Origin: Cellulomonas sp. RIT-PI-Y
Lineage (GTDB): Bacteria > Actinomycetota > Actinomycetes > Actinomycetales > Cellulomonadaceae
Assembly (NCBI RefSeq): GCF_025642745.1
Contig: NZ_JANZKP010000004.1
Span: 1 to 64,000 of the forward strand
DNA: 64,000 nucleotides
Reading direction: 5' to 3'
Shown: positions 1 through 64,000 of the stretch, in pieces
Layout: every line of letters begins with the position of its first letter
How positions within the stretch are numbered: the first letter of the stretch is position 1
Notes under the pieces: model-generated
Told to the model about the DNA's origin: nothing
The model's database searches: none
The model's input: the letters and a program-made list of their open reading frames with translations, nothing else
Translations under genes and position numbers: made by a program

Positions 1-579
1 GCGCGCGTCCGTGCCGCCGCCCTGGCCGTCGAGCACCGTGCCGCCGATCTCCGGGCCGCCACCGCCGCTGCCGAGGAGGCCGCCAGGGTCGCGGCGGAGG
101 CGGAGGCCCGACGCCAGGCCGAGGAGCTCGCCGCCGCCCGGGCCGAGGCCGAGCGCAAGGCCGCCCAGGCCGCCTCGCTGGACGCCTACCCGAACGGTGA
201 GGTCCCGGCCGAGGCACTGTGCGCACTCGGCTTCGCCCCTGGCCAGCGGCTGCGCTGCGACGCCGCCGAGGGCCTGGAGGGTCTCAACGCCGCCTACCGT
301 GCGGAGTTCGGCACCGATCTGCCGATCACGGACTCGTACCGGTCCTACGCCGCGCAGGTCGCGTGCCTCGCCGCCAAGGGCACGCTCTGCGCGACCCCGG
401 GCACCTCGAACCACGGCCGCGGCACCGCCGTGGACCTCGGCGGCCCGCTGTCCCGGTTCGGCAGCACCGCGCACGGCTGGCTGCTGGACCACGCCCCGGA
501 GTTCGGCTGGGACCTGCCGTCCTGGGCCCGGGCCAACGGGTCGAAGCCGGAGCCGTGGCACTGGGAGTTCACCCCCTGA
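1..579 (+). CDS. D-alanyl-D-alanine carboxypeptidase, VanY/peptidase M15 type (5' end cut by window)
   Basis: The frame is open from the first base, so the N-terminus lies outside the window. The visible 192 residues begin with about 60 residues rich in Ala, Glu and Arg, probably a coiled-coil stalk. A compact M15 domain follows: SNHGRGTAVDL carries the zinc-binding His and Asp of the SxHxxGxAxD motif, and EPWHWEF near the end carries the second His. VanY-type enzymes remove the terminal D-Ala of peptidoglycan stem peptides outside the membrane, so a signal peptide or anchor is expected in the missing part. The catalytic motifs make the family assignment firm; the exact substrate is inferred. 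Confidence 0.85.
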   Translation, partial: ARVRAAALAVEHRAADLRAATAAAEEAARVAAEAEARRQAEELAAARAEAERKAAQAASLDAYPNGEVPAEALCALGFAPGQRLRCDAAEGLEGLNAAYRAEFGTDLPITDSYRSYAAQVACLAAKGTLCATPGTSNHGRGTAVDLGGPLSRFGSTAHGWLLDHAPEFGWDLPSWARANGSKPEPWHWEFTP

Positions 580-663
580 CCTGCGGGTGCGATCCCGCGC
601 GCGGCGACCTAGCGTGAGTGCGGCGGCCGGACGGTCGCCTGCGTCCCAGCGTGAGGAGTCACC

Positions 664-1101
664 ATGCCCACCCGTACCGCCCGCACCGCCTGGAACGGCA
701 CCCTGAACGAGGGCTCCGGGCAGGTCGAGCTCACCAGCTCCGGCGTCGGCACCTACGACGTCTCGTTCCCCAAGCGGGCCGCCGACGACGCCCAGGGCAC
801 CACCAGCCCTGAGGAGCTGATCGCCGCCGCGCACACCTCCTGCTACGCCATGCAGCTGTCCGCCCTGATCGGCGAGGCGGGCGGCACCCCGGTCGCGCTG
901 CACGTGACCGCCGACGTCACGCTCGGCCCGGACAGCGACGGCGGCTTCCGGATCAGCGGCATCGCGCTGACCGTCCGCGGCGAGGTCGAGGGGCTGGACG
1001 AGTCCGGCTTCCTGCAGGCCGCGCAGGCCGCGAAGGCCACCTGCCCGGTGTCCAAGGCGCTGACCGGCACCGAGATCACCCTGGACGCCGCGCTCGACTG
1101 A
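664..1101 (+). CDS. osmC: OsmC family organic hydroperoxide reductase
   Basis: This 145-residue protein has the two redox cysteines of the OsmC/Ohr superfamily. Cys60 lies in HTSCYAM at the start of the central helix and Cys127 in the TCPVSKAL motif. These thiol peroxidases reduce organic hydroperoxides in the cytoplasm. The N-terminus (TAWNG.L..GSG) and the spacing between the cysteines match the OsmC branch better than Ohr. A GTGAGGAG ribosome-binding site precedes the ATG, and a TAGCGT hexamer at 611-616 is a possible -10. The gene stands alone, followed by a strong hairpin at 1110-1146. Confidence 0.9.
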   Translation: MPTRTARTAWNGTLNEGSGQVELTSSGVGTYDVSFPKRAADDAQGTTSPEELIAAAHTSCYAMQLSALIGEAGGTPVALHVTADVTLGPDSDGGFRISGIALTVRGEVEGLDESGFLQAAQAAKATCPVSKALTGTEITLDAALD

Positions 1102-1109
1102 GCATCCCG

Positions 1110-1146
1110 CCCGACCGTGGCCGCGTGGTCCCGGGCCACGGTCGGG
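1110..1146 (+). terminator. Hairpin after osmC, probable terminator
   Basis: A perfect 13-bp stem (1110-1122 with 1134-1146) closes an 11-nt loop nine bases after the osmC stop. There is no U-tract, which is common for actinobacterial terminators. Confidence 0.6.
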
Positions 1147-1163
1147 ACCGGAGTCCCATGGAC

Positions 1164-1190
1164 AGCCTCACCTCAGTTCTAGCCTCACGG
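1164..1190 (+). promoter_or_regulatory. Putative iron-box (IdeR/DtxR) half-sites over a leaderless feoA promoter
   Basis: AGCCTCACCTCA at 1164-1175 matches 10 of 12 positions of the right half of the DtxR/IdeR box. The same octamer AGCCTCAC recurs at 1181-1188. The second copy overlaps a -10-like TAGCCT (1180-1185) that ends six bases before the feoA ATG, the spacing expected for a leaderless transcript. Repressor binding here would block the promoter. The left half of a canonical box is not recognisable, so binding is an inference. Confidence 0.4.
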
Positions 1191-1191
1191 C

Positions 1192-1416
1192 ATGGACCTC
1201 GCGCAGCTCGCGCCGATGACGGACGGCCGGGTCGCCACCGTCACCCTGCCCACGTCGCAACGGCTGCGGCTGGCCGAGATGGGCCTGCGTCCCGGGGCGG
1301 TCCTGCGGGTGACGCAGCGCGCAGCCTTCGGGGGCCGGGTGGTCGCGCTGGGGGCCGAGCGGTTCGCGGTGGACGCCGCCACCTGCGCGCTGATCCAGGT
1401 CGAGGCCGCGCGATGA
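1192..1416 (+). CDS. feoA: Ferrous iron transport protein A
   Basis: This 74-residue protein is a single SH3-like FeoA domain. It has the typical RLAEMGLRPG core and a hydrophobic beta-strand end (ALIQVEAA). FeoA is a small cytoplasmic partner of the FeoB permease, needed for efficient Fe(II) uptake. The stop overlaps the feoB start (ATGA), so the two are almost certainly co-translated. The ATG lies six bases after a TAGCCT hexamer and has no clear ribosome-binding site, which suggests leaderless translation. Confidence 0.92.
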   Translation: MDLAQLAPMTDGRVATVTLPTSQRLRLAEMGLRPGAVLRVTQRAAFGGRVVALGAERFAVDAATCALIQVEAAR

Positions 1417-3311
1417 GCTGTCACGACGCACCGGCGCCGCGCGGGGAACTCCTCACCTCGTCCCCGGTGATCGCGCTGGTCGGCAGCCCGAACGTCGGCA
1501 AGTCCACCCTGTTCAACGCGCTCACCGGCGCCCGCCAGCGGGTGATGAACGCCCCCGGCACCACCGTCGAGCTGCAGACCGGCACCTGGCGCCAGGGGGA
1601 GAGGCGGCTGCGGCTGCTCGATCTGCCCGGCACCTACTCCCTGCTGGCGCGGTCGCCGGACGAGCAGGTGACCGCCGACGCGGTCGTCGGTGCCGGTGCC
1701 CTGGCGGCGCCGGATCTGATCGTGGTCCTGCTGGACGCCACCGCGCTGTCCCGCTCGCTGTATCTGCTCGGCCAGGTCGCCCGCACCGGTGCGCCGCTGA
1801 TCGCCGCGCTCACGATGAATGACGTGGCCCGGGCCCGTGGCGTGGACGTCGACCCGGCGGTGCTGGCCGACCGGCTCGGGGTCCGGGTGGTCGCGGTGGA
1901 TCCGCGGGCCGGACGGGGGCTGCGTGCCCTGGGGGAGACCGTCGCCGACGCGCTCGCCGCAGGCGTCCCCGGCGTACGCGACCTGGCGGCGGATGCCGAC
2001 GCCGACCAGGTCTTCGACTGGGCCGAGGGCGTGCTCGGGAGTCTGGGCGACCGGCCGCGCACCCCGCACCGCACCCGTTCCGACCGGGTGGACCGGGTGC
2101 TGCTGGACCCGTGGTGCGGCATCCCGGTGTTCCTCGCGGTGATGTGGGCGATGTTCCAGCTCACCACCACCGTGGCCGGACCCCTGATCGACGCCGTCGA
2201 CTCCGCGGTCAACGGCACGGTGGCCGACTGGGTCTCCGGCTGGCTGCCCGGACCCCCGCTGGTCGGCGCCGTCGTGGTCGACGGCGTCCTGGTCGGGGTG
2301 GGCACCGTGCTGTCCTTCGCGCCGTTGATGGCGCTGGTCTTCCTCGCCTTCGCGCTGCTGGAGGACTCCGGCTACCTGGCCCGGGCCGCGTTCGTCGCCG
2401 ACCGGGCGATGCGCGCGATCGGGTTGGACGGCCGGGCGATGCTGCCGCTGGTGATCGGCTTCGGCTGCAACCTGCCCGCTCTGTCGGCCGCGCGGACCCT
2501 GCCGAACGCGCGGGGACGGCTGATGACCGGTCTGCTCATCCCGTACACCGCCTGCCCGGCCCGGTTGTGGGTGTTCATCCTGTTCGCCGGGGTGTTCTTC
2601 CCCGAGCACGCCGGCACGGTGATCTTCGCGCTGTACTGCACGTCCATCCTGCTGGTGGTGCTCGGCGGTCTGGCTCTGCGCGGGGTGCTGTTCCGCGACC
2701 TGGCCCGTGAGCCCCTGGTGCTGGCCCTGTCCGCCTATCAGCGACCCCGGCTGCGCGCCCTCCTGGTCAGCACCTGGACCCGGGTCCGCTCCTTCGTGGT
2801 CAAGGCCGGCACGGTGATCGTCGCCACCCTGGTCGTGGTGGCCGCCTTGCAGGCGGTCCCGGTCACCGGGGAGCACCCGGTCGGTGACGTCCCGGTCGAG
2901 GACAGCGCGTACGGCGCGGTGGCGGAGGCGATCGCCCCGGTGTTCGCCCCGGCCGGGTTCGACGACTGGCGGATGTCCGCGGCGCTGGTCACCGGGTTCG
3001 TCGCGAAAGAGGTCGTGGTCGGCTCGCTCGCGCAGTCGTACCACGTCGCCGAGCCCGAGGACGCGGCCGCCGCCGGGGGACTGGGCGAACAGATCCACAT
3101 CACGCTGGAGCGCACGTCGGGCGGGCACGGCGCCGCGGCCGCCCTGGCGTTCATGTTGTTCGTGCTGGCCTACACCCCGTGCCTGGCGACCGTCGGCGAA
3201 CAACGGCGGCTGTACGGCGGTCGGTGGGCGACCGGCGCGGTGCTGGTCCAGCTCGCGGTGGCCTGGGTGCTGGCGGTGGCCGTGTTCCAGAGCTTCCGAC
3301 TGCTGTGGTGA
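1413..3311 (+). CDS. feoB: Ferrous iron transport protein B (G-protein-coupled Fe(II) permease)
   Basis: FeoB couples a GTP-binding domain to a polytopic membrane domain that imports Fe(II). At 632 residues it is shorter than the roughly 770 of E. coli. G1 is GSPNVGKS (24-31) and G3 is DLPG (70-73). The position normally held by the G4 Asn is Thr134 in TMND. The membrane part carries the two Gate signatures, GFGCNLP (Cys352) and YTACPAR (Cys381), and ends with the usual FeoB C-terminal hydrophobic segment. The ATG at 1413 overlaps the feoA stop and gives a sensible N-terminus just before the G1 region. In-frame upstream codons would read through feoA in another frame and were rejected. Confidence 0.95.
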   Translation: MSCHDAPAPRGELLTSSPVIALVGSPNVGKSTLFNALTGARQRVMNAPGTTVELQTGTWRQGERRLRLLDLPGTYSLLARSPDEQVTADAVVGAGALAAPDLIVVLLDATALSRSLYLLGQVARTGAPLIAALTMNDVARARGVDVDPAVLADRLGVRVVAVDPRAGRGLRALGETVADALAAGVPGVRDLAADADADQVFDWAEGVLGSLGDRPRTPHRTRSDRVDRVLLDPWCGIPVFLAVMWAMFQLTTTVAGPLIDAVDSAVNGTVADWVSGWLPGPPLVGAVVVDGVLVGVGTVLSFAPLMALVFLAFALLEDSGYLARAAFVADRAMRAIGLDGRAMLPLVIGFGCNLPALSAARTLPNARGRLMTGLLIPYTACPARLWVFILFAGVFFPEHAGTVIFALYCTSILLVVLGGLALRGVLFRDLAREPLVLALSAYQRPRLRALLVSTWTRVRSFVVKAGTVIVATLVVVAALQAVPVTGEHPVGDVPVEDSAYGAVAEAIAPVFAPAGFDDWRMSAALVTGFVAKEVVVGSLAQSYHVAEPEDAAAAGGLGEQIHITLERTSGGHGAAAALAFMLFVLAYTPCLATVGEQRRLYGGRWATGAVLVQLAVAWVLAVAVFQSFRLLW

Positions 3312-3315
3312 CGCG

Positions 3316-3579
3316 ATGAGCCTGCTCACCGATGTGCTGCGCGAGTCCCGGGACGGCGCGCGTCCGGGTGCCATCGCGGCCCGGCTGGACGCGGACCTCG
3401 GTCTGGTCGAGGCGGCGATCGACCACTGGGTGCGCCTGGGGGAGATCACCACCGTCGCGGCGCTCGGGCTCGGCTGCGGCACCTGCACTCCGGGCGCCGC
3501 CTGCGGCGGCTGTGCCGGCCCGTCCGCCGGGCCGGTCCACCTGGAACTGCGCCCGGCAGGTGGACCGGACCGCCCATGA
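3316..3579 (+). CDS. FeoC-like small winged-helix protein with Cys cluster
   Basis: This 87-residue protein starts four bases after the feoB stop. Residues 1-55 look like a small winged helix (LLTDVLRES, AAIDHWVRLGEI). They are followed by a cysteine-rich stretch, CGTCTPGAACGGC. This arrangement matches the FeoC-like regulators that bind an oxygen-sensitive Fe-S cluster and tune FeoB. Size, cysteines and position as third gene of the operon support the call. Sequence similarity within the FeoC group is generally weak, so the family name is an inference from context plus motif. Confidence 0.75.
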   Translation: MSLLTDVLRESRDGARPGAIAARLDADLGLVEAAIDHWVRLGEITTVAALGLGCGTCTPGAACGGCAGPSAGPVHLELRPAGGPDRP

Positions 3580-3580
3580 C

Positions 3581-3599
3581 GTGTTCCGGGGTGGAACAC
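3581..3599 (+). promoter_or_regulatory. Candidate operator: 7-bp inverted repeat with 5-bp spacer
   Basis: GTGTTCC (3581-3587) and GGAACAC (3593-3599) form a perfect inverted repeat ending eight bases before the GTG of the following oxidoreductase gene. The spacing and symmetry fit a dimeric transcription-factor site. No regulator gene is adjacent, so the regulator is unknown. Confidence 0.4.
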
Positions 3600-3607
3600 T
3601 GACCGCC

Positions 3608-6487
3608 GTGTCCGCCCCCACGACCGCCAGCACGGACCTGACCCACGCCCTGCGCGCGGTGATGCGCGGTGACGTCGACAACTCGACCCGCCGACGCGCC
3701 GAGTACTCCACCGACGCCTCGAACTACCGCGTGGTGCCGCAGGTGGTCGCCTTCCCCCGCGACGTGGACGACGCCCTCGCTGCGCTGGAGACCGCACGGG
3801 GGCTCGGCATCCCGGTGACCTCACGCGGTGGCGGCACCTCGGTGGCGGGCAACGCGGTGGGCACCGGACTGGTGCTCGACTGGTCCCGGCACGTGAACCG
3901 GGTGCACAGCATCGACCCGGAGGCCGGCACCGCCCGGATCGATCCGGGCGTGGTGATGGCCATGCTCCAACGCGAGGCCGCCCCGCACGGGCTGCGCTTC
4001 GGGCCGGACCCGTCGACCCAGGCCCGCGCCACGCTCGGCGGGATGATCGGCAACAACGCCTGCGGCCCGCGCGCGGTCGCCTACGGCCGCACCGCGGACA
4101 ACGTCCTGGAGCTCGACGTGGTGGACGGCCGGGGCCGTCGGTTCACCGCCGGGAAGGGCCTGGGCCCGGTGCCCGGCCTGGACGCCCTGGTCCGCGGCGA
4201 GCTGGAGCTGCTGCGCACCGAGCTCGGCCGCTTCGGCCGGCAGGTCTCCGGCTACTCCCTCGAGCATCTCCTGCCCGAGCGCGGCGCCGACCTGGCCAAG
4301 GCCCTGGTCGGCACCGAGGGCACCGTGGTGACCCTGCTCGGCGCCACCGTCCGGCTGGTGCCGATCGCGGCCGCCCCGGTCCTGGTGGTCCTCGGCTACC
4401 CGGACATGCCCGCCGCCGCGGACGCCGTGCCCGCGCTGCTCGCGCACGGCCCGTTGGCGATCGAGGGGATGGACGCCCGCCTGGTCGACGTGGTCCGCCG
4501 GGTCAAGGGCGCCGCCGCGGTCCCGCCGCTGCCCGAGGGCGCGGGGTGGCTGATGGTCGAGGTCGGCGGGGCGGATCTGACCGAGGCGATGGACCGGGCG
4601 ACCGCGCTCGCGGCGGATGCCGGGACCGCCGCGGTGGGCGTCTTCCCGCCCGGACCCCAGGCCGCGGCCATGTGGCGGATCCGGGAGGACGGCGCCGGGC
4701 TGGGCGGCCGCACCCCCTCGGGCGCTCAGGCCTGGCCGGGCTTCGAGGACTCCGCGGTCCCGCCGGAACGACTGGGCGGCTACCTGCGCGAGCTGGAGGC
4801 GCTGATGGCCCGGCACCAGGTGGACGGCCTGGCCTACGGACACTTCGGCGACGGCTGCCTGCACCTGCGCCTGGACGTGCCGATGGAGCGCTCCGGCGAG
4901 GCGTTGCGCGCGTTCATGACCGACGCCGCGCACCTGGTCGCCGAGCACGGCGGCTCGTTGTCCGGCGAGCACGGCGACGGCCGGGCCCGCTCCGAGCTGC
5001 TCCCGGTGATGTACTCCGAGCGCGCCATCCGGGTGTTCGAGGCGTTCAAGGACCTGCTCGACCCGGACGACCTGCTCAACCCCGGCGTCCTGGTCCGGCC
5101 GCGTCCGCTGGACGCCGACCTGCGCCGCCCGCACGCCCACCCGCTGCCCGCGGCCTCCGGATTCGCCTTCGAGCACGACGCCGGTGACTTCACCACCGCG
5201 GTGCACCGCTGCGTGGGTGTCGGCAAGTGCCGGGCGGACTCCACCGCCACCGGTGGATTCATGTGCCCGTCCTACCTGGCCACCCGGGACGAGAAGGACT
5301 CCACCCGCGGCCGTGCCCGGGTGCTGCAGGAGATGGCCAACGGCTCGCTGGTCTCCCGGGGCTGGTCGTCGCCGGAGGTGCACCAGGCCCTCGACCTGTG
5401 CCTGTCCTGCAAGGCGTGCTCCTCGGACTGCCCGGCCGGGGTGGACATGGCGCAGTACAAGGCCGAGGTGCTGCACCGCACGTACCGCAGGCGACTGCGC
5501 CCGATGAACCACTACGCGCTGGGCTGGCTGCCCCGCTGGGCCCGGTGGGTGACCGGCGTGCCCGGACTGGCCCGGCTGGCCAACGCGGCACTGGGCGTAC
5601 GGCCGCTGGCCAAGGCCGTCCTGGCCGCGGGCGGGATGGACACCCGACGGAAGATGGTCACCTTCGCCCCGACCCCGTTCCGCTCGGCGGTCCGGCGCGG
5701 CCAGGTGGACGTCACCCGGGAGCCCGCCCCGACCGGACTCACGATCGGCAGCCGGCCCCGGGTGCTGCTCTGGACCGACTCGTTCAGCGACACCCTCGCC
5801 CCCTCGGTGCCCGCCGCAGCGGTCACGGTGCTGCGGGCCGCCGGGTACGAGGTGCTGGTCCCGGACCACGACGCCTGCTGCGGTCTGACCTGGATCTCCA
5901 CCGGCCAGCTCGACGGCGCCCGGGATCGGCTGCGCCACCTGCTGGAGGTGCTCGGTCCGTATGCGGTGAACGGCATCCCGATCGTCGGCCTGGAGCCGTC
6001 CTGCACCGCGGTGCTCCGCTCCGACCTGCTCGACCTGCTGCCCGGGGACCCGCGCGCGGTCGCCGTGGCCCGCTCGACCCACACCCTGGCCGAGCTGCTC
6101 ACCGCCCCCGCGCCCGTCGGCCCCGGGGACCGCTGGCAGCTGCCGGACCTGTCCGACGTCACCGCCGTGGTCCAGCCGCACTGCCACCACCACGCCGTCA
6201 TGACCTACACCGCGGATCGCGGGCTGCTCACCGACGCGGGCGCGACCTTCTCCACGCTGGCCGGATGCTGCGGGCTGGCCGGGAACTTCGGCATGGAGAA
6301 GGGCCACTACGACGTCTCGGTCCAGGTCGCCGAGAACTCCCTGCTGCCCGCCCTGCGCGCGGCGGCCCCGGGTGACGTCTACCTGGCCGACGGCTTCTCC
6401 TGCCGGACCCAGGCCGAGCAGCTCGCCGACGTCCGTGGGGTGCACCTGGCCGAACTGCTCGCCGATCACCTGCCCGCCCGGGCGTGA
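3608..6487 (+). CDS. FAD-binding and 4Fe-4S oxidoreductase, D-lactate dehydrogenase-like
   Basis: The 959-residue protein fuses three parts. Residues about 40-470 form an FAD_binding_4 plus FAD-oxidase C domain (TSRGGGTSVAGN, GMIGNNACGPRAV, GYGHFGDG-like AYGHFGDGCLH, SGEHGDG). A ferredoxin-like region follows, with CVGVGKC near 535 and the C598-x2-C601-x2-C604-x3-C608 motif. Two CCG cysteine-rich repeats (HDACCGL and LAGCCGLAGNFG) complete it. This GlcD/GlpC-type fusion oxidises 2-hydroxy acids such as D-lactate or glycolate and passes electrons to the respiratory chain. GTG 3608 is chosen because it follows a GGGGTGGA sequence and starts just before the conserved domain; GTG 3584 is a less likely alternative. 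The exact substrate is not shown by the sequence. Confidence 0.88.
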   Translation: MSAPTTASTDLTHALRAVMRGDVDNSTRRRAEYSTDASNYRVVPQVVAFPRDVDDALAALETARGLGIPVTSRGGGTSVAGNAVGTGLVLDWSRHVNRVHSIDPEAGTARIDPGVVMAMLQREAAPHGLRFGPDPSTQARATLGGMIGNNACGPRAVAYGRTADNVLELDVVDGRGRRFTAGKGLGPVPGLDALVRGELELLRTELGRFGRQVSGYSLEHLLPERGADLAKALVGTEGTVVTLLGATVRLVPIAAAPVLVVLGYPDMPAAADAVPALLAHGPLAIEGMDARLVDVVRRVKGAAAVPPLPEGAGWLMVEVGGADLTEAMDRATALAADAGTAAVGVFPPGPQAAAMWRIREDGAGLGGRTPSGAQAWPGFEDSAVPPERLGGYLRELEALMARHQVDGLAYGHFGDGCLHLRLDVPMERSGEALRAFMTDAAHLVAEHGGSLSGEHGDGRARSELLPVMYSERAIRVFEAFKDLLDPDDLLNPGVLVRPRPLDADLRRPHAHPLPAASGFAFEHDAGDFTTAVHRCVGVGKCRADSTATGGFMCPSYLATRDEKDSTRGRARVLQEMANGSLVSRGWSSPEVHQALDLCLSCKACSSDCPAGVDMAQYKAEVLHRTYRRRLRPMNHYALGWLPRWARWVTGVPGLARLANAALGVRPLAKAVLAAGGMDTRRKMVTFAPTPFRSAVRRGQVDVTREPAPTGLTIGSRPRVLLWTDSFSDTLAPSVPAAAVTVLRAAGYEVLVPDHDACCGLTWISTGQLDGARDRLRHLLEVLGPYAVNGIPIVGLEPSCTAVLRSDLLDLLPGDPRAVAVARSTHTLAELLTAPAPVGPGDRWQLPDLSDVTAVVQPHCHHHAVMTYTADRGLLTDAGATFSTLAGCCGLAGNFGMEKGHYDVSVQVAENSLLPALRAAAPGDVYLADGFSCRTQAEQLADVRGVHLAELLADHLPARA

Positions 6488-6500
6488 CACCCTGGTGCCC

Positions 6501-7007
6501 ATGAGTGCTGACGTCCGGCTGTTCCGCGCGGAGGACGCCGAGCCGCTCACCGCGCTGCTGCACCGGGCCTACGCCGACCTGGCGACCGACGGTCTGAACT
6601 ACACCGCCGCCACCCAGGACGTCGACACCACCCGGCACCGGGTCGAGGGCGGTCGGTGCTGGGTGGTCGAGTCGGACCACACGCTGATCGCCACCCTCAC
6701 CGTCTCGGTCCCGCCCGGCCACGGCATCCGGGCCCTGACCCCGGTGGCCCGGGAGCCGCACCGGGCCTGGCTCAACCAGCTGGCGGTCGACCCCGAGCAC
6801 CAGGGGAACGGACTGGCCCGCTCGCTGTGGGCCGGCGCGCTCGACTGGGTGCGCGCCCAGGGCCTGACCGCGATCGGCGCCGACACCGCGATCAGCGCGG
6901 AACGCCTGGTCGGGATGTACACCCGCTGGGGCTTCGACCACGTCGACACCGTGCACTGGGCGGGCAAGTCCTACGACTCCGCGGTCCTGCTCCACCAGGC
7001 GATTTGA
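6501..7007 (+). CDS. GNAT family N-acetyltransferase
   Basis: This 168-residue protein shows a full GNAT fold. Motif A is LAVDPEHQGNGLARSL, with the Q/RxxGxG/A acetyl-CoA pyrophosphate-binding loop. The C-terminal part (ERLVGMYTRWGF) is the usual segment around the conserved aromatic-Gly-Phe. The acceptor is unknown. It follows the oxidoreductase by 13 bases and may be co-transcribed, although a CACCCT hexamer seven bases before the ATG could also serve as a leaderless -10. Its stop overlaps the probable rplJ -35 region. Confidence 0.85.
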   Translation: MSADVRLFRAEDAEPLTALLHRAYADLATDGLNYTAATQDVDTTRHRVEGGRCWVVESDHTLIATLTVSVPPGHGIRALTPVAREPHRAWLNQLAVDPEHQGNGLARSLWAGALDWVRAQGLTAIGADTAISAERLVGMYTRWGFDHVDTVHWAGKSYDSAVLLHQAI

Positions 7008-7033
7008 GTCCCGGCCCGACTTCTGCCTAGACT
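7004..7033 (+). promoter_or_regulatory. Putative promoter of rplJ-rplL
   Basis: TTGAGT (7004-7009) and TAGACT (7028-7033) are separated by 18 bases. The predicted transcript starts near 7040 and covers the whole L10 leader. Confidence 0.6.
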
Positions 7034-7039
7034 TCACGC

Positions 7040-7229
7040 GCCCAAGACCGCAGGTCGCTGGCCGCCGTTCGTTCGGCGGCCGCCCGAAGTCCCGCTCCGG
7101 CGGAGGCCCGCGCAGGTGAGGAATCGATGGTCGCACGCTCCGGCGTGCGGGATGCGAGCCCCGACCTGCGTCGGGGCTCTTCTCATGTGCGGGGTCGACG
7201 GTGACCTGCGGCACCACCATCGGAAGGAT
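7040..7229 (+). promoter_or_regulatory. Ribosomal protein L10 leader (autoregulatory mRNA structure)
   Basis: This 190-nt untranslated leader precedes rplJ. It contains an 8-bp hairpin (7060-7067 with 7074-7081) and the GCGCAGGTGAGG motif at about 7110-7121. In the L10 leader family this RNA is bound by the L10-L12 complex to control rplJ-rplL expression. A second strong hairpin near its 3' end (7156-7179) may act as an attenuator. The call rests on position, length and recognised motifs; a covariance-model search was not possible. Confidence 0.75.
7156..7184 (+). terminator. Attenuator-like hairpin inside the L10 leader
   Basis: A perfect 10-bp stem (7156-7165 with 7170-7179) with a CTGC tetraloop is followed by TTCTC. 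It lies 57 bases before rplJ, so it can only act as a conditional terminator or a regulatory stem. Confidence 0.55.
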
Positions 7230-7235
7230 TGCCAC

Positions 7236-7766
7236 ATGGCGAGGCCGGACAAGGCAGCCGCCGTCGCAGAGCTCACGGACCAGTTCCGTGACTCGAACGC
7301 GGCCGTGCTGACCGAGTACCGCGGGCTCTCCGTCGCCCAGCTCAAGCAGCTGCGGCGGTCGCTCAGCGGCAACGCAACCTACGCCGTGGTGAAGAACACG
7401 CTGACCGCGATCGCGGCCAAGGAAGCCGGTATCGAGGGTATCGCCGACGGTCTCAAGGGCCCGTCCGCCATCGCCTTCGTCTCCGGTGACCCGGTCGAGG
7501 CCGCCAAGGGTCTGCGTGACTTCGCCAAGGCGAACCCCGCGCTGGTCATCAAGGGCGGTGTCCTCGACGGACGCGCCCTGACCGCCGAGGAGATCACCAA
7601 GCTCGCGGACCTCGAGTCCCGCGAGGTTCTGCTGGCCAAGGCGGCCGGTGCCATGAAGGCCAAGATGTTCCAGGCCGCGTACATGTTCACCGCCCCCGCC
7701 GCGCAGGCCGTGCGCACCGTCGAGGCGCTCCGCGTCAAGCAGGAGTCCGTCGACACCGCTGCCTGA
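7236..7766 (+). CDS. rplJ: 50S ribosomal protein L10
   Basis: L10 anchors the L7/L12 stalk on 23S rRNA and helps recruit translation factors. The 176-residue protein starts [10 protein letters not shown] and contains the conserved [11 protein letters not shown] and YAVVKNTL segments, followed by the C-terminal helix that binds L12 dimers. A GGAAGGAT ribosome-binding site lies seven bases before the ATG. Expression is expected to be controlled through the upstream leader. rplK and rplA, often near this gene, are not in the window. Confidence 0.97.
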
Positions 7767-7849
7767 GCCACCAGGGCTTCGGCGTCACTCGAACAACTCT
7801 CCCGCCGGTCGGCGTGACCGACGGGAACCGAACGGAAGGAACCGCCATC

Positions 7850-8239
7850 ATGGCGAAGCTCAGCACCGAGGAGCTCATCGAGCAGTTCAAGGGTCTGACC
7901 CTGATCGAGCTCTCCGACTTCGTGAAGGCCTTCGAGGAGGTCTTCGAGGTCACCGCTGCCGCGCCGGCCGCCGTCGCCGTCGCCGCCCCCGCGGGTGGCG
8001 CTGGTGAGGCCGCTGCCGAGGAGGAGAAGGACGAGTTCGACGTCATCCTCGAGGCCGCTGGCTCCGGCAAGATCGCCGTCATCAAGGAGGTGCGCACCCT
8101 GACCTCCCTCGGCCTGAAGGAGGCCAAGGACCTCGTCGACGGTGCCCCGAAGCCGGTCCTCGAGGCCGTCAACAAGGAGACCGCGGAGAAGGCCAAGGCT
8201 GCCCTCGAGGGCGCCGGCGCCACCGTCACCGTCAAGTGA
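7850..8239 (+). CDS. rplL: 50S ribosomal protein L7/L12
   Basis: This 129-residue stalk protein has the usual N-terminal dimerisation domain ([13 protein letters not shown]). An Ala/Pro-rich hinge follows at about residues 41-58, then the C-terminal factor-binding domain with [20 protein letters not shown]. It recruits EF-Tu, EF-G, IF2 and release factors. ATG 7850 is preferred over an in-frame ATG at 7814: it follows a GGAAGGA site and gives the normal N-terminus. A terminator follows at 8276-8314. Confidence 0.97.
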
Positions 8240-8275
8240 CGCGCGCCCGGATCACTCGCTGATCCGGACCTCTCG

Positions 8276-8314
8276 CACGAGGCCCGTCCCGCAGCACGCG
8301 GGGCGGGCCTCGTG
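8276..8314 (+). terminator. Terminator after rplL
   Basis: An 11-bp stem (8276-8286 with 8304-8314) plus inner GC pairs forms a stable hairpin 37 bases after the rplL stop. Only weak T content follows. Confidence 0.7.
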
Positions 8315-8353
8315 TCATGTCGAACCGCCTCAGCCGCAGCGTCGGGTAGCCGC

Positions 8354-8377
8354 CGGAGCGACGGCGCCGTCGCTCCG
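8354..8377. repeat. Perfect 24-nt palindrome
   Basis: CGGAGCGACGGC is followed directly by its reverse complement, with no spacer. It could be a protein-binding site or a relic of a mobile repeat; nothing else in the interval explains it. Confidence 0.6.
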
Positions 8378-8552
8378 ACCCCGCGCCCATCCCCGGTGAC
8401 GTGCCGCCGCCTCCGCGTAGAGCCGAGTAGGTCGACCCGGGGTCGGGTGGTGCTGGGTGACCGTGGTGACATGGTCCGGGTGGACCCGGGTGCGGGCGAG
8501 CGGCGTCGAGTGGCGCACGTCCGGGTCGCTCGTCGGCCCGGACCCTCGTGGT

Positions 8553-8577
8553 GTCCTGGGTGGGGTCCACCCAGGAC
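8553..8577. repeat. Hairpin, 11-bp stem and 3-nt loop
   Basis: GTCCTGGGTGG (8553-8563) and CCACCCAGGAC (8567-8577) form a perfect inverted repeat 48 bases upstream of the next start codon. A terminator for an unseen short transcript or an operator are both possible. Confidence 0.5.
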
Positions 8578-8625
8578 CACCGGGGGGCCGCTGAGTGCCG
8601 TCGGGCCGGGCTAGGTTCCCCGCTC

Positions 8626-9663
8626 GTGACCGACACCCGCCTGATCCTGCGCACCGGCCGCCCCGCTCTCGATGCCGCCGCGGTGTCCGCCGACGGGCTG
8701 GACCTGGTGGTGCTGGACGACTGCGGTGACCTGGTCGGGGTGGACCTCGGCACGGGGGACCAGCGGGTGCTGTGCCGGGTGGAGCTGCCGCCGCTCCGGC
8801 AGCAGCCCGGCGACCGGCGGTTCACCCCCGAGGGCGTGCGGCTGTCCGTCACCGCCGACGCCGCGCTCGCGGTGCTGGTCCGGGACGGTGGCCGGGACGG
8901 GATCGTGGTCGACCTCGCCGTCGGGACGGTGCTCCGCCGCCTGGTGAACGACGGCCACCACTGCGCCACCGTGCGGTTCGCCGCCGCGCTGACCCGGCAC
9001 GGGGACCGTCGCCTGCTGGTGCACCGCACGGCCTGGAACCGGCTGGACGCCTCGGACGCGCTGACCGGCGAGCTGCTCACCGGCCGGGCACTCCCGGACG
9101 GGTCGGCCGGAAAGGACCCGGAGCACGATCTGGACTACTTCCACGGCTCGCTCGCGATCAGTCCCGGCGGTCGGTTCGTGGCGGACGGCGGCTGGATGTG
9201 GACGCCGATCGGCATCCTGCGGACCTGGTCGCTGCCGGACTGGCTGACCCGGAACCCCTGGGAGTCGGAGGACGGCCCGTCGGTGCGGCAGTCGGTGCTG
9301 AGCGACGACTGGGATCTGCCGATGACGTGGGTGACCGACGATCTGCTCGTGCTGGCCTGCCCGGGGGACTGGGACGACGAGGAGTTCGAGCAGATCCCGG
9401 CACCGCACCTGCGGCTGGTCGACCCGGCCGCACCCGAGGACGCCCCGCGACGCCGCATCCCGGTCGACCCGCTGCCCACCGCCCTGCTCACCGACGGGCG
9501 GCTGATCCTCGGCACCGTGGACGGCACCGCCACCGCCTGGGACCCGGACACCGGTGCGGTCGCCTGGCACTGGTCCGATCTCGCCCCGACCGTGATCGAC
9601 CACCGGGGCCGCCGCGCGGTCCGCGTCGACGGCACCACGATCACGGTCCGCGACCTGCCCTGA
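8626..9663 (+). CDS. Hypothetical beta-propeller (WD40/PQQ-like) protein
   Basis: The 345-residue protein contains repeated blade-like segments ending in short hydrophobic strands, such as [33 protein letters not shown] and [18 protein letters not shown]. The last fits a WD40/PQQ-type blade. There is no signal peptide or membrane segment, so it is probably cytoplasmic. The function is unknown; such propellers usually form protein-binding platforms. GTG 8626 is chosen because the first blade begins there, with a TAGGTT hexamer eight bases upstream. It lies alone between rplL and rpoB, each with its own signals, so it is not obviously part of either unit. Confidence 0.65.
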
Positions 9664-9728
9664 GCTGCGCCGCGACGTCACCCGGCGCGCCGAGGTGACA
9701 GCTCGCGGGGGGCGCGTCTATCCTGCTC

Positions 9729-9757
9729 TGGACTTCCAGCGGAGTGTGGGCTACGCT
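9729..9757 (+). promoter_or_regulatory. Putative rpoB promoter
   Basis: TGGACT (9729-9734) and TACGCT (9752-9757) are separated by 17 bases. This would start the transcript near 9763 and leave an approximately 140-nt leader before the TTG start of rpoB. Confidence 0.5.
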
Positions 9758-9904
9758 AGCGCTTTGCGCTGGCCTGTGCCCGCGGCACTAGATAACCCGG
9801 ACCCTCCCGACATCGTCATGGTCGAGGTCGGAAAGTCCGAGGCGGGGTGCCGTGGAACGCCGGGTCAGATCGCAGGGAACTCGATCTGCTGGGAAGGACC
9901 CCTC

Positions 9905-13408
<3,504 letters not shown>

Positions 13409-13422
13409 CGCCGAGCCCCGAC

Positions 13423-13448
13423 GGGCCGGACCCCCACCGGTCCGGCCC
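13423..13448 (+). terminator. Hairpin between rpoB and rpoC
   Basis: A perfect 10-bp GC-rich stem (13423-13432 with 13439-13448) with a 6-nt loop lies 15 bases after the rpoB stop. It has no U-tract. It could be a partial terminator or a processing site between the two subunit genes. Confidence 0.5.
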
Positions 13449-13526
13449 GCCGGGCGCCGACACACCGACTTTGAGATTCCTCCGGGCGGGGACACCCCCA
13501 CCGGAACGCGAAGGAAGTAGGACCCC

Positions 13527-17393
<3,867 letters not shown>

Positions 17394-17421
17394 CTCGATG
17401 ACCTGATCGCCTGACGGCAGC

Positions 17422-17458
17422 CGAGGGGCTCCCCACCCGCGTGGTGGGGAGCCCCTCG
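17422..17458 (+). terminator. Terminator after rpoC
   Basis: A perfect 16-bp stem (17422-17437 with 17443-17458) with a 5-nt loop lies 28 bases after the rpoC stop. It separates the rpoBC unit from the str operon. Confidence 0.8.
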
Positions 17459-17534
17459 AGCATGTCCGGCGGTCGACGAGCCGGTGACGACGACGTGGCC
17501 CGGACCTGCGCAGTCGGCCCACAGCCGAACTGCT

Positions 17535-17563
17535 TTGATTCTGCGGTCAGGCGCGGGTAACGT
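17535..17563 (+). promoter_or_regulatory. Putative promoter of the str operon (rpsL-rpsG-fusA)
   Basis: TTGATT (17535-17540) and TAACGT (17558-17563) are separated by 17 bases. The resulting leader to rpsL would be about 225 nt. Confidence 0.55.
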
Positions 17564-17569
17564 AGGACA

Positions 17570-17794
17570 CCGTGCCCGCGCCGTCGGGCTCTCGCGCGCG
17601 CTCGCGCAATCGATCGGTTCCTCGCAGGATCGGTCGAGTGTGGAGCACCGGACGACACGCCCGGGCGCGGGGGTCGGTGGCGGGACGCAAGACCACTCCG
17701 GGGTAGCTGCACGACGGGCAGCGATCCGGGACGAGCCGGCCGTCCAGGGTGACGGGTGCCGGTCAGACCAACTCATCAACAAGACGGAGACGTA
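17570..17794 (+). promoter_or_regulatory. rpsL mRNA leader with shared ribosomal-operon element
   Basis: This untranslated stretch of about 225 nt holds no credible ORF. Positions 17653-17677 (CGACACGCCCG, four variable bases, CGGGGGTCGG) are identical at 23 of 25 positions to 23164-23188 in the rpsJ leader. The outer CGAC/GTCG ends can pair, so the element may be an RNA stem. Its role is unknown. Confidence 0.5.
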
Positions 17795-18163
17795 GTGCCT
17801 ACGATCCAGCAGCTGGTCCGCAAGGGCCGGCAGGCCAAGACCAAGAAGTCGAAGACGCCTGCTCTGAAGAGCTCCCCGCAGCGTCGTGGCGTGTGCACCC
17901 GCGTGTACACCACCACCCCCCGTAAGCCGAACTCTGCCCTGCGGAAGGTCGCCCGTGTGCGCCTCTCGACCGGCATCGAGGTCACCGCTTACATCCCCGG
18001 CGAGGGCCACAACCTGCAGGAGCACTCCATCGTGCTCGTGCGCGGCGGCGGCGTGAAGGACCTCCCCGGTGTGCGTTACCAGATCATCCGTGGTGCCCTG
18101 GACGCTCAGGGCGTGAAGAACCGTAAGCAGGCTCGTAGCCGCTACGGCGCGAAGAAGGGCTGA
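17795..18163 (+). CDS. rpsL: 30S ribosomal protein S12 with Arg43 and Gly86
   Basis: S12 sits at the decoding centre and controls translational accuracy. The 122-residue protein begins [13 protein letters not shown] from a GTG. Two residues are unusual. Position 43 (17921-17923, CGT) is Arg in TTTPRKPNS, where most bacteria have Lys. Position 86 (18050-18052, GGC) is Gly in [11 protein letters not shown], where Arg is usual; Lys88 is retained. Replacement of Lys43 by Arg is a classical streptomycin-resistance change, and position 86 is also a known site. Everything else is normal, and rpsG starts four bases after the stop. Confidence 0.97.
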
Positions 18164-18167
18164 ACCG

Positions 18168-18638
18168 ATGCCTCGTAAGGGTCCGGCCCCTCGTCGGCCG
18201 CTGATCGTCGACCCCGTCTACGGGTCCCCGGTCGTCACGCAGCTCATCAACAAGATCCTCCTGGACGGCAAGAAGTCCGTCGCGGAGGCCATCGTCTACG
18301 CCGCCCTCGAGGGCGTGCGTGAGAAGACCCAGTCCGACCCGGTGGTCGTGCTGAAGCGTGCGCTGGACAACGTCCGGCCGTCGCTCGAGGTCCGCTCCCG
18401 CCGCGTCGGTGGCGCCACCTACCAGGTCCCGGTCGAGGTCCGCCCGGTCCGCCAGACCACTCTGGCGCTCCGCTGGCTGACCGACTTCTCCCGCGCCCGT
18501 CGTGAGAAGACGATGACCGAGCGCCTGATGAACGAGATCCTCGACGCCTCCAACGGCCTGGGTGCCGCGGTGAAGCGTCGCGAGGACATGCACAAGATGG
18601 CCGAGTCCAACAAGGCGTTCGCCCACTACCGCTGGTAA
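18168..18638 (+). CDS. rpsG: 30S ribosomal protein S7
   Basis: S7 nucleates assembly of the 30S head by binding the 3' major domain of 16S rRNA. The 156-residue protein has the expected MPRKGPAP start, the [19 protein letters not shown] helix and the [24 protein letters not shown] C-terminus. It lies four bases downstream of rpsL and 42 bases upstream of fusA in the usual str order. The family's usual role as a feedback regulator of the operon cannot be judged from the spacing alone. Confidence 0.97.
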
Positions 18639-18680
18639 TCCCAGCGGCTGAGCGAGCTCGATAATCGAGGGGCTGAACCT

Positions 18681-20783
<2,103 letters not shown>

Positions 20784-20894
20784 TCCCACAGGTCGTCATT
20801 ACCATCAACAACCCGACCCGTAGGACCGTTCGTCCGTGGGGCCACCAGCCCCACGTCGACCGGCAATCTCTACACCAGTCCTGAGGAGGACACA

Positions 20895-22085
<1,191 letters not shown>

Positions 22086-22115
22086 TCCCGCGCCCCTAGG
22101 GCACACCGTCTGACC

Positions 22116-22158
22116 CGAGAGGGCCCGGACATCCGTCGAGGATGTCCGGGCCCTCTCG
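22116..22158 (+). terminator. Terminator after tuf
   Basis: A perfect 19-bp stem (22116-22134 with 22140-22158) with a 5-nt loop lies 30 bases after the tuf stop. It ends the str operon. Confidence 0.85.
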
Positions 22159-22220
22159 CCGTACGTCCATCTGGCGTACAGCGGGCGCACCAGGGTCTCT
22201 GTGTATGCCACGCTTCGCCC

Positions 22221-22901
22221 ATGAAGATGTCGCTCGAGGAGTTCCGCCGGATCGCCGTGGTCCCGCGCAAGGTGGCCGGGTTCGCGACCGTGGTCGGCGG
22301 CATCCTGCTGCTGTTGCTGCTGAACAACGCCCGCTCGGCCTGGGAGTCGATGGACCGGAACCCGGGGGCCTCGTTCTGGGACCTGTTCTGGACCACGACC
22401 GGCACCGCCGGGAAGACCGACCCGATCCTGATCGCCCTGGTCTGGGGGCCGGTGGTGCTGCTGCCGATCATCCTGGTGCTGGTCGTCGTCGACCTGCTGA
22501 CCCACGAGGGCCGGGTCGACAAGGCGTACCAGCGGTATCTGCAGGACGGGTGGCTGGCCGAGCAGATCCCGACCGGGCTGACCGTGAAGGCGGGCCGGGC
22601 GCAGATCGAGGTCGTGGTGCTCTCCGGCCCCGGGCAACCCGCCTCCGGATTGGCCGAGGGCGTCGCACGGGTGGGGGCCCGGGTCTCGGCGATGGACAAG
22701 AAGCAGCGACGGGCGTGGGACGCCGCGGTCGCCGGGCGGGTGCAGACGGGGTTCGCGGTGGGGGAGCTGATGCCCGAGCTGCCGCCGATGGTCTTCGCCT
22801 GCGCGCGGCAGGGCAAGACGCCGCACGCGATCGTGATCGGTGGCGCGGACGGCCTGACGATCCTGGCCGTCAAGGAGACCCCGGCGGTCGCCCCGGCCTG
22901 A
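22221..22901 (+). CDS. Hypothetical membrane protein with two N-terminal TM segments
   Basis: The 226-residue protein has two hydrophobic segments near residues 18-36 ([14 protein letters not shown]) and 68-90 ([25 protein letters not shown]). A soluble C-terminal domain of about 130 residues follows. It contains no motif I recognise; it ends in alternating hydrophobic strands ([18 protein letters not shown]). The gene sits between the str terminator and the S10 promoter, so it is a separate unit. A CACGCT hexamer six bases before the ATG (22209-22214) suggests a leaderless transcript. Confidence 0.7.
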
Positions 22902-22945
22902 GCGCGGGACGGGCCGCCCGGAGTGTGACGAAGGACCGGATTGGC

Positions 22946-22975
22946 TTGATCACGGGGGATCTGGCACACTAGACA
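22946..22975 (+). promoter_or_regulatory. Putative promoter of the S10 operon
   Basis: TTGATC (22946-22951) and TAGACA (22970-22975) are separated by 18 bases. The transcript would begin near 22982. Confidence 0.6.
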
Positions 22976-22981
22976 AGTTGC

Positions 22982-23225
22982 CCGAGGACGGGACTGTCTG
23001 TGTGCATGCGCACGGACCGGTCAACCGCGGCGGGCAGGGACGCGTTGTGAGTTCGAGAGGGGCCGGGGTCACCCGGTACCGGGCTCCCACATCACCATCG
23101 ATCCCATCAGAGTGTGTCGCCCCCGGGCGCCGCTGTGACCAGCGCAAAGGTACGTCGCTAACGCGACACGCCCGAGTGCGGGGGTCGGACAGAAGCAGTT
23201 CGAAGAGAGAGAAGTAGACGACGCC
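22982..23225 (+). promoter_or_regulatory. S10 operon mRNA leader
   Basis: The leader of about 244 nt before rpsJ contains no convincing ORF. Positions 23164-23188 repeat the 25-nt element found in the rpsL leader (23 of 25 identical), here 37 nt before the start codon instead of 117. A purine-rich GAAGAGAGAGAAG stretch precedes the ATG. Confidence 0.5.
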
Positions 23226-23534
23226 ATGGCGGGACAGAAGATCCGCATCCGGCTCAAGTCCTACGACCACGAGGTCATCGACAGCTCGGCGCGCAAGATC
23301 GTCGACACGGTGACTCGCGCTGGTGCGACGGTCGTGGGCCCGGTGCCGCTGCCGACGGAGAAGAACGTCTTCTGCGTCATCCGGTCGCCTCACAAGTACA
23401 AGGACAGCCGTGAGCACTTCGAGATGCGCACGCACAAGCGGCTGATCGACATCATCGATCCCACGCCGAAGGCGGTGGATTCGCTCATGCGTCTCGACCT
23501 GCCCGCGGACGTGAACATCGAGATCAAGCTCTGA
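23226..23534 (+). CDS. rpsJ: 30S ribosomal protein S10
   Basis: S10 is a head protein of the small subunit and, as NusE, a partner of NusB and NusG in transcription-translation coupling. The 102-residue sequence starts [16 protein letters not shown] and includes [20 protein letters not shown], typical of actinobacteria. It is the first gene of the S10 operon, with its promoter about 270 bases upstream. Confidence 0.97.
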
Positions 23535-23556
23535 CGCTGGGAAGGAACTGATCTTC

Positions 23557-24216
23557 ATGGTTACCCAGCAGAACGCGCGCCCCGTGACGGCGGTGCTCGG
23601 GACCAAGCTCGGCATGACTCAGGTGTGGGACGCCGAAGGGCGTCTCGTCCCGGTCACGGTCGTGCAGGTCGGCAGCAACGTCGTCACCCAGGTGCGCTCC
23701 GCTGAGGCTGATGGCTACTCCGCGGTCCAGCTGGCCTTCGGCCAGATCGACCCGCGCAAGGTCACCAAGCCGCTCAAGGGCCACTTCGAGAAGGCCGGGG
23801 TCACCCCGCGCCGTCACGTGGCCGAGATCCGCACGACGAACGCGGCCGAGTTCACCCTCGGTCAGGAGATCACTGCCGAGGTCTTCGAGGCCGGGCAGCT
23901 GGTCGACGTGATCGGCACCACCAAGGGCAAGGGCACCGCCGGTGTCATGAAGCGCCACGGGTTCTCCGGTGTGGGCGCCTCGCACGGTGCGCACCGGAAC
24001 CACCGCAAGCCCGGTTCGATCGGTGGCGCCTCCACCCCGTCGCGCGTCTTCAAGGGTCTGCGCATGGCCGGCCGCATGGGCCACGTCCAGCAGACCACTC
24101 AGAACCTGACCGTCCACGCGGTCGACGCCGAGAAGGGCCTGCTGCTGCTCAAGGGCGCAGTTCCCGGCCCCAAGCGCGGCGTCGTCGTCGTGCGTACCGC
24201 CGTGAAGGGGGCATGA
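23557..24216 (+). CDS. rplC: 50S ribosomal protein L3
   Basis: L3 is an early assembly protein close to the peptidyl transferase centre. The 219-residue protein has [15 protein letters not shown] at the N-terminus. The central extension ([22 protein letters not shown]) carries the Gln/His-rich tip reaching into 23S rRNA. GGAAGGAA lies before the ATG. The stop overlaps the rplD start. Confidence 0.97.
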
Positions 24217-24911
24217 CCGTCATGACCACCCAGACTGTCGACGTGCTCGACACCACGGGCAAGAAGGCCGGCACCGCCGACCTTCCCTCCGAGGTGTTCG
24301 ACGCGCAGACGAACATCCCGCTGATCCACCAGGTCGTCGTGGCGCAGCTCGCCGCGGCTCGCCAGGGGACCCACTCCACGAAGACTCGTGGCGAGGTCCG
24401 CGGTGGCGGCAAGAAGCCGTACAAGCAGAAGGGCACCGGCCGCGCCCGTCAGGGTTCGACCCGTGCGCCGCAGTTCGCCGGTGGTGGGACCGTCCACGGT
24501 CCGCAGCCGCGTGACTACTCGCAGCGGACCCCCAAGAAGATGAAGGCCGCGGCGCTCCGCGGTGCTCTGTCCGACCGGGCCCGTGCGGGTCGCGTCCACG
24601 TCGTCACCGGTTTCGGTATCGACCAGGCGCCGTCCACCAAGGCCGCTCTGGCCGTGCTCGGGCAGCTGTCCGAGCGCAAGCACATCCTGGTCGTGGTGGA
24701 GCGTCAGGACGAGCTCGCCCTGAAGTCGCTGCGCAACGTCGAGCGGGTCCACCTGCTCGTCGCCGACCAGCTCAACACCTACGACGTGCTCGTCTCGGAC
24801 GACGTCGTGTTCACCCAGGGTGCGCTCGACACGTTCCTGGCCGGCCCCGCCAAGGGCAAGTCGGTCACGGCCGTGGCGTCGTCCGCTGAGGTCGAGGAGG
24901 ACACCAAGTGA
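24213..24911 (+). CDS. rplD: 50S ribosomal protein L4
   Basis: L4 lines the nascent peptide exit tunnel. The 232-residue protein contains the conserved tunnel loop [15 protein letters not shown], with no change at the usual macrolide-resistance position. ATG 24213 overlaps the rplC stop (ATGA). A second ATG nine bases on (24222) is better spaced from the AAGGGGG sequence and would give 229 residues. In gammaproteobacteria L4 also represses the S10 operon; that is not shown here. Confidence 0.96.
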
Positions 24912-25210
24912 CCACGGTCGCCAAGGACCCGCGCGACATCCTGATCGCGCCGGTCGTCTCCGAGAAGAGCTACGGCCTGATCGACGAGGGCAAGTACACG
25001 TTCATCGTGGACCCCCGCGCCAACAAGACCGAGATCAAGATCGCCGTGGAGCAGATCTTCGGCGTGAAGGTCTCCTCGGTGAACACCGCCAACCGGAAGG
25101 GCAAGGCGCGTCGGACGAAGTTCGGCATCGGTCGTCGTAAGGACACCAAGCGCGCCATCGTCACCCTCCGCGAGGGCACGATCGACATCTTCGGCGGGCC
25201 GGTCGGCTGA
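24908..25210 (+). CDS. rplW: 50S ribosomal protein L23
   Basis: L23 sits at the tunnel exit, where trigger factor and SRP dock. The 100-residue protein shows [15 protein letters not shown], the [15 protein letters not shown] strand and the long basic loop [19 protein letters not shown]. The GTG start overlaps the rplD stop (GTGA), indicating coupled translation. Confidence 0.97.
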
Positions 25211-25243
25211 CCGGGCCTGAGAGCAGAACGAGGACAGATCCCC

Positions 25244-26080
<837 letters not shown>

Positions 26081-26095
26081 TAGGAGCCGGGAGAC

Positions 26096-26377
26096 ATGCC
26101 TCGCAGCTTGAAGAAGGGGCCCTTCGTCGACGGGCACCTGCAGAAGAAGGTCGACGCGCAGAATGCGGCCGGCTCCAAGAACGTCATCAAGACCTGGTCC
26201 CGTCGTTCGGTCATCACGCCGGACTTCCTGGGCCACACGTTCGCGGTGCACGACGGTCGTAAGCACACGCCGGTGTTCGTGACGGAGGCGATGGTCGGGC
26301 ACAAGCTCGGCGAGTTCGCCCCCACGCGGACGTTCCGCGGCCACGAGAAGGACGACCGGAAGGGCCGTCGCCGCTGA
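26096..26377 (+). CDS. rpsS: 30S ribosomal protein S19
   Basis: S19 forms a head complex with S13 near the A-site tRNA. The 93-residue protein begins [15 protein letters not shown] and contains [19 protein letters not shown] and [14 protein letters not shown], all family signatures. GGAGCCGGGAG lies upstream of the ATG. Confidence 0.97.
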
Positions 26378-26433
26378 CCCCCGGGTCAGTGAAGCGACAG
26401 CCTGGACGGCTGAGACAAGAAGGCAGGACAGCA

Positions 26434-26799
26434 ATGGAAGCCAAGGCGAAGGCGCGGTTCGTCCGCGTCACGCCCCAGAAGGCCCGGCGCGTCGTGGACC
26501 TCATCCGTGGCAAGCAGGCCGGCGAGGCCGTGCAGGTGCTGAAGTTCGCACCGCAGGCCGCGGGTGAGACGGTCCTCAAGGTCGTCGAGTCCGCGATCGC
26601 CAACGCCCGTGAGCTCGCGAAGCGGGACGGGGAGCGATTCGACGAGGGCACCTTGTACGTCGCAGAGGCGTTCGTCGACGAGGGTCCGACCCTCAAGCGG
26701 TTCCGCCCCCGGGCACAGGGCCGCGCGAGCCAGATCCTCAAGCGGACGAGCCACATCACCGTGGTCGTCGCTGAGCGTGAGACGAAGGGAAGGGCCTGA
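26434..26799 (+). CDS. rplV: 50S ribosomal protein L22
   Basis: L22 lines the exit tunnel with a long beta-hairpin. The 121-residue protein starts [20 protein letters not shown] and has the hairpin segment [16 protein letters not shown], wild-type for macrolide binding. ATG 26434, after AGGCAGGA, is preferred over the in-frame ATG at 26389 because it gives the normal N-terminus. Confidence 0.96.
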
Positions 26800-26801
26800 C
26801 A

Positions 26802-27635
26802 GTGGGACAGAAGGTCAACCCGCTCGGGTACCGCCTGGGCATCACGACCGACCACCGTTCGCGGTGGTTCGCCGACTCGACCAAGCCGGGTCAGCGGTAC
26901 CGCGACTACGTCCGCGAGGACGTCCAGATCCGGAAGCTCATGAGCACCGGCCTGGAGCGCGCGGGCATCGCCAAGGTGGAGATCGAGCGCACCCGTGACC
27001 GGGTTCGCGTCGACATCCACACCGCGCGTCCGGGCATCGTCATCGGTCGCCGCGGCGCCGAGGCGGACCGCATCCGCGGCGAGCTGGAGAAGCTCACCGG
27101 CAAGCAGGTGCAGCTGAACATCCTCGAGGTGAAGAACGCCGAGATCGAGGCTCAGCTGGTCGCCCAGGGCATCGCGGAGCAGCTCGCTTCCCGTGTGTCC
27201 TTCCGCCGTGCGATGCGCAAGGGCATGCAGTCCGCGCAGCGCGCCGGTGCCAAGGGCATCCGGGTGCAGGTCTCCGGCCGCCTCGGCGGCGCGGAGATGA
27301 GCCGTACCGAGTTCTACCGCGAGGGGCGCGTGCCGCTGCACACCCTCCGCGCGAACATCGACTACGGCTTCTACGAGGCCCGCACCACCTTCGGCCGGAT
27401 CGGCGTGAAGGTCTGGGTCTACAAGGGCGACATGACCGAGCGCGAGTTCGCTCGCGAGCAGGCGTCGCAGGCACCGCGTTCCCAGGGCCGTGGCCGTGGC
27501 GAGCGCAGCGACCGCGGCGGCGACCGTGGCCCGCGTGGCGGTGGCCGTCGCACCGAGCGTTCCGACGCTCCGCGCGCGGCGCAGTCCGAGGCCCCGGCCG
27601 AGACCGCCGCTCCTGAGACCGGAACGGAGGCCTGA
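26802..27635 (+). CDS. rpsC: 30S ribosomal protein S3 with RG-rich C-terminal tail
   Basis: S3 is a head protein at the mRNA entry site with helicase-supporting KH domains. The KH region ([18 protein letters not shown]) and the C-terminal domain ([20 protein letters not shown]) are normal. At 277 residues it is about 45 longer than E. coli S3. The extra length is a tail from about residue 215, first rich in Arg and Gly ([20 protein letters not shown]) and then acidic and Ala/Pro-rich. Such tails are common in actinobacteria. GTG start, two bases after rplV. Confidence 0.96.
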
Positions 27636-27638
27636 GCC

Positions 27639-28055
27639 GTGCTGATCCCGCGTCGGCTGAAGCACCGCAAGCAGCACCACCCGAAGCGCTCCGGCGCTGC
27701 CACGGGTGGCACCACGATCGCGTTCGGCGACTTCGGCATCCAGGCTCTCGAGCCCGCCTACGTCACCAACCGGCAGATCGAGGCTGCTCGTATCGCCATG
27801 ACCCGCCACATCAAGCGTGGCGGAAAGGTCTGGATCAACATCTACCCGGACCGTCCGCTCACCAAGAAGCCCGCCGAGACCCGCATGGGTTCCGGTAAGG
27901 GTTCCCCGGAGTGGTGGATCGCCAACGTCAAGCCCGGTCGAGTGATGTTCGAGCTCGCCGGTGTCCCGGAGCCGCTGGCTCGCGAGGCTATGCGCCGCGC
28001 GCAGCACAAGCTCCCGATGAAGACCCGTTTCGTGGTTCGCGAGGGTGGTAACTGA
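27639..28055 (+). CDS. rplP: 50S ribosomal protein L16
   Basis: L16 helps position the A-site tRNA acceptor end. The 138-residue protein shows [17 protein letters not shown], then [23 protein letters not shown] and the [18 protein letters not shown] signature. It starts at GTG 27639 and its stop overlaps the rpmC ATG (TGATG). Confidence 0.97.
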
Positions 28056-28294
28056 TGGCTATCGGCACCAAGGACCTGGCTCCCAGCGAGCTGGACGCCT
28101 TTGACGACGAGCGCCTCGTGGCCGAGCTGAAGAAGGCCAAGGAGGAGCTGTTCAACCTGCGGTTCCAGTCGGCCACCGGTCAGCTCGAGAGCCACGGGCG
28201 CCTCAAGGCCGTGCGTCGCGACATCGCCCGGATCTACACGATCCTGCGCGAGCGTGAGCTCGGCATCCGGACCGCCCCGAGTGCGAGCGAGTGA
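28055..28294 (+). CDS. rpmC: 50S ribosomal protein L29
   Basis: L29 is a small two-helix protein near the tunnel exit. The 79-residue product has the core [23 protein letters not shown] and [16 protein letters not shown]. The ATG overlaps the rplP stop, which favours translational coupling. Confidence 0.96.
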
Positions 28295-28301
28295 GGACTC
28301 G

Positions 28302-28592
28302 ATGAGCGAGAACAGCAACGAGACCACTGCCGCCGTCGAGGCGCGCCCGTACCGCAAGACGCGGCGCGGCTACGTGGTCAGCGACAAGATGGACAAGACC
28401 GTCGTGGTCGAGGTCGAGGACCGGGTCAAGCACCCGCTCTACGGCAAGGTCATCCGGCGGACCAGCAAGGTCAAGGTCCACGACGAGGCCTCGCAGGCCG
28501 GCATCGGTGACCTGGTCGTGATCATGGAGACCCGCCCGCTGTCCGCCACCAAGCGGTGGCGTCTGGTGGAGATCCTCGAGAAGGCGAAGTAG
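28302..28592 (+). CDS. rpsQ: 30S ribosomal protein S17
   Basis: S17 is a primary 16S rRNA-binding OB-fold protein. The 96-residue product contains [38 protein letters not shown] and the C-terminal [14 protein letters not shown]. The ATG at 28302 follows GTGAGGACTC. An in-frame upstream start would run into rpmC. An 83-bp pyrimidine-rich gap without a clear terminator separates it from rplN. Confidence 0.96.
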
Positions 28593-28675
28593 GCCTTCCC
28601 TCTTCTCCCCCCTTATCCGTTCGGCCAGGCTCGCGCCTCGCGGCGTGAGAACCGGCAGACGACAGGAGTTAGTCA

Positions 28676-29044
28676 ATGATTCAGCAGGAGTCGCGACTTC
28701 GGGTCGCCGACAACACGGGTGCCAAGGAGATTCTCTGCATCCGCGTTCTCGGTGGATCCGGTCGTCGCTACGCCGGTATCGGTGACGTCATCGTCGCCAC
28801 CGTCAAGGACGCGATCCCGGGCGGCAACGTGAAGAAGGGCGACGTCGTCAAGGCTGTCGTCGTGCGCACCCGCAAGGAGCGCCGGCGCCAGGACGGCTCG
28901 TACATCAAGTTCGACGAGAACGCCGCGGTGATCCTCAAGAACGACGGCGAGCCGCGCGGCACTCGTATCTTCGGCCCGGTGGGCCGCGAGCTGCGCGACA
29001 AGAAGTTCATGAAGATCATCTCGCTGGCTCCGGAGGTGATCTGA
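28676..29044 (+). CDS. rplN: 50S ribosomal protein L14
   Basis: L14 is a core 50S protein that contacts 16S rRNA at the subunit bridge. The 122-residue sequence, [20 protein letters not shown] to the [10 protein letters not shown] end, is entirely typical. A CAGGAG ribosome-binding site precedes the ATG. It opens the spc portion of the cluster. Confidence 0.97.
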
Positions 29045-29046
29045 TC

Positions 29047-29394
29047 ATGGCGAAGATCAAGAAGGGCGATCTGGTGGTCGTCATCTCGGGTTCGCGCAAG
29101 GACCGTGGCAAGCAGGGCCGTGTGCTCGAGGTGCTGACGGACCGGGACCGCGTGCTCGTCGAGGGCATCCACCGCGTCACGAAGCACGTCAAGGTCGGTC
29201 AGTCGCAGCGCGGCTCCCGCACCGGTGGCATCGAGACGGTCGAGGCGCCCATCCACATCAGCAACGTGATGCTGGTCGACCCCGAGACCAAGCGTGGTAC
29301 CCGGGTCGGCTACCGCACCGAGCAGGTCGAGCGTGACGGCCGGACCCGCAGCGTGCGGGTCCGCGTCGCCAAGCGCTCCGGTAAGGACATCTGA
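29047..29394 (+). CDS. rplX: 50S ribosomal protein L24
   Basis: L24 initiates 50S assembly. The 115-residue protein has the KOW motif [20 protein letters not shown] and the conserved [14 protein letters not shown] segment. It starts two bases after the rplN stop, and its own stop overlaps the rplE start (TGATG). Confidence 0.97.
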
Positions 29395-29960
29395 TGACCG
29401 CCGAGACCACCTACCCGACGCCGCGTCTGAAGACCCGGTACAACGAGGAGATCCGCTCGACGCTCCGCTCCGAGTTCAGCCACGAGAACATCAACCAGGT
29501 CGCGCGCCTGGTGAAGGTTGTCGTGAACATGGGCGTGGGCGACGCGGCGAAGGACTCGAAGCTGATCGAGGGCGCGATCCGCGACCTCCAGCAGATCACC
29601 GGTCAGAAGCCGCAGGTGACCAAGGCCCGCAAGTCCATCGCGCAGTTCAAGCTGCGCGAGGGCATGCCGATCGGCGCCCACGTGACGCTGCGCGGCGACC
29701 GTGCCTGGGAGTTCCTGGACCGCCTGCTGTCCACCGCGCTGCCCCGCATCCGCGACTTCCGCGGGCTGTCGGCCAAGCAGTTCGACGGGCACGGCAACTA
29801 CACCTTCGGTCTCACGGAGCAGTCGATGTTCCACGAGATCGACCAGGACAAGATCGACCGTGTCCGCGGTATGGACATCACGGTCGTCACCACCGCGACC
29901 ACTGATGAGGAGGGCCGGGCGCTGCTGAAGCACCTGGGCTTCCCCTTCAAGGAGGACTGA
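29394..29960 (+). CDS. rplE: 50S ribosomal protein L5
   Basis: L5 binds 5S rRNA and contacts P-site tRNA and S13. The 188-residue protein includes [34 protein letters not shown] and [16 protein letters not shown]. It is normal in length and motifs. ATG overlaps the rplX stop. Confidence 0.97.
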
Positions 29961-29961
29961 C

Positions 29962-30147
29962 ATGGCGAAGACCGCCCTGAAGAACAAGGCCGCGGGCAAG
30001 CAGAAGTTCGCCGTGCGGGCCTACACCCGGTGCCAGCGGTGCGGTCGTCCGCACTCGGTGTACCGCAAGTTCGGGCTGTGCCGGATCTGCCTGCGGGAGA
30101 TGGCCCACGCCGGCCAGCTCCCCGGTGTGACCAAGAGCAGCTGGTAA
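29962..30147 (+). CDS. rpsZ: 30S ribosomal protein S14, zinc-binding type Z
   Basis: This 61-residue S14 has the zinc-ribbon cysteines of the short type (CQRCGRP and CRICLRE). It is the zinc-dependent (C+) paralogue; many actinobacteria also carry a longer zinc-free S14 elsewhere, controlled by Zur. It begins one base after rplE. A 92-bp gap with a strong hairpin separates it from rpsH. Confidence 0.96.
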
Positions 30148-30163
30148 CCAACGACGTCGCAGG

Positions 30164-30210
30164 TCCGCGGCGGGACCCGGCTCCCCACTAGGGAGCCGGT
30201 CCGCCGCGGA
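30164..30210 (+). repeat. Long hairpin between rpsZ and rpsH
   Basis: A 10-bp outer stem (30164-30173 with 30201-30210) and a 9-bp inner stem (30177-30185 with 30191-30199) enclose a CACTA loop, with a small internal bulge between them. It lies mid-operon, 29 bases before the rpsH ATG, with no U-tract. It may be an attenuator, a processing site or a regulatory RNA structure. Confidence 0.6.
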
Positions 30211-30239
30211 TACCACGGCGAGGAAGGGCAAACGCCCCC

Positions 30240-30638
30240 ATGACGATGACCGACCCGATCGCAGACTTCCTGACCCGTCTGCGGAACGCGAACTCGGCGC
30301 ACCACGACGAGGTCACGATTCCGTACTCGAAGCTGAAGTCCCACATCGCGGAGATCCTCCAGGCCGAGGGTTACATCTCCGGCTGGACCGTCGAGGACGC
30401 CCGCGTGGGCAAGAACCTCGTGATCTCCCTGAAGTACGGCCCGAACCGCGAGCGTGCGCTCGTCGGTATCAAGCGGGTCTCGAAGCCCGGTCTCCGGGTG
30501 TATTCGAAGTCCACCACTCTGCCCAAGGTGCTCGGCGGCCTGGGCGTGGCGATCCTGTCCACGTCCTCCGGTCTCCTCACCGACAAGCAGGCCGCCAAGA
30601 AGGGCGTGGGTGGGGAAGTCCTCGCCTACGTCTGGTAA
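30240..30638 (+). CDS. rpsH: 30S ribosomal protein S8
   Basis: S8 binds the central domain of 16S rRNA and, in E. coli, represses the spc operon. The 132-residue protein shows [25 protein letters not shown] in the form [12 protein letters not shown], and the C-terminal [23 protein letters not shown] 30240 is used; ATG 30246 (skipping two residues) is equally possible. A GAGGAAGGG site lies upstream. Confidence 0.96.
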
Positions 30639-30664
30639 GTCCGAGACGGAAAGGAAGTCAAGCA

Positions 30665-31204
30665 ATGTCTCGAATCGGCAGACTCCCCGTCCCGGTCCCG
30701 ACCGGCGTGGACGTCAACATCTCTGGTGCCGTGGTGACGGTCAAGGGCCCGAAGGGCACCCTGACGCACACCGTGGCCACCCCGATCCAGGTCGCTCGCG
30801 ATGAGGACGGTGCCCTCGTGGTCACCCGTCCGAACGACGAGCGCCTGTCCCGCTCGCTGCACGGTCTCACCCGGACCCTGATCTCCAACCTGGTGGTCGG
30901 CGTCACGGACGGCTACGAGAAGAAGCTCGAGATCGTCGGCACCGGTTACCGCGTGACCGCCAAGGGCTCGGACCTCGAGTTCGCCCTGGGCTTCAGCCAC
31001 CCGGTGGTCGTGACCGCCCCCGAGGGCATCACCTTCGCCGTCGAGTCCCCGACCAAGTTCTCGGTCGCGGGCATCGACAAGCAGCAGGTGGGCGAGGTCG
31101 CCGCCAACATCCGCAAGATCCGCAAGCCCGAGCCGTACAAGGGCAAGGGCGTGCGCTACGCCGGCGAGAACGTCCGCCGCAAGGTCGGAAAGGCTGGTAA
31201 GTGA
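30665..31204 (+). CDS. rplF: 50S ribosomal protein L6
   Basis: L6 lies near the sarcin-ricin loop and factor-binding site. The 179-residue protein has [17 protein letters not shown] and [11 protein letters not shown], and the C-terminal signature [24 protein letters not shown] precedes the ATG. Confidence 0.97.
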
Positions 31205-31207
31205 GCC

Positions 31208-31579
31208 ATGGCGATCATCGTTAAGGGCAAGGGCAAGTTCATCGCCCGTAAGCGCCGCCACCTGCGTCTGCGCAAGAAGATCGCGGGCACCTCGACTCGT
31301 CCCCGTCTGGTCGTGACCCGGTCCAACCGGAACATCGTCGCCCAGATCGTCGACGACGGCGTGGGCCGCACCCTGGTGTCGGCCTCGACGCTCGAGGTCG
31401 ACCTGCGCGGTGCCGAGGGCGACAAGAGCGCCAAGGCCAAGCGGGTCGGCGAGCTGATCGCCGAGCGCGCCAAGGCCGCCGGCATCGACGCGGTGGTCTT
31501 CGACCGCGGCGGTAACAAGTACCACGGCCGGGTGGCCGCGGTCGCCGACGCCGCCCGCGAGGGTGGGCTGGCCCTGTGA
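31208..31579 (+). CDS. rplR: 50S ribosomal protein L18
   Basis: L18 binds 5S rRNA in the central protuberance. The 123-residue product contains [19 protein letters not shown], then [24 protein letters not shown], both diagnostic. It starts three bases after rplF. Confidence 0.97.
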
Positions 31580-31616
31580 CCACGACCATTCCCGCATCGA
31601 AGGTGAGGAACCACTG

Positions 31617-32255
31617 ATGGCTGCTCCTCAGCGCAGCAACACGGGCGCACCGCAGGGTGGTGGCGACCGTCGCGACGGCGGCCGCCGCGACAACCGCCGC
31701 GGGGACGCCCAGGAGAAGAGCGCGTTCCTGGAGCGCGTCGTCTCGATCAACCGCGTCGCCAAGGTCGTCAAGGGTGGTCGTCGCTTCAGCTTCACCGCCC
31801 TGGTGGTCGTGGGCGACGGCGACGGCACCGTGGGTGTCGGCTACGGCAAGGCCAAGGAGGTGCCCGCGGCGATCGCCAAGGGTGTCGAGGAGGCGAAGAA
31901 GAACTTCTTCCGCGTCCCCCGCATCCAGGGCACCATCACCCACCCCATCCAGGGTGAGGCCGCTGCCGGAGTCGTCTTCCTGCGCCCCGCGTCCCCGGGT
32001 ACCGGTGTGATCGCCGGTGGTCCGGTGCGTGCGGTGCTCGAGTGCGCCGGCGTGCACGACATCCTGTCCAAGTCCCTGGGCTCCTCCAACGCCATCAACA
32101 TCGTGCACGCCACGGTGGCGGCGCTGCAGGGCCTGGAGGAGCCGGCCGCCGTGGCCGCGCGCCGTGGCAAGACCCTCGAGGAGGTCGCTCCGGCGGCCCT
32201 CCTGCGGGCCCAGGCCGCCGGTCGTCCGGACAAGGCCGAGAAGGTGGGTGCCTGA
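31617..32255 (+). CDS. rpsE: 30S ribosomal protein S5
   Basis: S5 acts at the mRNA entry and in decoding fidelity. The 212-residue protein has an actinobacterial N-terminal extension of about 35 residues rich in Gly, Arg and Asp. The core then follows with [19 protein letters not shown] (the spectinomycin loop, unchanged) and [15 protein letters not shown] 31617, after GGTGAGGA, is chosen over an upstream in-frame start. Its stop overlaps the rpmD start. Confidence 0.96.
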
Positions 32256-32437
32256 TGGCTCGCCTGAAGGTGACCCAGACCAAGTCCGCCATCGGCGGTA
32301 AGCAGAACCAGCGCGACACGCTGCGCACCCTGGGCCTCAAGCGGATCGGCGACGTCGTCGTCAAGGAGGACCGTCCCGAGATCCGCGGCATGGTCAACAC
32401 GGTGACGCACCTGGTCGCGGTCGAGGAGGTGGAGTGA
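32255..32437 (+). CDS. rpmD: 50S ribosomal protein L30
   Basis: This is a 60-residue L30 with the typical core [20 protein letters not shown], then [20 protein letters not shown]. The ATG overlaps the rpsE stop (TGATG). L30 is a small globular 50S protein near 5S rRNA. Confidence 0.95.
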
Positions 32438-32439
32438 CG

Positions 32440-33102
32440 ATGGCTGACGAGAAGAAGGCTGCCGAGACCACTCCGGAGGAGACCCCGGCCAAGGCTCCGA
32501 AGGCGACCAAGGCGAAGGCTGCTGCCACTGAGGCCGCTGCCGAGAAGCCCGCCGCCAAGAAGCCGGCTGCCAAGAAGCCCGCCGCCGAGAAGGCCCCCGC
32601 GGCCAAGGCGGCGCCCAAGGACGAAGGGGCCAAGACCGCTGTGTCGTCGGTGGGTGCCGGCGGCACGCTCAAGGTCCACCACCTCCGTCCGGCCCCGGGC
32701 GCCAAGACCGCCAAGACCCGCGTGGGTCGTGGTGAGGCGTCGAAGGGTAAGACGGCCGGTCGCGGTACCAAGGGCACCAAGGCCCGGTACCAGGTTCCGG
32801 AGCGCTTCGAGGGTGGACAGATGCCGCTGCACATGCGGCTTCCGAAGCTCCGTGGCTTCAAGAACCCGTTCCGGGTCGAGTACCAGGTCGTGAACCTGGA
32901 GAAGCTCGCGTCGCTCTACCCCGACGGTGGCGAGGTCACCGTCGAGGACCTGGTGGCCAAGGGCGCGGTCCGCAAGGGCCAGCCGGTCAAGGTTCTCGGT
33001 GCGGGTGAGCTCACCGTGAAGCTGTCCGTCGCGGTGGACGCGCTGTCCGGTTCGGCCAAGGACAAGATCCTGGCCGCCGGCGGCAGCATCGCGCAGGACT
33101 GA
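32440..33102 (+). CDS. rplO: 50S ribosomal protein L15 with Ala/Lys-rich N-terminal extension
   Basis: L15 is a late assembly protein of the 50S subunit. The core from about residue 76 is normal ([29 protein letters not shown]). It is preceded by about 75 residues made mostly of Ala, Lys, Pro and Glu, including KKPAA-type repeats at about 36-58. This makes the protein 220 residues against roughly 147 in most bacteria. The extension resembles the disordered basic tails of histone H1-like proteins. ATG 32440 follows a GAGGAGGTGGAG site; GTG 32434 would add two residues. The same frame and strong codon bias run through the extension. Confidence 0.93.
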
Positions 33103-33110
33103 GCCAGACG

Positions 33111-33142
33111 ACAGGGCCGGTGGGGTTCCCCACCGGCCCTGT
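33111..33142 (+). terminator. Terminator between rplO and secY
   Basis: A perfect 15-bp stem (33111-33125 with 33128-33142) follows the rplO stop by eight bases. secY therefore probably has its own promoter. A TAGGGT hexamer at 33204-33209 is a candidate -10, without a convincing -35. Confidence 0.75.
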
Positions 33143-33293
33143 CGCCGTCTCCACCCGGACCCGCTTGCTGCGGCGACGTGCCTGTGCGCCGTGAGTTGTC
33201 GGTTAGGGTTCGACACAGACATCTGAGCCGAGCTGTGCCCGGATCGGATCGAGACCACACACAACCCGCCGATCGGCGGAAGCAGGAGGACAG

Positions 33294-34592
33294 GTGCTAG
33301 GCGCATTCGTGCGGGCCTTCAGGACCCCCGATCTGCGGCGCAAGCTGCTGTTCACGATCGGCATCATGGTCGTGTTCCGGGCCGGTTCCTTCCTGCCCAC
33401 CCCGGGAGTCTCGTACTCCAACGTGCAGGTCTGCATCGAGCAGTCCGGCTCGGACACCGGTGTCCTGGGCCTGGTGAACCTGTTCAGCGGCGGGGCGCTG
33501 CTCCAGCTGTCCGTCTTCGCGCTGGGGATCATGCCGTACATCACGGCGAGCATCATCATCCAGCTGCTGCGCGTGGTCATCCCGCGCTTCGAGGCCCTGC
33601 ACAAGGAGGGCCAGTCCGGCACCGCGAAGCTGACCCAGTACACCCGGTACCTGACCATCGGCCTGGCCGTGCTGCAGTCGACCACGGTGATCATCACGGC
33701 CCGCAACGGTCAGCTGTTCACCGGCTGCTCGGTGGACGTGATCCCGGACGGGTCGATCCTGACCACCGGCCTGATGATCCTCACCATGACCGCCGGTACC
33801 GGCCTGATCATGTGGCTCGGTGAGCTGATCACCGAGCGCGGCGTCGGCAACGGCATGTCGCTGCTGATCTTCACCTCGATCGCCGCCTCGTTCCCGAGCG
33901 CCATGTGGTCGATCGCGGGTGGTTCCGGGGGCATCGGCGCCTTCGCGATCATCCTGCTGATCATCGTCCTGGTGATCGGCCTGGTCGTGTTCGTGGAGCA
34001 GTCGCAGCGCCGGGTGCCGGTGCAGTACGCCAAGCGGATGGTGGGACGCCGGACCTACGGCGGGTCGAGCACCTACATCCCGATCAAGATCAACATGGCC
34101 GGCGTGATCCCGGTGATCTTCGCGTCCTCGCTGCTGCAGGTGCCGTCGCTGCTCGCCGGCTTCGGCGACCAGACCGCGGGCTGGAAGCAGTGGGTGGCGA
34201 CCCACCTGGCCAACCCGGGTGCGCCGCTGCACATCGGGCTGTACGTCCTGCTGATCATCTTCTTCTGCTACTTCTACACCGCCATCACGTTCAACCCGGA
34301 CGAGGTCGCGGACAACATGAAGAAGTACGGCGGCTTCATCCCGGGCATCCGCGCCGGGCGGCCGACCGCCGAGTACCTGGACTTCGTGATCACCCGGATC
34401 ACGGCGCCGGGATCGATCTACCTGGCCGCGGTCGCGCTGATCCCGACCATCGCGTTCATCGTGCTCGGCGTCGGGACCTCGATCCCGTTCGGCGGCTCGT
34501 CGGTGCTGATCGTGGTCGGTGTCGGTCTGGAGACCGTCAAGCAGATCGAGTCCCAGCTGCAGCAGCGGCACTACGAAGGGTTCCTGCGCTGA
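33294..34592 (+). CDS. secY: Preprotein translocase subunit SecY
   Basis: SecY is the protein-conducting channel of the Sec translocon. The 432-residue protein has about ten hydrophobic segments. The cytoplasmic loop contains RRVPVQYAKRMVGRRTYGG, with the Arg residues that contact SecA and the ribosome. GTG 33294 follows AGGAGGA. The neighbours adk, map and infA are the usual ones. A separate terminator upstream suggests partial uncoupling from the ribosomal genes. Confidence 0.97.
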   Translation: MLGAFVRAFRTPDLRRKLLFTIGIMVVFRAGSFLPTPGVSYSNVQVCIEQSGSDTGVLGLVNLFSGGALLQLSVFALGIMPYITASIIIQLLRVVIPRFEALHKEGQSGTAKLTQYTRYLTIGLAVLQSTTVIITARNGQLFTGCSVDVIPDGSILTTGLMILTMTAGTGLIMWLGELITERGVGNGMSLLIFTSIAASFPSAMWSIAGGSGGIGAFAIILLIIVLVIGLVVFVEQSQRRVPVQYAKRMVGRRTYGGSSTYIPIKINMAGVIPVIFASSLLQVPSLLAGFGDQTAGWKQWVATHLANPGAPLHIGLYVLLIIFFCYFYTAITFNPDEVADNMKKYGGFIPGIRAGRPTAEYLDFVITRITAPGSIYLAAVALIPTIAFIVLGVGTSIPFGGSSVLIVVGVGLETVKQIESQLQQRHYEGFLR

Positions 34593-34647
34593 TGGCACCC
34601 CACGACGTCGCTCGCTACGCTCCCGACCTCGAGGGGACCCCCACAGC

Positions 34648-35223
34648 ATGAGTGCACGTCTGATCCTCCTGGGCGCCCCCGGCGCCGGGAAGGGCACCCA
34701 GGCCGTCAAGCTCGCCGAGCGGCTCGGCGTGCCGGCGATCTCCACCGGCGACATCTTCCGCGCGAACATCAAGGGCGGCACCGCGCTGGGCAAGCTCGCG
34801 CAGGAGTACAGCTCCCGCGGCGAGCTGGTCCCGGACGAGGTCACCGATTCGATGGTGCGTGACCGGCTGGCCGAGCCGGACGCCGCACAGGGCTTCCTGC
34901 TGGACGGCTACCCGCGGAACGCCGCGCAGGTGGCCGCCCTGGACGCCACGCTGACCGAGGCCGGCGCGGCGCTGGACGTCGCCCTGGAGCTGACGGTCGA
35001 CCCGGAGGTCGTCGTGCCGCGCCTGCTCAAGCGGGCCGAGATCGAGGGCCGTGAGGACGACACCGAGCCGGTGATCCGCCGGCGCCTGGACGTCTACGCC
35101 GAGGAGACCGCGCCGATCTCCGGCCTGTACGCCGCCCGCGGGCTGCTGGTCCAGGTGGACGGGCTGGGCGAGGTCGACCAGGTGACCGAGCGTCTGCTCG
35201 CCGCGATCGACTCCCGGATCTGA
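34648..35223 (+). CDS. adk: Adenylate kinase
   Basis: Adenylate kinase interconverts ATP, ADP and AMP. The 191-residue protein has the P-loop GAPGAGKGTQ (9-18), the AMP-binding STGDIFR and GFLLDGYPRN, and a short LID, so it is the short form typical of actinobacteria. ATG 34648 gives the MSARLILLGAPG start; upstream in-frame codons lie inside secY. The 55-bp gap to secY has no terminator. Confidence 0.96.
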   Translation: MSARLILLGAPGAGKGTQAVKLAERLGVPAISTGDIFRANIKGGTALGKLAQEYSSRGELVPDEVTDSMVRDRLAEPDAAQGFLLDGYPRNAAQVAALDATLTEAGAALDVALELTVDPEVVVPRLLKRAEIEGREDDTEPVIRRRLDVYAEETAPISGLYAARGLLVQVDGLGEVDQVTERLLAAIDSRI

Positions 35224-35224
35224 C

Positions 35225-36061
35225 ATGGCGTTCGGCCGCGACAAGATCGAGCTCAAGACCCCGGACCAGATCCGTCTGATGCGCCGGGCCGGGCTGGTCG
35301 TGGCCGACGCCCTGGCCGCGGCCCGCGCCGCCGCACGCCCCGGCGCCACCACCGCCGACCTGGACGCGGCCGCCGCCGCGGTGATCGCCGGAGGGGGCGC
35401 GACGCCGTCGTTCCTCGGCTACTACGACTACCCGGCGACGATCTGCACCTCGGTCAACGACGAGGTCGTGCACGGCATCCCGGGGGACCGGGTGCTGGAA
35501 CCGGGCGACCTGGTGTCGATCGACTGCGGCGCCATCGTCGAGGGCTGGCACGGCGACTCCGCGTTGTCCCTGGTGCTGGACGACGCCGACCCGGCGGACC
35601 TGGCGCTCAGCGCCGTGACCGAGCGGGCGCTGTGGGACGGGATCGCCGCGCTGTGGGCCGGTGACGGCCTGGCCGACCGGCTCAACGTGGTCGGCAATGC
35701 GGTCGAGGACGCGGTGGACGCCTCCGGCATCGGCTACGGCATCGTCGAGGAGTACGTCGGGCACGGCATCGGCACCCAGATGCACCTGCCTCCGGACGTG
35801 CTGAACTACCGGGTGCGGGACCGCCTACCCCGGCTCAGGCCGGGCATGTGCCTGGCGGTCGAGCCGATGATCACCCGAGGCACCATCGCCACCGAGACCC
35901 TCGCCGACGAGTGGACCGTCATCACCGCCGACGGCTCCCGTGCCGCGCACTGGGAACACACCGTCGCGCTGTTCGAGGACGGTCTGTGGGTGCTCACCGC
36001 AGTCGACGGCGGTGCCGCCGAGCTCGGCGCCCGGGGCGTCCCGGTCTCCGCCCTCGACTGA
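35225..36061 (+). CDS. map: Type I methionine aminopeptidase
   Basis: This enzyme removes N-terminal Met after deformylation. The 278-residue protein has the five metal ligands in order: SIDCGAI and HGDSAL (two Asp), GHGIGTQMH (His), VEPM (Glu) and HWEHT (Glu). It starts one base after the adk stop and is co-transcribed with it. There is no zinc-finger N-terminal extension of the kind found in one of the two mycobacterial forms. Confidence 0.96.
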   Translation: MAFGRDKIELKTPDQIRLMRRAGLVVADALAAARAAARPGATTADLDAAAAAVIAGGGATPSFLGYYDYPATICTSVNDEVVHGIPGDRVLEPGDLVSIDCGAIVEGWHGDSALSLVLDDADPADLALSAVTERALWDGIAALWAGDGLADRLNVVGNAVEDAVDASGIGYGIVEEYVGHGIGTQMHLPPDVLNYRVRDRLPRLRPGMCLAVEPMITRGTIATETLADEWTVITADGSRAAHWEHTVALFEDGLWVLTAVDGGAAELGARGVPVSALD

Positions 36062-36109
36062 GGCACGTCGGGGCACATGGTCCCGTTTCCCGGACTCGGC
36101 CGGATGGCG

Positions 36110-36115
36110 TATGCT
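36110..36115 (+). promoter_or_regulatory. Candidate -10 for infA
   Basis: TATGCT lies in the 228-bp gap between map and infA, with a weak -35-like TTTCCC 18 bases upstream. This would give a leader of about 170 nt to infA. No ORF or clear hairpin was found in the rest of the gap. Confidence 0.35.
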
Positions 36116-36289
36116 TGTCCGTTGGGTGTGCGCCCTCTTGCTGTCGCACGCTCGTCCACGAGGTGGCCGAAGAATCGGCGTGGCTCGTGCGCGGGTGCGT
36201 CGGGGTGGGGGATCCCGCACGCGCACCGAGTCGCTCCGTTCGCCGGAGGGGCCCGGGTCGGAAGTGAAGCACAACAGTTAGCGGAGGAC

Positions 36290-36511
36290 ATGGCGAAGAA
36301 GGACGGTGTCATCGAGATCGAGGGCAGCGTGGTCGAGGCTCTGCCGAACGCGATGTTCCGCGTGGAGCTGACGAACGGTCACAAGGTTCTCGCCCACATC
36401 TCGGGCAAGATGCGCCAGCACTACATCCGGATCCTCCCCGAGGACCGGGTGGTGGTCGAGCTCAGCCCGTACGACCTGTCCCGCGGGCGCATCGTCTACC
36501 GCTACAAGTAA
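36290..36511 (+). CDS. infA: Translation initiation factor IF-1
   Basis: IF-1 occupies the ribosomal A site during initiation. The 73-residue OB-fold protein is near-invariant ([20 protein letters not shown], then [16 protein letters not shown]). The ATG is preceded by GCGGAGGA. It is followed by rpmJ as usual. Confidence 0.97.
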
Positions 36512-36580
36512 ATCGACCGATCGAGCATCGCCGTCGGCCCGGCTGAGAAGTCGGGCGCATCGGCGGCGGAGGAACAGGCC

Positions 36581-36694
36581 ATGAAGGTCAAGCCCAGCGT
36601 CAAGAAGATCTGCGACAAGTGCAAGGTGATCCGCCGGCACGGTCGTGTCCAGGTGATCTGCGAGAACCTGCGTCACAAGCAGCGTCAGGGCTGA
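36581..36694 (+). CDS. rpmJ: 50S ribosomal protein L36
   Basis: This 37-residue zinc-ribbon protein ([19 protein letters not shown], ending NLRHKQRQG) has the CxxC...C...H zinc ligands of the C+ type. A GGCGGAGGAAC ribosome-binding site precedes the ATG. It lies between infA and rpsM in the canonical order. Confidence 0.96.
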
Positions 36695-36838
36695 ATCAGC
36701 CCGGACGCATCGTGGATCTGAACGACCCCCTGGTGACCCGCTAGCGGTCACCGTCAGCGCATCGCCGCACCGCGCCACTCCTGGTGGCCGGTGAACCCCC
36801 GGTCCGGAGGCCGGGGCCCGCAGCCAGGCGGGAGGACG

Positions 36839-36859
36839 ATGTGGAAGACCTTCGGATGA
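36839..36859 (+). other. Possible 6-codon leader ORF before rpsM
   Basis: GGGAGGAC is followed by ATG and five codons (MWKTFG) ending in TGA, 22 bases before the rpsM ATG. A short GC hairpin (36732-36752) lies further upstream in the same 187-bp gap. Translation of such a small ORF cannot be judged from one sequence. Confidence 0.25.
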
Positions 36860-36881
36860 AGTCACAGGAGCCGTCAGGCAC

Positions 36882-37262
36882 ATGGCACGTCTTATCGGCG
36901 TCGACCTCCCCCGCGAGAAGCGGCTGGAGATCGCGCTCACCTACATCTACGGCGTGGGTCGCACCCGCGCCAAGGCCACGCTCGAGGCGACCGGCATCAG
37001 CCCGGACGTCCGGGTCAAGGACCTGGACGACGCTCAGCTGGTCGCACTGCGCGACCACCTGGAGGGCAACTTCAAGCTCGAGGGTGACCTCCGCCGTGAG
37101 GTCGCCGCCGACATCCGCCGCAAGGTCGAGATCGGTTGCTACGAGGGTCTGCGTCACCGTCGCGGCCTCCCGGTGCGTGGTCAGCGCACCAAGACCAACG
37201 CTCGTACCCGCAAGGGCCCGAAGCGCACCGTCGCCGGCAAGAAGAAGGCCGGCCGCAAGTAA
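36882..37262 (+). CDS. rpsM: 30S ribosomal protein S13
   Basis: S13 contacts the P-site tRNA and L5 at the subunit bridge. The 126-residue protein has [20 protein letters not shown] and the C-terminal basic run [20 protein letters not shown], then KKKAGRK. It opens the alpha-operon part of the cluster. Confidence 0.97.
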
Positions 37263-37345
37263 GCCGCTCTGGCCCGCGTGCTGAGCTCAGCACCGCTGGG
37301 CCGACGGCCATCCGCGACCTGTAGACCCGTAGAGAGAACGAGCGA

Positions 37346-37747
37346 ATGCCTCCCAAGACCCGTACTGGTGTGCGCAAGCCGCGCCGCAAGGAGAAGAAGA
37401 ACATCTCCGTGGGGCAGGCCCACATCAAGAGCACCTTCAACAACACGATCGTCTCGATCACCGACCCGAGCGGTGCGGTGATCTCCTGGGCCTCCGGCGG
37501 CGACGTCGGCTTCAAGGGCTCCCGCAAGTCGACCCCGTACGCCGCCGGCATGGCCGCCGAGGCCGCTGCCCGCAAGGCGCAGGAGCACGGGATGAAGAAG
37601 GTCGACGTCTTCGTCAAGGGCCCGGGCTCGGGCCGTGAGACCGCGATCCGGTCGCTGACCGCCGCCGGTCTCGAGGTGGGCTCCATCCAGGACGTGACGC
37701 CCCAGGCGCACAACGGCTGCCGCCCCCCGAAGCGTCGCCGCGTCTGA
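37346..37747 (+). CDS. rpsK: 30S ribosomal protein S11
   Basis: S11 lies on the 30S platform near the mRNA exit. The 133-residue protein shows [18 protein letters not shown] and the C-terminal [19 protein letters not shown] perfect 16-nt palindrome (37278-37293) lies in the gap after rpsM. A strong hairpin follows the stop. rpsD, which often follows rpsK, is absent here. Confidence 0.97.
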
Positions 37748-37755
37748 TCCGTCGT

Positions 37756-37791
37756 CGAGACGCCGTGCCCTGATCGGGGCACGGCGTCTCG
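37756..37791 (+). terminator. Terminator-like hairpin between rpsK and rpoA
   Basis: A perfect 15-bp stem (37756-37770 with 37777-37791) closes a 6-nt loop, starting nine bases after the rpsK stop. It implies reduced read-through or a separate rpoA promoter. TTGCGT at 37829-37834 and CATATG at 37848-37853 are weak candidates. Confidence 0.65.
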
Positions 37792-37881
37792 GCCGGTCGT
37801 CCGGGTGGACCGAGACCCGCGCGACCCTTTGCGTACCTGCGCTGCGTCATATGGCGGACGCACGCTGAGAGGAACACCGAA

Positions 37882-38892
37882 GTGCTCATCGCACAGCGCC
37901 CCACCCTGACCGAAGAGGTCATCTCGGAGAACCGTTCGCGGTTCTCCATCGAGCCGCTCGAGCCCGGCTTCGGCTACACGCTGGGCAACTCCCTGCGTCG
38001 CACGCTGCTGTCGTCCATCCCGGGCGCCGCCGTGACCAGCATCCGGATCGACGGTGTGCTGCACGAGTTCAGCACCGTCCCCGGGGTCAAGGAGGATGTC
38101 ACCGAGATCATCCTCAACATCAAGAACCTGGTCGTCTCCTCGGAGAACGACGAGCCGGTCGTGATGTACCTGCGCAAGCAGGGTGCCGGTGACGTGACCG
38201 CCGCCGACATCGTGCCCCCGGCCGGTGTCGAGGTGCACAACAGCGACCTGCACCTGGCCACGCTGAACGAGAAGGGCAAGCTCGAGATCGAGCTGACCGT
38301 CGAGCGCGGGCGTGGTTACGTGTCGGCCAACCAGAACAAGGCCTTCGAGGCCGAGATCGGCCGGATCCCGGTCGACTCGATCTACTCGCCGGTCCTCAAG
38401 GTCACCTACAAGGTCGAGGCGACCCGTGTCGAGCAGCGCACCGACTTCGACAAGCTGATCGTCGACGTCGAGACCAAGGCGGCCATCTCCCCGCGGGATG
38501 CGCTGGCCTCGGCCGGCAAGACCCTGGTGGAGCTGTTCGGCCTGGCCCGTGAGCTGAACGTCGAGGCCGAGGGCATCGAGATCGGCCCGTCCCCGACGGA
38601 CCAGGCCCTGGCCGCCGATCTGGCGCTGCCGATCGAGGACCTGCAGCTGACCATCCGGTCGTACAACTGCCTCAAGCGCGAGGGCATCCACACGGTGGGC
38701 GAGCTCGTGGCGCGTTCCGAGGCCGACCTGCTCGACATCCGCAACTTCGGTGCGAAGTCGATCACCGAGGTCAAGGAGAAGCTGGCCGAGCTCAACCTGT
38801 CCCTCAAGGACAGCCCGCTCGACTTCGACCCGACCAGCGCCGCGTACTACGACGGCGACGAGGGCGACTTCACCGAGGACGAGCAGTACTGA
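37882..38892 (+). CDS. rpoA: DNA-directed RNA polymerase subunit alpha
   Basis: Alpha dimerises to nucleate RNA polymerase and contacts activators and UP elements through its C-terminal domain. The 336-residue protein has the NTD motifs [20 protein letters not shown] and the CTD ([20 protein letters not shown], then [14 protein letters not shown]). It ends in an acidic tail ([15 protein letters not shown]). GTG start after AGAGGAA. Confidence 0.97.
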
Positions 38893-38958
38893 CGCCGGGG
38901 GTAGAGCGGGGCTGCGGCCCGCGCTCTCGTCCCATCATTGGAACCAAGGAGTAACGAC

Positions 38959-39486
38959 ATGCCTACGCCCACCAAGGGTCCCCGGCTCGGTGGCGGTCCG
39001 GCGCACGAGCGGCTGATCCTGGCCAACCTGGCCACGGCGCTGTTCGAGCACAAGCGGATCACCACCACGGAGACCAAGGCCAAGCGCCTTCGCCCGCTGG
39101 CCGAGCGTCTGGTCACCTTCGCCAAGCGCGGGGACCTGCACGCCCGTCGTCGCGTCATGACCGTGATCCGCGACAAGTCCGTCGTGCACACGCTGTTCGC
39201 GGAGATCGCCCCGGCCGTGGCCGAGCGTCAGGGTGGCTACACCCGGATCACCAAGATCGGCCCCCGCAAGGGCGACAACGCGCCGATGGCCGTGATCGAG
39301 CTCGTGCTCGAGCCGCTGTCCCCGAAGCAGTCCGTGGTCCGCGAGGCCACCAAGGCTGCCGAGAAGGCCGCGCCGGCGCAGGAGGCTCCCGTCGAGGAGA
39401 CCACCACCGACGAGGTGACCGAGGCGACCGAGGCTCCGGCCGAGGAGACCGCCGCGGAGACCACGGACGAGGCCGACAAGGCCTGA
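38959..39486 (+). CDS. rplQ: 50S ribosomal protein L17 with acidic C-terminal tail
   Basis: L17 surrounds the tunnel exit. The core (residues 1 to about 120) is typical: [20 protein letters not shown] and [15 protein letters not shown]. It is followed by about 55 residues rich in Glu, Thr and Ala that are probably disordered. The total of 175 residues compares with about 120 in E. coli; similar tails occur in other actinobacteria. A terminator follows. Confidence 0.96.
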
Positions 39487-39504
39487 GCACCGTTCTCGCA
39501 CGCA

Positions 39505-39542
39505 CGAGGCCCGGTCCGCCCGCGAGGGTGGGCCGGGCCTCG
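39505..39542 (+). terminator. Terminator after rplQ
   Basis: A 10-bp outer stem (39505-39514 with 39533-39542) with further inner pairing lies 18 bases after the stop. It closes the ribosomal supercluster. Confidence 0.75.
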
Positions 39543-39563
39543 TCGTGTCGGTAGCGTCGGGGG

Positions 39564-40298
39564 ATGACCCCGGTGCTGTTCGTGCACGGCCTGCGGACCT
39601 CCCGGACCATGTGGCGGTTCCAGGAGGAGGCGCTGACCCGGTTCGGCCGCCCGACGCTGGCCGTCGATCTCCCCGGGCACGGGCAGCTCCGCGGTGAGCG
39701 GTTCGACCTGGACGGCGCGGTCCGGGCGGTCGCGGACGGCGTCGACCGGTTGGGCGGCCGGGCGCTGGTGGTCGGGCTCTCGCTCGGCGGGTACGTGGGG
39801 ATCGCGCACGCGGCGCGGCATCCGGCGCAGGTCGCCGGTCTGGTGGCGGCGAGCTGCTGCACCCGCCCGCTGCGCCTGCTGGTCGACGGCTGGTCGGTGC
39901 TGGCCCGGGGGATCGCCCGACTGCCGGACCACGGCGCGGGCTTGAACCAGCGGTCGGTGGACGCGGTGCTCTCCGCGCAGGCGGCGACCGATGTGGCGGC
40001 GGGCGGCTTCGCGCTGGACGTGATGGACGACGTGCTGAGCGCGATGCGAGCCGCCGACCCGGTGGGCGACCTGCGCCGGGTGACCGCGCCGGTGTGGCTG
40101 GTGAACGGCCGCTACGACCACTTCCGGGGCGAGGAACGCCGGTTCCTCTCGGCCTGCGCGGACGGCCGGCTGGTGATCCTGCCGCGGGCGACCCACCTCG
40201 CGAGCCTGAGCGCGCCGATGGCGTTCACCCGGGTGCTGCTCGACGTGGTGGCCGAGCTCAGTCCGTCTGGAGCTGCCACGCCCGGACGCCACCGGTGA
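39564..40298 (+). CDS. Alpha/beta-fold hydrolase
   Basis: The 244-residue protein has the alpha/beta hydrolase layout. FVHGLRTSR supplies the oxyanion region and GLSLGGYVG the nucleophile elbow with the catalytic Ser. NGRYDHF carries the acid and ATHLAS the catalytic His. Substrate is unknown; esterase and lipase-like activities are typical for the family. A TAGCGT hexamer (39552-39557) six bases before the ATG suggests a leaderless mRNA. Its last 41 bases overlap, tail to tail, the end of the convergent ROK gene. Confidence 0.85.
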   Translation: MTPVLFVHGLRTSRTMWRFQEEALTRFGRPTLAVDLPGHGQLRGERFDLDGAVRAVADGVDRLGGRALVVGLSLGGYVGIAHAARHPAQVAGLVAASCCTRPLRLLVDGWSVLARGIARLPDHGAGLNQRSVDAVLSAQAATDVAAGGFALDVMDDVLSAMRAADPVGDLRRVTAPVWLVNGRYDHFRGEERRFLSACADGRLVILPRATHLASLSAPMAFTRVLLDVVAELSPSGAATPGRHR

Positions 40299-41028
40299 TC
40301 CCGGCCTGGTTCGGCACGATCACCACGTCGTCACCCAGCCGGGCCAGCGAGGTCGCCGTGATCGCCCGGGAGTTCCCGCCGCCCAGGTAGAGCCGGTCCC
40401 AGCGGAACACCGGCCGCAGGCCGTCGATCATCCGGCGCACCCGCCGGGACCACATCGCGTCGCCGAGCCGGGCCCGCTGGATCTGACCGATGTACTCGTC
40501 GTAGGTCGTGCCGCGGTGGATCGGGGCGTGCGACCACTCCAGGTGCGGCGCCAGGCGGCCGCCGTCGAACAGGGCGGAGCCCAGCCCGGTGCCGAGGGTG
40601 AGGACCAGCTCGACCCCGGAGCCGGAGACCACGCCCGCTCCGTGCACCTCGGCGTCGTTGAGCACCAGGGTCGGCACACCGAGCCGGCCCTCGAACGCCG
40701 CGCGGACGTCGCAGCCCGCCCAGGCCTCGACCAGTTCGGGGTCGACCCGGGTGTGCGGGCCGGAGCGTGTCACGTAGTGCGGGGTGGCGACCACCACGCC
40801 GTGCCGGAGCATGCCGGGCATCCCGACGGTGGCCCGGTCGGCGTGCGGCAGCTGGGCGGCGATGTCGGCGATGGTGTCGACCAGCCGCTCCGGCGGCAGC
40901 GGGTAGGGCGTGGGCACCCGGACGGCGGGGGCGTGCAGCGTGCCGGAGGAGTCCAGCACCGACGCCTTGATCCCTCCTCCGCCGCAGTCGACGGCGAGCG
41001 TGTACGGACTCGGGGAGGGTGTGGGCAC
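40258..41028 (-). CDS. ROK family (sugar kinase-like) protein
   Basis: The 256-residue protein shows the ASKHA/ROK ATPase fold: VDCGGGGIKASVLD (phosphate 1), then LNDAEVHGAG and LTLGTGLGSALFDGG (phosphate 2), and LYLGGGNSRAI (adenosine site). The zinc-binding CxCGxxGCxE motif of repressor-type ROK proteins is absent. It resembles polyphosphate/ATP glucokinases in length and motifs, but the sugar specificity cannot be read from the sequence. GTG 41028 follows a TACCGT -10-like hexamer by six bases. The open frame continues upstream across the divergent gene, but without matching ROK sequence. Confidence 0.82.
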   Translation of the reverse strand: MPTPSPSPYTLAVDCGGGGIKASVLDSSGTLHAPAVRVPTPYPLPPERLVDTIADIAAQLPHADRATVGMPGMLRHGVVVATPHYVTRSGPHTRVDPELVEAWAGCDVRAAFEGRLGVPTLVLNDAEVHGAGVVSGSGVELVLTLGTGLGSALFDGGRLAPHLEWSHAPIHRGTTYDEYIGQIQRARLGDAMWSRRVRRMIDGLRPVFRWDRLYLGGGNSRAITATSLARLGDDVVIVPNQAGITGGVRAWQLQTD

Positions 41029-41034
41029 CGGACC

Positions 41035-41063
41035 ACGGTAGAGCAGCGCGCGGGCCGTAGGCT
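41035..41063. promoter_or_regulatory. Paired divergent leaderless promoters
   Basis: Only 41 bases separate the ROK gene (minus) and the ADP-ribosylglycohydrolase gene (plus). TACCGT on the minus strand (41035-41040) and TAGGCT on the plus strand (41058-41063) each end exactly six bases before a GTG start codon. The two transcription units must compete for the same DNA. Confidence 0.5.
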
Positions 41064-41069
41064 CATCGG

Positions 41070-42338
41070 GTGCTCGACCTCCCTCTGGACCGCGGTGTGC
41101 TGGAGCGCGCCACCGGCGTCCTGCTCGGGCAGGCGCTCGGCGACGCGCTCGGCGTGCCCTACGAGTTCGCCGCCCCGCCCGGCCCCGACGACCTGCCCGA
41201 GCTGCGCGGCGGCGGGCTCGGGCCGTACGCGCCGGGGGAGTGGAGCGACGACACCCAGATGACCGCCTGTGTGGCGCGGGTGGCGCTCGGTGGCGGCGGG
41301 CTGCGCTCCGAGGAGGAGCTGGACGCGATCGCCGAGGGCTTCCTGGCCTGGCGCACCGGCGGGGCGAGCGACGTCGGGGTGCAGACCGCGGCGGTGCTGG
41401 ACCGGTCCGTGGGCCTGCCCGGCCGTCCGGCGGACCGGCTCCGGGCGGCCGCCTGGCAGGTCTACGCGGACACCGGGCGGGCCGCGGGCAACGGCGCCCT
41501 GATGCGGACGGCGGTGGTCGGGCTCGTGGCACTGGACGACCGGTCGGCCACCGCGGTCGCGGCCCGGGCGGTCGCGGAGCTGACCCATGCCGACCCACTG
41601 GCCGCCGAGTCCTGTGTGCTGTGGTCCGAGGCGGTGCGGCGGGCGGTGGTCGAGCGGCGGCTGGATCTGCGCGGCGGGCTGGACCTGCTGGCTCCCGAGC
41701 GTGCCGCGGCCTGGTCGGCGTGGATCGACGACGCCGAACGGGACGTCCCGGCCGCCGACCTGACGGCGAACGGCTTCACGGTGATCGCGGTGCAGGCGGC
41801 GTGGCACGTGCTGCACGACCTGCCGTCCCGGCCCGCCGAGGACGAGGTGGTCGCACGACTGGCCGCGGCGATCCGGATCGGTGGGGACACCGACACCGTC
41901 GCGGCGATCGCCGGCGGACTGCTCGGCGGCTTCCTCGGTGCCTGGACGATCCCCCGGGAGCTGCTCCGGCAGGTGCACGGGTGGCCCGGCCTGGACGCGC
42001 GCCGGCTCGGTGGCTGGGCCCGGGTGATCGCGCAGGGTGGTCCCGGTCGCCCCGGGGCCCAGACCTGCCCGCTGTGCGGGGTCCGGGGTGTGCCGACCCC
42101 GCGCTATCCGGACCACGTCTGCGCGTGGTGCTCGATCTGGGTGACCGACGAGGACGGCCGACCGGTGGAGCTGTCCAACGTGTCCCTCTCCGGCGGCTAC
42201 ACCGGGCGGTACCTGGACGGCAGTCCGGCGTCCGCGGAGGTGGTGTCGGGTCGGGTGTGGATCGGCGGGGAGCCGCTGCGGGCCGGGGAGGCCCGGTTCG
42301 GCGGGATCGTGGTGCAGCGGCCGGAGGAGGAACGATGA
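41070..42338 (+). CDS. ADP-ribosylglycohydrolase with C-terminal zinc-ribbon domain
   Basis: Residues 1 to about 325 form a DraG/ARH-type ADP-ribosylglycohydrolase. The metal-binding motifs are present: [31 protein letters not shown] and [13 protein letters not shown]. Such enzymes remove ADP-ribose from proteins or small molecules. From residue 333 an added domain of about 90 residues begins with CPLCG (Cys333, Cys336) and CAWC (Cys351, Cys354), a four-Cys zinc ribbon followed by a beta-rich stretch. This tail is not part of the basic family. GTG 41070 is probably leaderless. Its stop overlaps the truA start (ATGA), so the two genes are co-expressed. The substrate is unknown. Confidence 0.85.
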
Positions 42339-43234
42339 GCGTGCGGGTCCGGATCGACCTGGCCTACGACGGCACCGACTTCGCCGGATGGGCCCGGCAG
42401 CCTGGGCTGCGCACGGTGCAGGCCGTCGTCGAGGACGCGCTCGCGCTGGTGCTGCGGTCCGAACGCCGGGGGCACCCGCTGCCCCGGGTGACGGTCGCCG
42501 GTCGCACCGACGCCGGGGTGCACGCGCGGGGCCAGGTGCTGCACGTGGACGTCCCGGCGGAGGCCTGGGCCGACCTGCCCGGCCGCTCGGGCCGGGACTC
42601 GGCGTCGGAGCTGGTGACCCGGCTGAACGGGGTGCTGCCCGCCGATGCCGTCGTCCACCGGGCGCGGCTCGCGGCGGCGGGATTCGACGCGCGGTTCTCC
42701 GCGGTGGCCCGGCGCTACGTCTACCGGGTGTGCGACGACCCCGCGCTGCTCGACCCGCTGCGGCGCAGCCACGTGCTCTGGAACCGGCGTCCGCTGGACG
42801 TGGCGGCGATGCACGAGGCCGCGCAGCGGGTGCTGGGCCGGCACGACTTCGCCGCCTACTGCAAGCCCCGGGAGGGTGCGACCACGATCCGCACCCTGGA
42901 CGAGCTCAGCTGGCGACGGCCCGCCGACGGGCCGGATGCCGGACTGGTGGTCGCCACGGTCCGGGCCGACGCGTTCTGCCACTCGATGGTCCGCGCGCTG
43001 GTCGGCGCGAGCCTGGCGGTGGGCGAGCACCGACGTGGGACGCAGTGGCCCGCGGAAGTCCTGGTCGGCGGGCGCCGGGATCCCGGGAACACGGTCTCCC
43101 CGGCGCGCGGGCTCACGCTCGAGGAGGTGCTGTACCCGCCGGACGAGGAGCTCGCCGCGCGGGCGGTGCGCACCCGGGCCACCCGGTCCGCGGAGGACGT
43201 ACACCCGGCGCCGCTGCCCCGGCCCGGCGGCTGA
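42335..43234 (+). CDS. truA: tRNA pseudouridine(38-40) synthase
   Basis: TruA isomerises uridines 38-40 in the tRNA anticodon arm. The 299-residue protein has the N-terminal [19 protein letters not shown] and the catalytic Asp in [11 protein letters not shown]-terminal motifs are [20 protein letters not shown] and the substrate-binding RYVYRV. ATG 42335, after GAGGAGGAAC, overlaps the upstream stop. In many actinobacteria truA directly follows rplQ; here three genes separate them. Confidence 0.95.
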
Positions 43235-43264
43235 CCGGGACGGGAGCGGCGGAAGAGTCGGGGA

Positions 43265-43687
43265 TCAGACCTCGTCGTCCTCGTCCAGGACGTGCACGGC
43301 GGCCTCCTCGGCCGAGGCAGCGCCGCCGCTGATGCCGGAGTCGACGGCGAACTGGTCGTTCCCCCCGGCCCGCACCGCGTCGTCGTCCTCGGCCAGCCGC
43401 CCCGCGCGGTCCGGCTGGCGGGCCGGATCGACCGGGCCGTCCGACTCCCAGACCTCCGGCTCCTCCTCGGCCACCCGCTGGTCCAGCGTCTCGCCCCGGG
43501 ACTCCTCCCACGCGGTCTCACCCCAGTGCGAGACCTCCGGGCGGGGGCGGTCGGGCGGGGAGTAGCCCTCGTCCAGCAGGTCGTCGACGCCGCGGTCGAC
43601 CAGGGTGTCCTCCTCGGGCAGCTGGTCGGCGTCGCCCTCGGCGCCGGTGGCGGGATCTGTGCTGGTGGCGGGGGTGTCCTCGGTCAT
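43265..43687 (-). CDS. DUF5709 domain protein
   Basis: The 140-residue acidic protein contains DQLPEEDTLVDRGVDDLLDE, then GYSPPDRPRP and GETLDQRVAEEEPEV, the core of the actinobacterial DUF5709 family. No catalytic or membrane features are visible and it is likely largely disordered. The function is unknown. It is transcribed divergently from the ABC-F gene, with a CACCGT -10-like hexamer (43694-43699, minus) six bases before its ATG. Confidence 0.8.
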   Translation of the reverse strand: MTEDTPATSTDPATGAEGDADQLPEEDTLVDRGVDDLLDEGYSPPDRPRPEVSHWGETAWEESRGETLDQRVAEEEPEVWESDGPVDPARQPDRAGRLAEDDDAVRAGGNDQFAVDSGISGGAASAEEAAVHVLDEDDEV

Positions 43688-43776
43688 GCGTCCACGGTGT
43701 CACCGGGCGGGTCGGGTCGCCAGCGGAGGGGTAAAGGTTTCGCCCACGGCGGTGCCGGCAGGGCATCCTGGGCCGC

Positions 43777-45477
43777 ATGGGCCACCTCGACGTCAACGGT
43801 GTCGGCCATGTCCTCCCGGACGGCCGCCCCCTCCTGCACGACGTGCACCTGCGCGTCGGAGAGGGCAGCCGGACCGCGCTGATCGGTCCGAACGGCGCCG
43901 GGAAGTCCACGCTGCTGCGGATCATCACGGGTGAGCTGACCCCGGTCACCGGGACCGTGACCCGCTCGGGCGGGCTGGGCGTGATGCGCCAGGACGTGGG
44001 CCGGATCGCCGACGACCGCTCGGTGCGCGACCTGCTGGCCGCGCTCACCCCGGGCGCGGTGGGCGCCGCGGCGGTGGAGCTGTCCGCGGCCGAACTGGCC
44101 ATGATGGAGGCCGACGACGAGCCTGCGCAGATGCGCTATGCCCAGGCGCTCGCGGACTGGGCGGACGTCGGCGGCTACGAGGTCGAGGCCGACTGGGACC
44201 GGGTGACCGACGCGGTGCTGTCCATCCCGTTCGACCGCGCGCAGCACCGCACGGTGCGCACCCTGTCCGGCGGGGAGCAGAAGCGACTCGTGCTGGAGGC
44301 GCTGCTGCGCGGCCCGCAGGAGGTGCTGCTGCTGGACGAGCCGGACAACGCGCTGGACGTCCCGACCAAGCGCTGGCTCGAGCAGCGGCTGATCGACTCG
44401 GAGAAGACCGTGCTGCTGGTCAGCCACGACCGCGAGCTGCTCAGCCGGGTGCCCACCGCGATCGCGACCCTGGAGCCACGACCGGCCGGTGCCGGGATCT
44501 GGCTGCACGGCGGCGGCTTCGCCGGGTACCCCGAGGCCCGGGCCGAGCGGATGGCCCGTCAGGAGGAGCTGCTGCGCCGCTGGGAAGAGGAGCGGGCCCA
44601 GCTCAAGGCCCTGGTGCTGATGTACAAGCAGAAGGCGAAGTACAACTCCGACATGGCCAGCCGGTACCAGTCCGCCCAGACCCGGCTGCGCCGGTTCGAG
44701 GAGGACGGGCCGCCGGAGCAGCTCGCCCGGGAGCAGCACGTCCGGGTCCGGCTGCGCGGTGGGCGGACCGCCAAACGCGCCGTGGTGGCCAAGGACCTGG
44801 AGCTGACCGGGCTGATGCGGCCCTTCGACCTCGAGCTCTGGTTCGGCGAGCGGGTGGCCGTGCTCGGGTCGAACGGCTCCGGGAAGTCGCACTTCCTGCG
44901 GCTGCTGGCGGCGGGCGGCTCGGATCCCGGGCCGGAGCACCGGCCGGTGGACCCGCTGCCGATCGACCCGGTGCGGCACACCGGGGTGGTGACGCTCGGG
45001 TCCCGGGTGCTGCCGGGCTTCTTCGCCCAGAACCGCCAGCACGCCCAGGACGCCGCGGACGCTGCCTTCGCGGACCGCACGCTGCTGGAGATCCTGCATG
45101 CGGGCGACGGCCGGCGCAGCGGGATGGGCCGGGAGCCGGCGAGCCGGGCCCTGGACCGGTACGAGCTGGTCGGGTCGGCGGAGCAGCGGTACGGGACGCT
45201 GTCCGGTGGGCAGCAGGCGCGGTTCCACATCCTGCTGCTCGAACTCGGCGGCGCCACGCTGCTGCTGCTGGACGAGCCGACCGACAACCTCGACCTGCAC
45301 TCGGCGGAGGCCTTGGAGGCCGGGCTGGAGGCGTTCGAGGGCACCGTGGTGGCGGTGACCCACGACCGGTGGTTCGCCCGCGGTTTCGACCGGTTCCTGG
45401 TGTTCGGGGCGGACGGCGCGGTGGTCGAGACGCCGGAGGCGGTGTGGGACGCCGGCCGGGTCGAGCGGGTCCGCTGA
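43777..45477 (+). CDS. ABC-F family ATP-binding cassette protein
   Basis: The 566-residue protein has two ABC domains and no membrane segment. Domain 1 has the Walker A GPNGAGKST, signature LSGGEQKR and a Walker B reading LLLDEPDNALD, where DEPTNHLD is usual. Domain 2 has GSNGSGKSH, LSGGQQAR and LLLDEPTDNLD. A charged linker of about 70 residues (ERMARQEELLRRWEEERAQL and following) is the ABC-F hallmark arm that reaches the ribosomal E site. Some family members protect ribosomes from antibiotics; others are translation factors. Nothing here decides between these. CATCCT (43764-43769) may be a leaderless -10. Confidence 0.88.
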   Translation: MGHLDVNGVGHVLPDGRPLLHDVHLRVGEGSRTALIGPNGAGKSTLLRIITGELTPVTGTVTRSGGLGVMRQDVGRIADDRSVRDLLAALTPGAVGAAAVELSAAELAMMEADDEPAQMRYAQALADWADVGGYEVEADWDRVTDAVLSIPFDRAQHRTVRTLSGGEQKRLVLEALLRGPQEVLLLDEPDNALDVPTKRWLEQRLIDSEKTVLLVSHDRELLSRVPTAIATLEPRPAGAGIWLHGGGFAGYPEARAERMARQEELLRRWEEERAQLKALVLMYKQKAKYNSDMASRYQSAQTRLRRFEEDGPPEQLAREQHVRVRLRGGRTAKRAVVAKDLELTGLMRPFDLELWFGERVAVLGSNGSGKSHFLRLLAAGGSDPGPEHRPVDPLPIDPVRHTGVVTLGSRVLPGFFAQNRQHAQDAADAAFADRTLLEILHAGDGRRSGMGREPASRALDRYELVGSAEQRYGTLSGGQQARFHILLLELGGATLLLLDEPTDNLDLHSAEALEAGLEAFEGTVVAVTHDRWFARGFDRFLVFGADGAVVETPEAVWDAGRVERVR

Positions 45478-45496
45478 GCGGGTGACCCAGCTGACT

Positions 45497-45526
45497 TTGA
45501 CCGCCCGGGGGAGCGGCGGCTACCCT
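45497..45526 (+). promoter_or_regulatory. Putative promoter of rplM-rpsI
   Basis: TTGACC (45497-45502) and TACCCT (45521-45526) are separated by 18 bases, one of the best -35/-10 pairs in the window. The rplM leader would be about 145 nt. Confidence 0.7.
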
Positions 45527-45677
45527 GGTGAGTCGTTGTGCGCTCACCCGTGGAGCATTGGTGCGATCCCACTCGCCCGTTCCCGGCTCTGACGTGCGGC
45601 GGACCATTCATCGGCTGGACCCGGCTTCTACGGGCTGCCGTGGACACAGTCAGATAGAAGAGACGAAGGCTACGACC

Positions 45678-46124
45678 GTGCGCACGTACACCCCGAAGCC
45701 CGGCGACGTCCAGCGGAACTGGTACGTCATCGACGCGACCGATGTTGTCCTGGGCCGCCTGGCCACCCACGTGGCGACTCTGCTGCGCGGCAAGCACAAG
45801 GCGACTTTTGCCCCCCACGTGGACGGCGGTGACTTCGTCATCGTCATCAACGCGGAGAAGGTCGCCCTGACCGGCAACAAGCGTGAGACCAAGCTCGCCT
45901 ACCGCCACTCCGGTTACCCGGGTGGTCTGCGGGCGACCCCGTACTCCGAGCTGCTCGAGAAGCACCCGGAGCGCGCGATCGAGAAGGCTGTCCGGGGCAT
46001 GCTCCCGAAGAGCTCGCTCGCTCGCCAGCAGCTGTCGAAGCTGAAGGTCTACGCAGGTGCCGAGCACCCGCATGCTGCCCAGCAGCCCCAGCCCTTCGAG
46101 ATCACCCAGGTCGCGCAGGGCTGA
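45678..46124 (+). CDS. rplM: 50S ribosomal protein L13
   Basis: L13 is an early assembly protein of the large subunit. The 148-residue protein has [37 protein letters not shown] and [22 protein letters not shown] 45678 gives the standard start; an in-frame upstream start would translate the leader. It is followed by rpsI, 38 bases on. Confidence 0.96.
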
Positions 46125-46162
46125 CGCCCGCGACGCGAGAAGACAGGACGCGAGGAATACCA

Positions 46163-46648
46163 GTGGCCGAGACCACGGTCGACTTTGACCTTGAGGGCGA
46201 GACCCCCAGCAGCTACACCTCCGAGAGTGCCGCTCCGGCCGGTCGCGGGCAGAGCCTGACCGCCCCGGGCGCCGCCAAGGGCCGCCGCAAGGAGGCCATC
46301 GCCCGCGTGCGCCTGGTGCCCGGCACCGGCCAGTGGACGATCAACGGCCGCACCCTCGAGGGTTACTTCCCGAACAAGGTGCACCAGCAGCTCGTCAACT
46401 CCCCGCTGAAGCTGGTGGAGGTCGAGGGCCGCTTCGACGTCATCGCCCGCATCTCCGGCGGCGGCGTCTCCGGCCAGGCCGGCGCGCTGCGCCTGGGCAT
46501 CGCCCGTGCGCTGAACGAGATCGACGCCGAGAGCAACCGCCCGGCGCTGAAGAAGGCCGGCTTCCTGACCCGCGACGCCCGCGTCGTGGAGCGCAAGAAG
46601 GCCGGTCTGAAGAAGGCCCGCAAGGCCCCGCAGTACTCCAAGCGCTGA
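46163..46648 (+). CDS. rpsI: 30S ribosomal protein S9
   Basis: S9 has a C-terminal tail that reaches the P-site tRNA. Here the tail ends [12 protein letters not shown], as in the family. The 161-residue protein carries an N-terminal acidic and Ser-rich extension of about 37 residues before the core ([15 protein letters not shown]); such extensions are common in actinobacteria. GTG start. A very strong intrinsic terminator follows. Confidence 0.96.
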
Positions 46649-46660
46649 TCCCAGCGCACG

Positions 46661-46708
46661 CGGCCGATGGCCCCGAGGGTCCGACCCTCGGGGCCATCGG
46701 CCGTTTTT
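46661..46708 (+). terminator. Intrinsic terminator after rpsI
   Basis: A perfect 20-bp stem (46661-46680 with 46684-46703), a 3-nt loop and a TTTTT tract (46704-46708) make this the clearest rho-independent terminator in the window. Confidence 0.92.
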
Positions 46709-46752
46709 GATGCCGCGTGCGACGATGACGCGTTGAGGGAAGGGTCCGTGTG

Positions 46753-48105
46753 ATGGGACGACTGTTCGGCACCGACGGGGTGCGTGGCCTGGCCAACCGG
46801 GATGTCACCGCGGAGGTGGCACTGGACCTGTCCGTGGCCGCCGCGCACGTGCTCGGCTCCCGTGGCGAGTTCGCCGGGCACCGACCGCGAGCCGTGGTAG
46901 GCCGTGACCCGCGCGCGTCGGGCGAGTTCCTGTCCGCCGCCGTGGCCGCCGGCCTCGCCTCGGCCGGAGTCGACGTGATCAACGTCGGCGTGCTGCCCAC
47001 CCCCGCCGTCGCGCACCTGACGGGTGCGCTCGGGGTGGACCTGGGGGTCGTGCTGTCCGCCTCCCACAATCCGATGCCGGACAACGGGATCAAGTTCCTG
47101 TCCCGCGGCGGCCTGAAGCTGGACGACGACCTGGAACAGGCGATCGAGGCCCGGCTCCGCGAGGACTGGGAGCGCCCGGTCGGCGCCGACGTCGGCCGGA
47201 TCCGCACCGATACCGGACAGGCCGGTGAGCGGTACGTCGCGCACCTGGTGCAGACCATCGGCGGCACCTCGCTGGCCGGACTGCGGATCGCGGTGGACTG
47301 CGCGAACGGCGCCGCGAGCGAGGTCGGCCCCGCCGCCCTGCGCGAGGCCGGTGCCGACGTGGTCGTGATCAACGCCTCGCCGGACGGCCGCAACATCAAC
47401 GAGGGCTGCGGGTCGACCCACCCCGAGCAGCTGCAGGCCGCCGTGGTGGCCTCCGGCGCGGACCTGGGGGTCGCCTTCGACGGGGACGCCGACCGCTGCC
47501 TGGCCGTGGACCACACCGGCGCGCTGGTCGACGGCGACCAGATCATGGGCGTGCTGGCCCTCGCGATGCGCGAGCAGGGCACCCTGACGCAGGACACCCT
47601 GGTCGTCACCGTGATGAGCAACCTCGGGCTGCGGCTGGCCATGCAGGCCGCAGGGGTGCGCACCGTGGAGACCGCCGTCGGCGACCGGTACGTGCTGGAG
47701 GAGATGCGCGCGCACGGGTACTCCCTGGGCGGCGAGCAGTCCGGCCACGTGATCATGGCCGACCACGCCACCACCGGTGACGGCACCCTGACCGCGCTGC
47801 ACCTGGCGGCACGGGTGGCCCGGACCGGGCAGACCCTGCGGGACCTGGCCGGCGTGGTCCGGCGTCTGCCGCAGACCCTGATCAACGTCTCCGGCGTTGA
47901 CCGCACCCGGGTGCAAGCCGACGAGCCGCTGCAGGCCGCGGTCTCGGCCGCCGCCGCCGAACTGGGACAGACCGGCCGGGTCCTGCTGCGTCCGTCCGGC
48001 ACCGAGCCGCTGGTCCGGGTGATGGTCGAGGCCGCCACCCAGGACGACGCGGACCGGGTCGCCGGAGGGCTGGCCGACGTGGTGAAGGCCCGGCTGGCGT
48101 TGTGA
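46753..48105 (+). CDS. glmM: Phosphoglucosamine mutase
   Basis: GlmM converts glucosamine-6-phosphate to glucosamine-1-phosphate for UDP-GlcNAc and cell wall synthesis. The 450-residue protein has [12 protein letters not shown], the phosphoserine loop LSASHNP (active Ser104), the metal-binding DGDADR and the C-terminal [20 protein letters not shown] 46753 is preferred to the adjacent GTG 46750. glmS, the preceding step in the pathway, lies about 5 kb downstream. def overlaps its end by four bases. Confidence 0.96.
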
Positions 48106-48803
48106 GCACCTGGCCCGCGGCGCCCGGCTCGGCTCAGGCACGCCAGGCGACCTGGCCGGACGACCTGGTGCGCGAACAGGTCGCCGCGGTGCTGGCCGCC
48201 GCGGCGCAGGACCCCAGCGGCACGGTGCCGATCGTGCAGGCGGGTCATCCGGCCCTGCGGATGCGCGCGGTGCCGCTGACCGGGCAGCTCGAACCGGACA
48301 CATTCGCCGAGCTGATCGCGGTGATGCGCCGGACCATGCACGCCGCTCCGGGGGTCGGTCTCGCCGCGCCGCAGATCGGGCTGCCGATCGCGCTGGCCGT
48401 GATCGCCGACCCGGGTGCCGGTGACCCGGAGGTCGAGCAGGTGCGCGAGCGACCGGAGCTGCCGTTCCGCGTCCTGGTGAACCCGCGCTACACGCCGGTG
48501 CCGGACGAGGACCCGGAGCCGGTGTCCTTCTACGAGGGCTGCCTGAGCGTCGACGGCTACCAGGCCGTGGTGCCCCGGCTCCGCCGCCTCCGGCTCCTCT
48601 GCCTCGACGAGCACGGCACACCGGTCGACGAGGTGCTGCAGGGCTGGCCCGCGCGGATCGTCCAGCACGAGACCGACCACCTGGACGGGGTGCTGTACCT
48701 GGACCGCGCGCTGACCCGGTCGTTGTCCGCCGGCGACGACTTCGGCGCGCACTGGGCCGGTGAGCCCCGACCGGAGGACGCCGCACGGGTGCTCGGCTTC
48801 TGA
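48102..48803 (+). CDS. def: Peptide deformylase
   Basis: Deformylase removes the formyl group from new proteins, upstream of methionine aminopeptidase (also in this window). All three motifs are present: [16 protein letters not shown] with the metal Cys, and QHETDHLDG with the HExxH-type ligands. At 233 residues it has an N-terminal stretch of about 45 residues before the core, longer than E. coli. GTG 48102 overlaps the glmM stop (GTGA). The pairing with glmM is likely transcriptional only. Confidence 0.94.
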
Positions 48804-48995
48804 GCGTCATCCCTCAGGGGGAGCGGGGCATCGGCCCATCTACGCCGACGGGCCGATGTCCCGGCAGGAACCCCGAGGCACGATGGGGGGAACACCGGGG
48901 AGATGTGGGGGCGTTCCCCCATGCCGGCCCGGCCGCCCGGCGCCCTACCGTTGCCAGCGGTGGCGGGGGGCGACGACAGGGGAGGCGGAGGACAG

Positions 48996-49700
48996 GTGCT
49001 GCACGACTGGATCACGGTGATCGAGGGGTGGATCCCCGCGATGGCCGGGTCTCCGTGGGCCTATCCCGCGCTGGCCCTGTTCGCGATGGTCGACGGGTTC
49101 TTCCCGCCGATCCCGTCCGAGTCGGTGGTGATCGCCCTCGCCTCGCTGTCGGTGTCCCAGGGACAGCCGAACCTGCTGCTGATCGCGCTGGCGGGCGCCG
49201 TCGGGGCCTGGCTCGGCGACCAGATCGCCTATCAGATCGGGTCCAAGGTCGACCTGCACCGGATCCGGCTGTTCCGCGGGCCGCGCGGAGCCAAGGCGTT
49301 GGCGTGGGCGGAGCACGCGCTGTCGCACCGGGGGTCGTCGTTCATCCTGGCCGCCCGCTACATCCCGATCGGCCGAGTGGCGGTCAACATGACCGCCGGG
49401 GCGCTGGGCTACCCGCGCAAGCGGTTCATGGCGTTGACCGCTCTGGCCGGGGCGACCTGGGCCGCCTACGGCACGCTGATCGGCCTGGGCGCCGGAGTGT
49501 GGCTGGAGGACCACCCGCTGATCGCGGTGGTGGTCGGCGTGGTCGTCGGCACGGTGGTCGGGCTGGCGATCGACTGGCTGCTGCGCCGGTTCACCCGGGT
49601 CAGCGAGGTGCCGCTGGCGACCGTCGACGCCGTGCTCGCCGAGCGGGAGGCGGCCGCCGTCGACGTGGCCCCCGAGCCGAAGCCGCACCCCGTGGTCTGA
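48996..49700 (+). CDS. DedA family membrane protein
   Basis: The 234-residue protein is a DedA/VTT-domain (SNARE-associated) membrane protein with several hydrophobic segments. It has the conserved DGFFPPIPSE re-entrant motif and the ARYIPIGRVAVNMTAG signature. Family members include lipid scramblases and flippases for polyprenyl- and glycerophospholipids. GTG 48996 follows GGAGGCGGAGGA. A 192-bp gap separates it from def, so it has its own promoter somewhere in that GC-rich interval; none stands out. Confidence 0.88.
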   Translation: MLHDWITVIEGWIPAMAGSPWAYPALALFAMVDGFFPPIPSESVVIALASLSVSQGQPNLLLIALAGAVGAWLGDQIAYQIGSKVDLHRIRLFRGPRGAKALAWAEHALSHRGSSFILAARYIPIGRVAVNMTAGALGYPRKRFMALTALAGATWAAYGTLIGLGAGVWLEDHPLIAVVVGVVVGTVVGLAIDWLLRRFTRVSEVPLATVDAVLAEREAAAVDVAPEPKPHPVV

Positions 49701-49900
49701 CCCCGCGGTCCGACCCCCGGTGACCTGGCTCACCCGGGCGGTCACGGCCAGGCAACGATCCTCGCGCCGGGCGTCACGATCCGGCATCGCCGGGCCGGTT
49801 CACCCGAACGGCTGCCTACCCTCGTCCGGGGCCACAGTGCTGTCGCCCCACTGTGCCCCGTCGGGGTGCGGTCGATCGGGGCGACGGCGAGGGACTCAGC

Positions 49901-50497
49901 GTGGGACGGATGCGGGCGGTGACGATGGCGGCGGTCTGCGTCGTCCTCGTCGGCGGCTGCGCCGTCCGGGCGACCCCCTCGATCACCGCGGTCCCGACCG
50001 CCTCCCCGTCCACCGCGACCGCGCGCGCGGCCGCCGGCCCGGACTGCCTGGCCCCGCAGGTGCTCGGCGCCCTGGGCTTCGACCGGGACGAGCGGGCCCG
50101 CGCCGGGCAGCACCCGGACGCCCCGGACGCCGGTCCGGTGCCGGGCGACTTCGTCCCGGTGCTGGTGGTGGAGTGCTCGACAGGAGAGACCCTCAGCGAC
50201 AGCGCCGGCCAGTGGGCGGCGGTCACCGCCACCCGCCGGGAGGGCGATCTGGACGCGCTGATGGCCGCCCTGGCCGACGGGGTCACGCCGTCCCCGACGG
50301 TGACCTGCGCCCCCGGCGGTCAGCGCTCCGACCTGTGGGTGGTGGACAGCATGGGTGACGCGATCCGGGTCGCCGTGCCCGGGTCGGTCTGCGGTCGGCT
50401 GCCCGCGGTGGTGCGGTCCGCGCTGGACGGACTGGACGGCGTCGACACCGAGCACTACCCGGTGCACCTGGTGGCACCCCGGGAGACCGCGGGCTGA
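49901..50497 (+). CDS. Putative lipoprotein of unknown function
   Basis: The 198-residue protein begins with a short signal sequence and a lipobox, AAVCVVLVGGC, so the mature protein should be anchored at Cys on the outer face of the membrane. A Thr/Ala/Pro-rich linker follows, then a domain of about 150 residues with four cysteines that may form disulfides. I do not recognise the domain; it resembles small septum-associated or secreted actinobacterial proteins only in layout. GTG 49901 is chosen after GAGGGA; ATG 49910 is also possible. It ends exactly where coaA ends on the other strand. Confidence 0.7.
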   Translation: MGRMRAVTMAAVCVVLVGGCAVRATPSITAVPTASPSTATARAAAGPDCLAPQVLGALGFDRDERARAGQHPDAPDAGPVPGDFVPVLVVECSTGETLSDSAGQWAAVTATRREGDLDALMAALADGVTPSPTVTCAPGGQRSDLWVVDSMGDAIRVAVPGSVCGRLPAVVRSALDGLDGVDTEHYPVHLVAPRETAG

Positions 50498-51454
50498 TCA
50501 GAGCTTGCGCAGCCGCACCCGCCGGACCGCGTGGTCGCGGCCCTTGGTCAGCACCAGGGTCGCCCGGCTGCGGGTGGGCAGGATGTTCTCCACCAGGTTC
50601 GGTGCGTTGATCGAGTCCCAGATGCTCTCCGCCCGGGCGACCGCCTCGTCGTCGCTCAGGCTCGCGTACCGGTGGAAGTACGACTCGGGCCGGCTGAACG
50701 CGGTCGAGCGCAGGGACAGGAACCGGTCGACGTACCACTGCCGGGCGTCCTCGGTCCGGGCGTCCACGTAGATGGAGAAGTCGAAGAAGTCGCTGACCGC
50801 CAGGTTGCTGGTGCTGCCCGCGACCGCCGGACGGGCGGGCTGCAGAACGTTCAGGCCCTCCACGATCAGCACGTCCGGGCGGCGGACCACCACCTCCGCG
50901 CCGGGCACGATGTCGTAGGTCAGGTGGTCGTACACCGGGGCGCGGACCTCGGCGTGCCCGGCCTTCACCTGGGAGACGAAATGCAGCAGCTTGCGCCGGT
51001 CGTAACTCTCCGGGAAGCCCTTGCGCTCCATCAGTCCGCGGCGGCGCAGCTCGGCGTTCGGGTACAGGAAGCCGTCGGTGGTCATCAGCGCCACGTTCGG
51101 CGTCGCGGGCCAGCGGGCGATCAGCTCGCGCAGCAGCCGGGCGGTGGTCGACTTGCCGACCGCCACCGACCCCGCGACCCCGATCACGTAGGGCGTGCGC
51201 GGGGTGTCCTCGCGCAGGAAGGTCGACGACGCGGCGTGCAGTCGCCGGGTCGCGGTGATGTAGAGGTCGAGCAGCCGGGACAGCGGACGGTAGATCGCGT
51301 CCACCTCGGCCAGGTCGATCGGGTCCCCCAGCCCGCGCAGCCGCGTGACGTCGTCGTCGCCCAGGGGGAGCGGGGTGGACTCCGACAGCCGGACCCACGC
51401 CTCGCGGTCCAGGTCGACGAACGGGGAGGAGCTGACGGCGGTGTCGGATCGCAC
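50498..51454 (-). CDS. coaA: Type I pantothenate kinase
   Basis: CoaA phosphorylates pantothenate, the first step of CoA synthesis. The 318-residue protein has the P-loop [30 protein letters not shown] and the catalytic/pantothenate-binding YDHLTYD and [11 protein letters not shown] segments of the prokaryotic type I enzyme. GTG 51454 lies six bases after a CAGAAT -10-like hexamer (51461-51466, minus). It is divergent from glmS with 83 bases between them. Its stop codon abuts the stop of the convergent lipoprotein gene within the palindrome TGATCA. Confidence 0.95.
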
Positions 51455-51524
51455 CCGACGATTCTGCCTGATGCCGGACGGTGGCGCGGGCCACAGCCCG
51501 TCCGGTGGGACGATCCCCAGCGTC

Positions 51525-51530
51525 TAGACT
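51525..51530 (+). promoter_or_regulatory. Candidate -10 of glmS (leaderless)
   Basis: TAGACT ends seven bases before the glmS ATG, which has no ribosome-binding site of its own. A -35 is not clear. Confidence 0.45.
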
Positions 51531-51537
51531 CCCGCCC

Positions 51538-53391
51538 ATGTGTGGAATCGTCGGATACGTCGGAGCGCACCAGCCGGATGAGCAGCCGCTGGAGGTCGCC
51601 CTCGAGGGTCTGCGCCGGCTGGAGTACCGGGGGTACGACTCCGCCGGTGTCGCCCTGGTCACCGCAGAGGGTCTGGCCACCGCCAAGAAGGCCGGCAAGC
51701 TGGCCAACCTGATCGGCGAGTTGGAGAGCCACCCGCTGCCCCCGTCGACGGCCGCGATCGGGCACACCCGGTGGGCCACCCACGGCGGGCCGACAGACGT
51801 CAACGCGCACCCGCACGTGGCCGGCCGGGTCGCGCTGATCCACAACGGGATCATCGAGAACTTCGCCCCGCTGAAGGAGGCGCTGCTCGCCGAGGGCGCG
51901 CAGCTGCTCTCCGAGACCGACACCGAGGTGGTCGCGCACCTGCTGGCCGCCGCCTACGACGAGTCCGGCGACCTGGCCGAGGCGATGCGGACCGTCGTGC
52001 GCCGGCTGCACGGCACCTTCACCCTGCTGGCCGTGCACGCCGACCACCCGGACACCGTGGTCGGCGCCCGGCACGACAGCCCCCTGGTGGTCGGCCTCGG
52101 CGACGGCGCGAACTACCTGGGCTCGGACGTCGCGGCGTTCATCGCCCGCACCGACCGCGCGCTGGAGCTGGCGCAGGACCAGGTCGTCACCATCACCCCG
52201 GACGCGGTCGTCGTGACCGACTTCGACGGGAACGCCGCCGAGGGCCGTGAGTACACCGTCGACTGGGACGCCGCCGCCGCGGAGAAGGGCGGCTTCCGCT
52301 CCTTCATGGACAAGGAGATCGCCGACCAGCCCCAGGCGGTCGCCGACACCCTGCTCGGCCGCACCGACACCTCCGGCAGGCTGATCCTGGACGATCTGCG
52401 GATCGACGAGTCCGTGCTGCGGTCGGTGGACAAGATCATCGTGATCGCCTGCGGCACCGCCGCCTACGCCGGGCACGTGGCCAAGTACGCGATCGAGCAC
52501 TGGTGCCGGATCCCGGTCGAGGTCGAGCTCGCGCACGAGTTCCGCTACCGGGACCCGATCGTCGACGCCCGCACCCTGGTGGTCGCGATCTCCCAGTCCG
52601 GCGAGACCATGGACACCCTGATGGCGATCCGGCACGCCCGGGAGCAGGGCGCCCAGGTGCTGGCGATCTGCAACACCCACGGGTCGACCATCCCGCGCGA
52701 GTCCGACGCGGTGCTCTACACCCACGCCGGTCCCGAGGTCGCGGTCGCGTCGACCAAGGCCTTCCTGGCGCAGATCACCGCCGCCTACCTGCTCGGCCTG
52801 TACCTGGCCCAGCTGCGCGGCAACAAGTACGCCGACGAGATCGGCGAGATCCTCACCGACCTGCGCGCCATGCCCGGCAAGATCCAGGAGGTCCTGGACC
52901 GGTCCGACCGGGTGCGCGAGATCGCCCGCTGGATGGCCGACACCTCCTCGGTGCTGTTCCTGGGCCGGCACGTCGGCTTCCCGGTCGCGATGGAGGGCGC
53001 GCTCAAGCTCAAGGAGCTCGCCTACATCCATGCCGAGGGCTTCGCCGCCGGTGAGCTCAAGCACGGCCCGATCGCGCTGATCGAGCCTGGGCAGCCGGTG
53101 TTCGTGATCGTGCCGTCCCCGCGCGGCCGCGACTCGCTGCACTCCAAGGTCGTCTCCAACATCCAGGAGATCCGGGCCCGTGGCGCCCGCACCCTGGTGA
53201 TCGCGGAGGAGGGCGACGAGGCGGTCCGCGCGTACTCGGACGAGGTGTTCTACGTCCCGCAGTCGCCGACTCTGCTCGCGCCGCTGCTGTCCGTGGTGCC
53301 GCTGCAGATCTTCGCCTGCGAGCTGGCCACCGCCCGCGGCCTGGACGTGGACCAGCCGCGCAACCTGGCCAAGTCGGTCACGGTCGAGTAG
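51538..53391 (+). CDS. glmS: Glutamine-fructose-6-phosphate aminotransferase (isomerizing)
   Basis: GlmS makes glucosamine-6-phosphate from fructose-6-phosphate and glutamine, feeding glmM. The 617-residue protein starts with the catalytic Cys2 (MCGIVGYVG) after Met removal. The glutaminase half (RRLEYRGYDSAGV, HTRWATHG) is followed by two SIS isomerase domains (ACGTAAYAG, ISQSGETMDT) and the C-terminal PRNLAKSVTVE. Strong motif conservation fixes the start at ATG 51538. It forms an operon with the next two genes. No glmS ribozyme is present upstream, as expected for actinobacteria. Confidence 0.97.
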   Translation: MCGIVGYVGAHQPDEQPLEVALEGLRRLEYRGYDSAGVALVTAEGLATAKKAGKLANLIGELESHPLPPSTAAIGHTRWATHGGPTDVNAHPHVAGRVALIHNGIIENFAPLKEALLAEGAQLLSETDTEVVAHLLAAAYDESGDLAEAMRTVVRRLHGTFTLLAVHADHPDTVVGARHDSPLVVGLGDGANYLGSDVAAFIARTDRALELAQDQVVTITPDAVVVTDFDGNAAEGREYTVDWDAAAAEKGGFRSFMDKEIADQPQAVADTLLGRTDTSGRLILDDLRIDESVLRSVDKIIVIACGTAAYAGHVAKYAIEHWCRIPVEVELAHEFRYRDPIVDARTLVVAISQSGETMDTLMAIRHAREQGAQVLAICNTHGSTIPRESDAVLYTHAGPEVAVASTKAFLAQITAAYLLGLYLAQLRGNKYADEIGEILTDLRAMPGKIQEVLDRSDRVREIARWMADTSSVLFLGRHVGFPVAMEGALKLKELAYIHAEGFAAGELKHGPIALIEPGQPVFVIVPSPRGRDSLHSKVVSNIQEIRARGARTLVIAEEGDEAVRAYSDEVFYVPQSPTLLAPLLSVVPLQIFACELATARGLDVDQPRNLAKSVTVE

Positions 53392-53398
53392 TCCACCG

Positions 53399-53761
53399 GT
53401 GGAGCTGCGCGCAGCACAGACCGAGGTCGAGGCGATCTCCCGCGCCTACGCGCGGATCCACGGCATCGATCGGACCGACGACTGGCTGCTGCTCAAACTC
53501 GGCGAGGAGATCGGCGAGCTGACCCAGGCCTACCTCGCGCAGACCGGACGGTCCCGGCGCTCGGCCACGGAGGCCGACGTGACGGACGAGCTCGCCGACG
53601 TCCTGGCGCACGTGCTGCTGATCGCCGAGCGGCGCGGGGTCGACCTGTCGAGCGCGCTGGAGTCGAAGTGGGGCCAGTGGCGGCACCTGGTGATCGAGCA
53701 GGACCGCTCCGGTCCCGCGCGGTCGCCGGGCGTGGGGACCGCGGAGGGGGACCGGTCATGA
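53399..53761 (+). CDS. MazG-like nucleotide pyrophosphohydrolase
   Basis: The 120-residue all-alpha protein has the EExxE-type metal-binding motif [12 protein letters not shown] and a downstream [18 protein letters not shown] helix with ExxD. These identify a MazG/RS21-C6-type pyrophosphatase that hydrolyses (d)NTPs. It starts seven bases after glmS with GTG and overlaps acpS by four bases (ATGA), so it is in the middle of an operon. The C-terminal 20 residues are low-complexity. The physiological nucleotide is unknown. Confidence 0.78.
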
Positions 53762-54111
53762 TCGTCGGTGTCGGCATCGACGTGGTGGACGTCGCGCGCT
53801 TCATCGCGACCGTGGAGCGGGTCCCCGCGCTGCGCACCCGCCTGTTCACCCCCGAGGAGCGGGACCTGCCCGACGCGTCGCTCGCGGCCCGGTTCGCCGC
53901 GAAGGAGGCGATCGCGAAGGCCCTCGGCGCACCCGCCGGCATGCGCTGGCAGGACGCGACCGTCCGTCGCGTGGTCGGTCAGCAGCCCGTGGTCGAGGTC
54001 ACCGGCACCGTCCGCGCCCGCGCCGACGAGCTCGGCGTCGCCCGCTTCCACCTCTCCCTGTCCCACGACGCGGGCATCGCCAGCGCGATGTGCGTCGCCG
54101 AACGCGACTGA
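53758..54111 (+). CDS. acpS: Holo-[acyl-carrier-protein] synthase
   Basis: AcpS transfers phosphopantetheine from CoA to acyl carrier protein. The 117-residue protein has the two motifs of the family, [10 protein letters not shown] and [16 protein letters not shown] 53758 overlaps the MazG-like stop. In related genomes acpS is often followed directly by nnr; here about 2.2 kb of inserted genes intervene. Confidence 0.93.
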
Positions 54112-54130
54112 CCCGCCCGGGCCGCTGCCC

Positions 54131-54191
54131 GTCGAGAGTGCACGAAGGCAGGACTCCGGGCTCACGAGGTCTGCATGCGTGCACTCTCGAC
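54131..54191. repeat. Palindromic element, copy A
   Basis: The arms 54131-54151 and 54171-54191 form an inverted repeat that is perfect over the outer 14 bp (GTCGAGAGTGCACG) and imperfect inside, with a 19-nt loop. The left arm matches copy B (55185-55205) at 20 of 21 positions. The DUF559 gene ends inside it: its last codons lie in the right arm and its stop is in the loop. Confidence 0.8.
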
Positions 54192-55074
54192 CAACGCGTG
54201 GCGCAGTGCGGACAGGGCGGACTCGGGGTGCCGCAGGTCTTCGGCCGTCCAGGTGATCGTGCGCCAGCCGAGCGCGTCGAGTGCACGTCGACGAGCGATG
54301 TCGCGCTGCCAGGTCGCACGATCGACGCGATGGATGTCCCCGTCGTACTCGACGGCGATCCGCGCTGACGGGTAGGACAGGTCGGCGCGGGCGACGATCC
54401 GTGCGCCGCGGTCCAGGACGGGCCGGTTGACCGCTGGGCTCGGCAGACCCGCGGAGAGCAGCAGCAGCCGGAGGCGGGTCTCCATGCAGGAGTCCGTCCC
54501 GGCGCGCAGTTGGCCGATCGCCGCGCGCAACCTCGCGGCGCCGCGGGCACCCCGGGGAAGGGCCTCCACCACGGCACGCAACCGATCCGGTGTGCACAGG
54601 GGGAACCGCCGCCGCACCAGGGCGTCCCCCGCCACGACGAGCTCGGCGACCTCCAGCTGAGCGGCGAGCTGAGTCCAGACCGTCTCGACCGTCGGCACCG
54701 GGAGCCGGTAGCGGCGGACGACCTCGATCGGAGCGCACGTGCGGTGACCGACCGCCCCCCGGGCGTCGCGGCGGTGCGTGCGGCTCCGAGACCAGGACGT
54801 GCAGCGCATCCGGTCGGTCGAGGCCCCGGGGCGGGTCGGCGTCCCACAGCCGCCATGCCGTGGCGTGACTGAACACGGCGTCCGCGGGCAGGACCGTCCG
54901 GAGTTCCTCGCAGCGTCCGACGAGGTCGGAGGCCGGCCGAGGCGAGCGCATGCCGTGCCAGGGTGCGGGAACGTCGGCCAGCCGTGAGCGTGACACCCCC
55001 TGCTCGCGAGCGCCCCGAGCGGTGAAGGGCCTTCCGGCGAGCTCCGGCGGCAGCGGGCGAGCGCGTGAGGACAT
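54162..55074 (-). pseudogene. DUF559 endonuclease-like gene with a frameshift
   Basis: Two frames together encode one protein of about 303 residues. The N-terminal part (55074 to about 54760) starts MSSRARPLPPELAGRPFTAR, with a helix-turn-helix-like region and VFSHATAWRLW. The C-terminal part carries VVAGDALVRRRFP and the Vsr-like nuclease core ADLSYPSARIAVEYDGDIHR. The switch falls at a run of six C on the plus strand (54755-54760). Deleting one base joins the frames as PPRRPGAVGHRT. DUF559 proteins have a restriction-endonuclease-like (PD-(D/E)xK) fold related to Vsr. Two copies of a palindrome frame the gene. It may be a true pseudogene, a sequencing error or, less likely, programmed frameshifting. 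Confidence 0.75.
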
Positions 55075-55185
55075 CACCGCGGCGTGCAGGCCGCGCCCCC
55101 TCGACCGCACCCCCACACCCAGCGACCTGTGCACGACGCCCCGGATCCATCCCCTGTGGACAACCAGAACCCGCCCACCGCCGGG

Positions 55186-55244
55186 CCGAGAGTGCACGAA
55201 GGCAGGGTTCAGGAGCCCTCAGGCCTGCCTTCGTGCACTCTCGG
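55186..55244. repeat. Palindromic element, copy B
   Basis: A perfect 21-bp inverted repeat (CCGAGAGTGCACGAAGGCAG plus G at 55186-55206, and its complement at 55224-55244) surrounds a 17-nt loop. It lies 112 bases upstream of the DUF559 start codon. Together with copy A it brackets the gene. The remaining 55075-55279 interval shows no ORF. Confidence 0.88.
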
Positions 55245-55279
55245 CGGCGGGCGCCGCGCGCAGGGAGGGACGTGCTGGG

Positions 55280-56266
55280 TCAGCGGAGGGCGGGGGCCAC
55301 TTCGCGCTCGAAGAGCTCGATGCTGCTGCGGTCGTAGGCGGCGTCGATGAAGTAGCAGATCGCGTAGGTCATGCCGAGAGCGCGCAGCTCGGTGAGCTTC
55401 TCGACGATCTGCTCGGGGGTGCCGACCAGCGGGCCGTTGCGGAAGTCCTCCGCGATCCCGGGGGCCTTCTCCGGGAGCGTGTGTGCGTAGTGCTCCTCGA
55501 TCCAGGCGATCTTGTCGTCCACCTCGGACTCGGTGGCGGCGATCACCACGTTGTAGTTGGCGGACCGGGTGATCTCGTCGTAGTCGCGGCCGATCGCGGC
55601 GCAGTGCTGCTGCAGGACCGCCGACTTGTGGGCGAAACCGTCGGGGCTGCCGTCGAAGTTGGTGAACCGGGCGTGCTGGGCGGCGATGCGGAGGGTCTTC
55701 TTCTCGCCGCCGCCGGCGATCCAGAGCGGGGGACCGTCGGTCTGGATCGGCAGCGGGGCCAGCTGCGCACCGTCGACCTGGTAGTGCGTGCCGTGCAGGG
55801 TGGCGACGCCGTCGGTCCACATCTGCTTCATGATCTGCACGCCCTCGTCGAGCGCGGCGATCCGCTCGCCCGCGGTCGGGAAGCCGTAGCCGTAGGCGCG
55901 CCACTCGTGCTCGTACCAGCCCGCGCCGATGCCCATCTGCACGCGGCCGCCGCTGATCAGGTCGGCGGTGGCGGCGACCTTCGCGAGATAGGCGGGGTTC
56001 CGGTAGGACATGCAGGTGCACATCTGGCCGAGCTTCACCCGGCGCGTGGTGGCGGCGTAGGCGTTGATCAGGCTCCACGCCTCATGGGTGGCCTCGCCGT
56101 TGGGCTCGGGCACCGCGTGGAAGTGGTCGTAGACCCAGATCGAGTCCCAGGTGTCGCCGGAGTCGGCGTGCTGGGCGAGACCGTTCATGACGGACCAGTG
56201 CTCGGCCGGTGCGATGCCGGTGAGGTCCTGCCGCCAACCCTGGGGGATGAAGAGTCCGAAGCGCAT
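55280..56266 (-). CDS. LLM class F420-dependent oxidoreductase
   Basis: The 328-residue TIM-barrel protein belongs to the luciferase-like monooxygenase superfamily. It begins MRFGLFIPQGWRQDL and has IWVYDHFH, LGQMCTCMSYRNPAYLAK, the GRVQMGIGAGWYEHEW strand-loop and WIAGGGEKKTLRIAA. These fit the F420-dependent branch common in actinobacteria. Substrate is unknown. The ATG follows a TACCGT hexamer (56273-56278, minus) by six bases. It is divergent from nnr across 53 bp and lies next to the DUF559 element. Confidence 0.87.
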   Translation of the reverse strand: MRFGLFIPQGWRQDLTGIAPAEHWSVMNGLAQHADSGDTWDSIWVYDHFHAVPEPNGEATHEAWSLINAYAATTRRVKLGQMCTCMSYRNPAYLAKVAATADLISGGRVQMGIGAGWYEHEWRAYGYGFPTAGERIAALDEGVQIMKQMWTDGVATLHGTHYQVDGAQLAPLPIQTDGPPLWIAGGGEKKTLRIAAQHARFTNFDGSPDGFAHKSAVLQQHCAAIGRDYDEITRSANYNVVIAATESEVDDKIAWIEEHYAHTLPEKAPGIAEDFRNGPLVGTPEQIVEKLTELRALGMTYAICYFIDAAYDRSSIELFEREVAPALR

Positions 56267-56319
56267 GGAGTGACGGTAACGCCCGCGCGCGGACGGTGCG
56301 GGTCGGACAGGATGGCCCC

Positions 56320-58014
56320 ATGATCCACGGGTTCACCGCCGCACAGATCCGGGCCGCCGAGGAGCCGCTGCTCGCGGAGGGCCGGCCGTTGATGCAGCAC
56401 GCCGCCTTCGGGTTGGCCGGTGCGGTGGCGGGTGAGCTCGCCGACCGCCGGGGGCGGTTGTCCGGGAGCGTGGTGGTGCTCCTGGTCGGGCCGGGCAACA
56501 ACGGCGGGGACACCCTGCACGCCGGGGCGCTGCTGGCCCGGCGCGGGGTCCGGGTGCTCGCGCTGTGCACCACCGCCGCGCCCCATGCCGAGGGCCTGGC
56601 GGCGCTGCGGCGGGCCGGTGGACGGGCGGTGCTGGTCACCGACGGGCTCGACCCGACGGGGTCCGCGGACGAGGACCGGCGGGTCGGCGGGGAAGCGGAC
56701 GCGGGGGGTCCCGAGCCGATCGACGACGGGCGGCACCTGACCACCGCGGCGCTGCCGGACGACCGGCACCGGCGGGGGCGCCACGCCGCGCACCCCGTCC
56801 CCGACCTCCCCGCGCTCTGGGCCGGTGACGCCGCCGCGGAGGCAGCGACCGCCGACGCGATCCTGGACGGGCTGCTCGGCATCGGTGGCCGGGGCGCTCC
56901 GCGCGGGGTCGCCGCGGTGCTGACCACCGTGCTGGCGCAGACGCTCGGCGATCGGGGGATCGACGGTCCGCTGGTGGTCGCGGTGGACGTGCCCAGCGGG
57001 GTCGGGGTCGACGACGGCGCCCTGCCGACCGAGGGATCGGTGCTGCCCGCGGACCTGACGGTGACCTTCGGCGGGGTCAAGGCCGGGCTGCTGCTGCCGC
57101 CGTCCAGTGCGGTCGCCGGGACGGTGTGGCCGGTCGATCTGGGACTGGGGCTCGACGACGAGCACGCGGCCGTGATCCGGCTCGACCCGGAGGACGTGGC
57201 CGCGCTCTGGCCGGTGCCGGGGCCAGGGGACCACAAGTACACCCGCGGGGTGCTGGGGGTTGTCGCGGGCACGGCGGCCTATCCCGGTGCGGCGGTGCTG
57301 ACCGTGAGCGCGGCCGCCCGGGCCGGGGTCGGGATGATCCGCTACCAGGGACCGGAGCGGGTGGTCGACGCGGTGCTCGCCGCACGCCCGGAGGTGGTGC
57401 ACGGGGCGGGCCGGGTCCAGGCGTGGCTGCTCGGCCCCGGGGTCGATCCCGGCGACGACGAGCAGGCCGGCCGGGTGCGGGAGTCGTTGGCGGCGGCGCT
57501 CGCGGCCGGGCAGCCCGCGGTGCTGGATGCGGGCGCGCTGGCGGTGCTGCCCGACCGGCTCGCGCCGTGGTGCGTCCTGACCCCGCACGCCGGGGAGCTG
57601 GCGACCCTGCTGGCCGCGCGGGGGGCGCATGTCGACCGGGCGGCGGTGGAGAGCGAGCCGCTGCGCTGGGCCCGTCGGGCGCACGAGCTGACCGGGGCGA
57701 CCGTGCTGCTCAAGGGCGCGACGACCGTGGTGGTGGGCGCCCAGGGGGTGTGCTTCACCCAGGCCGACGCACCGGGGTGGCTCGCGACGGCCGGGTCGGG
57801 TGACGTGCTCGCCGGTCTGCTGGGCGCGCTGCTCGCCGGGCGTGCGGAGGAGGCGGTCGACGACCCGTCGGTGGTGGCGGCGTTGGCGGCGGTCGCGGCG
57901 CTGGTGCACGGGCGTGCCGCACGTCGGGCGAACCCGGGCGGCCCGGTGACCGCGATGGCCGTGGCGGAGGCGTTGCCGGCGACCGTGGCGGAGCTGCTGG
58001 CGGCGGCCGAGTGA
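56320..58014 (+). CDS. nnr: Bifunctional NAD(P)H-hydrate epimerase / ADP-dependent dehydratase
   Basis: This enzyme repairs hydrated NAD(P)H. Residues 1 to about 240 are the YjeF_N epimerase (LVGPGNNGGDTLHAG). Residues about 270-560 are the CARKD dehydratase (LTPHAGELATLL, VLLKGATTVVVG, GSGDVLAGLLGALLAG). Between residues 110 and 172 the epimerase half contains a low-complexity Asp/Arg/His/Pro-rich stretch that looks like an insertion. The 564-residue length exceeds the usual 480-510. ATG 56320 follows a CAGGAT hexamer by six bases; the in-frame GTG at 56296 is less likely. Confidence 0.92.
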   Translation: MIHGFTAAQIRAAEEPLLAEGRPLMQHAAFGLAGAVAGELADRRGRLSGSVVVLLVGPGNNGGDTLHAGALLARRGVRVLALCTTAAPHAEGLAALRRAGGRAVLVTDGLDPTGSADEDRRVGGEADAGGPEPIDDGRHLTTAALPDDRHRRGRHAAHPVPDLPALWAGDAAAEAATADAILDGLLGIGGRGAPRGVAAVLTTVLAQTLGDRGIDGPLVVAVDVPSGVGVDDGALPTEGSVLPADLTVTFGGVKAGLLLPPSSAVAGTVWPVDLGLGLDDEHAAVIRLDPEDVAALWPVPGPGDHKYTRGVLGVVAGTAAYPGAAVLTVSAAARAGVGMIRYQGPERVVDAVLAARPEVVHGAGRVQAWLLGPGVDPGDDEQAGRVRESLAAALAAGQPAVLDAGALAVLPDRLAPWCVLTPHAGELATLLAARGAHVDRAAVESEPLRWARRAHELTGATVLLKGATTVVVGAQGVCFTQADAPGWLATAGSGDVLAGLLGALLAGRAEEAVDDPSVVAALAAVAALVHGRAARRANPGGPVTAMAVAEALPATVAELLAAAE

Positions 58015-58045
58015 TCGAGGGCCCGGGGCCGTCGGCGGTGGCGCG

Positions 58046-58678
58046 GTGACCGCGAACCCGGCCGAGCCGCTGCCCCGGGTGCTGCGCGAACGGGTGCAGG
58101 AGCTCCTCGACACCGGCCGGCGCCGGGTCCTCGGCATCGCGGGAGCGCCGGGTGCGGGCAAGTCGACGCTGTCCGCAGCGCTGCTCGACGCCTTCCCGGC
58201 ACAGTGCGTCGTGGTGCCGATGGACGGTTTCCACCTGGCGCAGTCCGAGCTGGAACGGATCGGGCGGGCCACCCGGAAGGGCGCACCGGACACCTTCGAC
58301 GCGGCGGGGTACGTGGCGTTGCTGCGGCGGCTGCGCGCCGCCGAGGAGACGGTGTACGCGCCGGAGTACCGGCGGGAGCTGCACAATCCGGTGGCCGGGG
58401 CGATCGCGGTGCCGGTGGACGTGCCCCTGGTGATCACCGAGGGGAACTACCTGTTGCTCGCGGACCACGGGTTCGCCCCGGTGCGCGGCCTGCTGGACGA
58501 GTGCTGGTTCGTGGACCTGGCCGAGGACGTGCGGATCGAGCGGCTGGTGCGGCGACATGTCGCCACGGGCAAGGCGCCCGAGGCCGCACGCGCCTGGACG
58601 CTGGGCCCGGACCAGCGGAACGCGGACCTGGTCGCGGGGACGGCGGCACGCGCGGATCGACGGGTGCGTGTCGGTTGA
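58046..58678 (+). CDS. Nucleoside/nucleotide kinase family protein
   Basis: The 210-residue P-loop protein has Walker A GAPGAGKST, PMDGFHLAQSEL and ITEGNYLLL. This resembles the uridine kinase/pantothenate kinase superfamily and the small kinases labelled nucleoside/nucleotide kinase or fructokinase-like. C-terminal RxxRR residues (RIERLVRRHV) fit the LID. The phosphate acceptor is unknown. GTG 58046 follows nnr by 31 bases, so the two are likely co-transcribed. Confidence 0.8.
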   Translation: MTANPAEPLPRVLRERVQELLDTGRRRVLGIAGAPGAGKSTLSAALLDAFPAQCVVVPMDGFHLAQSELERIGRATRKGAPDTFDAAGYVALLRRLRAAEETVYAPEYRRELHNPVAGAIAVPVDVPLVITEGNYLLLADHGFAPVRGLLDECWFVDLAEDVRIERLVRRHVATGKAPEAARAWTLGPDQRNADLVAGTAARADRRVRVG

Positions 58679-58748
58679 ACCGCTCGGGGGCGCGCGGCCG
58701 GCGGGCGGACCCGGCGACCCTGCCCGCGACAGGTGCGAAACTGTCCCG

Positions 58749-59912
58749 GTGAGCCTGTACCCCGCACGCGCCGTCGTGGACCTCGGCGCGATCCGCGCCA
58801 ACGCGCGCACGCTGTGCCGGATCGCCGACGGAGCCGCCGTGCTGGCGGTGGTGAAGGCGGACGCCTACGGACACGGTCTGGTCCCGGTGGCCCGGGCGGC
58901 GGTCGAGGGCGGCGCGACCTGGTTGGGGACCGCCCAGCTGACCGAGGCGCTGGCCCTGCGCGAGGCGGGTATCGATGCCCGGGTGCTGACCTGGCTGTAC
59001 GCCCCGGGCGCCCCGCTGGAGCTGGCGGTGGCGGCGGACATCGACCTCGCGGTGGCCGCCCGGTGGGCGCTGGACGAGATCGCGGCGGCGGCCCGGTCGG
59101 CCGGACGGCCCGCTCGCGTGCACCTGAAGGTCGACACCGGGCTGGGCCGCAACGGACTGACCCCCGCGGAGCTGCCGCCGGTGCTGGACGCGGCGGCCGA
59201 GCTGCAGTCCGCGGGGCTGCTGCGGGTGGTCGGCGTGTTCAGCCACCTGGCGTTCGCGGACTCCCCGGGTCACCCGTCGTTGCAGCACCAGCTGAGCGTG
59301 CTGCACGAGTCGGTGGACGCCGCCCGGTCCCGGGGGATCGAACCGGAGCTGCGCCACATCGCCGCGTCCGCCGCCACGCTGACCGCCCCGGAGCTGCACC
59401 TGGACCTGGTCCGGCCGGGGCTGGCGCTCTACGGCCTGAGCCCGGTGCCGCAGGTCGGCGGACCGGAGGACTTCGGGCTGGTCCCGGCGATGACGCTGGA
59501 GGCCGAGCTCGCGACGGTGAAGCAGCTGCCCGCCGGGCACGGCGTGTCCTACGCGCACCACTACGTCACCCCGACGGCGACGACGGTGGGGGTGGTGCCG
59601 CTGGGCTACGGGGACGGCATCCCGCGGCACGCCTCCGGGGTCGACGGTGCGCCCGGTGCGCCGATCGGCAGCGCGGGCCGGGCGCTGGCGATCGCCGGAC
59701 GGGTCTGCATGGACCAGTTCATGGTCGACCTCGGACCCGAGGCGGTCGAGGTCGCCGGTGACCGGGTGGTGCTGTTCGGTGCGGGCGGACCGTCCGCCGA
59801 GGACTGGGCGCGCGCGGCGGGCACCATCAGCTATGAGATCGTGACCCGGCTCGGGGCCAGGGTCCCCCGGGTGTACGTCGACCATGACGACGCAGGGAAG
59901 GACCACCGATGA
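58749..59912 (+). CDS. alr: Alanine racemase
   Basis: Alr makes D-alanine for peptidoglycan. The 387-residue protein has the PLP-Lys motif AVVKADAYGHG, the substrate-site VDTGLGRNGL and the catalytic Tyr/Met region GRVCMDQFMVDLG. GTG 58749 gives the start SLYPARAVVDL typical of the family. Upstream in-frame codons run into the preceding gene. Its stop overlaps tsaE (ATGA), linking cell-wall and tRNA-modification genes in one operon, as in many actinobacteria. Confidence 0.95.
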   Translation: MSLYPARAVVDLGAIRANARTLCRIADGAAVLAVVKADAYGHGLVPVARAAVEGGATWLGTAQLTEALALREAGIDARVLTWLYAPGAPLELAVAADIDLAVAARWALDEIAAAARSAGRPARVHLKVDTGLGRNGLTPAELPPVLDAAAELQSAGLLRVVGVFSHLAFADSPGHPSLQHQLSVLHESVDAARSRGIEPELRHIAASAATLTAPELHLDLVRPGLALYGLSPVPQVGGPEDFGLVPAMTLEAELATVKQLPAGHGVSYAHHYVTPTATTVGVVPLGYGDGIPRHASGVDGAPGAPIGSAGRALAIAGRVCMDQFMVDLGPEAVEVAGDRVVLFGAGGPSAEDWARAAGTISYEIVTRLGARVPRVYVDHDDAGKDHR

Positions 59913-60406
59913 CCACACTCGAGCTGCCGGACGCGGACAGCACCCGGGCCTACGGCGAGGCGCTCGCCGGGCTGCTGCGCGCGGGCGACCTGCTGGTGCT
60001 GACCGGTGACCTGGGAGCGGGGAAGACCACGCTGACCCAGGGGATCGGCACCGGCCTGGACGTGCGCGGCACGGTGGCCTCGCCCACCTTCATCATCGCC
60101 CGGGTGCACCCGTCGCTGGCCGACGGCCCGGCGCTGGTGCACGTGGATGCCTACCGCCTCGGGTCGCTGGACGAGGTGGACGCGCTCGACCTGGACACCT
60201 CGCTGGAGGAGTCGGTCACCGTGGTCGAGTGGGGCGAGGGGCTGGTGGAGCAGCTCGCGCAGGACCGGCTGGAGATCGCCCTGCGCCGTCCGCACGGCGG
60301 CGACCCGCTGGCCGAGGACGCCTCGGCGGGGACCCGGCAGCTGACCATCACCGCGGTGGGCGAGCGCTGGCGCGACGTCCCGCTGCCCACCATCCCGACG
60401 GTCTGA
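59909..60406 (+). CDS. tsaE: tRNA t6A biosynthesis ATPase TsaE
   Basis: TsaE is the ATPase of the complex that makes N6-threonylcarbamoyladenosine at tRNA position 37. The 165-residue protein has the P-loop GDLGAGKTTL and the family motifs ASPTFIIAR, HVDAYRLGS and VVEWGEGL. It overlaps alr by four bases and precedes tsaB by 10 bases. Confidence 0.95.
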   Translation: MTTLELPDADSTRAYGEALAGLLRAGDLLVLTGDLGAGKTTLTQGIGTGLDVRGTVASPTFIIARVHPSLADGPALVHVDAYRLGSLDEVDALDLDTSLEESVTVVEWGEGLVEQLAQDRLEIALRRPHGGDPLAEDASAGTRQLTITAVGERWRDVPLPTIPTV

Positions 60407-60416
60407 GGAGACCCCC

Positions 60417-61115
60417 GTGCCGCTGCTCGCCCTGGACACCTCGTCCGCCGCCTCCGCCGCCGTGGTCGCCGACGACGGCCGCACCCTGGCCACCCGTTCC
60501 TCCGGTGAGCCCCGCCGCCACGCGGAGCTGCTCACCCCGCTGATCGAGTCCGTGCTGACCGAGGCCGGGGTGGACCGGACGGAGCTGACCGGCGTCGTCG
60601 CCGGCACCGGTCCGGCACCCTTCACCGGGCTGCGGGTCGGCCTGGTCACCGCCCGGACCCTCGGCCTCGCGCTGGACATCCCGGTGTACGGGGTGTCGTC
60701 GCTGGACGCGCTGGCGCTGGCCGCGGTCGACGGACCGCAGGAGGTGCTGGTCGTCACCGACGCCCGTCGCAAGGAGGTCTACTGGGCGCGTTACCGCGCG
60801 GTGGTGGGCTCGGTGGAGCTGGTCGACGGTCCGGGGGTCGACACCCCGGCGGCGGTCGCCGGACGGGTCGGGGACGCGCTGGTCGTCGGGCCGGGCACGT
60901 CGCTGTACCCGGACCTGCTGACCGCGGGCGCCGAGCTGCCCGAGCTGGACCCGGCCGATCTGGCCCGGGTCGCGCTGGCCCGGTTGGCGGAGGGGGCCGC
61001 GGCGACCGCGGATCTGCCGTTGCCGGAGGGCGCCGTGCAGCTGCCGACCGAGCCGCTGTACCTGCGCCGGCCGGACGCGGTCGCCTCGGTGTCGGCCAAG
61101 CGGGCCACCGCGTGA
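60417..61115 (+). CDS. tsaB: tRNA t6A biosynthesis protein TsaB
   Basis: TsaB is the inactive partner that dimerises with TsaD. The 232-residue protein has LLALDTSSAASAAVV, GTGPAPFTGLRVGL and ARRKEVYWARY, all characteristic. GTG 60417 follows GAGGAGA. Its end overlaps rimI by four bases. Confidence 0.94.
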   Translation: MPLLALDTSSAASAAVVADDGRTLATRSSGEPRRHAELLTPLIESVLTEAGVDRTELTGVVAGTGPAPFTGLRVGLVTARTLGLALDIPVYGVSSLDALALAAVDGPQEVLVVTDARRKEVYWARYRAVVGSVELVDGPGVDTPAAVAGRVGDALVVGPGTSLYPDLLTAGAELPELDPADLARVALARLAEGAAATADLPLPEGAVQLPTEPLYLRRPDAVASVSAKRATA

Positions 61116-61585
61116 CGGTCACCCTCCGGGGGCTGACGGCCGGCGACCTGGACGTCCTGGTCGAGCTGGAGCGGGTGCTGTTCGGCGCGGGGGCCTGGTC
61201 CCGGCAGTCGTTGGCGGAGGAGATCGACGGCCCGGGGCGCTGGTACGTCGGCGCGGAGGTCGCCGGTGAGCTGGTCGGGTACGCCGGGCTCTGGTTCGAC
61301 GGCGACGACTGCCAGGTGATGACGATCGGCACCCGCCCGCAGGAACAGGGGCAGGGGGTCGGCCGGATCCTGCTGGACGCCCTGCTGGGCCGGGCACGCG
61401 AGCTGGGCGCCGGGTCGATGTTCCTGGAGGTCCGGGTGGACAACGGTCCCGCGCTGGCGCTGTACCGCCGGGCCGGGTTCGAGCAGCTCGGACTGCGGAA
61501 GCGGTACTACCAGCCGGAGAACGTCGACGCGTGGACCATGCGCAAGGACCTCACGCGGAACGGCCCGGTCACCGCGGAGCAGTGA
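61112..61585 (+). CDS. rimI: Ribosomal protein S18-alanine N-acetyltransferase-like
   Basis: This 157-residue GNAT protein has motif A with RPQEQGQGVGRILLDALL and the C-terminal LYRRAGFEQLGLRKRYYQPE, typical of RimI. RimI acetylates the N-terminus of S18 in E. coli, but the genomic link with TsaB/TsaE is general. GTG 61112 overlaps the tsaB stop. In most genomes tsaD follows directly; here an opposite-strand gene intervenes. Confidence 0.9.
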   Translation: MTVTLRGLTAGDLDVLVELERVLFGAGAWSRQSLAEEIDGPGRWYVGAEVAGELVGYAGLWFDGDDCQVMTIGTRPQEQGQGVGRILLDALLGRARELGAGSMFLEVRVDNGPALALYRRAGFEQLGLRKRYYQPENVDAWTMRKDLTRNGPVTAEQ

Positions 61586-61609
61586 CCGGGCCGGATCGAG
61601 CGGGGGCGC

Positions 61610-62245
61610 TCAGACCGCCTGCGCGACGTCCTCGAAGTCGAGCCGGGTCTGCCGCGGCCAGGAGGCCGGCATGCCGAAGTCCTCGACGTCCTCCGGCGCG
61701 TGGCCGACGTTGAGCACGGCCAGCGCGCGCCAGGCGGTCCCGGCGAAGAACTCGGTGTCCACCCCGGCGGCGTCGAAGCCGGTCATCGGGCCGACCTGCA
61801 GGCCCTCGGCGCGCAGGCCGAGAATGAAGTAGCCGAGCTGCAGGAAGGCGTTGTCCCGGGCCATCGCGGTGCGGGCGGCCTCGTTCGGGTGCAGGTTGTC
61901 CCGGACGCCGGGCATGTGCGGGGCCAGGCGGGGCATGTTCTCGTGGAAGTCCACGTCGGCGGCGACCACGATCGACAGCGGCGCACGCTCGGTCTTGGCC
62001 TTGTTGCCGTCGGCCATGTGGGAGACCAGGCGCTCGCGGCCGGCCGGGGTGCGGACCAGCAGCAGACGCAGCGGCAGCGAGTTCATGGCGGTCGGGCCCC
62101 AGCGGACCACGTCCCAGACCGCGCGGATCTGCTCGTCGGTGACCTCGCCCTCGGCGAAGGTGTTGACGGTCCGCGCGGAGCGGAACAGGAGGTCGGTGAC
62201 CTCGTCCGGCACAAGGGCGGAGGAGGCAGCGGTGTCAGTGGTCAT
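61610..62245 (-). CDS. Nitroreductase family protein, RutE/HadB-like
   Basis: The 211-residue FMN-binding protein resembles the malonic semialdehyde reductase (RutE) group. It has LLFRSARTVNTF, VWDVVRWGPTAMNSLPLRLL, and the central DNAFLQLGYFILGLRAEGL and GPMTGFDAAGVD. These enzymes reduce quinones, nitroaromatics or aldehydes with NAD(P)H. ATG 62245 is chosen because TGGAAT (62277-62282, minus) looks like a -10 that would place the earlier ATG (62278) upstream of the transcript start. The gene runs against its neighbours and splits rimI from tsaD. Confidence 0.87.
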   Translation of the reverse strand: MTTDTAASSALVPDEVTDLLFRSARTVNTFAEGEVTDEQIRAVWDVVRWGPTAMNSLPLRLLLVRTPAGRERLVSHMADGNKAKTERAPLSIVVAADVDFHENMPRLAPHMPGVRDNLHPNEAARTAMARDNAFLQLGYFILGLRAEGLQVGPMTGFDAAGVDTEFFAGTAWRALAVLNVGHAPEDVEDFGMPASWPRQTRLDFEDVAQAV

Positions 62246-62333
62246 ACCGTGCTGAACGGCGGGAGAAACGTGCGGCATTCCAGATCGTTGCCGTGAGCAC
62301 CGTCACAACCGGGCTCCGGCTTATCCTGTCCCC

Positions 62334-63392
<1,059 letters not shown>

Positions 63393-63396
63393 CCGG

Positions 63397-64000
63397 CTAC
63401 AGCGGCCGACCCGCCCGCATCTCCGCCACCAGCGACGCCACCACCGCGTCCAGTTCGCCCCCGTGCCGTCGGGCCACGGCCCGCTGGCGCTGGTAGGACG
63501 CGCCCTTGCGCAGGATGACCCGGACGGACTCCAGCTCGGCGGAGCAGCCCAGGCGCTCGGCGACCGGGGCCAGGTCGGTGAGCAGGCGGGCGACCGCGTC
63601 GGTGACCAGTTCCTCGTCCCCGGCGGCGTTGGTGATGATGATCGCGTCCATCCCGTACCGGGCCGAGCGCCACTTGTTCTCCTGGGCGAACCACGGCGGC
63701 ACGGTGGGCAGGGCCTCGCCCCGGTCCAGCAGGGTGGAGAAGTGCTCCACCAGGCAGTGGGTCAGGGCGGCCAGCGCGGTCACCTCCAGCAGGGTGGGCG
63801 CGCCGTCGCAGATCCGGGCCTCGATGGTGCCGAACCGGGGGGAGGGGCGCACGTCCCAGCGCACCTCGTCGAAGGCGTCGATCACACCGGTGTGCAGCAT
63901 GTCGCCGACGTAGGCCTCTAACTCGTCCCAGCGCTCGAACTGGAACGGCAGCCCGGCGGTGGGCAGCTGCTGGAACATCAGGGCCCGGTTGGAGGCGTAG
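63397..64000 (-). CDS. Carboxylate-amine ligase, YbdK/glutamate-cysteine ligase type (5' end cut by window)
   Basis: The frame is open to the window edge, giving the C-terminal 200 residues. It begins within YASNRALMFQQLPTAGLPFQ, a signature of the YbdK/GCS2 family, and continues with WDVRPSPRFGTIEARICDG, where the acidic and Arg residues bind glutamate and ATP. YbdK-type enzymes are weak glutamate-cysteine ligases; actinobacterial members also include EgtA-like ligases. The substrate cannot be fixed from this fragment. No stop or frameshift is visible. Confidence 0.85.
   Translation of the reverse strand, partial: YASNRALMFQQLPTAGLPFQFERWDELEAYVGDMLHTGVIDAFDEVRWDVRPSPRFGTIEARICDGAPTLLEVTALAALTHCLVEHFSTLLDRGEALPTVPPWFAQENKWRSARYGMDAIIITNAAGDEELVTDAVARLLTDLAPVAERLGCSAELESVRVILRKGASYQRQRAVARRHGGELDAVVASLVAEMRAGRPL

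Follow-up and report, generated by a model that had tools for sequence, protein, structure and literature searches.

A Vsr-like nuclease gene bracketed by palindromes in Cellulomonas and a candidate REP-like repeat system of Actinomycetes

In a stretch of 64,000 nucleotides from Cellulomonas sp. RIT-PI-Y (contig NZ_JANZKP010000004.1, positions 1 to 64,000; hereafter the window), a gene related to Vsr endonucleases is placed between two copies of a long palindrome. Do the gene and the repeat belong together, and if so, what does the one do to the other? The initial annotation of the locus had compared it with REP palindromes and their RAYT transposases, with a Vsr-fold nuclease in place of the transposase, and had proposed a non-autonomous or nuclease-mobilised repeat system. 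The features of the locus are listed in Table 1; the genome of the window, a draft of 3.52 Mb in 94 contigs, is referred to as G000.

Table 1. Features of the palindrome-flanked nuclease locus, with positions in the window
Feature	Position	Strand	Remarks
Palindrome A	54133..54189		Imperfect, 57 nt; the 3' end of the nuclease gene runs into it
Palindrome B	55185..55245		61 nt, outer 22 bp perfect; on the 5' side of the nuclease gene
DUF559/MTES_1575-type (EDxHD, Vsr-like) nuclease gene, frameshifted	54162..55074	-	C-terminal ORF 54162-54809; N-terminal frame ~54757-55074
acpS (4'-phosphopantetheinyl transferase)	53758..54111	+	PF01648; left neighbour, convergent with the nuclease gene
Luciferase-like monooxygenase gene	55280..56266	-	Right neighbour of the nuclease locus

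The nuclease gene, its protein and its site in Cellulomonas

The arrangement first described, a Vsr-related DUF559 gene between two inverted repeats, was borne out, with the qualification that the gene is broken and its Pfam match weak. The left arms of the two palindromes (54131-54151 in A and 55185-55205 in B) are identical at 20 of 21 positions, as had been noticed, and the palindromes align over 57 nt with 79% identity. The perfect 21-bp stem ascribed to B was found with one extra pair. In A, the arms 54131-54156 and 54166-54191 have a complementarity of 85%, and the initial annotation was also right in placing the final codons and the stop of the gene (54162-54164, minus strand) within this palindrome. 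The same overlap recurs in Cellulomonas denverensis, in which a palindrome covers positions 1329-1383 of locus L059 and the gene ends at 1357. The exact pattern of the outer arms was present in six palindromes of G000 and the reversed pattern in none, and this result, together with the 57-nt alignment, ruled out a chance resemblance between A and B.

The nuclease gene of the window is broken by a frameshift: residues 2-108 of the family profile are read in frame 54757-55065 and residues 96-308 in the overlapping frame 54177-54800. The apparent frameshift may be an assembly error. The sole Pfam match of the gene is to PF18741 (MTES_1575), at 30.3 bits and under the cut-off of 38.2, and the name 'DUF559' fits this copy only weakly. 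At the same acpS locus of C. denverensis the nuclease gene is intact (303 aa, L059:1357-2268), with the palindrome on both sides. G000 has a second, intact nuclease gene without the palindrome of the window; a further MTES_1575 domain, above the cut-off, lies within an open frame of 1646 aa (G000:C1:73617-73898).

A profile built from 16 members of the family matched the entries 3r3p ('Mobile intron protein', E 8e-5), which we take to be I-Bth0305I, and 3hrl ('Endonuclease-Like Protein', E 3e-4), in both cases over the EYxGxxH...D region. PF18741 and PF04480 were each found in 13 of the 16 members (E<=0.01). Residues E198, E242, G245, H248 and D258 are invariant in all 16, and E198, E242, H248 and D258 appear to occupy the positions of the EDxHD active site. 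The AbiEi models of PADLOC matched seven of the 16, at about residues 10-200 where positions were seen, and Pfam found no AbiEi domain among the same members. An AlphaFold2 model of the protein was obtained with a pLDDT of 93.8 and a pTM of 0.88.

A search of 50,697 phage records with the C. denverensis protein gave no match at E<=1e-5, and a phage origin was rejected for this reason; the plasmid search revealed matches in three Arthrobacter records. The homing endonuclease I-Bth0305I is described as a dimer whose target is nearly 60 bp long (PMC3943268), a length that by analogy would suit the dyad of 55-57 nt found here. For another DUF559 protein, VsrA of Caulobacter, an SOS response caused in cells without cytosine methyltransferase is described (PMC12907096). 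In the open-licence PMC literature, preprints excluded, we found no report of a palindrome association with DUF559 genes and no role for DUF559 proteins in Actinomycetes.

The site itself was compared among congeners. In 18 of 29, acpS and the luciferase-like gene converge directly on each other across 3-165 bp, an empty site, compared with gaps of 1168 bp in G000 and 2479 bp in C. denverensis. Therefore, the bracketed gene is an accessory insertion at the acpS-luciferase site. Besides these 18 and G015, described below, ten congeners are left; in three of them, G002, G012 and G021, the gap is longer and no DUF559 gene was found there. Solo palindromes of other sequences, with no nuclease gene, were seen in the same spacer of G009 (L287:545-615) and G019 (L288:608-650).

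A nuclease unit is also present at this locus in the congener G015, but the palindrome on each side of its gene is a different one, AGTGTCCAGAAAC. The G015 nuclease is 57% identical to the C-terminal part of that of the window, 59% to the product of the second G000 gene and 55% to the C. denverensis protein. Two histories would account for this: the protein changed in place along with both palindromes, or the site was entered by a second unit.

Matched palindromes at DUF559 loci of Actinomycetes

DUF559-type proteins were detected in 56 of 59 Microbacterium genomes (149 matches, often several copies per genome). One universal palindrome for all DUF559 genes was rejected, as the GAGAGTGCA palindrome was absent at 29 of 30 Microbacterium loci. 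When the 25 uncut loci among these 30 were scanned de novo, about half of them revealed matching palindromes of their own on both sides of the gene.

Strict palindromes were defined as those of 42-70 nt, and flanks as the sequence within 350 nt of the gene, with one window per genome. Among 40 Microbacterium loci, mostly taken from the top of the list of 149 matches in 59 genomes sorted by match strength, and with two short windows of 9.1 and 7.5 kb, 27 had a strict palindrome 5' of the gene and 26 had one 3' of it; 19 loci had both and six had neither. Some of the palindromes counted resemble plain GC-rich sequence and are unmatched on the other side. The loci collected for the exploratory scan, before the strict thresholds were set, include 23 of these 40; the 17 fresh loci were therefore also counted on their own, and nine of them carried strict palindromes on both sides. 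Among genes of similar size in the same windows, called with a simple gene caller and used as controls, strict palindromes on both sides were found for 1 of 87 (Fisher p 1e-10). Palindrome density in Microbacterium was 2.18 per kb near DUF559 genes versus 0.15 per kb beyond 1.5 kb. A word of at least 12 nt common to the left and right flanks was found at 32 of the 40 loci and at 14 of the 17 fresh ones. Such a word was rarer in the comparison sets: swapped pairs had it in 22 of 200 cases, flanks taken 3 kb away in 4 of 39 and the control genes in 15 of 87. These controls rule out chance resemblance for the association as a whole. Enrichment beside DUF559 genes is strong, at 19 of 40 loci against one of the 87 control genes, and different genes have different palindromes. 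At L161 (G063), an exact word of 66 nt is common to both flanks and takes in most of the palindrome with some of the sequence outside it, which suggests a recent copy or conversion event.

The same assay was extended to the class and the phylum. DUF559-type genes were present in 67 of 89 genomes of Actinomycetes, and the best matches of 30 of these genomes provided 26 uncut loci. Matched flanks were found at 19 of the 26, compared with 5 of 26 in far sequence and 13 of 130 in swapped pairs; strict palindromes were on both sides at 10, and palindrome density was 1.81 per kb near versus 0.07 per kb far from the genes. Outside this class, 12 of 64 genomes of the phylum had such genes, and the 16 uncut loci used from a sample of 21 gave 0.45 versus 0.08 palindromes per kb. 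Five of these 16 had a common word of 12 nt or more, and at one (L295) the palindromes of the two flanks clearly match. The association of palindromes with DUF559 genes is thus a feature of members of Actinomycetes, and weak elsewhere.

Within a genome, different loci carry palindromes of different sequence. In G060, seven DUF559 loci were examined and one carries a palindrome of the family that we name after its GTGTCC motif; each of five other loci scanned has at least one palindrome of other sequence, matching on both sides in two. Likewise, the GTGTCC palindrome is found at one of three loci in each of G062, G069 and G097. Arm similarity tracks protein identity across 34 loci (Mantel r 0.46; 0 of 2000 permutations), and on a tree of 55 proteins the nine GTGTCC-flanked members require 2 changes, compared with 8.5 when shuffled (0 of 500), with near-copies contributing to this clustering. 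Many of the genes go with a palindrome family of their own, and the two have diverged together.

The units themselves were followed by their position. For Microbacterium protein pairs with more than 50% identity, 25 of 36 pairs lie in the same chromosomal place, as judged by common flanking sequence at E<=1e-20. Therefore, the gene is largely inherited vertically and itself seldom moves.

Copy number, placement and decay of the palindromes

The number of GTGTCC arms was counted in the 59 Microbacterium genomes with the pattern GTGTCCANNACACGC, allowing one mismatch. There were 28-143 arms in 11 genomes and 0-9 in the other 48, with at most nine for the reversed control. A GTGTCC-flanked DUF559 gene was found in 10 of the 11 high-copy genomes, on both sides in nine of them and on one flank at L246, where the other side is cut by the contig end; for six of these 10 genomes a single DUF559 locus was checked. 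By comparison, 31 of the other 48 genomes were examined at one DUF559 locus each, and none of these windows had such a gene. The exception is the draft G058: it has 28 GTGTCC arms, and at the three DUF559 loci examined there none serves as a flank. A second family, AGAACGCACGANAGCACC, gave 19 and 12 arms in the two genomes with the cognate gene and at most four in each of the other 57. The initial annotation had called for a test of the association between repeat copies and DUF559 genes, and for these two families copy number does track the cognate gene, G058 excepted.

These counts bear on the idea that a homing-endonuclease unit invaded one palindrome of a pre-existing host repeat family. 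The catalytic part of the protein does resemble 3r3p, annotated as a mobile intron protein, and the dimer of I-Bth0305I on its target of nearly 60 bp, reported in PMC3943268, would fit such a unit. However, both palindrome families fall near background where no cognate gene was seen, G058 excepted, related units stay put (25 of 36 pairs) and the phage records hold no match to the protein at the threshold used. We therefore consider such an invasion distinctly unlikely.

The palindrome family of the window was followed in the same way. In G000, both arms were found at no more than two mismatches in 11 places, A and B among them, and at G000:C85:6577-6622 the contig ends within a copy, as expected for repeats in a draft assembly. 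With one mismatch allowed, the arm was absent from all 38 relatives searched, 24 of them in the same genus. A GTDB genome scan with the exact two-arm pattern revealed 39 stretches in four species: C. denverensis, with 41 exact-arm palindromes, Microbacterium allomyrinae, with six, Plantibacter sp., with one, and Microbacterium sp. Root166, with two. Nearly all of these palindromes are precisely 55 nt long. The arm therefore occurs elsewhere in G000 and in four other species.

A DUF559-like gene adjoins the palindrome in three of the four, namely C. denverensis, M. allomyrinae, where palindromes flank the gene on both sides, and Plantibacter; none was found in the palindrome stretch of Root166. 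The Plantibacter protein (L071:316-1259) combines a DUF4379 zinc-finger part with an end that is weakly DUF559-like and is encoded just before a single GAGAGTGCACGAAA palindrome; its likeness to the nuclease is weak (33% over 104 residues, E 4e-5).

Solo copies of C. denverensis were compared with the syntenic sites of G000. Copies were missing from G000 at five sites, four of them aligned and the fifth the site of a four-copy array, and two further copy sites are apparently common to both genomes. Thus, copies differ between species, just as the whole unit is missing at the acpS locus in most congeners, and presence varies at both levels. The intergenic flanks of the two genomes are too diverged for exact insertion ends or target duplications to be obtained from this comparison, and no direct sign of transposition was seen. 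In C. denverensis, four and three palindromes stand within a few hundred bases at L084:4094-4706 and L086:1884-2318, a layout like that of BIMEs or REP clusters. At the G000 counterpart of the array (L222:9700-10100) that palindrome is absent and another, CCGAGTTCGGTAC...GTACCGAACTCGG, is found.

The placement of the C. denverensis copies was determined with a simple gene caller, and array copies were counted several times. On this basis, the 28 classifiable solo copies are distributed as 22 between convergent, six between tandem and none between divergent genes, compared with 30 convergent, 89 tandem and 17 divergent among all neighbour gene pairs. Five of 40 copies lie inside a called ORF, and seven have no called gene on one side. 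The first 17 stem positions are paired in 84-100% of 43 distinct copies. Outside the stem, the four nucleotides at one end are CGCC in 37 of the 40 copies and variable at the other end, and the base at +4 is G at 75 of the 80 ends; both features may mark a target site or the element end.

Most classifiable solo copies being between convergent genes, the palindromes could act as transcription terminators or as hairpins for mRNA stability, placed by chance at gene ends. Gene-specific families that match on both sides, co-diverge with the protein and follow the gene in copy number would be unexpected for such hairpins, one of which moreover lies upstream of the nuclease gene. As a full account this is very improbable, and a terminator effect could be a side role of the palindromes.

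The same placement is also relevant to our main rival explanation, a role in regulation or chromosome organisation, in which the palindromes are operators or organising sites and the AbiEi-like part binds them, autoregulating its gene from both flanks and acting at the copies around the genome, while nothing moves. The AbiEi matches over the N-terminal and middle part in seven of the 16 members would agree with this role, as would the dyad symmetry of the 55-nt sites and their presence at both ends of the gene. Nevertheless, intergenic spaces with 22 convergent, six tandem and no divergent pairs are a poor placement for operators, the putative active site of the nuclease is conserved, and species-specific sets of 28-143 arms require a means of spread. 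Weighing both sides, we hold an operator or organising role to be unlikely, though a serious candidate.

The state of the copies was compared between a genome with an intact gene and one with a broken gene. In C. denverensis (intact) 77 of 117 arms are exact and in G000 (broken) 10 of 34 (Fisher p 3e-4), for one genome pair with non-independent copies and with exact arms counted by eye. In M. allomyrinae, whose gene is intact, 29 arms were found at no more than two mismatches, none of them exact among the matches listed; because its own arm differs, this species cannot be judged by that pattern.

Comparison with REPtrons and the proposed mechanism

In REPtrons, palindromes flank the gene of an enzyme, are dispersed between genes and co-evolve with that enzyme (PMC3733652, PMC3116915, PMC8266576). 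The loci described here share with these systems (RAYT/TnpA-REP plus REP/REPIN) palindromes that both flank an enzyme gene and are scattered through intergenic sequence, an enzyme specific for its repeat in genomes with several families, the co-evolution of both and the location of copies between convergent genes. Many dispersed intergenic copies, another REPtron feature, were found as well: 41 in C. denverensis and 28-143 arms in 11 Microbacterium genomes; the second family, with its 12 and 19 arms, is small. On the other hand, an EDxHD/Vsr-type nuclease that also has an AbiEi-like part stands in place of an HUH Y1 transposase, and the palindromes are longer, at about 42-66 nt, and have outer arms of roughly 18 bp and upwards.

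The architecture, being that of REPtrons (PMC3733652), would also be expected if the palindromes were REP elements moved by a RAYT, a Y1 transposase, with the DUF559 gene as a passenger. Nevertheless, PF01797, the Y1/RAYT transposase, was absent from all 10 genomes searched, including G000, C. denverensis and M. allomyrinae, in a search whose control was positive in 5 of 14 known genomes (E. coli and four others). For the same reason, a RAYT acting in trans was rejected. Moreover, no GTAG tag was found at the stem foot in 40 copies of C. denverensis, in which the tags are CGCC, CACC, CCTC, CATC, CGTC and a few others. Movement by a RAYT is hence extremely improbable.

CGTC-tagged REPs, described as having stems of 8-9 bp and loops of 4-5 nt, mostly in alphaproteobacteria, and for which PMC3733652 reports no dedicated enzyme, are another relevant comparison. 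Neither these REPs nor the present palindromes come with their own tyrosine transposase, whereas the stems described here are about twice as long and have a candidate enzyme; CGTC is present on one arm in 6 of the 40 C. denverensis copies. The protein resembles the EDxHD homing endonuclease I-Bth0305I and Vsr/DUF559 nucleases in its catalytic region, by profile matches to 3r3p and 3hrl, but unlike I-Bth0305I it was seen with no intron and no phage relative, and it has its own repeated palindrome family. It resembles AbiEi antitoxins in seven of 16 members, from which it differs by its C-terminal nuclease and, in the window, by having acpS and a luciferase-like gene as neighbours.

As the REPtron pattern is present and a Y1 transposase is not, the equivalent task is most simply assigned to the DUF559 nuclease. 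In our judgement the locus is probably a REPtron-like unit in which an EDxHD (Vsr-like) nuclease replaces the RAYT as the dedicated enzyme. The comparison with REPs and RAYTs made in the initial annotation was apt, and its repeat-system reading gains support from the association, specificity, co-divergence and copy-number correlation described above; mobilisation driven by the nuclease is the part that we infer. The system works like a REPtron, yet lies outside the REPtron family, and in the two families counted across genomes further copies are abundant almost only in genomes with the matching enzyme gene, which looks like a new kind of repeat-linked enzyme.

According to the mechanism proposed, the unit would be a largely vertically inherited gene bracketed by a long palindrome for which its protein is specific. 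This protein would have two parts, an AbiEi-like N-terminal and middle part and a C-terminal nuclease of the EDxHD/Vsr type, and the palindrome would be a non-autonomous repeat, with further solo copies in intergenic positions. Acting probably as a dimer, on the dyad of about 55 nt or on a hairpin form, the nuclease would recognise its own palindrome family and nick or cut its members. Repair of the break, or replication, would then copy the palindrome into new intergenic sites and keep the copies alike. After the death of the nuclease the copies would no longer be renewed and would decay, as may have happened in G000. Binding, cutting and copying by the nuclease, and the direction of cause, from enzyme to repeat, are what this mechanism would add to the correlations observed. 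Whether the units amount to an independently evolved class of REP-type mobile repeats, widespread in Actinomycetes, in which an EDxHD nuclease with an AbiEi-like part spreads and homogenises its own palindromes of about 55 nt, a hydrolytic nuclease thus taking on the task attributed to the tyrosine transposase of RAYTs, is a proposition that we regard as evenly poised.

For the family, many of the common DUF559 proteins of Actinomycetes are tied to a palindrome family of their own, which supplies candidates for both their substrate and their function. Should the nuclease indeed be what spreads the palindrome, REP-like repeats would have arisen at least twice, with unrelated enzymes. If true, this would also bear on the open point, as raised in PMC3733652, that CGTC REPs have no dedicated transposase. 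The pairs of protein and palindrome are ready material for measuring the co-evolution of nuclease specificity and target.
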